Assembly: GCA_018902385.1 (NCBI GenBank)
Contig: JABSSW010000040.1
Span: 372,001 to 436,000, forward strand
DNA length: 64,000 nt
Direction: 5' to 3'
DNA from: Physcia stellaris
Taxonomy: Eukaryota; Ascomycota; Lecanoromycetes; Caliciales; Physciaceae
In this document: one piece after another, positions 1 through 64,000 of the stretch
Layout: every line of letters begins with the position of its first letter
Position numbering within the stretch: position 1 is the stretch's first letter
Position numbers and translations under genes: made by a program
The notes under the pieces: generated by a model
The model's database searches: none
What the model saw: the letters and a program-made list of their open reading frames with translations, nothing else
What the model was told of the DNA's origin: nothing

Positions 1-1090
1 CTCTTTTCAGGGTCCAGGGAACAGATGAGCGCTGAGATAGTATGGGTCCTTGGTCAAATCTAAGTTATACCCGACTTTGGAATGTACCATTGGATTTGCA
101 TAGAGTTAGTGTTCGGGGCGATCGATTGATCACAGGTTAACAAACACGATAAGAGATACAGGAAGCCATGAACAGAGATACGTGAAGGACGAAGAGCGAA
201 AGGCACGCGGGGGATCTATCGAGGGGGGAGCAGGGGTACTCTTGTAGATGGAGGTAGAGCTACATGGCGTTGTAACATGATTTCATGCACGAATACGGTT
301 CAGACAAATCAGACCCAGCAACCAAGCCGCATTCGAACGGCTAAGCGGAGATTGCCTTGAGGGTGGCTGCGAACTGCACCTGTTTGACCTTACCATGACC
401 GCAAGACATCTGGGGAAACTCCAAACTGCCTAAAAGGCAGCTTTCTAGAACGCGGGGCAAGTCTTCTGTCTCAAACCTGCACGCGGTCTAAAAGATGATC
501 AAGACGAGCAAGGTTCATAGAGTTGCGAACCGTCCCTCCTGATCGGTCGATGGAGTATTGGCGCGCATTCTCCACGCACGCTCCTCGTCGTTTCAGGCCA
601 TTTGAGCCGTTCGTCGCTTTCCAGTTTCGAAGCGGAAAGCCGTTCTTGCAGCTTTGCAGGTGTGCGGACAGGCCGATTGTGAGGCTCCACGTCGACACGA
701 GAGCGCCGTGTACCTGCATGTCCAGATGGTTCGAGCGGTCTCGATAAAGCTCCTAGCGAGAGTTTTCGGGGGTCGTTGGTGTTGGTCTTTCCTTGGCTGC
801 AGCATATAGAAAGTTGTTGATCTTTGCCTGTCTGAGGTTGACCAGCAGTGATCACCTAGGTAGCGCGCTTTAAGGCCAGACTAGAAGCTTAGCATACATG
901 TAAGTAGCGATGGTGGCTTCAAATGCTCAGGGATTGACGATTGGACAAGTGCCTCCATTCGTTTGCAATTCTGCCTTTACAATGATACTCGTAATAATAA
1001 TCAGCCCAACACCACCCCATCGGGAGAATTGCTTACACTGTCAACATCGCCCCCATCTATACCGTGAAGTCGCCCCACCACGCCTCGATA
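1..1090. other. Left flank, no supported gene
   Basis: This stretch has ordinary base composition. Several overlapping open frames of 60-118 codons occur between 471 and 1101 on both strands, but none resembles a known family, and none shows paired splice sites that would extend it. The last five bases (1086-1090, CGATA) are the left target-site duplication of the adjoining retrotransposon. Confidence 0.5.
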
Positions 1091-1209
1091 TGTTGAAGTA
1101 GGAATAGTTCATTGATTATATCGATGATAATGCTAAGTGTACAGGATTTGGAGTTGAGGTTTTCACCAGGCTTCCTGCAACCCTAACCCTAGATGAGCTA
1201 ACTGCAACA
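1091..1209 (-). repeat. 3' LTR of the copia element
   Basis: This 119-bp repeat matches 6789-6907 with five visible differences, all G/A transitions. It ends with TGTTG/CAACA inverted termini. Unlike the interior it retains normal composition and carries the telomere-like string CCCTAACCCTA near its right end. It is the downstream LTR because the polypurine tract lies just inside it. Confidence 0.92.
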
Positions 1210-1219
1210 CCCCCCCTCG
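1210..1219 (-). other. Polypurine tract and adjacent palindrome
   Basis: On the minus strand the sequence GAGGGGGG directly precedes the LTR start TGTTGCAG, as expected for the plus-strand primer of an LTR element. Next to it, 1217-1233 is an almost perfect palindrome (CTCGAACC, one spacer base, GGTTCGAG). These positions fix the orientation of the element. Confidence 0.75.
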
Positions 1220-1750
1220 AACCGGGTTCGAGTAAAGTCTACTGACGAAAATGAATTTATCACTCAAAATTGATGTGAATCTCATTTTACGCTGTAAAAC
1301 ATTCCAATATTCAATGTAATGATTTAAAATCGAAAAAATTCAACATGCTATGACAACAATACAACGCTTTTGAATTTAATTCATGCTCAACATTTGAATA
1401 AAACAACGAAACTTGATAAAAATCAGAATTTTGATAAATTCGTCGACAAACATGTTTTGAATAAAAATGTAATGTAAACGAATTCGATTAGTTTTGATTT
1501 CGTTTCGAATGTAATGATAAACGATATCGACGTGTTTGATGCGATCATGATAAATTGAATTTTCGACGAAAATTTTGACATTTTGATTATCGATATGTAT
1601 TTGTAAAATAACGTATTTGTCACGTTGATGATAAATGTGTAAATCGACGAACAAATTTCGAAATCATGTGATTTTTTTAATAATCGTCGAAATGATTATA
1701 TATTTTGCAACGCATGTGAAAGTGATCACGATAAATTGAAATTTTGACAT

Positions 1751-2296
1751 TCAATTTATTGATTTTTCATTGAGAATGAAAACGTAAACGTCAATTGATT
1801 TTTTAATGATCAAATCGTTATCGTAATTGACGTCACAATAGTTTTGTAAATCAAAATTTTTTTTTTCGTAAACGATATTTAAACGATCAATGATATTGAA
1901 ATAATCGAAAATATCGTTTGCGACGTTCATGTGAATTTTGCTTGAATTTTGAACGAAACGATTGACGATGAAAATGACGTTAAAAACATTTGATTTGATT
2001 TCGATCATGACAAACATGACGAAATCAATTTTGATTTGATACAATTTTGTGTCGAATTCAAAAATTTGATTTTCGTTAAAAATCGAAACGAAATTCGTTC
2101 GCATTGAAATATGTATTGATTTGATTTCATTTCGATCAAATTTGATGACAATGCGTTTGATGTAAATTTTTTGATTGAATCGAATTTTTTTGCGATCACG
2201 ATTTTTGATGACGATCATATTTAAATAAAAATTAATTGATTTTATATCAATCATTTCGAAAACAACGAACAATTTTTTTTTGATTTTGTTGATCAT
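1751..2296 (-). pseudogene. Decayed copia RT C-terminus and RNase H
   Basis: This 181-codon open stretch follows the copia layout after the RT core. It has a relic of the conserved RDR..R..F.QK.YI region, the YQ and RF.QN.SK.H segments, and a D.NY.ND..IKKS..VYVF segment typical of the RNase H start. It contains no Gly, Pro or Trp. It stops at TGA (1751-1753) exactly where the family has Trp, and the same frame continues beyond the stop with SK.Q, as in related elements. It is a relic, not a functional gene. Confidence 0.8.
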
Positions 2297-2447
2297 GACG
2301 ATAAAAAAAACAATGATTTTGATATCGTCAATTCAGAAAATGAATATGAAATTCTTGAAATTTTTCGTCGTTGCAAAGATGTTGTGATCGGCATGTAAAT
2401 GATGCAAATTCAATTTTTCAAAAAAAAAAATCTGTTAAACGTTCGTA

Positions 2448-2696
2448 TCATAAACGAAAAAATTGTTTAAAATCGTATAAAATTTTGTGAAATTTGCAAA
2501 TTCTTTTTTCGTTGTAATTTTCGAAATATTTAACGTATATTTTTGTATCGATGAAATCGTAAAAAAAAACAATTTTGACGTTCATTTGTTCGATTTTCAA
2601 ATTCAAAAATGCGACGATGACGAACAAAACTCGAAAAATCATTGATTTGATCACGAAAACAAAAATTTGTTCGAAATCAATGTCATATTGTTGCAA
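2448..2696 (-). pseudogene. Decayed copia reverse transcriptase core
   Basis: The 82-codon frame retains the copia RT signature: a QQYDIDFEQIF start, a QMNVK.VFF.DFID segment (family: QMDVKTAFLNG.LDE) with the first catalytic Asp region, IYVKYFE, and KILYDFKQFFRL (family: KALYGLKQ.PR.W). It ends in TGA (2448-2450) precisely at the conserved Trp. No Gly, Pro or Trp codon remains. It lies upstream of the RNase H relic on the same strand. Confidence 0.82.
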
Positions 2697-3796
2697 ATAA
2701 TTTTTGACAACTCATCGAATTTTGTAACGAATTTTTTTTTTTCGACATTTCGTTTGATTTTGAAAATTCATTTATCGTTTAAAAATTTTCGATCATCGAA
2801 TGTACGATTTATCAAAATTCATGTATTGTTTTTGTTCAAAAACTGAATTTCGTTTTCGACGACGTTCATTCAATTTGACGAATTTGAATTATTTATGATT
2901 TGTGTTCATGTATTGAATTCGTCGTCATTCATATTGTTGAAAGCAACGAAATTTTCAAAATTGATGACGTTTTGAATTTCGATAAAATCAATTAACAATG
3001 AAATTGAATTGACAACGCATAAATCATTGTGTTATTCGAAAAAACGTTCGACGAAAATAAAATTTTTTTCGATACAATTCAAAAAAGCGACGAAATCGTC
3101 GAAAAAATGTTTTCAATTTGTCAGTAATTTTGTCATAACAACGTTAAATACTTTTGTTGTATTGTTTAATATAGACGAATAAACAAATGAATTCATAAAA
3201 AAATCAATTTGCTTGATTTGACGATTTGAACGCATGATGATAAATTTATGAAAAATGATTGAAAATATGTTTTATGAAATTTTTGATGCGAATTTGATTT
3301 TGCGAAAAATAATCGATTTATTTTTGAAAATGATAATTTTCGAAACAATAACGTTTGAAACTGTGCTTGAAATAATAAAACATTTTTTTTGTTTAAATGC
3401 AATGATTTCGCTAAAAATCGTGTATTGTTTAAAAATTGCAACATCGTAAAAATCGACGTTTTTGATTTTGCGTATTTCGTTGTCGTTAAAAAATAAAATT
3501 CATACACGATAAATCGTGTCGTCGTCGTATTCAATGAAAATGTTTTTGTCATCGCGAAATTCGAAATGATTTTTGTGTTTAAAATTTTTGACGACGTACG
3601 CGATGATTTCAAACGAATGCAAATTAAAAAAATTTGAAACAATGTCGATAAATTTTTCAATAAAATTTATGTCGTCAAAAAAAATCGAAAAACGACGTTT
3701 TTTGATATATGTCATGATCAAAATGACGTTTAATCACAGAAAATCAAATATGTCGTCGTCAAATAACGTCGTTTGAATCATGATTGTAATCGTACG

Positions 3797-4279
3797 TTAA
3801 TGAATTTCAACGATTTCATTTACATTTTGAACGTCGATAAAAACGAATTCGAATAAAATGTTTTTGAAAATCAAAAATGCATCGAATTTGATATTGCGAA
3901 ATTCGAAATCATAATCAATTTTGACGATTTTGATTTTCACATTGTATTGATTTTTCATCAAAAAAATATAAATCGAAAAATAAATCATTCATTTTGCTTT
4001 GTTTTTGATCGTATAAATATCGATTTTTCGACATCAATCACAAATGAACGTGATGTAACACGTTTTTTGTTCGTAATCGAATATCGAAATAAATACAAAA
4101 TCAATATGTATGATGTGAAATTTTTTTGAAATTCGTTTGATGTTTTCGTTTCGATTGAATTTTCGTTTAATTTTGATTTGTTTGTATATATCGCAATGAT
4201 TATTCGAAACGTCGTCAACATAATTGATTTGCAAAAATTTAAAATATATTCGAAAAACAAAATAATTAAAATGTTTCAA
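3797..4279 (-). pseudogene. Decayed copia integrase
   Basis: Two neighbouring minus-strand stretches keep integrase landmarks. In 4034-4279 the relic FHIIHIDF...YITFICD matches the copia IN start around the first catalytic Asp. In 3797-3988 the relic KIDYDFEFRNIKFDAFL...FEF...QNVNEIVEIH corresponds to the DNG.EF.N second-Asp segment and the QNG..E third-acid segment. The frame is broken between them. The position upstream of RT supports copia order. Confidence 0.68.
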
Positions 4280-6767
4280 TCGTTTATGTCATGTAAATAA
4301 CGAAATAAACAAAACAATGATCAAAACAATCATTTGACTGTTTTGCAACATAATTGCATAAAAATCATTTTCGCTCAAAAACGTTCAAACAACAAAAACA
4401 TCACGATTTCTAAACACGTGATCGAATGTGTTTCAATGAATATTCTGTTTTTCGAAAACAAATATCGAAAAAAAATTGACAAACGAATCGAACATGTAAT
4501 ACATCGATAAAATGAAAATTTCAATGATTTTTTCATTTGATAAAACGATAAAAAATTGTATCATGTTCAAATTTGAAATCGAAAAACGAATTTTATCGAC
4601 GATTAAAACGATAAATTCGTAAAAACGAAATGATTGAATAAAATGTTTGTTTTTGCAAACATGAATATTTGTTTTCGAATCAACGTATCACAACATGTTG
4701 TTGATCGTTCGAACAATCGATAAAACACGTTTTCAATTGACGATCGATTGTAATTGTCAATTCATTTCGTTTTTAACGTAATCGAGCATGTTTTTGTTTA
4801 ATCAACTTTTGTATGCAATGTTGAAATTTTGTCAAAAACATCGTTTGAAATCATGATAAATTTGATTTGTTTCAACGCATTTAAAAAAAAAATATCACGA
4901 TGATTTCACATATTTGAAAAATTTTGACGTGAAAATGAACGTTTGATCATCGTGAATACGTGTTCGCTTGTTTGACGATTTCGAAATTTGTGTGATCATG
5001 ACGACGAATTTGAAAAATTGAACGATTTTTGCATAATGACGAAATTCGAAACAAAACTTATTGACATTCGTATTGAATTCGATTCAATTGTTGCGTTGTT
5101 GTTGAACGAAAAAAAAATGAACGTGTTTCATTTTGACGAACAAAATGTTTTGACAAATGACGAATATAATAATGAGAATTTCGACATTCATAATGATGAA
5201 ATCATTTTGAATAAATTTCACGACAACGACGAACGATTCAACGTTATTCGATTTTGAATTGAAATTTAAAAATGTAAAAATGATATTCATGACGAAAACG
5301 AACGTTTTTTTTTTTGAATTGAAATGCAATAACGATTCAACGTTTCAAAAAAATGTTTTGATTCAAAATAATGAAACGATGTGAAACATGCACGAAATTA
5401 AATAAAAAATTATGTGTTTTGATGATTTCAAAATTATGACGATTTTGAACGATTTTCAAATCAAACGTTTTGACGACGACATGTTCGTTCGTATAATTTT
5501 TCGTTTTGATTTCATTTGTCATGAAATTTTTGATAAAACGAATTCGTATGAATTTCGTGATAATTTATTCAACATTTAAAAATTGAAAATGATTTTTGAT
5601 TTCAAATTTTCAAAAATAATAATTTTCGAAACGATACAATGATTTGATGTAAATCAAAAATTTGATCGAATGATTTTTCATTTTGATTTGAATACGTTTA
5701 TTAAAAAAATGATATGAAATGATTATCGTGTTTGTTTCGTTTCATGCATTTTTTTATTGTCAAAACTTATAAACAATTGTGTAACGACGACGAAAACAAA
5801 TGCGTCAACTGTTTGATTTTTTCGAAATGACGATCGTATGATCTATTTCGAAACAAACAATGAAATAAAATAAACAAAAAATGTATTGATATGTGTATCG
5901 AAAATAAATTGAAAATAATATAACGAGCAATGAAAAATACAAAAAATTGATAAAAAAAAAATAACGAAATCAATTATTTGTTTTGTAAAAAACAAATCAA
6001 TGACACGATTTTCGAATTCAAAATTTCGTTCAAATTTTCATTTATGCGATACGAAAAAATCAACAAACGATCAAACGTTTGAACGAACAAAATAAACGAA
6101 TGTTCAAACATTCGAATCAAATGTAATTTAACAATAAATTAATAAAAAAAATGAAATTTAATGTAAAAACATAATTTTCAACAATGAAATTTCATCGAAA
6201 ATAACGTCGATTCGAATATGAAAATTCGATTTGAAAAATTTAACGCAAATAACGCATTCAATTTGATAAAAAAATGTGCGCAAATGTTCAAAATTTGCGT
6301 GTGAAATTCGAATCGAAATTTTGAATGACGATTGATGTTGATAATCGTTTGAACAATAATTCAAACATAAAACATCATGATGAAATGTTTTGACGACACG
6401 TAAATAAAACAGAATGTTATAATGATTTAAGTATCGCAATGAATCATGATATCGATCAAATGAATATTTTGCGCACGATGTTGAAATGATAAAAAAAATG
6501 TAAATCGTTGTTTCGACGACGAAAATCATCGAAATTCGTTGAAAAATTAAAAAACGATATGTATACGCGAATTAATTCATGTAATAAAAACAACAAAATA
6601 ATGAATCAATAAAAAAACAATAAATTCAACGTTGAAAATCGAAAAAATTCGTTTGATTCATTTTTTTCAAAAAATGTATTCGATTTCGTAAAAATTGCGC
6701 ACGACGATGCAAAAATCATTGAAAAAATGAAAACGACGAAACGAATAATGTTTGATTGATAAAAAGC

Positions 6768-6788
6768 GAGCTGTTCGAGCTCATAATT
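6768..6788 (-). other. Primer-binding-site candidate (initiator-Met half-tRNA type)
   Basis: Read on the minus strand, the 5' LTR ends CAACA, followed after two A residues by TTATGAGCTCGAAC. The first bases are complementary to CUCAUAA, the anticodon loop of eukaryotic initiator tRNA-Met. This is where the cleaved half-tRNA primer of Drosophila copia ends. The rest of the match is imperfect, and the site also contains a small inverted repeat (GAGCT/AGCTC). Use of this primer is an inference. Confidence 0.5.
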
Positions 6789-6907
6789 TGTTGAAATAGA
6801 AATAATTCATTGATTATATCGATGATAATGCTAAGTGTACAGGATTTGGAGTTGAGATTTTCACCAGGCTTCCTGCAACCCTAACCCTAGGTGAGCTAAC
6901 TGCAACA
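6789..6907 (-). repeat. 5' LTR of the copia element
   Basis: This is the partner of 1091-1209, of identical 119-bp length and flanked by the second CGATA duplication. Four of its five differences from the other LTR are G-to-A here and one is G-to-A in the other copy. All fall in GG or AG contexts, so all are CpC or CpT changes on the complementary strand. Confidence 0.92.
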
Positions 6908-6912
6908 CGATA

Positions 6913-8432
6913 AGTACATACACCTCGAGTATCGTACGAATAACGCACAGTGCAACAATGCTTACTTACGAGGTTGAAAGGGTAGAATCTCGCACAATGT
7001 CCGCTGCACAAGGTGTTTCTCCTACTTTACTACATGTCCTTTTTTTAAATATCATTTCGGTGAGGGCGCTGACATCATGACATGTAGCGAAAACTTCAAC
7101 TGTTAGCATGTGATCGCTTCGCATAGAAGAAGAGGAAGGTCTTAAACATCATCCTCGATTCCCTTTCCATTAAATGGAAACCTCGATGAGCTTTGCATAC
7201 TCGGCTCACGAAGATCATGACAGCGGTGAGATACACAAATCTCCGCAGCCTACTTGGTAGGCAGATTTCCACACAACGCAGGACTGTAGTATATTATCAC
7301 AAGCTCTGCAGCCTTGTAACCCAAGTCAACCTTGCTCTGTCCCCGCCGCGTTCTATGGAGAATCTGACTGCCGCTGTCCAGCCCTTTGCATGACTTCCGG
7401 CGAACTCCAAGCAATTAAAAGAAAACTTAGTTTTCGTATTTTTAATTCCCCTAAGTATGTCAAGATCCATATTGGGAACTGTCAGTTCTATCGTCTTGAA
7501 AATGCTCATAGCACAAGAGATAAGGAAAACATGAACGCAAGCATCTTCCCAGTAGTCTATTTCATGTACATTTTCATTCTTGGTGCATTACCAGCACAAT
7601 TCTTCAACGAAACCACCTGCAGGCCAATGACATCGCAATCTCATAATTCTTCCATCTTGGCATCTTGAATGTAAGTCGAGCTTCCAAAACCCGCCTGAGG
7701 AGCACGGTGTCCGCTGACCATGCCGTCCAGGCCCACTGAACCTCTCGTTCATCGCATCCCTGCTGACAACCTCTGCAACATGCCCGTAGAGCTCTATCGA
7801 TTTCTTGTCTGCCTCCACTTTCACGATAGTCTACTAGCAAGTATGCAAGCTCGTACGCCACCATCCCTAAAAACGACATCCATAGTCTTTTTCCCTTTGG
7901 GCAATTGGGGTGGATGGGCTGGAAGTCTCTAAAGAAAGGCTACATTATATTTGGGATTTCCAGTTTGCCTTGCTACAAGGTTGGCCTGAAGGGCATCATA
8001 ATTACCAATGGCAGGATGGAGTACGCACGACCTCTAGGAACAGTAGAGAGATACTTTGAACCAAAAAATAAAAAAGTCCAACCAAAGGCAGCCAGATCTG
8101 TGAGCTATGCTGGTCTTAGCACACATTAACACGCGGAGTGCTGACGTCTGAAAGCTTTGCGCCCGAGCGACGGTGCCTGGCAATAGGTAATCATAGCCGT
8201 ATGATGCCCGGAAACCCTCGGTCTTCTAGATATGTTCGATGCAGGCAGTTCATTGGTTTTCAAAGGCGTGCTTGAGCCTAACCATGTTTCGATCGTAGAC
8301 CCCGCATTGAGATAAAGAGAGCTAAGATGAAGAGATAATTGCAGACCCTCACTCTGTTCCTTCCGTCGGCATTGTATCGGCTCAAATCGAAATAGCAAGT
8401 CAAGGACTCAGAATTAGATTGTGATACGAAGC
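6913..8432. other. Intergenic region upstream of carbonic anhydrase
   Basis: The base composition is normal. Short open frames on both strands (for example 7390-7668 plus and 7588-7879 minus) overlap one another, match no family I know and lack convincing splice continuity. I see no supported gene here. It probably includes the promoter of the gene at 8433. Confidence 0.45.
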
Positions 8433-8995
8433 ATGCCGACACCGATCCAAGAGAACTTAGTCGACAGGAACCAAGAATATGCGGCCGACTTCAAAGATGG
8501 ACATTTGGATCTGCCTCCTGCAAAGAAGTACGCTGTCGGTCGGTTGCCCAAGGCTTTCTAGAGGAACTCGTATCAGAACTGATGCCCGCAGTGACCTGTA
8601 TGGACGCTCGTATCGATCCAGCCTCAGCCTTCGGCATCTCGCTGGGGGATGCACATGTGATTCGCAACGCTGGAGGCAGTTCCCACGAGGCCTTACGCTC
8701 ACTCGTCATCTCGGAGCAGCTGCTGGGAACAACGGAGATTGTGTTGATCAAGCACACAGGGTGTGGGATGTTGACCTTTAGCAATCAAGATGCTCACGGT
8801 GTCGTTGCACAGAATCTGGGGGCTGAAGGCGAGGCGGAATTGGATGGGCTGGATTTTCTGCCGTTCGAAAACCTCGAGCAGGGCGTCAAAGACGACGTTG
8901 CCTTCTTGAAAGGGAGCAAAGCGATTCCTGATTTTGTAAGCGTAAGCGGCTGGATATATGAGGTTGAGACTGGCAAGGTCAAGCCTGTCCTTTGA
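8433..8995 (+). CDS. Beta-class carbonic anhydrase
   Basis: This 169-residue protein catalyses reversible hydration of CO2 to bicarbonate. Exons are 8433-8538 and 8592-8995. The 53-bp intron is fixed by the phase join that restores the beta-class motif AVVTCMDARID. Zinc ligands are Cys38 and Asp40 (CMDAR, with Arg42 pairing the Asp), His90 and Cys93 (HTGC). The length fits the small fungal beta-CA type rather than the longer Nce103 type. No targeting peptide is obvious, so a cytosolic location is likely. Choosing the ATG inside the intron (8582) would lose the first exon, so I reject it. Confidence 0.93.
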
Positions 8996-9664
8996 TTGAT
9001 ATAAATCACATTTATATCAATCCGACTGTTCACCCAGTCCCCTCAAGTAGCGCTACTAAAACATTTTGCTCCCACAATGACAAGAAACCCCAAAGGTAGT
9101 CGTCTCAATGTGTTGATCCATACATTTTCCCGATGTCTTTTCTCCATACAGTGGCTGTCAGATCTTCCAGCTTTTTCGTCATATACTCGATGCCCGCTAG
9201 GTCTGTCACGAGTTTCGTTGATCTCGAAAGTTGTTGCAGAATTGCATGAACAGTTGAACAACAACACTGACAAGCCGCCACAAGGTCAATGACCCTGTGA
9301 TTATGTTTTGCCATGGGAGTCTTGCCTTGCTCCACTTGATGCTTCGTGTGACCAAGTCTGAAACTGCTTGCCTGGAGCTCACTTGATTTAAATCCGACTT
9401 ATGATTCTAGATGCAGCCGGGGCTGCGGATCTTGGCTTTGAGATTTAGGCTGACAAGGTCGCTGAGTGCAGCTTTTGGAGGATTTTCTCGGTGAATCCTT
9501 GTCAATGGAATGGGTTACAGTTGAACGCTTTGCCTGTAACAACCAGAAGAGTCTATAGACCAAAAGTTTCCTGCATCAGATGTAGGTGCATTCTGTGTGG
9601 CAAATTTACCATCTCCCACACACACACATTGTTCCGTACTTGTAGTTTTATCGTATTAAAAGTT
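8996..9664. other. Convergent 3' intergenic region
   Basis: This lies between the 3' ends of the carbonic anhydrase and Atg22-like genes. It holds a CA-dinucleotide run near 9620 and short unsupported frames. I see no gene. Confidence 0.5.
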
Positions 9665-11848
9665 TTAACTACTCAAGCTACCAGAGCCGGATGCCAGCTT
9701 CGCTCGCAACAATTCTTCGTCTTTCAGAAACCGAGCCTGTTCAATGCGACTCTTTTTGATATCCACAAACAGTAACAGCAGCAAAAAGCTTGCCAAGCTG
9801 AGCGCGGAAAGAAAATAGAAAGGAGTGGAATTGTTGCCGTGTGGCGAAGCATCAATGATCGCGCTTGAGACCAGAGGACCAATGAACGATGACGTTTTTC
9901 CGATGATGGAGAATAGTGAAAAGAACAGAAACTCTTTTCCCCGCGGCGTGACCTCCGATATCATGATCTGGCTGTAAGAGTACCACGGGCAGACAAACAA
10001 CCCATAAAACAACTGGTAGATCCAGAATTCCCAAACGTGATGGAATCCCTGTTGGCGCACTAATATCAGCTTCTTTGCCCTTATGTAAAGGCTGAACTCA
10101 AAGGTACACCCTGCATTTGACGCGAGAAAATATTTAATGAAAGAGGGAATCGGGAAGACTTACGAATGTTTGAGTCCAGATACCAATCATGCCCCAGCCA
10201 TCACTAAAGAAGGATATTAGTAAGGAATATCAGGTTCATCGAGATACAACTACTCACAGTAGGATGATTGCAACTGCGACAGCGTTGAACATAGTCTTTG
10301 TGCCCAGCCGGTATCTTTGTTGCTGTTGAGATGGTTTAGCAAATACATCCACCCTTGAGGTAAGCATCAACTAACTATCCACCAGAAGCTGTAAATCCCA
10401 ACTGCTTGGGCACCAATCCCTACCAACAAAAGATAGGTCAATGTTAAGGTATCGTACTCGACAACAGTGTTTTGGAGAGTTGCAACTACTGTCACGGTGG
10501 TATTTAGAGAATCGCCGAGAAGAAAATAACCTGAAATCTGTTAGCTTCGTACGCCTCCTAGACAAAACATATCATGATGAAACTCGATCCAAAAACGAAG
10601 GGGAAAACATCAAAGCAAGGCTTCATTCATATCGAATCTCAATTCTAAAGCCCAATAACGGGTAGCCTATGTCTTTCCCAGAACTCATTTGAGTCTAGGG
10701 CGGGTATGCTATCAAGGTCGATCTTGGTAGAGGTCTTACCGATGAGATATATTAAGCTTTGCTTCAAGCGCCAAATTTGGGTTATGGCCCTGTAAAGCTG
10801 CCAAACTCCAACCATGACGCTAATTAGGGTCAGCAAAATCCTCGTAATCCCAGTAGACTTCAGAGCGTCATACATGTTCATGTTAGGAGGCACTGGCTGA
10901 CCAGGCCTTCGTTTCTCAACAACAAACCATGGAATCGCGAGCACAAGCCAGACACCTGTCGCAAACGAAATCAATACGCTCAGGCCCCAATTATTGTTCG
11001 CTTCACTGGCTCGGACATTCACTCCATACAGAACCCCAACTATGACGGCGAGAATGATGACCTCCCCACATGATTGAACATAAAAAGCAATATTGGATAG
11101 ATGACTCCGCTGCATGGTATCCGCGTAGTCATACTCGTCACGGGTTATCAGGCCTGCATTGAACTCTTCTGCCTTGGCGCGGAGTTGTGATGTGTTTCGA
11201 GCCAAACCAGGGAATGCTGCTGTCCAGAAAGTGAGAGTCGTCTGATATGCGATGACTGCGGACAAATTAGCAACACAGTTGGCATAATTGTCAACCGTTC
11301 TGCATACGCCCCACGATATACATTCCCACAGCGACCTTCCATTGCGAAGCCTGGTGCACGCCCAGCCATCCGAAGCCGATGGCAAAAGCAACCGCAGACA
11401 AGACGATGAGGATGTTCGGACGAGAGCGCCCAAAATCTGTTAAAGGTCAACTTCTTTCGAAAGTCAAGATGTCGACCTGATCACCTGCATAGCTTCCAAT
11501 GATTATGAAAAGCACAACCTGGACTGCAAAGCTAATGCCATTTGCCAGAAGTACGATGCTGTTGATAGTTCTATCTCTGCCAACGAAATGAAGTACTTCG
11601 CTATCCCCGGCTGCTTCGTACAGAAGATTCTGGAAGGCGGTAGGAGCAAAGTTGAAAAGAGTCAATCCATTGTTCCCAACGTAGTACAAGTAGTAGGCCC
11701 AAATCTCGCGTCTCGAGGTCGCGTAGCGTGGATCGAATTGGTCTGGAGCGACAGGACGATCTTCTTCATAACTGCTATGATCTTCAATACTGCCTTTCTT
11801 TATGTCTTCGGTAACAGGAGGGACGAAGGCCGGGTCATTTGATGCCAT
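9665..11848 (-). CDS. ATG22: Atg22-like vacuolar permease (MFS fold)
   Basis: The predicted 550-residue membrane protein belongs to the Atg22 family, which exports amino acids from the vacuole after autophagic breakdown. Seven exons join in phase: 11848-11485, 11436-11308, 11255-10740, 10530-10376, 10322-10258, 10203-10164 and 10048-9665. Family landmarks are WAYYLYYVGNN near the N-terminus, DFGR.RP after the first intron, LIAYQTTLTFWTAAFPGLAR, GWGMIGIWTQTFGFHHVWEFW across two junctions, and LL.VD.KKSR near the C-terminus. Multiple hydrophobic segments fit 11-12 membrane spans. The sixth exon is only 40 nt. Filamentous fungi often have several Atg22-like paralogues, so the exact orthologue is uncertain. 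Confidence 0.92.
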
Positions 11849-12250
11849 TCTTGGACCTCCGGAGCTGGATGTAGCAATTACTGCAGAGGGGAAGGGGGTG
11901 CGGAACTAAGATGCAGCAGACAACGTGGATAGTGTTGACAAGCAATACGTCAGGACAACATGATTCGGAAGAAAGGGATAGAGAGACAGAGAATGGGAAA
12001 GTTTCTATTTGATCATGGTGTAGAGATGCAGGTGGTGGGGATGCTCCTGCACTACCTTAGCTGGAGATAAGCACAAAGGCCCCGCCAAGGCCTGTACTTC
12101 CCATGCTCGCCATGCCAAAGCAAGCAAGAGCGATACCCAGCCAGAGCACGGAAGAATTCTTTAATTCACAGCATGCCGTAGATAATCTTGAAGCCAAAAG
12201 GTTTCGACAATGTCAGGCCTTGAGTAGCAACGCCGAAGCACACGGCCTAG
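11849..12250. other. Intergenic region
   Basis: This contains the probable promoter of the Atg22-like gene and the 3' flank of the phosphoribosyltransferase gene. No coding signal is visible. Confidence 0.5.
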
Positions 12251-13137
12251 CTAAACGCTTGGCTGAGAGATGGCCAATTTATCGTGCTCGTCGATGTCAC
12301 TGCATATACTTGGTCAGCAGGCTTGCACGATTATTGAAATGCCCAACTGCTGGACTACGCACGTCGCCTCCCAAGGATAGCATATCCACACGTCTGATAC
12401 CGTTCTAGCTGCTAGGTATCTACCTTCGTCCATCATATCTTCCGGCAAATGGCCCTTTTTTGGTTTGTCTTTATTCTGGGACCGGAGTTAGCCTCGTCTG
12501 TTCTCTCATCTTGCCTACTTTTTTGGCCATCGTATCAGGAACCCGAGCTTTTACTCACGTGGAGGACGAAGATGCTAAATCTTGTCTTCTCCCCTTCACG
12601 TCCGAGTTTTTGCCTCGCTGTTTCCACGTCTTTCTCGAGTTCTCTGACAGCATACTCTAAGGTAGTGCGTGTATCGTCTACTTCGTCAACTATCAATATG
12701 TTCTTGCCGACCAGATTGGACATCTCAAGTGATGAAAGATCAAGCCATTGAGTCCGGGTAACTTTGGTTCCAGGTTCCTCCACTGGCCCATCTCTGCCCA
12801 GATTCTCATAGAGTGAAAGACCGATGGCCTGTATCGGTATGTTTGCTGATCCGGGGCGTTTTATGAAAGACCTAGCAAGCCGATAAGAAAATGGCGGTAC
12901 AGCAGAAGCTTGAGTGATGTACCGCAGAATTCGCGCTGGGACATAGCCGCCGCCGCCAATAGCGATCATGAGGTTGGGTTGGAAGTCATCAAGAATGCGG
13001 TCCGCTGATGCTTGACAGAGCTTGTGGACCTGTTCAAGCATGTCAACTGCACTATCGAATTTCTCCGAGGTACTGCCATGGCTTCTACGCAATTGCTAAC
13101 ATACCTGGTTATAGGTTACGTACACCTTTTCGACCAT
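12251..13137 (-). CDS. XPT1: Xanthine/hypoxanthine phosphoribosyltransferase
   Basis: This purine-salvage enzyme transfers phosphoribose from PRPP to xanthine, hypoxanthine or guanine. Five exons (13137-13105, 13029-12923, 12871-12559, 12475-12363, 12299-12251) give 204 residues, close to yeast Xpt1 (209) and Hpt1 (221). Visible landmarks are the short start YVTYNQVHKLCQ spanning the first intron, IAIGGGG, IPIQAIGLSLYE, TRTQW, the PRPP loop VLIVDEVDDTRTT-type motif (here ILIVDEVDDTRTT), and a C-terminal WICYPWEATDIDEHDKLA spanning the last intron. The IPIQAIGLSLYE segment resembles Xpt1 more than Hpt1, but substrate choice cannot be settled from sequence. The first exon codes only 11 residues. 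Confidence 0.92.
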
Positions 13138-14796
13138 TTTTGAAGAGGAGATAGTGGGACAGGTACAATTTTTGCAGCAACATGACTCCAATCATGGACA
13201 TTCATAGTGGTTGCCTCCAGCGGACCCCTTCAGAGCCTTGTTGAGCCCCACGGAAGCATTCCGCCCTGGCCAAATTTCGAAGCTTGTGATTCTTGAAGCA
13301 CTACCTACCTTGCCTTCCTCAATGCAGATGACAAAAGGTATGCACAGTGTATAACGATAGACGTTCGATCAGACTCCAAAAGCGTAAAGGGCGGAGATCA
13401 AATAAATTACAAGAGCTGCTCGCAACGATGGGTTGAAGGACACTCCTCCTGTCATCAATTTCTTCTAAAATCGATTACGGCTCAACGATGGGACTAAAGT
13501 AGCTTGTTCTGCACCATGTGGCTAAAGGATAGTACATTTGGAAGTGGGAAATGAAAAAGGCGCTGCGGGGAATGGCTGCAGCAGCATGAGCTGACTGTCC
13601 TGCATGCTAAAGGAGGTTGTTTCGGGGGCAGCGCATGCAAGCAGGTTCATCTATTTCGGTGCAAGGTCGAGTGAGCTGTACTCGTCCCTTGTCTGCTGCT
13701 CGTGGCAGAGCGTCGTTTAGAGTTGCGTCGAGACTGCTGCTGTGCAATGTCATCGTAGCACATGTACTCGTACCTTAAGGTGCAGGCATGCGTTTTGATA
13801 GACGAGAATCCTGATGGCTGGTCCAAGCTCAGAGACCTGAGCGAGTAAGGACCCCTGAAGCCGCGTGGGGAGGCAGGCTAAAATCTGCATCTCATTCCCA
13901 GCTCCCCCGATTACATTTCATCTGACCTATAGCCTGCACTCTGCATTGCGTTGCCCTTTCAGCTTCAATGGGATTATTGCCTAGTTCGAGTCGGTCCAAA
14001 ATTGCTTCAGTCGTGAGTCGATCCCCAACTGCTGAGCCGTCGTCCTCAAACTACGCAGTAGCCTCGCTTTCGACGGAACATTATTTCTTCCCCCTGGTCC
14101 ACCTGCAGATCATCGCTATGCCCTATTCCCAAAGTCCGGGGCAGTAGTGCCACCAAGCGGTAGTCGATCATCAATCTACCCCCCTTGGTCTTCTCCGGCT
14201 GATGCGGCGACCGTGTAGAGAGACCGTGCACTCTGAAATCGTACCTTTTTGCGCACTACCTGCCCGACCGTCGTCTCTAAGTTTCTTTCGTCTCTTCCAC
14301 TTGATCCGAGCTTTTCGCACCCGGCAATCCGGTTGAAACGCAAGACATAAACACCATTGCGCTCCCATGCGGCGCTTCATGCTGGTCCCCGAAACTCTCC
14401 TTTGCCCACCGGAAACCAGCGTCGACCAGTTCCATGGCCTTGGAACGTGAGGCCGCCCACTTGACCTGACCGGAAACTTTGCACACCACGACTATAGCCC
14501 AACTTTATATGCTTCCCTAATCTGTGGAAGGCTTTCCTACATCAGCAGCTCGGCGCTTTTTGCCTTCATCAGTTGATGTAGGGTGGGCACCGTAGTACGT
14601 ATTTCTATTTTGAGGACACTGCAAAGGTTCGTTCTCTTGGTTTGGTCATTTGCTCATCACGTAGTGTACCATTGACTTATCAGCCACTGTCAGGTCGGCA
14701 GATGCATTGCTGAGAAGCCTAGTCAAGTGGTTTACTCTACCCCGTGCTGAGGGCAAAACAGCTCAAAGCCTATTGTTGGGTTGATTGGGGAGCAAC
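13138..14796. other. Long intergenic region and probable leader of the HSF-type regulator
   Basis: This 1.66-kb stretch separates two divergent genes. Its distal half is rich in pyrimidine tracts and short upstream ATGs, as is common for long 5' leaders of fungal developmental regulators. Overlapping frames at 14046-14489 (minus) match nothing I know. No gene is supported. Confidence 0.45.
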
Positions 14797-16770
14797 ATGC
14801 CGCGTAGCCCTTATTCTAATGTCCCTCGAAACATACCGATCTTACCATCTTCGACGCAGACTGTGGAAACTAGCCATGGTGAACCGATGGATGTCTCTTC
14901 CGCAGCAGTGATGGGCCCGCCCGTCCATAGCAGCCCGGAACTCGATCACACGGCGGGCATGCAGAACGGTATGTATGGGGAGGCAGCATCTGCCCTGAAT
15001 GGACCGACTGGCAATGGTGTCAGTGCGGCTGCTGCCACTGCATCACAACAACCGAAAATTGTACAGACAGCATTTATTCATAAATTATACAAGTGCGACG
15101 ATCCCGTGGAGGGAGAATTGGCCGGTCCGCTAATGCTCTTCCCAGCATGCTTGAAGATCCCGGCATACAGCATCTCATCTCATGGTCGAACAATAACGAA
15201 AGCTTTCTGATGTCTCCTTCTACGGACTTTTCAAAAGTCTTAGCGTCTGTCCTTCAAATGAGCCCAAGGTAGATGGGAGCTGACTGTGTCCACACAGGCA
15301 ATACTTCAAACATACAAACATTTCCTCATTCGTCCGGCAATTGAATATGTACGGCTTCCATAAAGGTTGATCATACCCCAGTCCTCGTCTGTGGATAAAG
15401 TTGCAATTGCTAAGGAATACTTCAGTCAGCGATGTGTTCCATACTGGATCACCAGAATCAACTCTATGGGAATTCAAGCATGGCAATGGTAACTTTAAAA
15501 GGGGTGATCTTGCCGGTCTCCGAGAGATCAAACGAAGAGCGTCAAGGCATGCATTGATTCATCGAGACTCGTTTTCTTCACCGCACAAGCCTAGTGTCTC
15601 GCAGCCAGGGACTCCGGCAGAGGTCATCCCATCGGAAGTTGGGGACGTCAGGCTCGCGAACCTGGAACATAGCTTGTACGACTTGCACGCAAGATTGATG
15701 CGGACGGAAGAAAGCAATACTGCTCTCAGCTCCAAGTGCCAAGCACTCAACGACAGTCTGGTTAAATGCCTTCAGGTGGGCGACTAGTAGCGCTGTCATA
15801 CATATTACTAATGAGATACAGTGGAGCCACGATATGTCCCAGTTCATTACCTCAATGATCCCAGATCCCGATCATCCTGTTCGTCGTGACGGTTCGTTTC
15901 TCGAATTCGGCGATCCTTCGAACTCTAGCTCACTATTTTCTAGTATCTACCATGCAGAAGGATATAGGACGGCAACTAGATATGGCTCGAAGCTTCGAAG
16001 ACCCCCATGAATCACTACTTTCAGGTCGTCAGCCCTACTTCTCCAATATGGCCCTCGAAGCAACACCCTTATCCCCTCGACAGATATCCGAGGAGCGGCG
16101 ACCTTCTCTCCATACGATCCCCCCTCGCCCAAACTTCTTCAGACCTGCAATACCCTCCCATTTTAACAGCTCGCCCAGACGTTACGGATCAATTGGCACT
16201 GCGAACCCGGCACCGAATTATCATCGCTCAATTGCCCCGCAAGCAAACCCATCGTTACAGCCACCACCCACCCAGCATCCGCTGGCTCATGTATCATCCC
16301 CTCCACAAGGTCCAAATCTAGGCAGGCGGCACACCTCTGCCGATATACGAGTACCCGGCTGGCCAGGCCATAGCACAGCACCTGGAGGTATCGGTGAGAA
16401 TTCTCCCTTTGCGTCTGGTCAGTCCTCGACCCATTGGCCCTCGTCGCCGAACCAGACCCCAAGCACCTCGGACCAGCAAGTTCGCGATACTTTGGCATCC
16501 TACGAATTTGGTGCGCCACGGCAACGAAACAACTCGCAGCAAATCACACCGCCCCTCACAAGTGATACTACGCCTTCGACCTTGAGTGTAGAGAGCAACT
16601 GGTCCCTCGGAGGGCCCAAGTTTCCTCCAAGACACCTAGACTCGGCGCCACAGACAAGGCGCTCCAGCATGGCGAGCAATGTCCACTCGCTGTTGAACCC
16701 TGCGGAGACGGTGGAGCGAGATGAGGAAGATCCAATAGGGGATGACCGGAAGCGGAAGAGAATGCAATAA
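14797..16770 (+). CDS. HSF-type transcription factor, Sfl1/Mga1-like
   Basis: The 569-residue protein carries an HSF-type winged-helix DNA-binding domain at about residues 88-190. Exons are 14797-15092, 15146-15244, 15298-15365, 15426-15775, 15822-15891 and 15944-16770, all in phase. The spliced domain reads IVQTAFIHKLYNMLED, HLISWS, FVRQLNMYGFHKV, then the fungal subgroup segment VFHTGSPE...LWEFKHGNGNFKRGD and IKRRASRHALIHRD. That last segment is typical of Sfl1/Mga1-type regulators of flocculation, filamentation or development rather than of Hsf1. A short heptad region follows, then a Pro/Ser-rich tail ending in a basic DDRKRKRMQ nuclear-signal-like terminus. ATG 14797 is the first Met in frame. 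Confidence 0.9.
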
Positions 16771-17549
16771 GTACTTACGTCCTACATTGTATGAAGGCAA
16801 GTGGGCTCTCTTTGGATATGTGTGCAAGTACAAGGACATTCCGATTTTCGATTACTTTGGACCGTCATGAATGTTTGTACTGGGTGCTACCCGAAAATTC
16901 GAATCTTGCTGTTTTTATTTAGCGAACCAACAGAGTGCAGAATAGCACCAGGCAGGCGGAAAGATACCCCCGATCAAACAGGAGCTGAACTTCTTGCAGC
17001 GTTTTTGTAAGAATAACAACTCATAAACCCAAGCTATCCATACTGAAGCTGGAAAGTGGCCGGTAACTGCGTCATTGTTCAGCAAAGACTTCCGTTGTAG
17101 CTCCTTCGTCCCTTCCTGATTCATTAGTTCCACATCAAGCGAAACCTCTATCCCACTTCATCTCATCCCTCTCATTGCACCCTCACCTCCCGTTTCCCTT
17201 CAAAGCCATTCACGATGAAGTATGGATGGTCACCATACCAATTGATTGCGATTGCATGATTGCGACAGCTGAAGCAGCCCAAACTATTTACTGGTTCCTT
17301 GAGTCCGGCCCTTTATTTTGAAAACCTGATTCTGCATTATCACGAAGAAGTTGAGGCAGCAGAGGATCTTTTGAAAGCTGCCGAGAATCAGTGTTGCCCT
17401 TTGCGAGCCCTTAACCCTGCAACTTATCACAACAACGGCCAAACCTAGAGTCAGACGAGGAGTCGGGTCTGATTAGGCTTGCCGAGGAAGACAGGCCAGA
17501 CAAATCATTGCTGTTGACGCCTCTTAGTCCGACGTTGTACTACGAGGCA
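16771..17549. other. Intergenic region with disputed 5' exons of the BTB-like gene
   Basis: A pyrimidine-rich leader precedes ATG 17215. Two likely coding segments follow: 17269-17390 (one open frame rich in LSPALYFE and acidic residues) and 17449-17549. Ideal 50-57-bp introns separate them, but the reading phases do not join. See the following gene and the findings. Confidence 0.4.
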
Positions 17550-19116
17550 ATGGCTTCCGAAGGTGGAAATATTCCCGTACGTCTGTCCATGCCTTGTTCG
17601 GCTTGTATCTGACCAACACGGTTGCTAGGCAATGGTACAGGCTTATGAGAAGATCCTTGGACGCCAGCCATCAATTGACGATGGCCCAGGGCTGGCTGGT
17701 AATGGCGAGAACGACGGGAAGACTAAGTCGACAAATCCGACCTTTGAGCACCGCAGTGAAGAGCTTCCCGAACAACTTCGGGAATCCACTGGTTCCTTGA
17801 CGGATCTACAGCAACCTTCGGTCAAGACTTTGACTGTTCCCAGTAATCAAGACTCGTCAGGAATGTTGTTTACCGCGGACTCCACTGGTATTCCAGGCAC
17901 CGACGACGACGATGAGTAAGTCTCTGACCGCGAATATGAAACATTCCCCAAAAGCTAACCCTTCGCTAGCTACATATTTTCTAAAGTGGTTGAGCTTGTC
18001 ATTAACAACAAAAAAGCCACAGTCCACCACCACCTACTTGCTGAAGTCTCGAAATACTTCGCTCGATCAGAGCGGCAATCGACGAGCCAGAGCCCGCTGT
18101 CACTCTGCGTTCGAGACTTCTCGCCCGACATAGGGTGGAGCACTCTGCTGATCTTTCTTAAGTGGCTCTACTTCAATGGCTTGTATGAAGGTGACGATTT
18201 TGAGGATAGCCCCCCGGCTTGGGACAATATCCTGGATCTTTACTTCCTGGCAAACAAATGGGAGATCGTTATACTCAAGAACCTACTCCTCGATGTCTTG
18301 ATCAAGAGGTTCGATCTGGCAATGGAGATGGAAGAATTCCCTTGCGACTACACAAATAAAATCTACATGAACACAACCCCTGAAGAACCGCTTCGACGTC
18401 TATGGATCGACTTCTATAAGGGTGGAATAAACAGCGGTGATTTTCAAAGTGAAGTGAAGTCTGATCGCTTAGACCTGGACTTTTTGAAGGAGCTTTCGGT
18501 ATCTCTTATTGATAATGCATACGGACATGATGGGGGGGAGCTTCCGTATATGGACGATGCGTCCTTGTATCATTCTCCAGATCATGCGACAGGTGACTGC
18601 TGTTGCCGAATGAGGTTCGAGGGCGAAGGTTATATGCACAAGTCGGAATATCAATTTGCCCGGGAACATCAGGAGTGCAGGGTCATTAGTGCTAACCGAC
18701 GAATCACCACCCTGGAGGGCGAAGTGAAGGCGCTTAAGAATGACACTAGGGCTGTACGACTTGAAGTTAAGACAAAGACATCTGTCCTTCGGAACAAGGA
18801 GGAGGAGCTCAAGACTCGAGATTCCAAGATCAAAGGTCTCGAGGCTCAGTTGTCGAAGCTCGAGGAGGCGAAAATCAAGAGCGAGCAAGACAAGGAAAAG
18901 AGGCTCGAGCATCTTCAGACCTCTCTCCACAACGTGCAGAGTTCGTTGACAAATATGAGCCTAAGCAAAGACAAGGACGCTCATGCAGCCAAAACCCGGA
19001 TCACAGCCTTGGAGCAGCAGTTGCAAACCAAGACCAAGGATCTAGAAACCCAAAAGCACGAACACGAAAATCAAAAGAAGCGGAAACTTGACAGTGATTG
19101 GCGCAGTAGTCGATGA
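17550..19116 (+). CDS. BTB/POZ-like domain protein with C-terminal coiled coil (5' end unresolved)
   Basis: The conservative model begins at ATG 17550, with exons 17550-17576, 17629-17915 and 17970-19116, giving 486 residues. Both introns are canonical and in phase. After an acidic, Ser/Thr-rich region (DDDDD at the second junction), residues from YIFSKVVELVINNKKATVH resemble a fungal BTB fold: a self-association domain that begins by placing a polar ligand-binding strand before HHHLLAEVSKYF. From about residue 345 the protein is a strongly charged Lys/Glu/Leu coiled coil. A scaffold role is likely; the partner is unknown. The open frame extends upstream of 17550 to 17449 (LLLTPLSPTLYYEAM), so the true start is farther 5'. 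A single-base phase conflict prevents a clean model there. Confidence 0.68.
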
Positions 19117-19182
19117 AGTTGATCCTCGCAGGATATACATTTCCAAGGTTGGAGAATTGTTGCGAGTGGCAGACTTCATACT

Positions 19183-19886
19183 CTAGGCTTGTTGTGCGCC
19201 GGCTTTGTCTACACTCGGATTCGTCCGTCGCATTCGCTTGTGATCTCTCTGAGCCTTTTCAGCCAGTACCATGTCTAGGTAGTTAGCAGACTTCGCTTTT
19301 CGATCGGACCTCGAGCTTTGATGATTTAAAGCTAGCTTTGCAACAACTTTAGCATCATCATCGTCAATGCTAAAATGTTCTACACCATCTGCCTGTAGTG
19401 TTTGGAATTTGGATTTGCCAAGCGATGTCCTTCCACCTTCGTCTTCACTACTGAGATCCGCCTCCCGGGCCAACGGGGATTCAAACCAGCAGCTACAGAC
19501 GGGAGCACCGGAGACTTCATGGTCTGACTTCGCTTCGTCGTCTTCCGATTCTTCCCCAGTAATAACAGCCTCAACTTCTCGTCACTGCGCACGGTCAAAG
19601 ATTCATTTTCATCCTCGGCTGTATATGTCGCCCCTAAACCAGACCTACCTCAACACATCAGCCATGAGCCCTGACCGCTCCTGACCCGCGGTAGGATTTA
19701 CAATTCCGATGTAGGCTTGAATATCTTATCCTGTTCTGGCTGGGTCTCCGAGCTTTGTCCACTTGCAAGATCTTCGGCCGTGGGCGGTGGTAACCAGGTC
19801 GTGACGAGGCGTTGGGTGCGCGAGAGAGCGAGTGGAGCACGAGTGAAGAGTAGAGAGGCGAGGTCAGTGGTGGCGTCTCTGGACAT
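19183..19886 (-). CDS. DUF3245-type small acidic protein
   Basis: Three exons (19886-19702, 19644-19509, 19461-19183) give 199 residues. Landmarks seen in this fungal family are TWLPPPTAEDLA, an acidic stretch leading to IFKPTSELLSGLGA across the first junction, the conserved SDEKLRLLLLGKN segment, and a late SSEDEGGRTSLGK motif. The last intron (19462-19508) uses a weak GTGCTC donor but is needed to reach the SSEDEGG frame. An in-frame ATG lies farther upstream at 19949. The function of the family is not known to me; the acidic and basic blocks suggest a nuclear protein. Confidence 0.7.
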
Positions 19887-20362
19887 GTTCAACCAGTAAC
19901 GAAAAGAGGACGAGAAGGAGAAGCATGAGTCTGCATGGCATTTTGTCAAGCGAGGGTCGACGCCAAGACTATAAGGCTGCAGGGATTAACTTACTAGTCT
20001 CGCTAGTACCTCGTACATAACACACGCAACCGAGGTATTTAATCTTCGATATCAACTCCGCGATTGCCTCTTTCGGAGCATCGTTGACTATATATTCACT
20101 ACGTCTTTGCTGTCAATCTTGTGCACGCTGATGATCGCATCCATCAACTTAGTCTTCACAGTTTCGTGAAGTGGGACGTGATCGTGCCTTTCGTTTCAAG
20201 GTGACCTTGTTTGAGTGGCACCACTGTCAGCGGCAACACGGGAGTTTACTACTAAGGGTTTTGGGAAACTAAATTGTTTACCCGTTCTTTCAAATCCTGA
20301 CCTATCTACCTACTGATAGGCTTCACTGATCCTGCTCAACTTCGCATATTAAGAATAGCATC
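19887..20362. other. Divergent promoter region
   Basis: This lies between the DUF3245-type gene (minus) and the poly(A) polymerase gene (plus). No coding signal is evident beyond a possible upstream extension of the minus-strand gene to 19949. Confidence 0.5.
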
Positions 20363-23194
20363 ATGGCACACGATCTGTACCGGCCAAACGGCTACTACGA
20401 TCGCTGGACATCAGTCGACAACCTACCTCCTCCTCCGCCACCACCTGATATGCCCCCAATGCCGCCAGCACGTACTTTCAGAGGCAAAATGGCCGATTCA
20501 TATCGTCCTAGCGCCGGCAATCACCACCCGCCTGAGCATCCTCAGCACAATGAGTTTTCGTTTCGAGCGAACGGCGAAGCTCCTGCATACCCGAGTCGAC
20601 TAGAAACAGACCGTATTGACGGCGATTCTCGTGTGGCTCAACGTAATAGACGGCCATACCGAGGCCGTGGTGGTGGGCGAGGCGCTCGCATTCTGACGGC
20701 TGAACGGCCTCTTCTCCAGCTCCAGCGTGGTGAAGTGTCTCAGAAAGTGCTTGGTCCAGCAGGGGATCCTACCGCTGCCCAGAAGTTCCTTTCCGCGGAC
20801 TTCACCGACAGCGGCGATGAGTCAATGGAAGAGTCTGATTCCGATAACGATACTGCACCTTGTTCGGTGGTCGTCGACAATGGGGAGACTACTGATGCTC
20901 CGGAGCCACCTACAAAGCGTCGAGCAATTACAAAACACTCAGATGAAGGCTCCAGCCTTCCTAAATGGTCCAATCCAGACCCATACACTGTCTTACCTCC
21001 AATTGATGAAGAGCCGCGGAAGAAGAAAGATGTCGTTAAGCTGATTCGAAAGGCAAGGATAGCAACAGAGAGAGAGAAAGCCGCCCAGAGTGAAGTAGCC
21101 GCCAACGATGACTTCATCTCCTTTGGCATCGAGAATGAAGAAGCTAGTGAGGCTGAGCATCACACACCCCCTGGTGTACCTGGTGCTCCAACCGGGCCCC
21201 GTCAGACAAATCAAGCACGGCGTGATCAGGAGCATCACACAAACAGTGCACCAGGTACGCACAGTCTACTATCTTCGATTGGTCAGATCGGGCCACCCCC
21301 GGGTTTGACCCCGAAGTCTTACGGTAGACTACCGTCTCCGGCTACACACCATTTATCCCCCAAGCCCGACAAGGAGTTCAATCGGCGTGACGTTCAAGGT
21401 GATCAAGATGTGAATCTGGGCAATCGTAAAAGAAACCGCGACGACGAGATAAAGTCAGGCCCACGTCGCCCTCCGCTTCCCAAGAAAGGCAAGGGTGTCC
21501 CACCAAATGGTTCTCTAGTGCGTGAATGGGTGCCGAACCGTGATCAAGACCCAACACCATGGCATGTAGAGTCTTCCCATAGTACCGTGAACGCTGGGTT
21601 TCGGTAAGTAACTCTCCGGAATCATAGAGGTAGCATTGTACTAAACGGTGACAAGTCTACACAAAGAGATCTGCGATTTCTATGATTTTGTCAAACCCAG
21701 GCGGTTCGAACAGATGGTACGGGAAGACATATTGGACAGACTTCAGGTGGCTGTGCGGCATGAGATGCCAAACTGCGATGTACACTGCTTTGGGTCATTT
21801 GCTGCCGGCTTATACCTGCCAAACGCTGACATGGATGTGGTTGTTATATCACAGTCCTTTCGCAACTACGGTGATAAGAGCGCATGCCAGAGCAATTCCA
21901 AAATGCGTGCGTTCGGTAGGTATATTGAGGGTACAGTAGCCGAAAAAGGGTCTGTTGAATGCATCACCGGTGCTAAAGTGCCCATCATCAAGTTCGTCGA
22001 CCGCAGAACAGCCATCAGGGTTGACATGTCTTTTGAAAATGACACTGGTATCGTCGCGAACGACACCTTTTCATTCTGGAAACGACAATTTCCAGCAATG
22101 CCTATCCTCGTAACTGTTATCAAACAGTTTCTGATGATGAGAGGTATGAATGACGTCTCTACAGGGGGCCTTGGGGGTTTTTCTGTTACCTGCTTGGTAA
22201 CAAGTTTGCTGCAGAATATGCCGCGTGTACAGATAGGGGAGGTTGTTCCGGAGCACCACCTTGGAGAAATGCTAATTGAGTTCCTGGACTTCTACGGTAA
22301 CCAGCTTGACATATCAAGGACGGGCATCATGATGAGTCCTCCCGGGTACTTTGACAAGGTATGCCGCCTTACATTTCCCGTCAACGTGACACTAATAATC
22401 TTTAGATCGCTTGGTCACGGAATAGAGAAGTCTATCAAGGCAACAGAGCAGATCGTCTAGCTATCATCGATCCCAACAAACCAGACAATGACATATCCGG
22501 TGGCTCTCGAATCGTGTCTCTTATTTTTGAACGCTTTTCCAGAGCACATGAAGAGATCATGATTGCTATGAAGGACTCACATCACTTTAGTCTTCTCGAT
22601 TGGATGCTTGGTGGTGACTACGAGAATTTCGCTTGGCAACGCGACCATCTTCGAGATCTCTATGAGAGAAGATGGGGTCGGATCGAGGCAGAGCCGCTGT
22701 AAGTCTCGCCCTACTGCAACCAATCGCGTCTCTGAGGGCCGCGAGCTAGGATTCAATTGCCAGCTGGACGCGAATACTTCTCAGACCATGCACAACATAA
22801 TCAATTCACGGGCCTCGATGATCCATCGCATTTTGCTACAGCACCGATCGCAGGGCACAAACAACCTACATTTCCAAATCAAACTCTCAGCGGCCGAGCA
22901 GACAGCTCAAAGTCGACACATTCTACATCTAAAAAACCTAGAAAAGGCCCTGGTCCTAACACTGCTAAAGGTATAGCTCGAGCACAACGGTTAAGAGAGA
23001 AATATCCAACCATTCAGAATATCCCGGAATCTGTAGGTGCGAAAACGAACAAAACGTTGATCGCAAAGTACGATAAGCAGACTGGAAATCAAGTCAAGGG
23101 GAAGCCGTCGAAAATCTCGAAAGCCAGAAAACGTAAGATTAATAATGACAGACAAATCGGCACATCCAAGAAAGACCCAATCACTATCGATTAG
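20363..23194 (+). CDS. TRF4: Non-canonical poly(A) polymerase, Trf4/Cid14-like
   Basis: The 893-residue nuclear nucleotidyltransferase is expected to act in the TRAMP complex, tailing aberrant RNAs for exosome decay. Exons are 20363-21603, 21656-22358, 22406-22698 and 22750-23194. A long disordered N-terminus has a poly-Pro stretch and an RGRGGGRGAR block. The catalytic domain starts at LHKEICDFYDFV. The polymerase-beta motif places Gly460-Ser461 and catalytic Asp472/Asp474 in GSFAAGLYLPNADMDVVV, with the third acid probably in RVDMSF. The PAP-associated domain follows (GGLGGFSVTCLV, ...YGNQLD). The C-terminus is basic (KPRKGPGPN, KARKRKINN). The phase join in exon 4 requires the TAG acceptor at 22747-22749. 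Confidence 0.94.
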
Positions 23195-24485
23195 ACCACA
23201 GCAGCTAGAAGTACACCACCATTGGCGATCAAGCATGTCATAGATCTGGAATCGGCGAGACGTGGTATGAGAGATGAAGGTTATGGATGCCACGGGAAAT
23301 TTTCTTCTTTGTTAGCATACCTTGTCAAGCATTCGGCTTACCATGAGCGATTAGGTACGGCGTTCTCAAGGTCGATACCCCCATTTGCATAGATATTGCT
23401 GAACTGTAGATGTTCACACGGCTGCCGAAGCACCCAAATACACTCTAAGAAACGGTGCCTTTCGAGTACTTGATGATACATCTTGTCCTCTGTGCTTCCT
23501 CTATGGTGCTGTTCGTACGATTCGATATATATTCAAAAATCTAGACGGTAAGAGCCGCTTCCTACTGACATCAACACGATTTCAGGGACTTGATCATCGC
23601 TGAGGGCTTAAGACACGAAAGATCGAAGGCTCGAAAGGCCCGAGAAATTAGTTCTATCTGGGGGCTGCCAAAGGCTCGGAGAGTCTCACGGCATTCAATG
23701 TCCAGGTTCATTGAATCCTCGCCTAATCGCGCATACTTTGTATTGACCTGATGGGACGTAACTTCCCTATGCCACGGGTCTGCATCAGTGAGCGATATCC
23801 GACAACTTTTCTCACCGCAGGTACCTGCTTTAGGCAGGGGTGCAGAGAGGATCAACGTACAAAATATCAAGATATCACAACGAAATTACCCCCGAAAGCA
23901 GAAGCGAAAGCATTGCCAGCAAAGGATCATAGTGTTTCTATCGAGTATTGCTCATCTCCTCTCCGTGAAGCTTTTTGGGTGGCGCTGAAATAATTCTTTT
24001 CCTCCCGGCAGGCTATCCCTCGCGTCAATAGGCCGTGGCGGGGGCACATCGACAGCTGCCTTCGTACATCATACACCACAGCCTGCCGTCTCATTCCTTA
24101 CCCCAGTTGAAATGAATCTCATTATACATGAACTCTATGCGATTTCACGCTTCGAAGCCGGTCTGAGACGATTAATTGAGATTGTTGGCAGGGGTAAAGT
24201 CGAGAGGAGATTAATCAAAATGACCGAAAGAGAAGCGAGACATGCAAAGATAAAGAGGCCTGAACGTCTACGGGATGGCGTAATAGGAACCCACGAATAG
24301 GTCATATGTTACTATGCAAGCGTGGAATCATCGATAATGCTCTTCCACGTTGGGGACTATTGTGCACTAGAGACCCCTAAGCTTCTCACCTAGTAATTGT
24401 GCTCTTCCATATGAGAATCGCGGCTCTGCCCCAGTTCGTATTGATACATTGCAAGTATTGCCTCTCCAAGCCATTCCCTTTGTTT
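23195..24485. other. Intergenic region with a possible gene remnant
   Basis: This 1.3-kb stretch lies between the 3' ends of Trf4 and the Cut12-like gene. It contains the fragment described at 23267-23547 and an open, apparently coding plus-strand stretch at about 23586-23748. Nothing else is supported. Confidence 0.4.
23267..23547 (+). pseudogene. Possible small gene or gene remnant with a CPLC motif
   Basis: ATG 23267 opens an exon to 23354. A well-formed 55-bp intron (GTACGG..GAACTGTAG) then joins in phase to 23410-23547, giving about 75 residues that include DDTSCPLCFLYGAV. A second strong donor (GTAAGAGCC) with CTGAC branch and TTTCAG acceptor follows, but in the arriving phase the next exon hits TGA at once. 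The adjacent open frame (IIAEGLRHERSKARKAREI and onward) is off by one base. This looks like a gene broken by a one-base change or a model I cannot complete. A CPLC near the N-terminus recalls fungal HET-type proteins, but this is too short to assign. Confidence 0.3.
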
Positions 24486-26525
24486 TCACTCATGACCCCT
24501 GCCGCTGCCCATCCTCTCAATATTCCTCATCATACCGCTCCTCCCAGCTGCGCTCCCACTTCTATCTCTGACGTCTCCGCCACTAGCCCTGGGATTCATA
24601 CGTCCGATTCTGCTCTCCGCACCTAGAAAACCGGTTCCTGGCGCCTTTAAACCTGAAAGAGATCTAGAGAATGTGCTCCTTGACGAATCAGTAGATCCAT
24701 GAGCCAACACCGCACCCTCGGGTTCGCAAGACTCCAATGGAGGGGGTGGGCCTTGCATAGAGAGCTGCATCATTTCCTCTGTCGCGGCGACTAAGTTTGC
24801 CGTCTCTGTCCTCGCATTCTCGAGTTGATCTAGTAGTCGGCTGTTGTTATCTTTCACGCTCTTCATTTCGGCTTCGAGACCTGCAAGTCGGGCAGCTTGT
24901 TCCTCAATCCGTAGAGCATCAGCGGCTCGCACCTGTGAGTCAGTTTTGGCTTTGGCTTCGTTGGCTACAGACGGTATAGCAGAAGCGGGAACACGACCTG
25001 GTATGGTTGCGTCTCGATCAATACGCAGCTCTTCATTTTCACGGCTGAGCTCGTCAAGTCGAGATTCTAGGTCATGAATTTTCTTCTCCCAGCGCGCTTG
25101 GTACGACTTCTTGAGTGCCTTGACCTTGTCTTCATGTTTGTTCTTGTATAGTGTATGAAGTTCCTGCGCGACTCGTTCGACGGCCGCATCAACCGTTTTG
25201 TTGTGCGCGGCAGCATCTGACCCGTCCTTTGGCGGGACCGTAGAAGGCGTCCGCAATCCAACAGCTCTGCTTTCTGCGTCTATGGCTCGCGCTTCGGCTT
25301 CCTCACGCTTTCGCTCGCTCTCCTCGAGACTTTGGCGAAGTTGCTCCTTCTCTTGTTCTTCTTTCATGATCTCCGCTTTCACGCTCCTCAAGACACCCTG
25401 CATTTCCTCCTCTCGCTTCTCCCAGTCCAATTTGCCGGCTTCTAAGCTTTCGCGCATGCCTTTCTCGTTGCGTAGTTCCTCCATTGCTTCTCCAACGCGT
25501 CGCTCGGCATCTCCGACTGCGTCCTTGAGACTGTTGATTTCCGCTTCCTTGCCGCTAACAGTAGCACGTAAAGAAGAAATCTGGGATAGTAATGTTGACT
25601 TTATTGACTCCACTTCGCGCGCTGTGATTGTAGGTATCGAACGGGGTGTTGGTACAGGCGGAAGGTCGAAGTCTAAAAGATTAGCAAGATGTCGAGATTC
25701 AGATGGTAAGCCTAGAGCTTTTCTACTCTTTGCGGGAGAAGGTGTGCGCTGGCCTTTCATATACTGAGCGAGATTTGGCTGTGTTTGTGACTTTTTAGGT
25801 GAGGGCCTATCAAATTTACTAGGTGTATCACGAGAACTTGACCCGAATGCGCTAAACTGCTCTGTGAAATCCACCAGTAGATTCGTGGTATCCCCATGAC
25901 CAGATTTGGGCCGCCGCGGGGTCGGTGATGCAGAATTTTCGTCGTAGGATTGAGATTGTCTATGGAGAGGGTTTGTAGGCGTTAGGCGGTGAGAGGTTTC
26001 CTCGTTGAAGGCCATGCGCGATGACTTGGCTGGACTTAGATGGCTGCTTTGGTCTGGAGAAAGCCCATTCCGAGCAAAAACGTTCATATCGACGTTAGGT
26101 ACAGCTGAGAACGCGGTGAAGTGGGTGTCGTCCATTCCAGGGTATCCTGATGGCTCGTCCGTAACTGACATCGAGGTATCGTCACCTACGTCATGAACAA
26201 CTGTCCCGCTAGAGCTACTCTCATTTGTCCGGGCTGCCTGCAGAAGGCCATCATTCTCCTTTAATGCGTCCTCGGTAAGTGGCATGAATTGAGCATCTTC
26301 CGGCAGCTTTTTGGTTGGCGACAATGGTTTGCTAGCTACCCTTCTCCTAGCAGGGGAGTACTCGACGATATCCACGAAGGGTGAGCTAGGAGGCTGATTT
26401 GGAATATTCTCGGCATCATATTGACTTGAAGATTTAGAGGTGGAAAAGGGAACGGTGGATTTTCTTCCAGTCGACGGTGTTGCGTTGGCATTAATAGTAG
26501 ACAAGGGCGATAATGGCTGCGACAT
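24486..26525 (-). CDS. Spindle pole body protein, Cut12/SnaD-like
   Basis: A single exon encodes 679 residues. The N-terminal third is Ser/Pro-rich and disordered, with LSPTKKL and SPAK repeats that look like CDK sites. QYMKGQRTPSPAKSRKALG precedes LLDFDLPPVPTPRSIPTI. A long coiled coil then spans about residues 310-600, including ELHTLYKNKHEDKVKALKKS and YQARWEKKI, the hallmark of the fungal Cut12-type domain. Cut12 proteins sit at the spindle pole body and couple mitotic kinase activity to spindle formation. The C-terminus is Gly/Arg/Ser-rich. Family membership rests on motif memory, so orthology to SnaD is probable but not proven. Confidence 0.75.
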   Translation of the reverse strand: MSQPLSPLSTINANATPSTGRKSTVPFSTSKSSSQYDAENIPNQPPSSPFVDIVEYSPARRRVASKPLSPTKKLPEDAQFMPLTEDALKENDGLLQAARTNESSSSGTVVHDVGDDTSMSVTDEPSGYPGMDDTHFTAFSAVPNVDMNVFARNGLSPDQSSHLSPAKSSRMAFNEETSHRLTPTNPLHRQSQSYDENSASPTPRRPKSGHGDTTNLLVDFTEQFSAFGSSSRDTPSKFDRPSPKKSQTQPNLAQYMKGQRTPSPAKSRKALGLPSESRHLANLLDFDLPPVPTPRSIPTITAREVESIKSTLLSQISSLRATVSGKEAEINSLKDAVGDAERRVGEAMEELRNEKGMRESLEAGKLDWEKREEEMQGVLRSVKAEIMKEEQEKEQLRQSLEESERKREEAEARAIDAESRAVGLRTPSTVPPKDGSDAAAHNKTVDAAVERVAQELHTLYKNKHEDKVKALKKSYQARWEKKIHDLESRLDELSRENEELRIDRDATIPGRVPASAIPSVANEAKAKTDSQVRAADALRIEEQAARLAGLEAEMKSVKDNNSRLLDQLENARTETANLVAATEEMMQLSMQGPPPPLESCEPEGAVLAHGSTDSSRSTFSRSLSGLKAPGTGFLGAESRIGRMNPRASGGDVRDRSGSAAGRSGMMRNIERMGSGRGHE

Positions 26526-26775
26526 GTCGGAATCCTATTGAGGTCGTATGTCACACGGTTGCATGTGGTCGATGTGGAAGGTTTAAGAGGCCGCACTGTG
26601 GTTCAGATCGTGAATGTAAACAAAGCTAGCAACATCGGTTTAGCCCGCGCGTCTAAATAAGCTTCAGACGCCAACACAGCACATTTACCTTATTTGCCTG
26701 CTACAGGTACAGTAGTACGAGTACTAGTATCTGGGCAAAGATTCAAGTTATCATTAATAGGATAACAAGCTCACT

Positions 26776-27402
26776 CTACTTGTGGTTTGGTCCGTGTAGG
26801 TACGCGTTGTCACGTCTTCGTAATGCAAGGAATCTTACAGAGCGCGTTGCCTCCTTCAAACGTCGACGCTGATGGTTGGTCTTATTATCCACCTTCTTCT
26901 TCTTCTGTTTCTCAGGTTCGGGTTCGCTCTCGCTCTCGGGTTCCAAATCAACGTAGTCGCCGGGGCAGTACTCCAGACCTAGGCCCTCTTTCTGCAGATT
27001 CGTTATTCTTTCGAGGCGGATTTGGATTTCTGTAGGAATTTCCAGAATGAGTCTTTCCGTAGTCAGGTAAGTTGTGCGTTGCACGCCATTTGCGTATAGA
27101 TGTGATTGTGGTGGATCACAAAGGACTTGGGCTCGGCTTCGATCCGGGAAATAACGTTGTGAGAAGAACTTACTTTTGAAAGGATCTAAACAAGCGCGAA
27201 AAAGCGGCCGCAAGGATAGTATGCTCAGCGAGCTTGAATGTGGGTGGGTTTCCCTCTCGCTCTTGGTGACTTGTTCGATGGTCCTTGAATACCAAACAAG
27301 TTCACGAGGTAAGTTCTCAAGTTCCGAAAGCGGGTACACGTCAGCTGCTCTGAGAAGGAGAGCTTGTTGGCCCACACGGCACTTTGCTAGCTCGAGCCAA
27401 GT
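26776..27402 (-). CDS. Unrecognised protein, 5' exon unresolved
   Basis: The frame is open from 27402 to the stop at 26776. It is preceded by an in-frame TAG that also looks like an intron acceptor (GTTGAATAG), so at least one upstream exon is expected within 27403-27560. The visible part reads TWLELAKCRVGQQALLLRA, LRPLFRACLDPF, ERLILEIPTEIQIRLERITN and GLEYCPGDYVDLE, then a run of Glu/Ser/Pro repeats, a Lys block and a basic tail. The composition and hydrophobic spacing look genuinely coding. I do not recognise the family. A strong GTAAGTTCTTCTCAC donor-like site after DPFK (near 27170) may mark an optional intron. Confidence 0.5.
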   Translation of the reverse strand, partial: TWLELAKCRVGQQALLLRAADVYPLSELENLPRELVWYSRTIEQVTKSERETHPHSSSLSILSLRPLFRACLDPFKSKFFSQRYFPDRSRAQVLCDPPQSHLYANGVQRTTYLTTERLILEIPTEIQIRLERITNLQKEGLGLEYCPGDYVDLEPESESEPEPEKQKKKKVDNKTNHQRRRLKEATRSVRFLALRRRDNAYLHGPNHK

Positions 27403-27645
27403 CTATTCAACCAGAGGCATGGTGGTTGAAAATAGAACCTCGAAGATGGGTTTGCGGCCAGTAGTCTTTTTGGGGTATTAAGGTTGTCATCCACACGCGC
27501 CTATCGATGTCCTGATCGTGGAATCAGGTTTGCGACTTGTTCCGCAGTCGGGCCAAGGGGCCATGTGGTGTTTTGTATTCAGTCGGCCCGCGCAAAAACT
27601 GAGGGTATTCACAACGGCTTCCAGAACGCCACCATAGTCTGAGTT

Positions 27646-28668
27646 CTACTCATCCATCTGCCAAGCATAATCCAGCTCCTTAAGATTTCGCCTCTTGTTC
27701 TGCGCAGCAAAATACTCCTTTTCGAATCCATTTCCCCTATCGACCCCATCCCACCTGTGCCCCGGCCGTATCGCATACCGGTTCGGCATCGCCGCACCCT
27801 TGTAAAGTGGCTTGCCACTGATGCTCTTCTCCTGCTTCTTTGTCGCCAGAAATCCTGCGGCTGGATCATTCCACCGATCTCTCCCCTTCAGCTCCTCGTT
27901 CATCTCTACGTCATCCACATACCGCGCCACAGGCATATACTTCGCATCCTTGAGCTCCCCTTTTCGTCTTGCCGTCGCAGCACGCTGCACATCGCCCTTC
28001 TGCGCTTCAAGCTCAGCGGCTACTTTGGCTGCTTCTTCTTCGGCTTTCTTGCGAGCTTCTGCCCGTTTCATGGCAACATTAATGATACGCCCAGAAGCGT
28101 CGCGGTATATGGTTTCTTGGCTTTTACCGCCGTGAAGAGCATCGTCGGCCATAAACCGCGCGCGTTCCTCGGCTTGCTGTCTTCTTAATTGGAGGGTGAC
28201 CTGTTCGGCGGTTTGGAGGCCTGCGTGGGCGCCAGATTGCATCTTGGCCCGTGACGGCTCATCCTCGATAGTAGGAGCATCTTCATCGGCAGTAGAAAGT
28301 GCAAACTTTTCAGCTGCTGCGGAAGCGATTATTGCATCGGCAGCCGCTTGTTCGGATGAAGAAGGCGCAGGTGCGCCGATGGTTTGCCAGGTGGATTTTT
28401 TGGCTTTCCGAAATTCAGAGGTACGGCCAGTGACTATGTATATAGTCAGCTTCGGTCTTTGTTGGATCTCGAAACAGTTGAAGAACCGACCTGTGAGGGG
28501 GTTCTCTTCATCTGCGTTGATCAAAGTGTTCTGGCTCCATCCAACGGCATCATCGTCCGCAATTACGAGACCAGAGGAGGTTTCTTTCCGCTTGCGCTTT
28601 TTGGACTTCTTGTCTGCTGTTGAGTCTGCTGTCAGATAGTTCTTAGCTAAGTAATCCGCCAATGACAT
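27646..28668 (-). CDS. CWC26: Pre-mRNA splicing factor Bud13/Cwc26
   Basis: This subunit of the RES complex acts in the activated spliceosome to help retain and splice pre-mRNA. Exons 28668-28491 and 28433-27646 give 321 residues. The start MSLADYLAKNYL is the family N-terminus, followed by a KKSKKRKRKE basic block. The C-terminal core carries the conserved YRDASGR(I)I segment and YKGAAMPNRYAIRPGHRWDG, then VDRGNGFEKEYF. The intron is placed so that ENPLTVTGRTSEFRKAKKS is restored. It is divergently paired with the ATL gene across a 226-bp promoter. Confidence 0.94.
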   Translation of the reverse strand: MSLADYLAKNYLTADSTADKKSKKRKRKETSSGLVIADDDAVGWSQNTLINADEENPLTGRFFNCFEIQQRPKLTIYIVTGRTSEFRKAKKSTWQTIGAPAPSSSEQAAADAIIASAAAEKFALSTADEDAPTIEDEPSRAKMQSGAHAGLQTAEQVTLQLRRQQAEERARFMADDALHGGKSQETIYRDASGRIINVAMKRAEARKKAEEEAAKVAAELEAQKGDVQRAATARRKGELKDAKYMPVARYVDDVEMNEELKGRDRWNDPAAGFLATKKQEKSISGKPLYKGAAMPNRYAIRPGHRWDGVDRGNGFEKEYFAAQNKRRNLKELDYAWQMDE

Positions 28669-28844
28669 TGCTTCCTACGACGAATTGTTTGAAAGGTACG
28701 GAATACAAAGAGTCGCATGAGCCTAGGAAATCCGTGGACATAGCGGATTTACCGATACCTAGCTGTATGGTATTTTATCAACGCACTTACCTTATGCAGC
28801 CACCTTACGCGTACCTTAGGGTGCTGCACGCGTCGCACGAGTAG

Positions 28845-28884
28845 CTTGATCGAATCGTTTGCGAAGTGATCGAATCGTTTGCGA
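28845..28884 (+). repeat. Tandem 18-bp duplication in the CWC26/ATL1 promoter
   Basis: GATCGAATCGTTTGCGAA occurs twice in direct orientation, separated by a few bases, ending about ten bases before the ATL start codon. It could be a doubled regulator site or a simple slippage duplication. Confidence 0.75.
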
Positions 28885-28894
28885 ACTTTCCAGT

Positions 28895-29474
28895 ATGACT
28901 CGCTCCGATGAGGCTGAGTGGTGGTTCAATGCTGTCTACGAAGCCGTACAACAAGTTCCCTATGGGAGGGTCACGAGTTATGGACATATAGCTCGCCTAC
29001 TTGGAAGACGTGAGTCCTACTGACAAGAAGCCTGTATTGATAATTTGTTAAAAGACACTCGAAGCGGAATGTCCAAGGTACGTTGTTACGGAAAACTTAA
29101 AATGGAAGGCAAAAGCCTGATTACTGTATGTACATGTATAGACAGGTGGGAGTCGCCCTAAAGCATCTACCAACATTCTCATCCGATATTAATCCGCACT
29201 TTCATGATGGGAACGTGCCTTGGCAGAGAGTCATCAACGCGAAGGGGGTCATATCACCAAGGTCTGTAGGCCCAGTCTGGTGGAATGACTTCTACTAAGC
29301 TACAACAGAGGGCCAGGCGGTGCTGCGCGACAAGCGACCGCCCTCCGTCAAGAGGGAGTCACTGTGGAGCTTGGAAGTTTGGGAGAGTTGAGCATCAGCT
29401 TTGGTGCCTACGGCTGGTTTCCAACTCGATTACCAAGTGAGGGAGCGGATGATGCCGAGTCAGATGAAGTTTGA
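28895..29474 (+). CDS. ATL1: Alkyltransferase-like protein (ATL)
   Basis: ATL proteins resemble O6-alkylguanine-DNA alkyltransferase but cannot remove the alkyl group; they bind the lesion and hand it to nucleotide excision repair. Exons are 28895-29009, 29055-29077, 29146-29261 and 29309-29474, giving 139 residues. Landmarks are VPYGRVTSYGHIARLLGR, VGVALKHLP, and PWQRVINAKGVISPRGPGGAARQ. The alkyl-accepting PCHR motif is replaced by PWQR, the diagnostic ATL change. The second exon is only 23 nt. Because it is so small and its downstream junction joins K to VGVALKH, where I would expect Gln or Arg, that junction is the least certain. Confidence 0.9.
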
Positions 29475-30212
29475 GAGATGGTGTAGATATATATGTACGT
29501 ATGATGTAGGCTGTCTCGGCTGTGTCTACTAGGGTATCTCAGAGGACGCACGTGACCTACTCCAAGATCTTTCATTTTAGCCGAGGCGCAGTCATGGTCC
29601 CAAGTTGCAAGCAGCCGGTCCACGTTTCACTTCTACCTTGAACCTTGGTCACTCATCTCGAGGATGATGGACCTTATGATTCATGTGGCCATATGACTGC
29701 TGGAAATAGCAATCACTCACTGCTTCATCCCGAGACAGCTGGAGCTCCGACCATGATCCCACGCGCCGACGGATGAGCAGGGCATGTGGCTGCTTCCTTA
29801 TCGCCCCCCGCTTTCGTATGACTCTGTCTGATACCGCCAAAGAGCGCTTTAGGTTCATCTCGATTGTCCCTGCCTTGCCCTTGCACTGACTCAAGCTTCT
29901 CACATCTCCCAGTCATCCGCCCTCGTTCCCTCTTCTCTTTGTTTCCATTGGGTGACTCAACCTCTTCCACCGACAAAGACATCCTTTTAAAGCTACCCAT
30001 CTTCCCTCCTACCACGTGTACCTCGCATCATACTCCTTTTACATTGCACCATTTGGTGCTTAGATTTCTCATTCACCTTCTTGCACTCTCCCCGTTATCC
30101 TACCTCAAGTTAAGCCTCCAACACACTTTCGTCAGTACAAGCACGGCAACAACAGTTCCCCGAAGCCATCTCTTCCCATATCCTACCTCTTCGTTGCAGA
30201 AGACGAAACGTT
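29475..30212. other. Intergenic region with pyrimidine-rich promoter
   Basis: The segment 29860-30180 is strongly CT-rich on the plus strand, a usual fungal core-promoter and leader pattern, and leads to ATG 30213. A short TA-rich run lies near 29490. I see no gene. Confidence 0.5.
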
Positions 30213-30779
30213 ATGTCTGACTACAGCCTCAACGATGTAGCTAAGGATCAAAAGCTTGTCCACGATCACAAACGTGTGCTGAACAGCAAGTACAAGTGGG
30301 CTCTGGGCGAGGCTGTCATCACCGCTGGTCACCCTAGCCGACGCCCCGTTGGGCCCAGAAGCTCTGGGTAAGTCCATCCTTTCCGCGGCTCATAGACGAT
30401 TATCACTCACAGCTAGTCTCACAGTCAAGGCCGCGCTCTTAGTCGAGAGAAAGCATGGGTCCATCAACACAGCACCACGCGTCTCCCTCGCAAGCATGGC
30501 GCAGATTTCGATGTCTCAGACTCGTCGGCGGAAGAAGATGTGCGTGAGGCTTCTGCTGCCCCCGAGCCGGATGCTGAGATCCTATACTCGTTCGACGCTC
30601 CTCGAGGTCCGGCTGAAGGCGGTCAAATTTTGAGCATGGCCCTCGCTAAGGCTGTTGAGAAATTCGAGACCAAGGAGACCGAGAAACTGGTCAAGAACGA
30701 ATACGAGGTTATTGGCAATGAGAAGGAAGACGGCCACGATGGGTACGCGGCGGACGAGGATGATTTTCAGCTCATCTAG
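30213..30779 (+). CDS. Small acidic fungal protein of unknown function
   Basis: Exons 30213-30367 and 30425-30779 give 169 residues. The intron (GTAAGTCC..CTCACAG) joins GQGRALSREKAWVHQ in phase. The N-terminus has DYSLNDVAKDQKLVHDHKRVL, the middle is Asp/Glu-rich (SDSSAEEDVREA), and the C-terminus is a charged helix (ALAKAVEKFETKETEKLVKN) ending DEDDFQLI. No membrane segment or signal peptide is present. I do not recognise a named family. The clean splice and biased composition support a real gene. Confidence 0.75.
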
Positions 30780-31242
30780 ATGATGGAGCTGAGCGGAAGT
30801 GCTGAGCTATGATTATTCACACTCTCTTGGCCACGGTACATGATAGTCCCAAGCAAGGTCCAGGATAGGCTTTGGAGGAGTGGCGTTGCGACAGACCGGC
30901 CGAGCAGAGGATATGGAGTTTCGGCGGTTCTTTCTTCTTCCAGCACTTTCACTTTTCAACTAGCCGTACGGTGTCGCCTGAAGATCAAATGTCCTACAAT
31001 TAGCATAATTACAAGCTAATGCCAACGACCCGGCGTGTTGGTTCATCTAACGAATCCTTGTTCTTATATGATGGTATTCGATTGTGATTTGTGATGTGTG
31101 GTGCGTGGTCTGGACTTCATGTCTTCTATCACGACACGAACCAGCAGGTCAGGTAAGACCTTGATGAACTAATACAGAGGATTTTTAGCAACATCATGTT
31201 AACACGGGTGGACTACTACTACTCGTACACCACTCGCACCAT
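30780..31242. other. Intergenic region, left flank of a transposon island
   Basis: This is the 3' flank of the small acidic gene with normal composition. A short AC/TAC-rich run occurs at 31213-31225. Target duplication AAAGTA (31243-31248) follows directly. Confidence 0.5.
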
Positions 31243-31248
31243 AAAGTA

Positions 31249-31931
31249 AGGGAGCGTCTATCCGGACTTGAGATCGCTATTTGGACTTGTCAAGATTTTT
31301 ATATTCGATATATCCGGTTTGCAGCACTCACTTTTCAACTCTCGATTTCATTTATTTATTCATTTACTATTCATTTGCGTCGCGATTCAAATTTCTGCTA
31401 TGATCGTTTCTTTTGATACGATCACGAAATTTTTTATTGTTAACGAGTATGAGTCGAAAACAATTTTCAATGTTTTGCTTTTGTCGTCGTTGAAAAAAAT
31501 ATGATTCATGCAATACGATGAAAAATTTATTGATTTCACGACGATCACAATCAATTTAATGCGAATTATCATCGAACGCAAACGAAAAATCAACATCAAT
31601 ACAAATATCAACAAACGAACGAAAATTGATTAAAAAATGAAAAACATGCGAAAAATAAAAAACAAACGAAAAAAAAATTTTTGCGATCGTGCAAATTTCA
31701 TTTGATTGATCGAAATTCTGTTGTTAAATAAAAAATCGAATTTTTTTACATCAATATCAATGCAATTGATTTATTCACGTTAAATTCAATTCGATAACAT
31801 GTACAATCGTGATATGATATTGAATCGTTCAAAATCGAACATTTGAAATCGTATGTTGCAAATCGAATATATCGAATATAAAAAACTTGACAAATTCAAA
31901 TAACGATTTCAAATTCGAATAGACGTTTTCT
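31249..31931. mobile_element. Inverted-repeat DNA element, copy A (MITE-like)
   Basis: This is a 683-bp non-coding element with terminal inverted repeats of about 77 bp (left end AGGGAGCG, right end CGTTTTCT). It shares its whole body with copy B: 31398-31931 matches 35206-35749, interrupted only by different levels of mutation. The left inverted repeat is unmutated and the right one is heavily AT-converted. It lacks any transposase frame, so it is non-autonomous. Confidence 0.78.
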
Positions 31932-32090
31932 ATTATTAAAAAGCGTTTATTCGAATTTGAAATCGCTATTTGAACTTGTTAAAATCTTTATATTCGATAT
32001 ATTCGATTTGCAACATTCATTTTTCAATTTTCGATTTCATTTATTTATTCATTTATTATTCATTTGCGTCGCGATTCAGATTTTTGTTAT

Positions 32091-32262
32091 TGTTACAATC
32101 GTGCGTGATAATCGATATTCATTAAACGAAAATTCTAAAATTAGAAAAAAAAGATGTACAGATGAAAATCGAAATGTTTGATGTAAAATTTGCGAATGTC
32201 AAAATTCTAATCACGTGTTTCTTTCAACTTTGCGACAATGTTTTCAGAACACGCTCGTAACA
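32091..32262 (-). repeat. LTR of the nested element (probable 3' LTR)
   Basis: This 172-bp repeat has TGTTAC/GTAACA inverted ends. The visible differences from 35034-35205 are C/T or G/A transitions in CpT (or ApG) context. Confidence 0.82.
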
Positions 32263-32667
32263 CTATTTTTTTTTCTTTGCAAATTTCGTTTCGAAGCGAT
32301 TATTTTTTTCATATCTTTTTCATCGATCGACGATTTCAGAAATATCGTTGATTGAAACGTGAATAATTGAACAAATCATTGCGAAAACTGAAATGATCGA
32401 AACAAATACAACAAACATGATTTGAAAACGAAAATCGAAAAAACGACGAAAATGTAAACGAAGACGTAAATCGAAATCATGCGAATGAAAATCTTGATGA
32501 AAATCTTAATTGCAAAAATGAAAATCTTGATTGCAAAAAAATGAAAAAAATGTCTAACTTTTTGTATGATGAAATGATCGTTTTTTTTGACAAAATCGAA
32601 ACAAAACAACAGAACGATATCGATTTCGCAAACGTATGTTGCTGAAAATTCTTCGAATTCGAATTTT

Positions 32668-33603
32668 TCAAACTTTGATTAATCGATGTTTTTTGATTGA
32701 TTGCAAACAAAAAATATGCGATGATTCGAAATTGATAAAAAAAATTGAATCGATCAGATTGACGATTTTCAAAACTATGTGAAAAAAAAAACGATTTTGA
32801 TATTGACGTAAATCAAATGATTTCGACTTTTCAGCAAACATGCGACGAAAATCATGAATTGTAAAATACGATTTCGAGAACGATTTTCGAAGCAACGAAA
32901 ATGTTGCGAACGAAATAAACAACGAACATGATGTCGATGCAATTTTCACACGTTTTAATATGCGTTTAAATGTAAATAATGAAAAACGCGAACGCATTTG
33001 TGTAATGACTGATTTTCGAAACATTGTTGTAAATGTTTCGAACGAAATAAATGAAAAAATAAATGATGCAATTGTTACAAAAATGACGAACGAACTAAAT
33101 GAATTTCTCGTCTGTTCTGAAAATGTGACAAATTTAAATATCGAAAATTTTGTTGTTGTTTTTGATGAGATTGATAAAATTGTTGAAATTGAAATGTTTG
33201 TTGAAATTGAAATGTTGCTTTTATTTTTTTCTTTATTGAAATTTCGTTTCGAAACTTTAATTATTTCACTTTTCATTGATTTGATGTGATGTTGACAAAC
33301 ATGTTCGTGAAACTTGTTGTTCGATTCGAAAATTTTCTCGCAATGTTTGCAAACGACTTTCTTGCAAATTGATTGATTATGTTGCAACAAACGAATCAAA
33401 AACGAAAAAAACGCGAAACAATTGAGACACGAATGATATTGCGACGAAAAAGTAAATAAAATAAACGAATTCGATGCGAAAATCTCGAATTTCGAAAAAA
33501 AAAATCTGCAAAAAATTTCGTAAAAAATGCAATGATCAAGATTTCTAGTCACTCGCTTAAATTTTTTTTGACGATTTCGCTTTGATTTTGTTTCTTGTAT
33601 CAA
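32668..33603 (-). pseudogene. Decayed gag-like frame with a C2H2 zinc-finger motif
   Basis: This 311-codon minus-strand open frame includes CKHCEKIFESNNKFHEHVCQHH, a C..C(x12)H(x3-4)H arrangement seen in the nucleic-acid-binding part of some fungal retroelement proteins. The rest is Ser/Phe/Ile/Lys-rich, as expected after C-to-T mutation. There is no Gly, Pro or Trp. The frame probably survived because this mutation type leaves CAA and CAG codons intact. No functional protein is expected. Confidence 0.55.
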
Positions 33604-33899
33604 ATCAATGCAAAATCACGTAAACAATCAAATAACAAAATCAACAAATCTGACTTTCGATATTGATGTTGACGTTGTCGAAATTGTTGCAAAAAATTCG
33701 CAATTTCGCAAAACAGATTGAATTTCTAAATATCGCACAGAAAAGTTGCATCGAAATAATCGAAATTTGCAACAATTGAAATGAATTTGACGATTTCGAA
33801 AATTTCGAACTCGATTCGCTTGACGATTTCGAAAGTTTTCAATTTTGTTTGTTTGACGATTTTTTTCATGATTTCTGAAATTTCGAGTTTCGCTGTTTC

Positions 33900-34810
33900 G
33901 AAATGTAAAACGAGCGAACAATCAAATGATTTCTGAAAATGCTTTTTGAACGATTTCTTACAATTTCACTGAAATATCGATAGATAACAATGAATACATT
34001 TCGCTGTAACATTGTCGTAGTTTTGAAAGTCAACGACGATTATTAGCTTTTTAGCTCTATTATCAACAAAAGTCGTTGATTCGTCTCAATTCTGTAAACT
34101 CGCTAATTTGTCTTCGTATGTGTTCAGAAATTCGACGAGTGAAACAAAAACAAAAAAAAATTCGATTTTCGACTCTGCAACAATGTTTTCTTCGTAAAAT
34201 TGTAAAGCGAATGAGCAATGAAATAATTTCTGAATATGTTTTTTTAAAAATTCTTTGCAATCATTGCAGAATAATTCTAGCGAGCAATGAATACATCTTG
34301 CAATGACTTCACATCAATCATCGTCATTAAATTCAGCGACGATCATGATTTCGTTGTTAAAACTTTTAAAACGATTTCAATTTCAATTATCGATTTGTAA
34401 ACTTGTCAGTCGCTCTTTGTATGTGCTCAAAAATTTGACGAAAAAAGTGAAAATTGTTTTCGATGAAGATTTTCGATACAAATTCATGACGTGCATTTTC
34501 GATCGAAAACAAAAAAAACGCGTCGATTTGACTTGCAAACGCGTATGTTTTGATCAAATATCTCAAATTGTGATGAGAATGCTCGTGCAAATTCTGAAAA
34601 AAATGAATTGTTGACGAACGAATCGATGAATCGTTTCGAACGAAATTGAAAAAAACGCGTTAATTTGACTGACGAACGCGTATAATTCAAAATCTTTTTC
34701 GAATTGTAATGAATAAAATACTCGTGCAATCGTTGAAGAAATTGCCGAACAAATAAATAAATAAATAAATGTTGATTGCTCGTGCGATTGTTGACGAGCG
34801 AATTCAATTA
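33900..34810. repeat. Diverged tandem repeats inside the nested LTR element
   Basis: Several related units recur. 34507-34620 and 34648-34752 share ACGCG, GACTTGC/GACTGAC, ACGCGTAT, CTCGTGCAA and further bases at similar spacing, with a third partial unit near 34774. 33910-34000 and 34210-34300 share TTTCTGAA.ATG and AGCAATGAATACAT-like strings. Minus-strand relics include RLHEYFIHY, again zinc-finger-like, suggesting an array of finger modules. The boundaries are approximate. Confidence 0.45.
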
Positions 34811-35033
34811 AAAACGATCAATGAAATTGTACGATCTGTTGAATAAAATCGTATTGATGAACAATTGATTTTGCAATTGATAAATCAAATATCTGATTCT
34901 TGATTGATTGATTCGATAAAATCGTTGATTGATGATTTCACTCAATCGTGTTGCTTTTCTTCGATCACTGATGATTAAAAAAACGTATACAAGTACACGT
35001 TTTCTGTTGAATAGAAATGAAATTTTAGAATAA

Positions 35034-35205
35034 TGTTACAGTCGTGCGTGATAATCGATATTCATTAAACGAAAATTCTAAAACTAAAAAGAAAAAATGT
35101 ACAGATGAAAATCGAAATGTCTGATGTAAAGTTTGCGAATGTCAAAATTCTAATCACGTGTTTTTTTCAGTTCTGCGACAATGTTTTCAGAACACGCTCG
35201 TAACA
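35034..35205 (-). repeat. LTR of the nested element (probable 5' LTR)
   Basis: This 172-bp partner of 32091-32262 is followed directly by ACTATGATCG, which resumes the copy-B sequence. Confidence 0.82.
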
Positions 35206-35859
35206 ACTATGATCGTTTTTTTTGATACGATCACGAAATTTTTTATTGTTAACGAATATGAGTCGAAAACAATTTTCAATGTTTTGTTTTCATCGTCGTT
35301 GAAAAAAATATGATTCATGCAATACGATGAAAAATTTATTGATTTTACGATGATCATAATCAATTCAATGCGAATTATCATCGAACGCAAACGAAAAATC
35401 AATATCAATACAAATATCAACAAGCGAACGAAAATTGATTAAAAAATGAAAAACATGCGAAAAATAAAAAGCAAACAAAAAAAAAAAATTTTTTGCGATC
35501 GTGCAAATTTCATTTGATTGATCGAAATTTTGTTATTAAATAAAAAATCGAATTTTTTTTACATCAATATCAATGCAATTGATTTATTCACGTTAAATTC
35601 AATTCGATAACATGTACAATCGTGATATGATGTTGAATCGTTCAGAATCGAACATTTGAAATCGTAAAATATGCTGCAAGCCGAATATACCGGATATGAA
35701 GGGCTTGGCAAGTCCAAATAGCGATCTCAAGTCCGGATAGGCGCTTCCTAAAGTAAACAAACTTGCAATCACGCTAAAGCGCGGCACGGAGATTCGGCGA
35801 AACCCGTCATTCGCTCTTTGTTGATACTGAACATTCTCCGTAAACACACTTTCACAGAC

Positions 35860-37298
35860 ATGGATCGACGAACTCATGAGAGTCCTATGGACTTCCAATG
35901 GCAATCAGGACATGGGCCATCCTCCGCTGATTCACCGTTCGTGAAGCAAAATAATAATATCATGCAATCTCAGCAAGGCCCTCTGGGCCAGAAGCGTACG
36001 TTGACTATGCTTATCTCTTCACCAAAGGGGGGCTTCTAACGCTGACAAGCAATGGCGCAGGCGATTTTGACCACTTCGACTCACCTCAGAAGCCTTCACT
36101 ACCTGCTCTACAGAAACCAAACGTGGCACCTTCTTTTGCTCCCTCAACGCCCAATATAAAGTTTTTAAACTCATTCCGCAATGCTGCGTTTACCACGCCT
36201 CGGCGAACGATTGATACGGACTTCTCCTCCGGCCCCGAGTACCAGTCCTCACCTCTTGCGGATAACGAAGATACACCCGAGCAGCCTAAGAGAAGTGGTG
36301 CAGCTCCCACTAACGGCACCCTCGTCATGTTTCAAGGCAAAACATCTGAGAAGGGATCACCTAGCAAGAACTTCACTCGCCCGTGTACACCGGGATGGGG
36401 CGAGCGCAAACCTTACGTAAGCACTGCTGTAAGTCGTAGAGGGCTAAAGCGTCGGCGTCGAGATGTCGAAGGTCGAGATACACGTCTTGCACGGAGACGA
36501 CCAAGCGATGATTCAGATTACGAGGGTCATGATCTATCTCTTGGCAACTCCGCTCCTCCAAAGACCACTACGCCGCCACAGGAGATTGGTATCATACCAT
36601 CCATACTCACGTTTGTAGACGCGCATCCAGATCTGCCCGATGTCCTCTCACGCTACGCCCAATTCATGCTGAACTTATTCTTTGTGGGGTTACTAATGTT
36701 CATCGTCTATTGTTTCTTCGCAACGATCCGCTCGGATGTAGACGAGGCCTCGCGAGAAGTCGCCGCGGAAACCATGGCAGAGATGGTAGCCTGCACAAGA
36801 GAATTCAAGTCCAACAAATGCGACAGCGCGGACCGTGTGCCAGCCATGGAGAGTATGTGTAACAGCTGGCAGAAATGCATGGATAGGGATCCGGCAATGG
36901 TCGGCAGAGCTCGGGTCAGCGCTCAGACATTTGCAGAGATTATCACTAGTTTTGCGGAAGGAATCTCCTACAAGACAATGGTATGTAAATTATCTGATTT
37001 ATGCGTACCACATAGTAAAGCTAACACTTCTTCGCAGTTCTTCTGTACTATCTTGTTCTTGGGCTTCTGGGGCATCTCCAATGTCAGTCTGTCTGTTTTC
37101 AGGCACAAGCGACAACACTATGAGCCAGACTTTCAAAACAGAAATCCTAATCCACAACAGGTGGGTCTATCTCGCGGTGGGTCAGACGCATACTTTCAGT
37201 ACCCAGGTCAAAAAGCGCAAGTTAGTATGGGTATATCGAATCAGGGGTACGGCAGGGAAGAAACGGAGTCACCTGGAAAGCAATCGGGATACCGATGA
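35860..37298 (+). CDS. BRL1: Nuclear envelope protein, Brl1/Brr6 family
   Basis: Brl1/Brr6 proteins span the nuclear envelope and assist nuclear pore assembly and membrane lipid balance. Exons 35860-35995, 36061-36980 and 37038-37298 give 438 residues. A disordered Ser/Pro-rich N-terminus precedes the conserved core: a membrane segment (LNLFFVGLLMFIVYCFFATI), then the four-Cys luminal domain (CTREFKSNKCDS, RVPAMESMCNSWQKCM), RARVSAQTFAEIITSF..GISYKTM, and a second membrane segment (FFCTILFLGFWGI). The 39-bp segment after NPQQ could be an optional in-frame intron. The gene starts only 110 bp from the transposon end at 35749. Confidence 0.93.
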
Positions 37299-38208
37299 AG
37301 TAATATGGGATAATCGGTCATCAGATGTTCCATTGGCTTTACCTCGGCGCACTGTGCCACTGTACATACGTATCCTCATCGTGTATGTTGGTCGCCAAGA
37401 TGAAACAATCATAAGGCTCTCCTGATGTGAAGGCCAAGGGAATCCTCTCTTATAAACGGCAGTCTACTCCTTCTGACCTCCACTTCAAGTTCCCTGTTTT
37501 CACTCGGATACTCAAGACTTGCGCTTGAGTTATCTTTCTGGTAGAAGTCTTTCTTCAAGCCAAACTGTCAACTATCGTCTTGCCTTCTTTCGGGTCCGCA
37601 CAGCTGGGCTTTGCTTATCCTTTGCCTAGGCCTTCATCTAGACTCACTGCTAATCTTCAACGCATGGTGTGCCGACTTCATCTTCTGTGAATTCTCAACA
37701 TTACTATTCCAGCAGGGTGAACAAACAATACTCCGACTCGAAAGATTCTTCAAACTCAAGGCTTCCTTCATATTGCATTGGTTACAACAGTACCAAAATG
37801 CCGGTTTTGACAAGGGGATTACCTGTCTTCGGCAATATATTGGTTTTCAAGGCGAGCGACCATTGTATCACCCCGCATGAACGGAATTGAGTGCTGATTC
37901 TAGAATGAGTGATGGTTGGCCGGCGTAGGGATAACTTCGAATCTAAATCTCTACTCGTAATAGGTTCATAAGTGACACCTGAGACATGGCTATATTGATG
38001 GAGAAATCGAGTCACCATTGAAGCGACAACGTTATTGTAGGGGGTCAACGATGATTTGAGAGAACCATCGCTCCAAATGAATAATCTACTGACACTCTTA
38101 AGCTATAATTACTCAGCGCTCAGTGTAGGCGGGTTTCATCTTCGCTTTCATCGTCGTCTTGTCAAAGAACTCCGCTAATGTCTTGGGGGTTCGGGGTTTC
38201 TTCAATCC
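37299..38208. other. Convergent intergenic region
   Basis: This lies between the 3' ends of the Brl1/Brr6 and TMEM16 genes. Plus-strand frames at 37611-37890 have no recognisable content and no good splice partners. I see no supported gene. Confidence 0.45.
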
Positions 38209-40595
38209 TCACTGAGTCTTCTTCCCCTCGGCAGGTGCCATCTTCTCAATCAAACCAGCGCCAACCTTGGCGCTCTCTTCCCATCCTTGTTGCCGCTTCC
38301 AGAAATGGTCCTGGGGGCCCATGGTGTGGAGGCTTCCCTGCCGTGCATCCTCTTCTAAGCTTGCGCGGGTAATCTTTTCCTCCGAGTGGCTCGGTGGTAG
38401 ATCCAAAGCGTTTTCGCCAAGTGTCTCCTGGAGATACCGCTTACGCACCATGAACCTTTCACCACGCTCCTTTTCCATGCCCGGTGAATTTATCTTGGAT
38501 ATTGCCGTCTGCACGCCCATGCGTAACAGGAGGTAAAAGTGCTCGGAAAAGAAAATAGTGAGTAGCAGAGCCCATCCTTTGATGGTGCTGGGGTTGCCGT
38601 CTGGTCCTAAGCCATCGTTGCTGAACAGATAAACAAGCGCTGCACTGGTGATGCTGCCGAGCCAGGTCAAGAAACCCAGACTATCTAACCATGGGCCGAT
38701 ACTGTCGGCACGGAAGGGCGTAGGACGTTGCATCTCTAAACAAATCTTTGCTGCATCCGAGCGAAGTTCAATCCAATTATTGATAATGAATGAAACAGGC
38801 GTCAGAGGCCAAACAACGGAGAAGAGGGAGAGATATCCATATTGTACAACCATTTCTCTCAGGTCCGTGGTCACATCGTAAGAATCCAACGTGGCTTCGT
38901 TACGGACTCGTTTAAGGAATTCAGCCTCTTCGGGTATATCCTGAACAGTAGACCCTGGAGACGCTCCACCCTTCTTCGCTGCGCGCTCGGTCTTCATCTC
39001 TTGATACTTCGAGAAGCCGCGGCGCTTGATTATAGGAACAAGTGTTTCCATGGCAAAGTTCACAATTTGAGCTGTGACGGTGAAGTAGATGACTTGCTTT
39101 CGCAAGCGTGCGGGATTGATCTCGAAGCCAGCCTTTGGTGTTTGCAACTGCTTCTCATTCTCCGCAAAGGGCCTGGCCGTCAGACTGAAGATATCAAGGT
39201 ACGGTACGATCAAGCTACCGAATGGCACGTAGATGAAGGCGGTGAGAAGAATAGGCAGGTAGGACGTGACGAAGTTCAAGACAAAGATTTTCTGGGTCAT
39301 CGCCGCTTCATAGCCTTCGTGGGTTTCGTAGTTCTCGTAATTGTTTAGCTGTGTCGCAACACTAGTCAACAACGTTGTGAGTGTAGGTATTAAGGTCGTA
39401 AGCAGGCCTGTTGGTAGAAAAACCTATGCACCATTAGAATCTACAGGACACTTTTGTGGATGATTAAAGGCGGTACCAGTATACTCTTGAACGGCCCATT
39501 GTAAATTTCAGAGAGGAAAACCTCGATTCCAAAACAAACAGCAATAAGGGTACCTAAAGCTAGACAAGCAAGTAAAGCGAAAGGTACTTGAAGAGCTTGT
39601 CTTCCCAACCTTTTTGTGGCTGGAAAGATCTGCACTGTCTCGCCAGTAACAGGGTCTTGGATTTCCTTTTCATGCTGGAACTCACGTCTTTTCTGCTGCA
39701 TGGCCGAGACTCCCTTGACACCCCATCGGACCCCCAGATCTAATTCTTGACGCTTCCAGTATTCGATGAAGATAACACACCACAGGCCGTTGACGATCGC
39801 ATATATGGAAGAGAAGTAACCCAATAAAACCCATGCGGAAAAACCGAATGCTGCAGGAAACATTAAGAATTGGAAATATGATTGAGTAAATGCAAAATAG
39901 TAGGCAACCTGTAAGAGAGTTCAGCGTGTTACGATTTAGAGTTAGTGCTACTGGCAACTTACCTTCTCACCAAGGCGATCCCTGATATCGTCGAGATCTT
40001 CGGACTTTAGGAAAGTAGTAGTGCTCCATTTCTTCATCCATTCTTTATTAAACTTGTGATCATGAAGAGGAAAGACGGACTCGACATTTTTCCATTGTTC
40101 CTGGCCAGGTGTGATCCCAGCACCGCCGTCTTCCCTGCGATCTGTGATCATCTGATAGACAATGCGGTATCGCTCCGCCTCGGTGAGTGGCTGTCGCGTC
40201 AAGGAAGAATGAGCCTCTCGATCAGGTTGAGCTGCTCGGACTCCGTAGAGCCAATCCCGAACCCTGCCAACGGTGAGCGATCTACTTGAAGGCAAATCCG
40301 TCGATCTACAGACCTTGACTTGTAGACATGTCTATTCAAAACCTTGTTTGAAGATGGCTTGACAAACACAAGAAGAGAGCAATTATCGCCGGTTCTGACC
40401 TCGATCTGTAGCCCTACTCGAGCCAATGCTTGCACAAGCCTCGCAAAGTCGTCCCTCGCCTCGGCTTTATCTGGAACCCATATCAGGAGAATCTTGCGCG
40501 AAGCTCTTGCGCTACATACCGGTATCAGTGAAACGGTAGACAATCACATAATCGACATCGAAATTGGCGTGTAGAGCGTTGACGTGTGCGGCCAT
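38209..40595 (-). CDS. TMEM16/anoctamin-family protein (Ist2-like scramblase)
   Basis: The 726-residue membrane protein is the length of fungal TMEM16 lipid scramblases such as the Aspergillus and Nectria proteins. Exons are 40595-40520, 40470-40314, 40263-39963, 39908-39477 and 39423-38209. Landmarks are ANFDVDYVI and FARLVQALARVGLQIEVR in the N-terminal cytosolic domain, LTEAERYRIVYQMIT, LGEKVAYYFAFTQSYFQFL spanning an intron, FIEYWKRQELDLGVRWGV, NNYENYETHEGYEAAMTQK and YGYLSLFSVVWPLTPV. Ten membrane spans are likely. In yeast, Ist2 also tethers cortical ER to the plasma membrane through a long tail; the C-terminus here is shorter and not strongly basic, so tethering is doubtful. Confidence 0.93.
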
Positions 40596-41154
40596 GCTTC
40601 AAAGTTCGCTGGTGCTATAGCATGAAGGGGCTATTGAATCAGGCAAAGGCTGGCTTCGGTCAAAGCTACTTTGCATTTATGAGTGTGCCGCACAGTTGTG
40701 AAAAAGTTGCCGTGACATGCAGAGGAACTTGGAAGAGCCTTGTACGAGGTACGTCATTGTGCATCAATATTAATGCAGATCATCGCTGTAACATAATAAT
40801 GTACATACTCCGTAAGGGTCAACCTTTGCTCCTTCTGCATCTACGGATTCCTGCCATTGGAATAATAATAATGATTCCTGTGAACCATTCCTACTAATAA
40901 TCTTCTGCTCGTATCGTTGACAATGCTTGACTAGCCGACAAACTTTCATAACAGCAATCTATATCACATCTTTGCACAAGCTGAGCTTCACAAAAGTCCC
41001 CAAGCGTCCCATGGAACTTCATCTATGAGTATACTAGCACTGCAACGGCTTCACGTCTTGGGTATTTGATCGTCTCTTGCATCTTGAAAAACTCGCGGGG
41101 ACTTCCGTCTGCTCAGCATCCATCTTCATTCGTCCACTTTCCTCCAGTAGTACC
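40596..41154. other. Divergent promoter region
   Basis: This lies between the TMEM16 gene (minus) and the metallophosphoesterase gene (plus). It contains a TAATAATAATAATGA-type run near 40863. No gene is evident. Confidence 0.5.
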
Positions 41155-42156
41155 ATGTTTTGGCATTTGCGAGCGCCATCGTCTCCCTTTGATCCTCCTC
41201 CTTTACTTTACTCAATCTTCACCTCTCCCCTTACCTTCATCATACATCAGACATATCACTTTCTTCTCTTACTTCGTGGGCCCTCATATTCCATATCGCA
41301 TAAATCGGCACGCATTCGTCTCGTATGTATTTCAGACACACACACTCTCAAACCCTGTACAGCAAGCTCGACTACAGGGGCAGAAACCGTAGCCCTACCT
41401 TCGGGCGACGTCCTTATCCACGCTGGCGACCTCTCAAATGATGGATCCTTCTCTGCTATCCAGGATCAAATCTCGTGGCTCTCGTCTCTCCCGTATGAGC
41501 ACAAGATCGTTATAGCGGGCAACCACGACAGCTATTTTGATCCTCGCTCCAGGCACCTGGATGATCGACACAGACTTATAGATTGGGGCTCGGTCCACTA
41601 CCTACAACACAGAACCCTCACCCTTGATTTTCCTCATCACGGTGGACGAAAACTGCATCTCTACGGTGCCCCCCAAATCCCCGCGTGTGGCGGGATAGAA
41701 TTTGCCTTCCAGTATCCGCGCGGTGAGGACGCTTGGTCTGGCACCATCCCACTAGGAACAGATGTACTGATCACCCATACGCCTCCCAAATACTATTTGG
41801 ACCTGCCGAATGCTATGGGCTGTGAGTGGTTGCTGAAGGAAGTCTGGAGGGTTCGACCACAGATCCATGTCTTTGGCCATGTTCATGCCGGTTTTGGGAA
41901 ACAGCGAGTGTGGTGGGATGGGGCGCAGAAGGCTTATGAACGAACCCGAGGAAGGAGAAGGAACTGGTATGTAGCGGACTTCATGGATTTCAGGACATGG
42001 ATAGATGGATTGAAGATAATATTTTGGGGCTTATTGGGAATTCTGTGGAGTAGGATATGGGGTGGCGAGAAAAGCGGAGGGCTTATGATTAACGCGGCTC
42101 TGATGTATAATAATTCAGGGCGATTGGGAAATTCTCCGACTGCGGTTGATGTATGA
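41155..42156 (+). CDS. Calcineurin-like metallophosphoesterase (MPPED-like)
   Basis: The single-exon gene encodes 333 residues. Dimetal-site motifs appear in order: CISDTH, HAGDLSNDG, AGNHDSYFD, ITHTPP and FGHVHAG. The sequence between them (LPSGDVLIHAGDL, WLSSLPYEHKIVIAGNHD) matches the MPPED1/2-type subgroup of small phosphoesterases rather than PP1/PP2 phosphatases. A hydrophobic N-terminal stretch (LTFIIHQTYHFLLLL) may be a membrane anchor, and a second hydrophobic segment (LKIIFWGLLGILWSRIW) lies near the C-terminus. The substrate is unknown. ATG 41155 is chosen because the frame upstream has no other ATG. Confidence 0.88.
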   Translation: MFWHLRAPSSPFDPPPLLYSIFTSPLTFIIHQTYHFLLLLRGPSYSISHKSARIRLVCISDTHTLKPCTASSTTGAETVALPSGDVLIHAGDLSNDGSFSAIQDQISWLSSLPYEHKIVIAGNHDSYFDPRSRHLDDRHRLIDWGSVHYLQHRTLTLDFPHHGGRKLHLYGAPQIPACGGIEFAFQYPRGEDAWSGTIPLGTDVLITHTPPKYYLDLPNAMGCEWLLKEVWRVRPQIHVFGHVHAGFGKQRVWWDGAQKAYERTRGRRRNWYVADFMDFRTWIDGLKIIFWGLLGILWSRIWGGEKSGGLMINAALMYNNSGRLGNSPTAVDV

Positions 42157-42602
42157 GTCTCGTCACCGTTTCTCGTGGTCCTCAAACCAGTATGGGTCAG
42201 CGAAAAGGCGAGTTCGAAGTATTGCACGCACAATTATCCGAGAGCTGTTTCCCACAACGCCCGTCGATGGACTTCTACCACACACGTAGGTCACAGGCTG
42301 GTACCCAAAGGTGCAGTTTCTTCTATTAGGCAGCCGACGGCCCCATTCGGGACGACACCAAGGGACATATTCACCCGTGTCGCAGTTTCATGCTCTGTTC
42401 CAAACAGGAGTGTGCGTCATATAAGATAAAATGGTAACCTCAATACCGGAAAATTCCGTAGTCCCCGTGCAGTAGCGCAGATTCATCATGCCAGTTCATG
42501 GAACAATTACAGTATTATGACCGAATCCCAGGGGCTTACATATGTACAGGCTACCAAGACTGGCAAATATTATATGATCCAATACACAAAGGTCAGCTCG
42601 GT
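42157..42602. other. Convergent intergenic region
   Basis: This contains the 3' flanks of the phosphoesterase and cytochrome b2 genes. Nothing coding is recognisable. Confidence 0.5.
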
Positions 42603-44204
42603 TTACAGCCTCGACTTCTCTTGCAGCGTGGCTTTCTCCTGGGGGCCGACCAGTGGATCGTAAACACCCAAACCCAGAGTATCGGCAGGCACTGTTGTTG
42701 AATGATTACTCAGACCTCGAGTATCGACAAGTGTTGGATTCAATTGGTCCACACTCGAACATCCAATAAGCCGCATGTTCATCTCCATCTCGTCTTTGAG
42801 CAGTTGCATAGCTCTGTCTACACCAGGTAGACCATATGCACTCATGGCGTACAGAAACGGCCTCCCGATCCCGACACCCTTTGCTCCAAGACAGAGGGCT
42901 TTGATAATATCTGTCGCTCGTCTGATGCCGCCGTCAACGTAGATCTCAATACGGTTCTCCCAGCCACGCTCTCGGAGTACAGGCATGACTTCTGCAAGTA
43001 CTTCAATCCCCGAACGAGCAAAGTCGAGCTGTCGGCCGCCGTGGTTCGAAAGGACCACACCATGAACGCCACATTCAATGGCACGGATAACGTCTTCAAC
43101 CCTTTGAACACCTTTCAGCAATATTGGCATCTTGGTTATGCTCAGAAACCATGGAATGTCTTTCCAACTGAGCGAAGGGTCAATAAATGATGATATCGCT
43201 CGAGCGGCACCTTGAGAGCGATCGACATTGTCGCCGCCGGTGTCCTGCACATTTGATCCTACGTCCTGGAATTTACTACGCATGTCTTTCTCACGACGAC
43301 CAAGTTGAGGCGCGTCGACGGTGATAAAGAGACCTTTACATCCACGTTTCTCAGCATGTTGAACTATACGTTTTGTGATTGCGCGGTCCTTGTTAACATA
43401 AAGCTGTAACCATTGAACTTGGCCGTCTCGTTTTTCATCGCAGATTTCATCAAAAGAACAGCTAGCGAGCGTCGGTATCATCTGGATTACATTGTGCTTG
43501 TGAGCACCTCTTGTAAGGATGACTTCGCCCTCAGGATTTCCTAATTTGCCCAAGGCTGTCGCAGTGACGTAGAAAGGGATACTAACATGGGTTCCGAGCA
43601 TATTTGTTGAGAGGTCAATTGTCTCGACGTCGATCAAAATCCTCGGGCGAAACCAGATTTTATGATATGCTGAGTGATTTTCCCTCATTGTTATCTCATC
43701 ATCTGCACCACTAGAGTAGTAGGCCCAAGCCGTCTTCTTCATAACGCGCCGTGCCACGGCCTCAAAGTCCATCAAGTTGTAACATTGTTCCAGTATGGGC
43801 ATACGCTTCATCCTCTCTTGGCGGTCCTGCTCGTCAGGATCCTCCTCGACCTGTTCGGCCTCAATAGTGTCCATGTCGACTTCGCCAAGGTGCTTATCCT
43901 TCTCGAGATACTTCTCGAGTGTATCAGGCGGGTGTATCGGATCTTTGGCCAGGTTAGATTCAGAGACCAGAATGAAGATAGCGGAGAAGGCAGGCAAGCC
44001 TTTCTTACCGTATGTCTCTGTCGCATCTTTACCTGCGTATTTAAGAATAATGTTCTTGCCACCTGGATGTTCTTCTTTAAACTCAGTCACATCATATGCG
44101 CGTCCATGAATGATGACCCAGCAATCCCTGTCACTATTGTGTCTTGCCACTTCTTCGCCATTGAGTTTCTGGCCCTTTGGCTGTTGTTCTGGCTCGTGAT
44201 TCAT
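42603..44204 (-). CDS. CYB2: Flavocytochrome b2-type L-lactate dehydrogenase
   Basis: This is an FMN- and haem-dependent 2-hydroxyacid dehydrogenase, expected to oxidise L-lactate to pyruvate and pass electrons to cytochrome c. Exons 44204-44009 and 43942-42603 give 511 residues. The N-terminal cytochrome b5 domain has haem ligands His46 (EHPGG) and His69 (DPIHPPD), the same 23-residue spacing as His43/His66 of yeast Cyb2. The FMN domain shows AWAYYSSGADDE, the catalytic LSNHGGRQLD segment, and GIRRATDIIKALCLGAKGVGIGRPFLYA. The first ATG gives no mitochondrial presequence; the upstream in-frame extension starts only at GTG. A cytosolic location, or a related hydroxyacid substrate, is therefore possible. 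Confidence 0.9.
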   Translation of the reverse strand: MNHEPEQQPKGQKLNGEEVARHNSDRDCWVIIHGRAYDVTEFKEEHPGGKNIILKYAGKDATETYGKKGLPAFSAIFILVSESNLAKDPIHPPDTLEKYLEKDKHLGEVDMDTIEAEQVEEDPDEQDRQERMKRMPILEQCYNLMDFEAVARRVMKKTAWAYYSSGADDEITMRENHSAYHKIWFRPRILIDVETIDLSTNMLGTHVSIPFYVTATALGKLGNPEGEVILTRGAHKHNVIQMIPTLASCSFDEICDEKRDGQVQWLQLYVNKDRAITKRIVQHAEKRGCKGLFITVDAPQLGRREKDMRSKFQDVGSNVQDTGGDNVDRSQGAARAISSFIDPSLSWKDIPWFLSITKMPILLKGVQRVEDVIRAIECGVHGVVLSNHGGRQLDFARSGIEVLAEVMPVLRERGWENRIEIYVDGGIRRATDIIKALCLGAKGVGIGRPFLYAMSAYGLPGVDRAMQLLKDEMEMNMRLIGCSSVDQLNPTLVDTRGLSNHSTTVPADTLGLGVYDPLVGPQEKATLQEKSRL

Positions 44205-45096
44205 CCTTGGATCTGCAGTGCTGCAAGAGAGATTCAAACGGCGAATAACGAAAGCAAACACGAGATAATATGGTCAAGGAAGAAGAAGCTTGGGAAGTCT
44301 TCACAAGGCAAACAGGCTTTCCAAGCCCCCAAAACGCGTATCTGACAAGGAGAAGCCTCTAGGCAAGACGCCGGCAATATGGCCGGCTGAAAGATTGCTC
44401 TACTAGTGAAAGCTCACATCGTCCGGACCTAAGGTACCTCAGGTACTTTAAACTTGTAGCTTCGGTCGTGCGGAGACAGCCGAAGCTGTTGTCAGGTAGG
44501 GAAAGCGGTGCAAGTTGTAGTAACCGCTTGGCTCCAGCTACGCTAGAATGTTCCAAACATGCTAGGGTATTCCAATAGTAGACCTCTTCGGGTTTGTGGA
44601 TGGCTTCTCCAGTCCCTCTTATGATGGAACGGCTACCAAGCAGGCTTCGAGAGAGGACCCAACTTTCCCCGCGATGCCACGAGGACGGGCTGCTTGGCGC
44701 ACGCAATCTTGCGTCGCTCTACTCTGATATTCGATCTTGACATCTTCCAAAGTCTGCCTGTTGATACTATCTCAAGCATCCAGATAACATATGAACCCTT
44801 TCTCGGTCTGAAGTGGGTGTAAAGAGGATGTTTTGTCCCGACGCTATTAGATGACGAGACTGCTTGCCGGAGAGGCTTGAGGCCGAGGCTACATCATGAT
44901 GCTTTTCTTCCCTAATCCTTCGGTGCCAACGCCCAACCACTATCATTTCATCAACCACTCCTTTCGCAATCGTATTGAGCAGCCCTATATGACGAACGAT
45001 TTGGGAATGCAATATTGGTGACAACCCAAGGAAATCTTTGCCAACGATCATGGAACATAGCCACAGCCAGAACCGCGGTCAAAACAGGTGACGACC
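44205..45096. other. Divergent intergenic region
   Basis: This lies between the cytochrome b2 gene (minus) and the Rab-like gene (plus). Minus-strand frames at 44359-45051 are not supported by family or splice evidence. Confidence 0.45.
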
Positions 45097-46180
45097 ATGG
45101 CCGGCAATTTAGAGGCAAAGATATGCGTTTTGGGCGCGCAAGGTATGTCATAGCTGCATTTTCTCTCGCGTTCCGTGGTCTTTTAATTCAAATTTTACAT
45201 TAGGTGTTGGCAAGACCTCGCTCGTCCACCGATACGTCAAAGGAACCTTCAATCCCGCTACCACAACTTCCACAATTGGAGCTTCCTTTGTGACGAAGAG
45301 AGTTCTCGATGTTGATACCGGCGTCGTTGTAAGGCTCCAGATCTGGGACACCGCCGGTCAGGAGAGATTCCGTAGCATCTCCAAATTATATTACCGTGGC
45401 GCGTCCGCCGTCGTTCTGGTTTACAGCATTTTGGATGAAGGCAGCTTTCAAGAGATGGGTCGGTGGCTTGCGGAGTTGAGAGATAATGTCGGGGACGATG
45501 TCATAGTCCATGTTGTTGGGACCAAGAGTGATGTAGTCGCACAAGAACCCAACCTTCGCAAGGTGCCTTTTGAAAAGTGCATGTACGTGTTTTCGGAGTC
45601 TCATATTCCTTCCAGAGTTCACTAATCAAGACATACTTTGAAGTGAACCCTTCGAGACACCAGTCTTGTAGCTCAACAATTATCCAACATTGACAATGCT
45701 GACTCTGACATCGCGAGTAGCGCCTATGTAGCAGACCATCTCTACCCGCACCTCAACTCTTCACCTCCCATCAGTACTGGTGGTACCAGCGGCGTGACAA
45801 GTATGGATAGCAAAAGAAGCAGCGGCTTCTGGGGTCAAGACATCGGCTGGGACTGTTGCCATGAAATCAGTGCTAAGGACGGGGAAGGCATCGATGAAGT
45901 CTTTCGCGTCATCACGAGGAAGCTTGTTGAACAGCGACAGAAAAGAGCTGAACAGGAGCAGGCCATGCTGGAAAGCACCACCCCAGCTACGGATCGAGGG
46001 CAAGCAGGATACTTCGATCGACCAGTTTCGACGGGTAGCTTCAGATTGGGGCATGGCGACAAGCGGAGAAGCTGGCTCGGCTTCCCGACTCCAGCGCTAT
46101 CCATCGGTGAGGAGGGAATTACAGCAATGGATGGGGCTACTGGTAGTAAAGCGGAGGGGAAAAGGGGGAAGTGCTGCTAG
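45097..46180 (+). CDS. Rab-family small GTPase with extended C-terminus
   Basis: Exons 45097-45142, 45204-45582 and 45721-46180 give 294 residues. Nucleotide-binding motifs are G1 LGAQGVGKTS (split by the first intron), a switch I TSTIGASF, G3 WDTAGQERFRS, G4 GTKSD and G5 ISAK. The C-terminus is GKCC, a typical geranylgeranylation site, so vesicle-membrane attachment is expected. The G4 motif has Thr instead of the usual Asn of NKxD. About 100 residues between the G domain and the Cys pair are Ser/Gln-rich, far longer than in most Rabs. The second intron (138 bp) is unusually long here but is fixed by the KCIAYVADHL join. The subfamily is unclear. Confidence 0.87.
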
Positions 46181-46928
46181 CGCTTTCAACGGGGCAATCT
46201 CGTGATACGACTACCAATTTTGGAGCATGGTGTTGGGGTTTCTCGTGTTCCGTCCAGTGCTTGTATCGATATTGTAGTTCTATGGCACATGACAAACCCA
46301 CGCTTGGAGCTATCATGAAGCCTGTACGTTCTTTTTGAGACCATGCTATCTTCGGGTGGTACGAGTACAAGGCATACCCGCATATGATGGAATGAAGTAT
46401 AAGTAAGAAAGAACATAGCTGAGGTATGTTTTTCCTTTCTAAAGTCGACCAAACTCGGGTAATGGTCTATTTGATTGGGGGTCAGATGCAAGGCAGATCT
46501 GGGCAGTACTAGTGGGCAGATCTTCAGGCGATCAGTTAGAATCTATGTAAGCAGAAGGCTTTATCCCGATGGAGCGGAGAAATCCGTAGTACACATTCCT
46601 TTTGCCTAAGAAGCCGAGCAGCCACACTCTCATGGGACAACATGAGATGGAGTGTTCTGGAGAAAGAAAATTATCGACAGCATTGTCCTCGATGGTTGTA
46701 TCGGCGTCATTTTGCACGACTTGTAAGCTGCCATTCCAGCCACACACCAATAATGGAGGCCAGCTTTCTGCCCGGCTGTGCATGAAAAGTGAGGCTACAT
46801 CGTGACCCACGTCCGTCCCATCCCTCGTCTGACCTTGGTCTTGATCCTCTGTACATCTTTTCTGGGCACTACATACTTTCCAAGGTTAACCTTTGATCTA
46901 TTGCCAAAGCTTTATTGGCGAGAACGCC
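46181..46928. other. Intergenic region
   Basis: This contains the 3' flank of the Rab-like gene and the promoter of the next gene. Short frames at 46532-46805 on both strands are mutual shadows. No gene is evident. Confidence 0.5.
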
Positions 46929-48994
46929 ATGTCGGGTCTCGAGCTTATTGCCGTCGTGGCATGCATTGGAGCAATAGTATCGGCTTACCACGATGGAGCG
47001 GAAATCCTGCAGCAGATCAAGGCAAAGAAGAAGGCTCGCAAAGCTGGCCGCCAGGATCTGCTGACAGAAAGCTCTACCCAGGAGCTCGAGCTCTCCCTAC
47101 ACCGAGGCGAAGACGTTGTACAGAGTCAATACGATAGGGACTACAAGCGCTTCGGTGCGGCCTTTGCAGATGGAGATGGTAAAAGCACAGACCGATTACG
47201 CAAAAGCCTCCCGCTGACTGAAGGAACACAGACATTGCGAGAGAGGCGCTAAAAGATATAATAATCCATCTGCAGGGGCAGGTGATTGCCAACTTGAAGA
47301 TTCAATGGCAGCAAGATACCTATGTCGACTTTATGGCTTTGCAAGACGCCTCCGATGCGAGCCAGGATAAGGCCATCTTAGTTTTGATGCAATTGCAACA
47401 GCGAATAATCACCTCAGGACCAATCGAGAACCTGAAGCCTCCCCCGCTCTTTGCGAGCTCCAGGTTGTGCGAAGAGAAGCCATCTTTACCACAGGCAGGC
47501 CTGATCACTGGACGTCGCGACCCACAAAAGGTTCATCCCAACGGATATCCGCCCATTGACTCTCCGGCAACCACGTCCCCTCCATCTTCTCCGTACGAGA
47601 TTTACAGTGGTTACTCCCAACAAGCTTCTCCTATTCAGCTCAAGCCTCATTCGCCACGGTCTTCATTCTCTGGGCGGTATGACGAACAAATGAGTGGGCA
47701 TCATGAACAGGTGACCGCATACCAATCCACGCCGTATCCTCAACAACCCCCTTTTATCCAGTCTAACGGGCAATTGCAGCAGCCCCGACCAATTCGTCGG
47801 AATGATCCTCACCGGAGTTCTCATCCGAGCCAAGCGCATCAGGTCACTGGGCAACATCAGTTTTCCTCCCAAGGCTACGTTGCGGAGATATCCAGCAATA
47901 TTTCACCACGCCCATATGATGGCTCATGGACGTCGCCTCCTGCTTATCAGGAGGGGACATCTCCTGGTGCACCGACACTCCCCCTGAATGACGTGGTTGG
48001 AAAGAACGCAAAGAGCGAAAGGGGTCATTTTTCTTCGGTGGCGAAATTGAATTTATTCGGCAAGAAATCCAGAACAGCATCGATAGATGTCGCGAAAGAT
48101 GAACCCTTTCGAAATCAGCACGCCCAGGGCTTAGCAATTCCAAAACATCTTCTACCAGATGCACCTCCGGAACCGCCGTGCGACTCTACACCGTCTAGAA
48201 AAGCATCTGGGCCTCCACTGACGCCAAGCTCGTATGCAGGCTCGAGATTCAGTTCATTTAGCGTGAGCACAGCAACTACTCAGTCCTCTTATGAGGCTCC
48301 GGAAACTCCAGATTTTAACCCGTGGGCAGATCGTGGAATGAACACAGATTCGAGTTCAACCATTAGTCGCAACATTAGCAAAGCCTCAAGTTCCGCTCAG
48401 ACAGTTCGATCATCTGGATCCATACGTCGAGCACCTGAAAGCTCAATGAGTATCGCCTACAATCCGTCCTCTGTTAGTTCCAAGGACCTTTTGCCTAGTG
48501 AAGCAAACAAGTACGCTGGTTTCTGCAAAGGCGCGTGGAGAGCCCAGATTGGCGACCGAAAGAAAGCCATGGACGAGTGTCAACGACCCGGAGGCGTGTA
48601 CAGTGATGCTAGATTTTGGCGGTGTTCGAAATGCAAATTTGAAGGTCGTCTAGTCATGCTAAATAAGAAGACCAAGGCCGTAGACAGACGAGTTCTGACA
48701 GCCGAAGGCGTCCAATTCCGGTGGGACTTTCTTTTCAAGAGTCACGTCGAAACAAAGGATGCAACATCAGACTTCTTGAAATCGACGTTTGGATGTATGT
48801 TTTGTACAGCTGAAGGAAAGGGGACGCCTACGTTTGGAGGAGCACAGATGCTCATGTCGCACTTGCAGGAGCATCGTAGTCGATTACCCACTGGAGAAGT
48901 GCTTTACAGAATGAATTGTCTAGTGGGACCCCGAGCGCACCTGCAAGACAACTTTGACATCAACCTTATTGGAAAAGAAGGTGTGAACATCTGA
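46929..48994 (+). CDS. Fungal hypothetical protein with C-terminal Cys/His domain
   Basis: Exons 46929-47178 and 47232-48994 give 670 residues. The N-terminal 110 residues are helical, starting with a hydrophobic segment (LELIAVVACIGAIVSAYHDG) followed by KAKKKARKAGRQ. The 53-bp intron joins DGDDIAREALKDIIIHLQ in phase. A long Pro/Gln/Ser-rich region is probably disordered. The conserved C-terminal domain (about residues 515-665) has FCKGAWRAQIGDRKKAM, WRCSKCKFEGRL, FGCMFCTAEGKG and MSHLQEHR, a C..C / C..C / H..H pattern that suggests metal binding. I recognise this as a repeated filamentous-fungal type but know no function. Confidence 0.75.
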
Positions 48995-49468
48995 TCTCAG
49001 TAAGAATTGAATAGCTATCGGATATCCGTGCAATTTGCAGTACTATATGCGGCAAAACAAAGATGAGAAATGTAAAACTTAAGACTTTTAAGGCGTCAGT
49101 CACCCTATTCAAGGCAATCTTTAGTGAGTGGCCATAACCGGCTCACCTTCTGGTGGAGATACGCCTACCCGGTCAACTCCCGTAAAACGCCACCCGGGTA
49201 CGATAGTAAGACGCAACTTGATCTTTTCACATGTTTTGTCGTCCTGGTATCCCAGAAACTGATCGTCATATACAAACGCAACTTGATCAATAACGAATTA
49301 TGTAGGTGTTTGATGGTTTGGCGACTTGGGAACGTGGGCCTCGGATAATCGGTCGGATACCCCCTGCAGCGCTTTTGACGCAATAGTCATTACATTACCT
49401 TTTCGATGGTTCATAGTTGCCGAGTTGAGCTACCAAAGGGTATCGCCTATCGACGCCTTGTCCATGAA
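48995..49468. other. Convergent intergenic region
   Basis: This lies between the 3' ends of the hypothetical-protein gene and YKT6. Only short shadow frames are present. Confidence 0.5.
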
Positions 49469-50332
49469 TCACATTATCACACAACACGAGTTTTGCTTCT
49501 TGGCCTGCGTGTAAAACATCTACATGGATCATTAGCATGGCGCCTCTATAGGATGGGTACGAATGCTGTATGTCCCATGGTTCAAATAAGCCAGAGAACA
49601 TACCTTACTCTGCGCGCTCAACCCATCGCTCTTTTGCACTAAGTCGTCGATCTTTTCCCCTCGCTCCAGCACGCTCTCGATCGTTTTATGCAGCACTATT
49701 TTTGTCTCGTCCAACTCTTTCTGTATTTTCATAATGCTGTCCGCCTGCTGCGGATCCTGATATTTGACGATGTATTCCTTCAGCGCAGGAAAATCAAGTG
49801 TGGAAGTGGAATTTGCGAAGGCGGAGCGTGGGTACTTTATGAGAAACTCGTCCACAACTTTAGACAGCAGTTGGTGGGCGACAAGAGCCGGGTAATCAGG
49901 ATCGCTAATAATGATGCCTGCAACGCCTTCAGTGCGTCCGTAGGCGTGAAATGTGTATGCTATGAAAGTATAGTGTCAGTTGCCGTGGCATTTAAAGACA
50001 AAATCCAAGTCTTGGCGAAGACACAGTACATTTTTCTTCAATATCTTGCCGTTGGCCTGGTCTCGTTCGCTCTGCCACAGTCTTGCTGAAAACGGACATG
50101 AATTCTCCATAGCTATCATGGCAGGCAATGTAAGTCTAATGATAGTACCTGAAGGTGAAAGATCGGTCATTACTTTTGCCTTGTAAATCTTGAGTAACTG
50201 CTTAGATCTGTTTCTACTGCAAGCTCGTGCGCAGGCTTGGAGTCGTTTTTCAGTATCTTTGTACAGGCATCAGCATTCAACAATGCAATGAAGACAGAAT
50301 GACACGCATACGCCGATGTAGTAGAGCTTCAT
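49469..50332 (-). CDS. YKT6: R-SNARE Ykt6
   Basis: Ykt6 is a lipid-anchored SNARE acting in Golgi, endosome-vacuole and autophagosome fusion. Exons are 50332-50312, 50256-50174, 50112-50030, 49959-49604 and 49519-49469, giving 197 residues (yeast 200). The longin domain begins MKLYYIGILKN across the first junction and continues NYGEFMSVFSKTVAERTRPGQRQ. The phase of intron 3 restores EEKSYTFHAYGRTEGVAG. The SNARE motif includes QQADSIMKIQKELDETK and the zero-layer Arg in SVLERGEKID. The tail MFYTQAKKQNSCCVIM carries the palmitoylated Cys and the farnesylated CAAX box. The first exon is only 21 nt. Confidence 0.96.
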
Positions 50333-50732
50333 GTTGGTACGAGAAGAGTGGGCCTCAACGTACGTGATCCCTGGATAATAAGCGCAATATGACTGTCGAG
50401 AAGGATTGTCAAAGGAATCGTGTATAAGGTCAAAGGTTGATGATGCTGTCTTCAGGAACGGCCGAGGGGGCAAAGCCACTTGGTAATTTGATTCGCTAGC
50501 GTCGTAATATTACAGCTACCGTTTGTCGATAAGATAAGATAAGACAGTTTCACTACGATTACTCTAGTCCAGTACTCTTACACATCAGATCTTGACATAA
50601 CTTCTCCGAAAACCAATCTCACAGGCACAGTAACCAGCGGAATTTCACTCAAGACAATTGGCCTGGTATCAACGAGCGTATTTTGCACAAATTTAGGTGT
50701 TGTTCTGCGATATCAGGTTCCAGGTCACAGAG
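50333..50732. promoter_or_regulatory. Shared YKT6/SLH1 divergent promoter
   Basis: These 400 bp separate two divergent start codons. They contain an AGATAAGATAAGATAA-like run near 50530, which includes several GATA-factor-type cores (GATAAG). Regulation by a GATA factor is an inference only. Confidence 0.4.
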
Positions 50733-53700
50733 ATGTCACCACTATTGGATAGTATGGAGTCCGAGTGGCGTGCTCAGCTGAGATCAATGCGTGAAGCTAT
50801 CGCCGAACTGAAACTTGATCAGAGGAATGGCGAAATTGAAGGTTATGGTCACGATATAGATCTCGACGGAGGCGACATCACTGGAGGAAGCGGAAGTGAG
50901 GATATCTGGGATGTATGGAGTGGCGAAGGAGAGACTGAGGAAAGTAGTGATATGTGGGACGATTTCGGCGAAAGCCTTCCTGCAACTAACGATGTCCAAA
51001 ATCACTACAATCGGAGATGGCTACAATTGAAGTGTGATTCTTTAGCTAAAGGCAGATCTGGCCTGGATGCGGGTCAGCTCGTGGAGTCGATATCAACAAT
51101 ATTAGAATCCGATATGCCAGGTTGATCTACCTCGTCCCGAGAGCGGCGATATCTTAACTAATTACTTCAGACGATGAACTGCAAATGTCTCTTGCGGACA
51201 TCATGGGCTACGGAGATCTAGATTTTGTGATAGAGTTGATATCGCACCGCAAAGAATTCCTGGTATCATCCACCACTAAGACTGAAGAAGCGAACGGCAT
51301 CTTCTGGGGCCTACAAACGAAGGAACAACGTGAACAAACGCTTCGCCAACAGGACCTTGAACACAAAACTGCTAAGCTTGGTCCTGCGCTCAGCCGTGAA
51401 GGACCAGCGTATCCCCATGTGTACAGAGCGCACACCGCCGGTAATTCTTTATCTATCGGCGGACGGCGGTATGGCTTACCTGAGGGCAGTAAGCAGACTG
51501 AACATGATAAGTATGAAGAAACATTGATCCCGGCTTCTAAGGTGGGAACACTAGCTGTGGGCCAAAAACTGATAGCGATCGGTGAGATGGACGAACTCTG
51601 CAGGCGGACATTCAAAGGATACAAGACCTTGAACCGCATGCAGAGCCTCGTCTACCCAGTTGCCTATAAGACCAGCGAGAACATGTTGATCTGTGCTCCC
51701 ACGGGTGCCGGTAAGACAGATGCTGCTATGCTGGCAATCCTCAATGCAATTGGACATAACATCAACCCTAGCTTAGTGGAGGAGCCTGACGCCACGGACT
51801 TCGTTGTCAAATCGGAAGACTTCAAGATTATATATGTAGCACCTATGAAAGCCTTGGCTGCCGAAATTACAGAAAAGCTGGGAAAGCGTCTTGCCTGGCT
51901 TGGCATCAATGTCAGAGAGTTCACTGGAGACATGCATTTGACGAAAAGGGAGATCGTACAGACACAGATTATTGTGACAACGCCCGAGAAGTGGGACGTG
52001 GTCACCCGAAAAAGTACTGGAGATACTGAGCTTGTGCAGAAAGTCCGCCTGCTCATTATCGATGAGGTCCATATGTTACACGACGAGCGTGGCGCCGTGC
52101 TCGAGTCGCTCGTCGCTCGCACGGAACGGCAAGTGGAGAGTACTCAATCTCTTATCAGGATTGTTGGTCTGTCTGCGACTCTGCCAAATTACATTGATGT
52201 CGCGGATTTCCTGAAAGTCAACAGATACGCCGGTCTCTTCTACTTTGATGCTTCTTTCAGGCCTGTACCCCTTGAGCAGCATTTCATTGGAGTCAAAGGC
52301 AAAGCGGGGACGAAAACTTCACGGGATAATCTTGAACAAACTGCTTTTGAAAAGGTCAAGGAGATGCTTGAACAAGGACATCAAGTCATGGTTTTCGTCC
52401 ATTCGCGGAAGGATACTGTCAACACCGCCAGAACATTTATACAAATGGCCGTTGATCAAGATTGTCTAGACTTGTTTGACTGTCACGAGGCCGAAGGATA
52501 CAGCTCGGCAATCAGCCAGCTGAAAACCACGAAGGGGCGAGAGCTCCGAGAGCTGGTGCCAAAAGGATTCGGTACCCACCATGCTGGGATGCCACGCACA
52601 GATCGAAATAAAGTCGAGCTGCTCTTTACTCAGGGTCATATCAATGTACTATGCTGTACCGCTACACTGGCTTGGGGTGTGAACTTGCCTGCTGCAGCCG
52701 TCGTTATTAAGGGCACCCAGCTGTACAGTGCTCAGGAGGGCAAATTTGTCGACCTGGGCATTCTTGACGTTCTTCAGATCTTCGGTCGCGCTGGCCGACC
52801 TCAGTTTCAAGCCACTGGCATAGGGTTCATCTGCACTACTCAAGACAAAATACAACATTACCTCTCGGCCGTGACCCAGCAACAACCGATTGAGTCGAGG
52901 TTCTCGAGGAAGCTTGTAGACAATCTGAACGCTGAAATTGCGCTGGGTACAGTGACTTCGGTGCCTGAAGCTGTTCAGTGGCTCGGATATTCATACCTCT
53001 TCGTACGCATGCAACGAAACCCGCTCACATACGGAATCGATTGGGCTGAAATTCGTGACGATCCGCAGCTGGTACAGCGACGACGTAAGCTGATTATCGA
53101 CGCCGCACGCATATTACAACAGAGCCAAATGATCATTTTCAACGAGATAACGGAAGAGCTTCGAGCCAAAGATGTGGGTCGGATTGCAAGCCAATACTAC
53201 GTGCTCCAAACCAGCATCGAGATTTTCAACGTTATGATGCGACCAAGGGCAGGCGAGGCTGATGTGCTGAAGATGATCAGCATGAGTGGAGAATTTGATA
53301 ATATTCAATCGCGAGATAGTGAATCGAAAGAGCTATCCCAGTTGTCCCACTCGATACCTTGCGATGTCGCTGGAGACACAACTTCCTCCTACGTGAAAAC
53401 AAACATCTTGCTCCAGTCGTACATCAGCCGACAGCGGCCGGAAGACTTTACGCTGGTATCCGATACTGCGTATGTGGCTCAGAATGCGGCGAGAATCTGT
53501 CGAGCACTTTTCATGATAGCGCTGAACCGCAAATGGGGCTATCAATGCCTCGTCTTGCTATCTTTATGCAAATCAATCGAAAAGCAGGTCTGGTCATTTC
53601 AGCATCCATTTCACCAGTTCGAGTTACCTCGGCCAATACTGGACCATCTTGATAGCAAAGATAGTGTATCTTCAATCGAGTCCCTGCGAGACATGGATAG

Positions 53701-56700
53701 CGCAGAGATTGGCCAGCTCGTCAACAATCGTAGTATGGGCTCTACGCTGTCTAAGCTACTCAACAATTTCCCTACTGTGACTGTAGAAGCAGAGATAGCG
53801 CCACTGAACCGAGACGTGCTACGCATACATCTTCATATAACCGCCGACTTCAGCTGGAACGACAGACACAACGGCACTTCGGAATCATACTGGATATGGG
53901 TCGAAGATTCTGAGACTTCTGAGATCTATCACCATGAGTTCTTTATCCTGACTAGAAAAAGACTTTACGATGATCATGAATTACATTTCACAATTCCGCT
54001 GACAGACCCGTTGCCTACCCAAATCTACGTCCGGGCTATCTCTGATCGTTGGCTAGGAGCCGAGACTGTAACCCCAGTCTCATTTCAGCATCTTATCCGG
54101 CCTGACACGGAAAGTGTGTATACTGACCTGCTTGACTTGCAACCACTTCCTGTAAGCGCCTTAAAGAATTCCCTTCTCGAAGAGATATATGGCAAGAGGT
54201 TTCCCTTCTTCAATCCAATGCAGACTCAAATCTTTCATACTCTCTATCACACCCCGGCAAACGTCTTACTGGGCTCTCCAACTGGTAGTGGCAAGACGGT
54301 AGCCGCAGAGCTGGCCATGTGGTGGGCGTTTCGTGAGAAGCCAGGCTCAAAAGTTGTGTACATCGCTCCAATGAAAGCTTTGGTACGGGAACGCGTACAG
54401 GATTGGCGTCAGCGCCTGACAAGGCAGATGGGACTCAAGCTTGTTGAATTGACTGGCGACAACACGCCTGATACCCGCACCATTCGAGATGCTGATATCA
54501 TCATCACAACGCCAGAAAAGTGGGATGGGATCAGCCGAAGCTGGCAGACGAGAGGCTACGTACGACAAGTTAGTCTGGTGATCATTGATGAAATTCATCT
54601 TCTGGGAGGTGATCGAGGTCCCATCCTTGAGATCATCGTATCACGAATGAACTATATTGCTTCTCAAACCAAAGGATCCGTACGATTGGTGGGCATGTCT
54701 ACAGCTTGTGCAAACGCTATGGATTTAGGCAATTGGCTTGGTGTAAAGGAGGGCCTGTTCAATTTCCGCCATTCAGTTCGTCCGGTACCGCTCGAGATCT
54801 TCATCGACGGTTTCCCAGAACAGCGAGGCTTCTGCCCACTGATGCAGTCAATGAACCGACCGACCTTCCTCGCGATCAAAACCCACTCGCCTGCTAAGCC
54901 CGTCATAGTCTTTGTCGCGTCTAGGAGGCAGACACGCTTGACAGCCAAAGACCTGATCAATTTTTGTGGCATGGAAGACAACCCCCGCCGCTTCGTACGA
55001 ATGTCCGAAGAGGATCTACAATTGAATCTGTCGCGAGTGAAGGATGAGCCATTGAGGGAAGCTCTCAGTTTCGGCATCGGACTTCACCATGCAGGGCTGG
55101 TAGAGACAGATCGACAGCTTGCAGAAGAGCTGTTTGCCAACAACAAGATACAAATTCTCGTTGCTACCAGCACTCTGGCTTGGGGTGTCAATTTACCTGC
55201 GCATCTGGTGGTCGTAAAGGGAACGCAGTTTTTCGATGCCAAGATTGAAGGCTATAAAGACATGGATCTAACAGACGTCCTGCAGATGTTAGGTCGAGCA
55301 GGTCGGCCCCAGTTCGATTCTTCAGGCATAGCCCGCATCTTCACGCAAGACGCAAAGAAAGCATTTTACAAACATTTCCTTCACACTGGTTTTCCAGTGG
55401 AATCGTCTCTTCACAACGTCCTTGACAACCACTTGGGAGCCGAAGTGTCGGCGGGAACCATTGCCACGAAGCAGGATGCCCTCGACTATCTGACATGGAC
55501 ATTTTTCTTTCGACGACTGCACAAGAATCCATCGTATTATGGTCTTGATATTTCAGCTGAGGAGCACAACACTATAGCTGCTCAATCACTCGCAAATGAC
55601 TACATGGTAAGCATGGTTGACAAATCCCTCGAAGAGCTTGGCATTTCAGGTTGTCTGGAACTCCACTCCAACGGTGAGGTTGATCCTACTCCTTTGGGCA
55701 AGATCATGAGCTATTACTACCTATCTCACCGTACTGTTCGTCATCTTCTCCGCCGTGCCAAGCCGCAGGCAACATTTGAGGAAGTTTTGGCTTGGATGTG
55801 TGGCGCTACCGAATTCGATGAGCTTCCCGTGCGGCACAATGAAGATCTAATCAATGCCGAACTCTCTGCGCATCTGCCACTTGACGCTTCCATCATGGGA
55901 TTGCCAATGCATGATCCTCATGTCAAGGCATTTTTGCTATTGCAGGCTTATTTTTCCCGTATCGATCTGCCAATATCGGATTATGTAGGTGATCAAAATT
56001 CAGTGCTGGACCAGAGCATTCGTATCATACAAGCCTCGATTGATATATTCGCCGAGCTCGGGCATCTCTCGTCATGTCTGACCTTCATGGAGCTTCTTCA
56101 GTGCATCAAGTCCGCACGTTGGCCGTGTGACGGACCGATGTCGCTCATTCCAGGTGTCGAGGTTGAGAGAGAGCGTGAACGTCTTACCAGGACGAATATG
56201 GAGCCACGTAAGACGAGAGAGCTTCCAACTTTGACCAAGGAAGCATTGTCGGCGCTGTTCGCCTATCTGGGCATTCCTCGAAATATCCAACCAGACGCGC
56301 ACGAAGTCGTCTACACGCTACCGAATGTAACCGTCAATCTCAGCGACATCAACGCTTTGAGTCTCACGGTTAGTCTGGCCCGTCTCAATCGATCTACCTC
56401 ACCCGATTATCGCATTTACGCCCCCAAATTCCCTAAGCCACAATCTGAAGGCTTCTTCATCATCATAGCCGAAGTTGCCAATGATGAAGTGTTGGCGCTC
56501 AAGCGAGTCAACTGGCCTTCTACCGATGGTAGCGGAGGGAAGGGAAACCGCAAGCCACACGCGCGAAACGATAGGTCAGGTGCTCGGGCAACTTTTCATT
56601 TGATACCCAAGATAACGGAGAGGATGCTGAAGGTTTACACCGTGAGTGATGCATATGTAGGCATGACGTGGGAGTCAGACGTGGCGGTGCCAGCTGTTCC

Positions 56701-56734
56701 AAGCGTTGAAGACGATGGTAAGAAGAAAGGCTGA
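50733..56734 (+). CDS. SLH1: Ski2-like tandem helicase Slh1/ASCC3
   Basis: The 1,983-residue protein (yeast Slh1 1,967) is the helicase of the ribosome quality-control trigger complex, which splits collided ribosomes. Exons are 50733-51120 and 51171-56734. It holds two helicase cassettes, each followed by a Sec63-type domain. In cassette 1, Walker A APTGAGKT is at about 305-312, with DEVH, SATLP and a GRAGRPQF motif VI. In cassette 2, SPTGSGKT is at about 1165-1172, with DEIH and GRAGRPQF; motif III reads STA instead of SAT, so the second cassette may be less active. The spliced N-terminus DDELQMSLADIMGYGDLDFV fits Slh1 rather than the spliceosomal paralogue Brr2. It shares a promoter with YKT6. 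Confidence 0.94.
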
Positions 56735-57401
56735 AACACAAACGGTGCGATGCTCGCATACAGATCTTTCCCTATATAGTACTTCGGGAAGGCTGGCTAG
56801 AAATATCGTCCACTGGCGACAAATGATCACGTGGCACGTAAGCGTATTTGGAACGATCTAGGGATTAGGTACTGTCAGGATGTGGATATTGGAGGATGGT
56901 GTGATAGCATGGCGAGGGGGTATCAAGGCTTTGCTCTTTGGATCTATGTCACAATGTAAAGTCCCTCACCCATGTCTAGGTCAAATCCCTTCGATGATCT
57001 ACGTATAGATAATACCCGATCTAGTATTGAGTGAAGTGGGTTTCCCACACCTGGTACGTCTTGGTATACGGAATACTCACAATCTGTTCTAGTCGAATGA
57101 ATACCTAGAGTGCCCCTGCCCTAGCGTCTGCACTGCCAGCCAACGTAATGCGATGCCTCGGGCATTTCTTCGATCGTGTGAAGCCGTAATCATTCAGACC
57201 AAGCATGTTTGGGTGTGAGCACTGCTCTCGAAATAAATAGGCAAAATGTGACCTGCACAGGATATCTCTAACCCTAGCTGGCCGTCACAACCCACAAAGT
57301 TACAGTTTTTGAACTAGAGCCATTTTCTTGCTATGGACGCATATCGAGTGTTTGTGCTCCGTACGGAGTAAGCTCGGCGGTATTGCCATGAATCTAGGAC
57401 T
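56735..57401. other. Convergent intergenic region
   Basis: This lies between the 3' ends of SLH1 and the next minus-strand gene. No frame of note is present. Confidence 0.5.
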
Positions 57402-59430
57402 CTAGGCGTCCTCCAAAATCAGATGCTGCGACTTCCTCGTCGCGCGGTACCTGTCCTGCACATCGACCACCATCGGTTGCTTCCCTGCCTTTGGAACGAT
57501 AGGAACCAGCAAGTCTCGCTGTCGCTGCGAAAATGATATTTGGCGCGCAATCGAAACCTCGGCGGCCTTCTTAAGGCCCTCCGCCGAATTGGACCTAACG
57601 AGGGGCAACGTAGGCAGCAGCAAAGGGTCTTGCCGCTTGTTGGATGATTTGTATCTCGTCTTGCCGGGCTCAAATTGTGCGATACGAGGCGTTGGAGGGT
57701 TCAGAGTGAGGGGTTGTAAATGTGGGAAAGGTCTACCTCCGAGTCGATGCCCTGCGACACCGGACGATGCTACAGGCACGAACTGGGACGTAGCAGCCGG
57801 GGCATCAGCTACTCCCGGTAGCTTGGTGCCGTCTTGGGCGCTCTTCAACTGTTGACTTTGCCTAACACTGGTGGTTCGTTTCGGAAACACTTGTTGGTTA
57901 GCTGCGGGTAGGGTGGCAATCTGTATAAGTTGGGTTTCTAAGGCCGAATGAAAGCTGGCTTCTGTCGAGGTTTGAGAGGTTCTCCATGGGTTGTGGACGT
58001 TCTTTCGCCGCTGGGATGTCTCAAGCACCCCCAAGTCCTCTAAAGTAGTATGTACTGCCGACAGGACCTCATTTTGCTTCTGGCTTCGGGGGGTGTCATA
58101 CTCTGGCTTCAATCCCAACTCATAAGGAGAGGCAAGTCCAATTGCAGTTGCGGAGCGATGAAGTGGACTTTGCTTCAATGGCCGCTCCCAACTTGGACTA
58201 CTATCACCGGTTGGCGGTGCTGGTGGAAAGAGAGATAATGTGGGTGACTCTGCAGGAAACGTTGACCGAGAGCTACCTGGTATTGGAAGATGCTGGCTTT
58301 CAATGGTGATGTTCGTCTGAGACTGTGAGATTAGGGCCCCGATATACATAGAAGCTCTCAATCCTGTAACTTACCTTTAGCTCGGAATTGTTCATGGACT
58401 TGAGCTCGTCCAATTGTCCCCTTCTCTGAGCAAAGAGTACAGCTTGCGGCTGTGGTTGCAGAAGGTTTTCAAACATTATGCTGAATCGTTCAAGCTGTAT
58501 ACTTGGGATCTCCACCTCTAACAATGAACCGCCGTTCAACTTAACCATCACTGGCTCCCTAATGGTGATGTTATCCTTGGGCGGAGGTGCTGGACTTTCT
58601 TCGCTTCCTTCTTCGAGTAGAGCCCCCAGCCGAGATTGCGGGTAGGTCGTACTTGAGGATGGCGCTTTGTTCTTCTCCCCCAATATCTTACGTAAACTTC
58701 TCTTTCTACGTGGGCCCCCATCCTTGGCTTCGAAAGGCTCCACGATTGGCGAAGGACGAGATGGATTTCCATAACAATAGGGGGAAGTATTACCGGGGCG
58801 CAAATAGCGTCTTGTTTTCTTCGTTTGACATGATTGAGGGAGTTGAGAGTTTTCCCGTTGAAAGTGTTCTCCATGTGGATATGGCTTTGCCTGGTAGAAC
58901 GGTATGGGAGGTGTGGTAACATTATGGACCTTCTTCCCTAGAAAACCTCCAAGGGTTTTCCAATTGCTTCCTCTTGAGTTTTCGCTTTCTAGCTTATCTG
59001 TACTTGCTATCCCTCTACTCTGTACAGTGGAGACTGATGCTGGGGACTGATAACAGCTCAACGAGTCATCTGTTCCGGCTGATGGCGGAGCTGGTAAAAG
59101 AATTTCACTGGGACTGCCGAGAGCAATACCGATCATGTTGTTATCGAATGAGTCGTAGTCTTTAGCCTGGGGTGCGCTGTCATTGCTTTGACAATTGTCT
59201 TGGTTGCTGCTTGTGCTACGATTAGTGGGTAGTAATAGGATTCTTTGATTTGATAAGGCTGTTGCCGTGGAATGTCTAGGAACACCAGGCCGTTGGCGCT
59301 CATAGCTCGTAATTCGATGGGATAAACCATCATGTGCAGTGTGCGAGGGTACGATGTGTAAATGACTAGGCTTGTGACGCTTTCCCGAACCAAACGACTG
59401 GGCTCTAACATGAGATTCCATACCCGGCAT
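57402..59430 (-). CDS. Low-complexity hypothetical protein
   Basis: Exons 59430-58375 and 58322-57402 give 658 residues. The 52-bp intron (GTAAGT..CTCACAG) joins in phase. The protein is Ser/Pro/Gln-rich and largely disordered. More ordered islands are GPRRKRSLRKILGEKNKA (basic), a predicted strand-helix stretch PVMVKLNGGSLLEVEIPSIQ followed by LERFSIMFENLLQPQ, and a C-terminal basic segment. The PVMVKLNGG..LEVEIPSIQLERFSIMFENLL stretch looks like the conserved core. No family is recognised. A possible leader intron acceptor (TTGCAG) lies just upstream of the ATG. Confidence 0.7.
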
Positions 59431-60231
59431 TTTGCGGACTGCAACAGAAAATCAAAACATCAATATATGAAAATTGACATGCATAAGGAAGCTTTCAGCG
59501 TCCAGCGCAAGACTAACAACAATATAATGCCGTGTGAGAAAGATCGCATTACACGAAAAAGATCAATCTTCGCATTAGACGAAGACAATGGAAGTAAGAA
59601 GAAAGACAGTTTGCGCTGTCTGCGTGGGAGGTGGATGTTTCGAGGTAGACGGACAGGCTGGACTTAATAAGGTCGATCGCTGCAGGGTTGGCTGATGAGT
59701 CGGACCATGGATGACTTGGTCCCAAACGTCTCATATGGCAGACCACGGATGAAATGAGCGAGTAGCAGGTGCCTTTCCAGGCTGCGCAACGGAGCGAAAT
59801 GAAAGTGGTTTGGCATTCGGGAATTTTGGTGCGAAGATGAAACAGGGTGAATGGCTGGCTATTCGCGACGAGATTGCAGTGGGACCTCATCACCTGGTAT
59901 AGTACCATTTTCCACGGGGCGTAGCTGTACGCGCGAGTCAAGAAAAAAGAAAGCGAGAAGCATGACTGGGACAGGATGATGGCGAAGTTTTCGCCACCTG
60001 GTTACAGCAGACGGAAAAGATCCAAATTCTGAATAGACTAGTAGAAGGTGCAAGAGAGGACAGGATTGCGTACTTTATCTTTTCGAGGTTTCGATGACGC
60101 TGTGTAAAATGTAGGGATAAAGTGCAATGATAGCTAAAAGGTCCGTTGGACTGGAGTTTGGCAATAGGGATCGTCAGACCTCTTTTTCGCAAGTATCATG
60201 GGCCGTGCTTGGATAGACGTATTATTGGCTA
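59431..60231. other. Promoter side of the hypothetical gene, left flank of the third island
   Basis: The composition is normal until about 60230, after which CpC and CpT fall sharply. Frames here are short and unsupported. Confidence 0.45.
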
Positions 60232-63018
60232 GCTAGACGAAAACAATAAATCTGCAGAAACAAATAAGTACAAAATGTTGAAATTGCAAGCAATGTGCGA
60301 CGCCAAATCTCAAATCACGTTAATTTCAACGTAAAATTAAAGCATAATTCGTTGTCCGATCACATATCATATCAATTATTTATTTGTCAAATTTATTTGT
60401 CAAACATGTTCGTAACACTATTTTTCTTTTTTCGCGAGCGTCGTCTCGACGATTCGTTGTTATTTCGAAATTGAAAAATTTTGTTGAAAATTTTGTCGAT
60501 TGATTTGAATGTTTGCAAAATTCAAAAATTTCACGATCATCATTTTTCATTTTCAAATGTTTCGTTATTGTTTCAAAATTCGATAAAATTTGACAACAAT
60601 TTCTGAAAATGTTTTTGACACGATTCAACTTTTCATGCGACGTAAATTCTGACTGTAAATAACATCGAAACGATAACGAAAACTAGAAATTGCGAAAACG
60701 TTGCGAAAATGAAATCGAAATGAATGTATTGAATTCGAAATTTTCAAATTTTAATCGAATGTAATTTCGATTAATGTCAACATGACGATTTTTTTTCGAA
60801 AACGACGACGATTCATCGAGAAATTTGATTCGTTGACGACGTTTTGAAATATTGAAATCAACGTTTTGAACGATTTTGAATTTGCAATCGTGAAATGAAT
60901 GCGATAAAAATCGTTCATCACGTCGCGAACATTATCAAATTTTTCGTTGTCGACATAATATCATGTTCGATCATGCGATCAATTCGATCAATTGACACGA
61001 TATTGAAAACGATTGTAATGATATCGAAATTTCAAAATATCGTTCATTTTTCATTCGAGATTTTCGTTGATTATGACAAAATCAAAAAATTCATTGATTT
61101 GATTTTCGAATGAATCACGAAAATTTTTGCGCAAAAATCAACAATGAAACACATCGTAAATATGCATGATTTCAAACAATTCGAGTCGATATGAATTGTT
61201 CATACGTTGTAATATTTTGTAAAAATTTAATTTTTTGTTATCGAATTTGTCAAACGATTTGATCGTTTTGATGTTTCGTCAATCGAAAAAAACGAAATTT
61301 TTCTCGACGTATTTTACGATTTTTCGATATTTGTTGATTTGAATTGTTATACGTTTTTGAATCATCTTTGCATGATTTCGTACGTAATTGAGAATATTTT
61401 GCATTGTGTCGATAATATTTTTTGTTTTGACGTGTGAAATGCTATGCAATGATATGATACTACTACATAATTACACGAAAATATCGAAGTGAAAAACAAA
61501 TACATGAAATTTGCAAAAACATATGTAAAAAATTTGATTTTTTGAATGCGTCAAGACGAATTTCGATTCTAACATTCGATGTGATAAAATAACGATATTA
61601 ATTCGATATTAAATTTGTCAAATGTTGAATTCGATGTACGTTCGTCACATTATTTTTCGTTTTTTTTCAGTTTCGTCTCGAAACGATCAATTGAATGTTT
61701 TTGTTTTTAACGAAAAACGTTTTGCGCGATTTAAATATGTTATTGAATGACGTTGAATTGAATGATTGATGAAATAAATAAATAAATTCGAAATGCTGTG
61801 AAATCGATTTCGTTCGCGAAATCGATTCGTCAAATATCGTGAAAACATCAAATCGATTTACGATAAAATGAACAATTTGATCATGTTAATAAAATCATCG
61901 TAACAATGTTTAAAATTTTGATATTTTCGTGTATGCGAAAATTGATGTGTACATTGCATGCGACAAAGCGTGAATGTAATGAATGTCGTGAAAAATGATC
62001 AATTCATACAATTCGTCAAAAATAATTTCGACGAACATTAGTAAACAAACAATTGAACGCGTCAACAATTTTGAAAATTTTTGTTACATCAAATTGATAT
62101 CACGAAACGAACAGTTTGATCATGTCGAAAAAATTTTTATTATCATGATTAACGCGTTGATGTTATCGCATATACAATTTTTGATTCGTACATTGCATTC
62201 AATGAAATATGCACGTATTAAATTTTTTGAAAAACAAATATTTTGAACGAATTTTACAAATAGTTTCGCGTGTCATTAATAAACAATTGAAAATTTTGTT
62301 GACGAACTTGTAAATATTCGAATTTTTTTGACAATTTGCGTTCGCTCATTTCATTGCATGACATTTTACATTATCATTCATTGTTCAATAAAATTTGACG
62401 ACAGTTTTTGAAAATGTTTTTGACACGATTCAATTTTTCATGCGACGTAAATTTTGATTGTAAACAACGCGAAATGATAACGAAACGAATGACAAAAAAA
62501 AAACATTGTTGAAATCAATTTGAAAATGAATTGTAACGAATTCGTTGACAATTTTCTGATCGATCGTAAATAATAAAATTCATGATTTAATCATTTCGCA
62601 AAACAAATTTCGCTGTTTTTGAATTAATTTCGTGAAAAACATCGACGATATTTTGAACATTTTGAAATTCGTCGTCGTCGACGTAATATCACGTTCGATC
62701 GTGAAATTTTCATTCGAATCAATTGTAACGATATTATAATCGATGATAATGATATCGAAATTTCAATATATTATCGAATTTTCATTTCGACATTTCATTT
62801 GCAATAATTGATTTTGAAAAATCGTTATGTTGTTTTTTCAACGAGTTTTTAAAATTTTTTTTCAACAATCAAAAATGAAAAATTGAATGAATGTGCATGT
62901 CGTCGAACAATTTCAATTCATAAACGAAATTTTTTTTTTTGATTATTTTGTATGAATTCAATTTTTTGTCATCGAATTTGTTTGACGAACGAATCGTTTT
63001 TATATGACGACGATTTAA

Positions 63019-63300
63019 TCAAAAATAATTTTTTATTTCAAAATTTATAAACAAACGAAATTTGTTGATTCGAACAATCATTTTTTGTTTTGCATCGACA
63101 ACATTGATTTTGACATATTCGATGATACGATTTATTTTTTCGACAATAAATTCGTTTTGTTTAATCAACAAACGTTTTTTTGTGATTTCGTAATCATTTA
63201 AATTTGATTCGAAAATCATTCGAAAATGATATTCTTTATTGATAAAAAATGAAATAAATTTGATGATTGTTGAAACATCGTTGTTGTCAACGAATTTCAT
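63019..63300 (-). pseudogene. Decayed gypsy integrase C-terminal region
   Basis: The 93-codon relic has a KFVDNNDVSTIIKFISFF...YHFRM pattern matching the EF..NN...T..SPF....G..PR region of Ty3/gypsy integrases. A VEKINRIIEYVKINVVDAKQK helix and an INKFRLFINFEIKNYF segment follow, corresponding to the A..QK...A...R...F.VGD region. It contains no Gly, Pro or Trp. Confidence 0.7.
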
Positions 63301-63459
63301 TATATTTATTCAATCAATTCAATCGTTTTGACGATAATTGCAATACAAACGTAATCGAATTTCGATATTTTGATTGATTCGTTCGATTTGATCATCAATT
63401 TCAAATTGAAAAACAATGAACAATTTACATTTGATTTTTAATCGTTTACAAAAAATTTT

Positions 63460-63666
63460 TCAAACGCGATTTACGAATTGATTATCTCGATTTGAAATAA
63501 TGAAAAAAAATAATTCATGAATACGAAATACGTAATGTATCAATATTTTTACACAAATTTGAATTGTCAAATCATCGTCATCGATTACGCAAAAAACGTA
63601 ATGTCGTTTTTTGATCAAGCGATCGATAATAATACAAATGACATTGTTGTTTTTGAAATCAAACAA
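63460..63666 (-). pseudogene. Decayed gypsy integrase core
   Basis: The relic ICIIIDRLIKKRHYVFC and IHELFFFIISNRDNQFVNRV corresponds to the VVVDRLTK..HF.P and LHGLP..IVSDRD.QF.S.FW blocks, with both core Asp residues in place. The frame ends at TGA (63460-63462), exactly where the family has Trp. Confidence 0.78.
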
Positions 63667-64000
63667 TTCGATTATGAAATTTATCGATATATCAATTCAT
63701 CGTTGACTAAAAATCGACAATGAAATTAATAATTCGTGACGATTATCGTGTGAAAACTTCGATCGTTGATATTTGTGACAATTACGAATATAACGTTTGA
63801 TGAATAATTTCATATTAAATCAATAATAATAACGTTTAATGAATTTTTCAATACGATTCATGTTCGAATGTGCACAGAAAAATTGATCGTGAACGTCACA
63901 AATTATTTCAATCATAAAATTTAATCGATTTGATATTCAAAAATTTTCGTTTTTAAATAAAATTTCATTTCGATTCGAGCAAATTCGCAAATTTATTTTT

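Follow-up and report, generated by a model that had tools for sequence, protein, structure and literature searches.

The lichen-forming fungus Physcia stellaris carries, within the 64-kb stretch of DNA analysed here (hereafter the window), a copia retrotransposon whose cytosines are almost never followed by C or T (CpY), which raises the question of whether this composition is ancestral, the result of slow decay, or the product of a mutation system with an unusual target. The original prediction had counted 26 cytosines at 2041-2280, 12 in CpA and 14 in CpG, with zero CpC, CpT, GG or AG; our recount was identical (A82 C26 G32 T100; CA 12, CG 14; CC, CT, GG and AG all 0), whereas 20,000 shuffles of these bases gave 28.6 CC/CT/GG/AG on average and never fewer than 11. 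Throughout the element's interior (1251-6780) the rule was said to hold with few exceptions, and there we found 53 CC/CT/GG/AG dinucleotides versus a shuffle mean of 713 (minimum 663; 500 shuffles). Across 2001-6000, taken in four 1-kb bins, the symmetric odds were 0-0.03 for CpC, 0.07-0.11 for CpT, 1.28-1.45 for CpA, 3.31-3.82 for CpG and 0.30-0.42 for TpA.

With borders set by CpY density, the window holds three such islands (1251-6850, 31301-35700, and 60201 to the window end at 64000, past which the third extends), together 13.8 of 64 kb or about a fifth. The predicted recurrence of the rule at 31.4-35.7 and 60.3-64 kb stood insofar as both islands were depleted relative to 500 shuffles each (31301-35700: 180 versus a mean of 633, minimum 592; 60201-64000: 60 versus 514, minimum 466), but in the former only CpC was nearly gone while CpT was partly depleted (odds 0.31-0.53 in three inner bins). 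This second island contains a pair of LTR-like direct repeats (31398-31853 and 35207-35666) that differ at 8 CpA-type, 7 CpT-type and 2 CpG-type sites with 0 transversions. The classical RIP index marked 0 of 127 windows of the 64-kb stretch, and scanning it for Rfam families and for tRNAs gave 0 matches each.

The copia element itself (locus L001; 1091..6907, minus strand as judged by its reverse transcriptase) was delimited by a direct-repeat pair, its LTRs and RVT_2 matches, and is flanked by a 5-bp target duplication, CGATA (1086-1090 and 6908-6912). Its RVT_2 reverse transcriptase survives as two overlapping minus-strand remnants interrupted by TGA stops (2105..2744; C40:374105-374425 and C40:374400-374744). 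Both LTRs are 119 bp long and on the minus strand; the left one (1091..1209) kept most of its CpY, as did the sequence on to about 1250, and the right one (6789..6907) kept CpY in its outer 80 bp and was mutated in its inner part. The pair showed six differences, five of them RpG to RpA and one a transversion. Such sparing of the ends differed from copy to copy, the counterpart of the left LTR being mostly mutated in four aligned related copies (L002, L003, L004 and L008).

We then aligned 21 damaged transposon copies from three families (two copia and one RVT_1) to relatives from this genome that carry fewer mutations, using L065 as reference for 6 copies, L013 for 3 and L014, itself partly mutated, for 12; L077, whose match to L065 came in two blocks, was excluded, as were other low-GC loci for which the loci obtained offered no less-mutated relative or partial matches only. 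C-to-T conversion had reached 6134/6336 CpC (97%) and 6164/7417 CpT (83%) sites compared with 628/8490 CpA (7%) and 239/7110 CpG (3%), counts that come from one genome and from copies sharing ancestry, and hence are not independent events. All 21 comparisons followed this pattern, and CpA-to-TpA was not the main change in these copies. The target context is ordered CpC > CpT >> CpA > CpG and is set by the 3′ base, an order for which no report was found in the open-access papers searched. The claim that CpA and CpG survive needs refining for CpA, which was converted at 1-20% across copies (up to 77/381 in L042); conversion in both contexts was a little higher in the more mutated copies.

If the CpY deficit were simply the ancestral composition of these elements, their unmutated relatives should share it. 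CpC and CpT occur at ordinary levels in the GC-normal relatives L013, L016, L017, L028 and L065, and sites that are C there are T in the damaged copies. Pairs of GC-normal copies diverge by 1.6-3.9%, a level that is flat across the four contexts, and the deficit therefore cannot be an ancestral trait. No evidence in support of this explanation was found, and with the 21-copy alignment against GC-normal relatives we rejected it as having a negligible chance of being true. The same alignment and its flat controls support the proposal of a repeat-directed C-to-T system with an altered sequence context.

Bases at positions -2, -1, +2 and +3 had little effect on conversion. For all four 5′ bases, CpC was converted at 0.94-0.98 and CpT at 0.68-0.78; CpC followed by C was converted at 0.84 versus 0.97-0.98 with other next bases, a drop that would follow from earlier conversion of the middle C. 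These values bear on the idea that a single-strand DNA deaminase of the AID/APOBEC kind acted on transposon DNA or cDNA, for which the genome offers 11 deaminase-like PF00383 matches. AID/APOBEC enzymes select their target by the 5′ base, and we rejected a choice of this type since conversion was so similar whatever that base; both strands, moreover, were mutated in 20 damaged copies (as counted directly or as judged by their following the rule in both-strand counts), leaving a deaminase highly improbable. The near absence of a 5′-base effect instead favours a target reader of the methyltransferase type.

The mutation spectrum was equally one-sided. Between L014 and L020 we counted 446 C>T/G>A changes, 14 in the reverse direction and 1 transversion, whereas pairs involving the GC-normal L016 had C>T/G>A changes and transversions in ratios of 33 to 26 and 38 to 32. 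L014, an intermediate copy, retained 186 CC versus 55 GG and was thus mutated mainly on one strand, a reading that rests on this one copy. Both observations are difficult to reconcile with slow ordinary deamination of methylated CpC and CpT in repeats, without any active mutagenesis: slow decay would have added other changes to the 446:1 imbalance, and a mainly one-stranded state would not be expected. C5-methyltransferase genes do exist in this genome, and the slight rise of CpA and CpG conversion in more mutated copies would fit gradual decay, yet given the imbalance of transitions over transversions we rejected slow neutral deamination as very unlikely.

Among 52 transposon loci examined, including the window's own copy, 41 had a core GC below 0.35 (23-35%). 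Every one of these 41 followed the rule: CpY made up 0-0.26 of their cytosines (median 0.08) and CpA 0.41-0.54, with TpA/ApT at 0.30-0.55. Since 0/41 reached a TpA/ApT of 0.89 or more, we rejected classical CpA RIP or an even mixture of contexts; neither the preference for CpA nor the raised TpA of a Neurospora-type system was seen. Where flanks were inspected they were ordinary and free of damage, which was seen in repeats only. In eight oriented comparisons, 74/74 TGG codons had become stops, against 4/126 for CAA/CAG and 0/38 for CGA, making Trp codons the main source of nonsense. Further elements bear the same damage, as judged by composition and TGA stops; in DDE_1 elements, 48 TGA and 3 TAA stops were present in 10 of 11 matches (those holding stops). 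Fixed-frame stop counts for 35 loci (TGA 129, TAG 12, TAA 76) were set aside as unreliable because minus-strand loci had been kept in contig orientation, making many frames wrong; taken at face value, they show a weaker TGA excess. Damaged sister copies are mutually 87-97% identical after saturation.

Together, we consider it probable that the islands are transposon copies mutated by a repeat-directed, RIP-like C-to-T system in which the 3′ base determines the target. Such a system would attack CpC first, then CpT, slowly CpA and hardly CpG; its trigger would be homology between copies, it would fall in the sexual cycle, and its agent may be a cytosine methyltransferase homologue of the RID/Masc1 family with a changed 3′ specificity. 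Not every element present in several copies is damaged, which counts against this explanation, as do the slow conversion of CpA, the CpA-type differences of the second island's LTR-like pair and the uneven sparing of element ends. One copia family, that of L016, has three undamaged copies at 96-100% identity and some 40 matches at 70-90%. Short repeats escape RIP of the Neurospora type; the eight 5S copies matched here, each about 119 bp long, kept ordinary CpY, which selection can explain.

A search for RID, DIM-2 and deaminase homologues, proposed with the original prediction, yielded besides the PF00383 matches three C5-methyltransferase genes, two RID-like and one DIM-2-like. RIDa (G000:C5:498816-501703, minus strand) and RIDb (G000:C6:790900-792561, plus strand) look intact, and both have the PPCQ form of motif IV and, in motif VI, an EQT (RIDa) or EET (RIDb) triad. 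These triads are marks of the Masc1/RID family in the available text of PMC6709928, but not clean ones, as EETAGL occurred in 9/120 hits of the RIDa search. Domain scans of P0075 (RIDa) and P0008 gave PF00145 only and no BAH, the BAH-free result for RIDb being that of its Heterodermia relative P0008. The DIM-2-like protein has PF00145 (E 3.7e-36), an ENV triad and a BAH score of 18.7 bits, below the 30.8 cut-off. The tree relied on kept 33/34 rows. We infer that one of these three genes is the cause. RIDb, the EET paralogue, is our first guess, a tentative one; RIDa is a possible but weaker candidate, the DIM-2-like protein an unlikely one, and something else more unlikely still. That an EET-type RIDb lineage, separate from EQT-type RIDa, serves as the main mutator reading a 3′ pyrimidine in lichen fungi around Physcia is conceivable, if somewhat doubtful. 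According to the review PMC13297926, as far as its available text goes, no methyltransferase activity has been seen in vitro for purified RID. Alternatively, it could be mainly the DIM-2-like methyltransferase, working in heterochromatin, that carries out this CpY mutation of repeats, while the RID proteins initiate it or play no part; the gene is present, but CpC was converted faster than CpT and CpA was largely spared, unlike action in "all contexts", and we regard this division of labour as rather improbable.

A survey of 1,239 fungi describes the CpA preference as common to RIP-like defences (PMC12543289, in the portion available). The preference in P. stellaris is close to the mirror image of that rule and nearly saturated, making this fungus a natural case for what sets the target of the RID family. 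The standard detection formula misses this damage because the target nearly reverses the usual RIP rule, and as the classical index is blind in a CpY-depleted fifth of the window, RIP-negative verdicts in other fungi may deserve a recheck with a CpY index. The high identity of saturated sister copies can also mislead the dating of transposon bursts. If the reading that names RIDb is true, RID-family enzymes would provide a route for RIP specificity to evolve, and a class of RIP in which TpA falls and reading frames are interrupted almost exclusively at Trp codons would have been overlooked by screens aimed at CpA-to-TpA.

Like RIP in Neurospora crassa, the damage in P. stellaris consists of repeat-confined C-to-T changes on both strands, almost purely transitions, in AT-rich islands among normal genes, and RID and DIM-2 homologues are present. 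A homology trigger, premeiotic timing and strand bias are known for Neurospora RIP, and the last of these finds a likeness in the one P. stellaris copy mutated mainly on one strand. In Neurospora, CpA is the preferred target (available parts of PMC12543289 and PMC4352252), whereas P. stellaris has CpC and CpT as targets and CpA as a minor one, and TpA falls rather than rises. From what is accessible of each source, CpT signatures occur beside CpA in Botrytis cinerea, Sclerotinia sclerotiorum and Magnaporthe oryzae (PMC4352252), Anisogramma anomala (PMC10998396), Parastagonospora nodorum and Neurospora Tad1 (PMC2621366) and RIP-capable control fungi (PMC7882544); the table of PMC4352252 has CpT-to-TpT as the predominant change in both M. 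oryzae and B. cinerea T4, and CpT-signature species have RID-type genes, two rid-like ones in A. anomala (PMC10998396). These fungi share with P. stellaris a major CpT-to-TpT change, but wherever the accessible text gives both contexts CpA is also a main target, and CpC is not named as one. Monilinia shows CpC-to-TpT double changes (available text of PMC8959702, with Clutterbuck 2011 as its source on B. cinerea and S. sclerotiorum) and, like P. stellaris, loses CpC in RIP-affected regions, although with classical CpA-to-TpA alongside, which is minor in P. stellaris. Microbotryum and some other fungi carry CpG and TpCpG signatures (PMC4352252, in part), which are likewise repeat-linked C-to-T changes outside the CpA context but target CpG, the best-spared context in P. 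stellaris. Among lichen fungi, Cladonia rangiformis has RIP with RID and DIM-2 homologues, and its repeats peak near 16% GC versus 23-35% in the low-GC loci of P. stellaris; no dinucleotide context of its RIP was found in the available portion of the source (PMC12542154). Cladonia rangiformis and Endocarpon pusillum both resemble P. stellaris in being lichen fungi with AT-rich damaged transposons, and Endocarpon pusillum, unlike P. stellaris, passes the classical CpA indices (1.47 and 0.70; PMC3897900, in the text available).

We found three CpY-depleted islands in the window on the basis of CpY density, at 1251-6850, 31301-35700 and 60201 to the window end, with ordinary composition between them, and the recurrence that the original prediction had placed at 31.4-35.7 and 60.3-64 kb was thereby borne out. 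Its hand count for 2041-2280 proved exact: our recount gave 0 CC, CT, GG or AG dinucleotides, whereas 20,000 shuffles averaged 28.6 and never fell below 11. A copia element (1091-6907; 119-bp LTRs, CGATA target duplication) contains the first island, which takes up its interior. Despite the three saturated islands, the classical RIP index (product, substrate and composite) marked 0 of 127 windows; this index would label genomes having such a CpY rule RIP-free.

Since some loci are GC-normal members of otherwise GC-poor families, we used these as less-mutated relatives (L013 and L014 for copia, L065 for RVT_1) for 21 damaged copies from three families, counting both strands. Pooled C-to-T conversion was 6134/6336 at CpC, 6164/7417 at CpT, 628/8490 at CpA and 239/7110 at CpG, in counts that are not independent events, as aligned copies share ancestry, and with a reference, L014, that is itself partly mutated. 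CpA-to-TpA was thus not the main change. The order CpC > CpT >> CpA > CpG held in 20 of 21 comparisons, the exception being L013/L018, with CpA (26/478) and CpG (23/421) at about the same rate. Conversion at CpA rose from 6/448 in the least mutated copy (L020 versus L014; CpC 226/241, CpT 214/356, CpG 0/343) to 77/381 in L042, the most mutated of the L014 family (CpC 213/214, CpT 283/295, CpG 12/298), and CpA is therefore a slow secondary target. The predicted CpY target and sparing of CpG accordingly stand, while the predicted sparing of CpA gives way to slow conversion. CpA is again seen to be touched in the two LTR-like repeats that the second island holds (31398-31853 and 35207-35666), whose differences over 456 columns were 7 CpT-type, 8 CpA-type and 2 CpG-type, with 0 transversions. 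Several nested direct and inverted repeats lie near this pair. An ancestral CpY deficit, the other possibility named in the original prediction, was rejected on comparison with the GC-normal relatives: C-to-T change was concentrated in CpC and CpT, and GC-normal control pairs (L066/L067, L016/L017 and L016/L028) differed by 1.6-3.9% in every context. The CpY target context is solid for the Physcia stellaris genome.

The CpY rule predicts nonsense at Trp codons. Across 8 oriented comparisons, TGG became a stop in 74/74 cases (71 TGA, 3 TAA), CAA/CAG in 4/126 and CGA in 0/38. Stops were mostly TGA, though uncounted, in damaged RVT_2 and RVT_1 matches (for RVT_1, among the 150 of 527 candidates listed), and 10/11 DDE_1 matches held 48 TGA and 3 TAA, to which introns could contribute.

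The CpY change is directed: the comparison of L014 with L020 yielded 446 C>T/G>A differences, 14 transitions in the opposite direction and a single transversion, and the ratio of C>T/G>A to transversions in the L016 control pairs was 33 to 26 and 38 to 32. Across positions -2, -1, +2 and +3 (four comparisons), the CpT rate varied only from 0.68 to 0.82 and the CpC rate from 0.94 to 0.98, with CpC followed by C as the sole departure (0.84), as expected if the middle cytosine converts first, leaving the slower CpT. C5-methyltransferase-type and AID/APOBEC-type enzymes contrast in how they read their targets, and a 3' rule with almost no 5' preference fits the former better. L014, a copia copy on contig C20 of the searched assembly (around 571398-572132), carries 186 CC, 55 GG, 182 CT and 175 AG, compared with 208, 253, 200 and 217 in GC-normal L013. 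Sites with A in L014 and G in L020 were ApG in 11/12 cases; against five sisters the same test gave 35/48 ApG, 8 TpG and 5 CpG, and T-for-C sites numbered 25. In this single case, mutation apparently fell mainly on one strand, at GpG (the other strand's CpC) first.

For the L014 family (10 comparisons), conversion was 0.32-0.64 within 120 bp of the ends and 0.84-0.96 between 120 and 400 bp. The 3 comparisons of the L013 family gave 0.15 for the outermost 40 bp, then 0.44 and 0.67 for the following two bins, 0/3 at 120-159 bp and 0.77-0.95 past 160 bp. In the window's copia copy, ~160 bp at the left end and ~80 bp at the right end were spared. Most of the LTR is mutated in the related, alignable copies L002, L003, L004 and L008, and end-sparing therefore differs from copy to copy with no fixed rule. 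L002-L004 adjoin ordinary sequence despite their mutated LTR, and inspected flanks were ordinary except for the AT-rich flank of L008.

Undamaged copia copies L016, L017 and L028 (contigs C8, C42 and C7) share 96-100% identity, and their family has about 40 more matches in the genome at 70-90%. Saturation makes damaged sister copies converge, which can mislead transposon dating. Sisters L071-L075 and L078 are ~92-95% identical to each other and ~70-75% to their GC-normal relative. Eight dispersed 5S rRNA matches (L043-L050; contigs C2, C12, C14, C15, C59 and C72) had ordinary CpY content, one of them (L047) with three C-to-T-type changes, 1 in CpC and 2 in CpA context.

Homologues of the enzymes named in the original prediction were recovered: a profile search with PF00145 found three genes, two RID-family (RIDa, C5:498816-501703, minus strand, PPCQ, EQT; RIDb, C6:790900-792561, plus strand, PPCQ, EET) and one DIM-2-like (C3:339969-343325; PCQ, ENV; BAH match under its cut-off). 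A separate search with PF00383 gave 11 deaminase-like matches. An unrooted tree, built from 33 of the 34 sequences chosen and including two long rows, resolved three groups: RIDb and its relatives (7 rows, support 100/99), RIDa and its relatives (14 rows, 100/99), and the Eurotiomycete DmtA-type proteins (11 rows, 98/91). Heterodermia has both types, as does Physcia stellaris. Among proteins of about 220-700 residues, the 120 of 139 RIDa-search hits that were listed included named RIDa-type sources in Dirinaria, Alectoria, Usnea, Lasallia, Circinaria and several Teloschistales, and the RIDb search named only Heterodermia, Aspergillus candidus and Talaromyces islandicus (74 hits, few named), which hints that RIDb may be less widespread among lichens. 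In the portions available, Botrytis cinerea Rid is EET-type (PMC6709928) and this fungus shows a CpT signature (PMC4352252). Eurotiomycete DmtA-type proteins in our tree are EET-type too, so EET by itself need not determine target context.

That the process is RIP-like in its working is well supported; strict RIP (homology trigger, premeiotic, RID-dependent) is only putative for Physcia stellaris. Naming the responsible enzyme is a guess. Because the enzyme forms part of each statement, we hold repeat-directed, RIP-like CpY mutation with a candidate RID/Masc1-family enzyme to be probable as a whole, and the same mutation made mainly by a DIM-2-like methyltransferase, for which the genome has one gene, to be unlikely.

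The accessible part of the genome paper for Physcia stellaris (Lecanoromycetes, Caliciales, Physciaceae) reports a size of 46.57 Mb, 184 scaffolds and a GC content of 43.3% (PMC7513301), so our assembly (43.97 Mb, 147 contigs), in which the window spans C40:372001-436000, is somewhat different; that part contains no RIP analysis of the species. The repeat-directed CpY reading was compared with accessible portions of that paper and of PMC4352252, PMC7882544, PMC12542154, PMC9907504, PMC2621366, PMC5555474, PMC3897900, PMC10998396, PMC13297926, PMC6709928, PMC11969663, PMC8959702 and PMC12543289. No report of CpC-first, CpA-sparing RIP was found in this literature; Clutterbuck 2011, which these papers cite, may hold relevant data. 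CpT changes in RIP are already well known: according to the portions consulted, CpT-to-TpT is named dominant in RIP-capable control fungi (PMC7882544), and CpT is predominant, with CpA second, in M. oryzae and B. cinerea T4 (PMC4352252). A Neurospora-type CpA preference was rejected on the pooled CpA, CpC and CpT counts: Neurospora RIP prefers CpA, whereas Physcia stellaris prefers CpC, then CpT. Monilinia, in the part available, shows CpC-to-TpT double changes alongside classical CpA (PMC8959702); there CpC is lost together with CpA, whereas in Physcia stellaris CpC goes first and CpA slowly.
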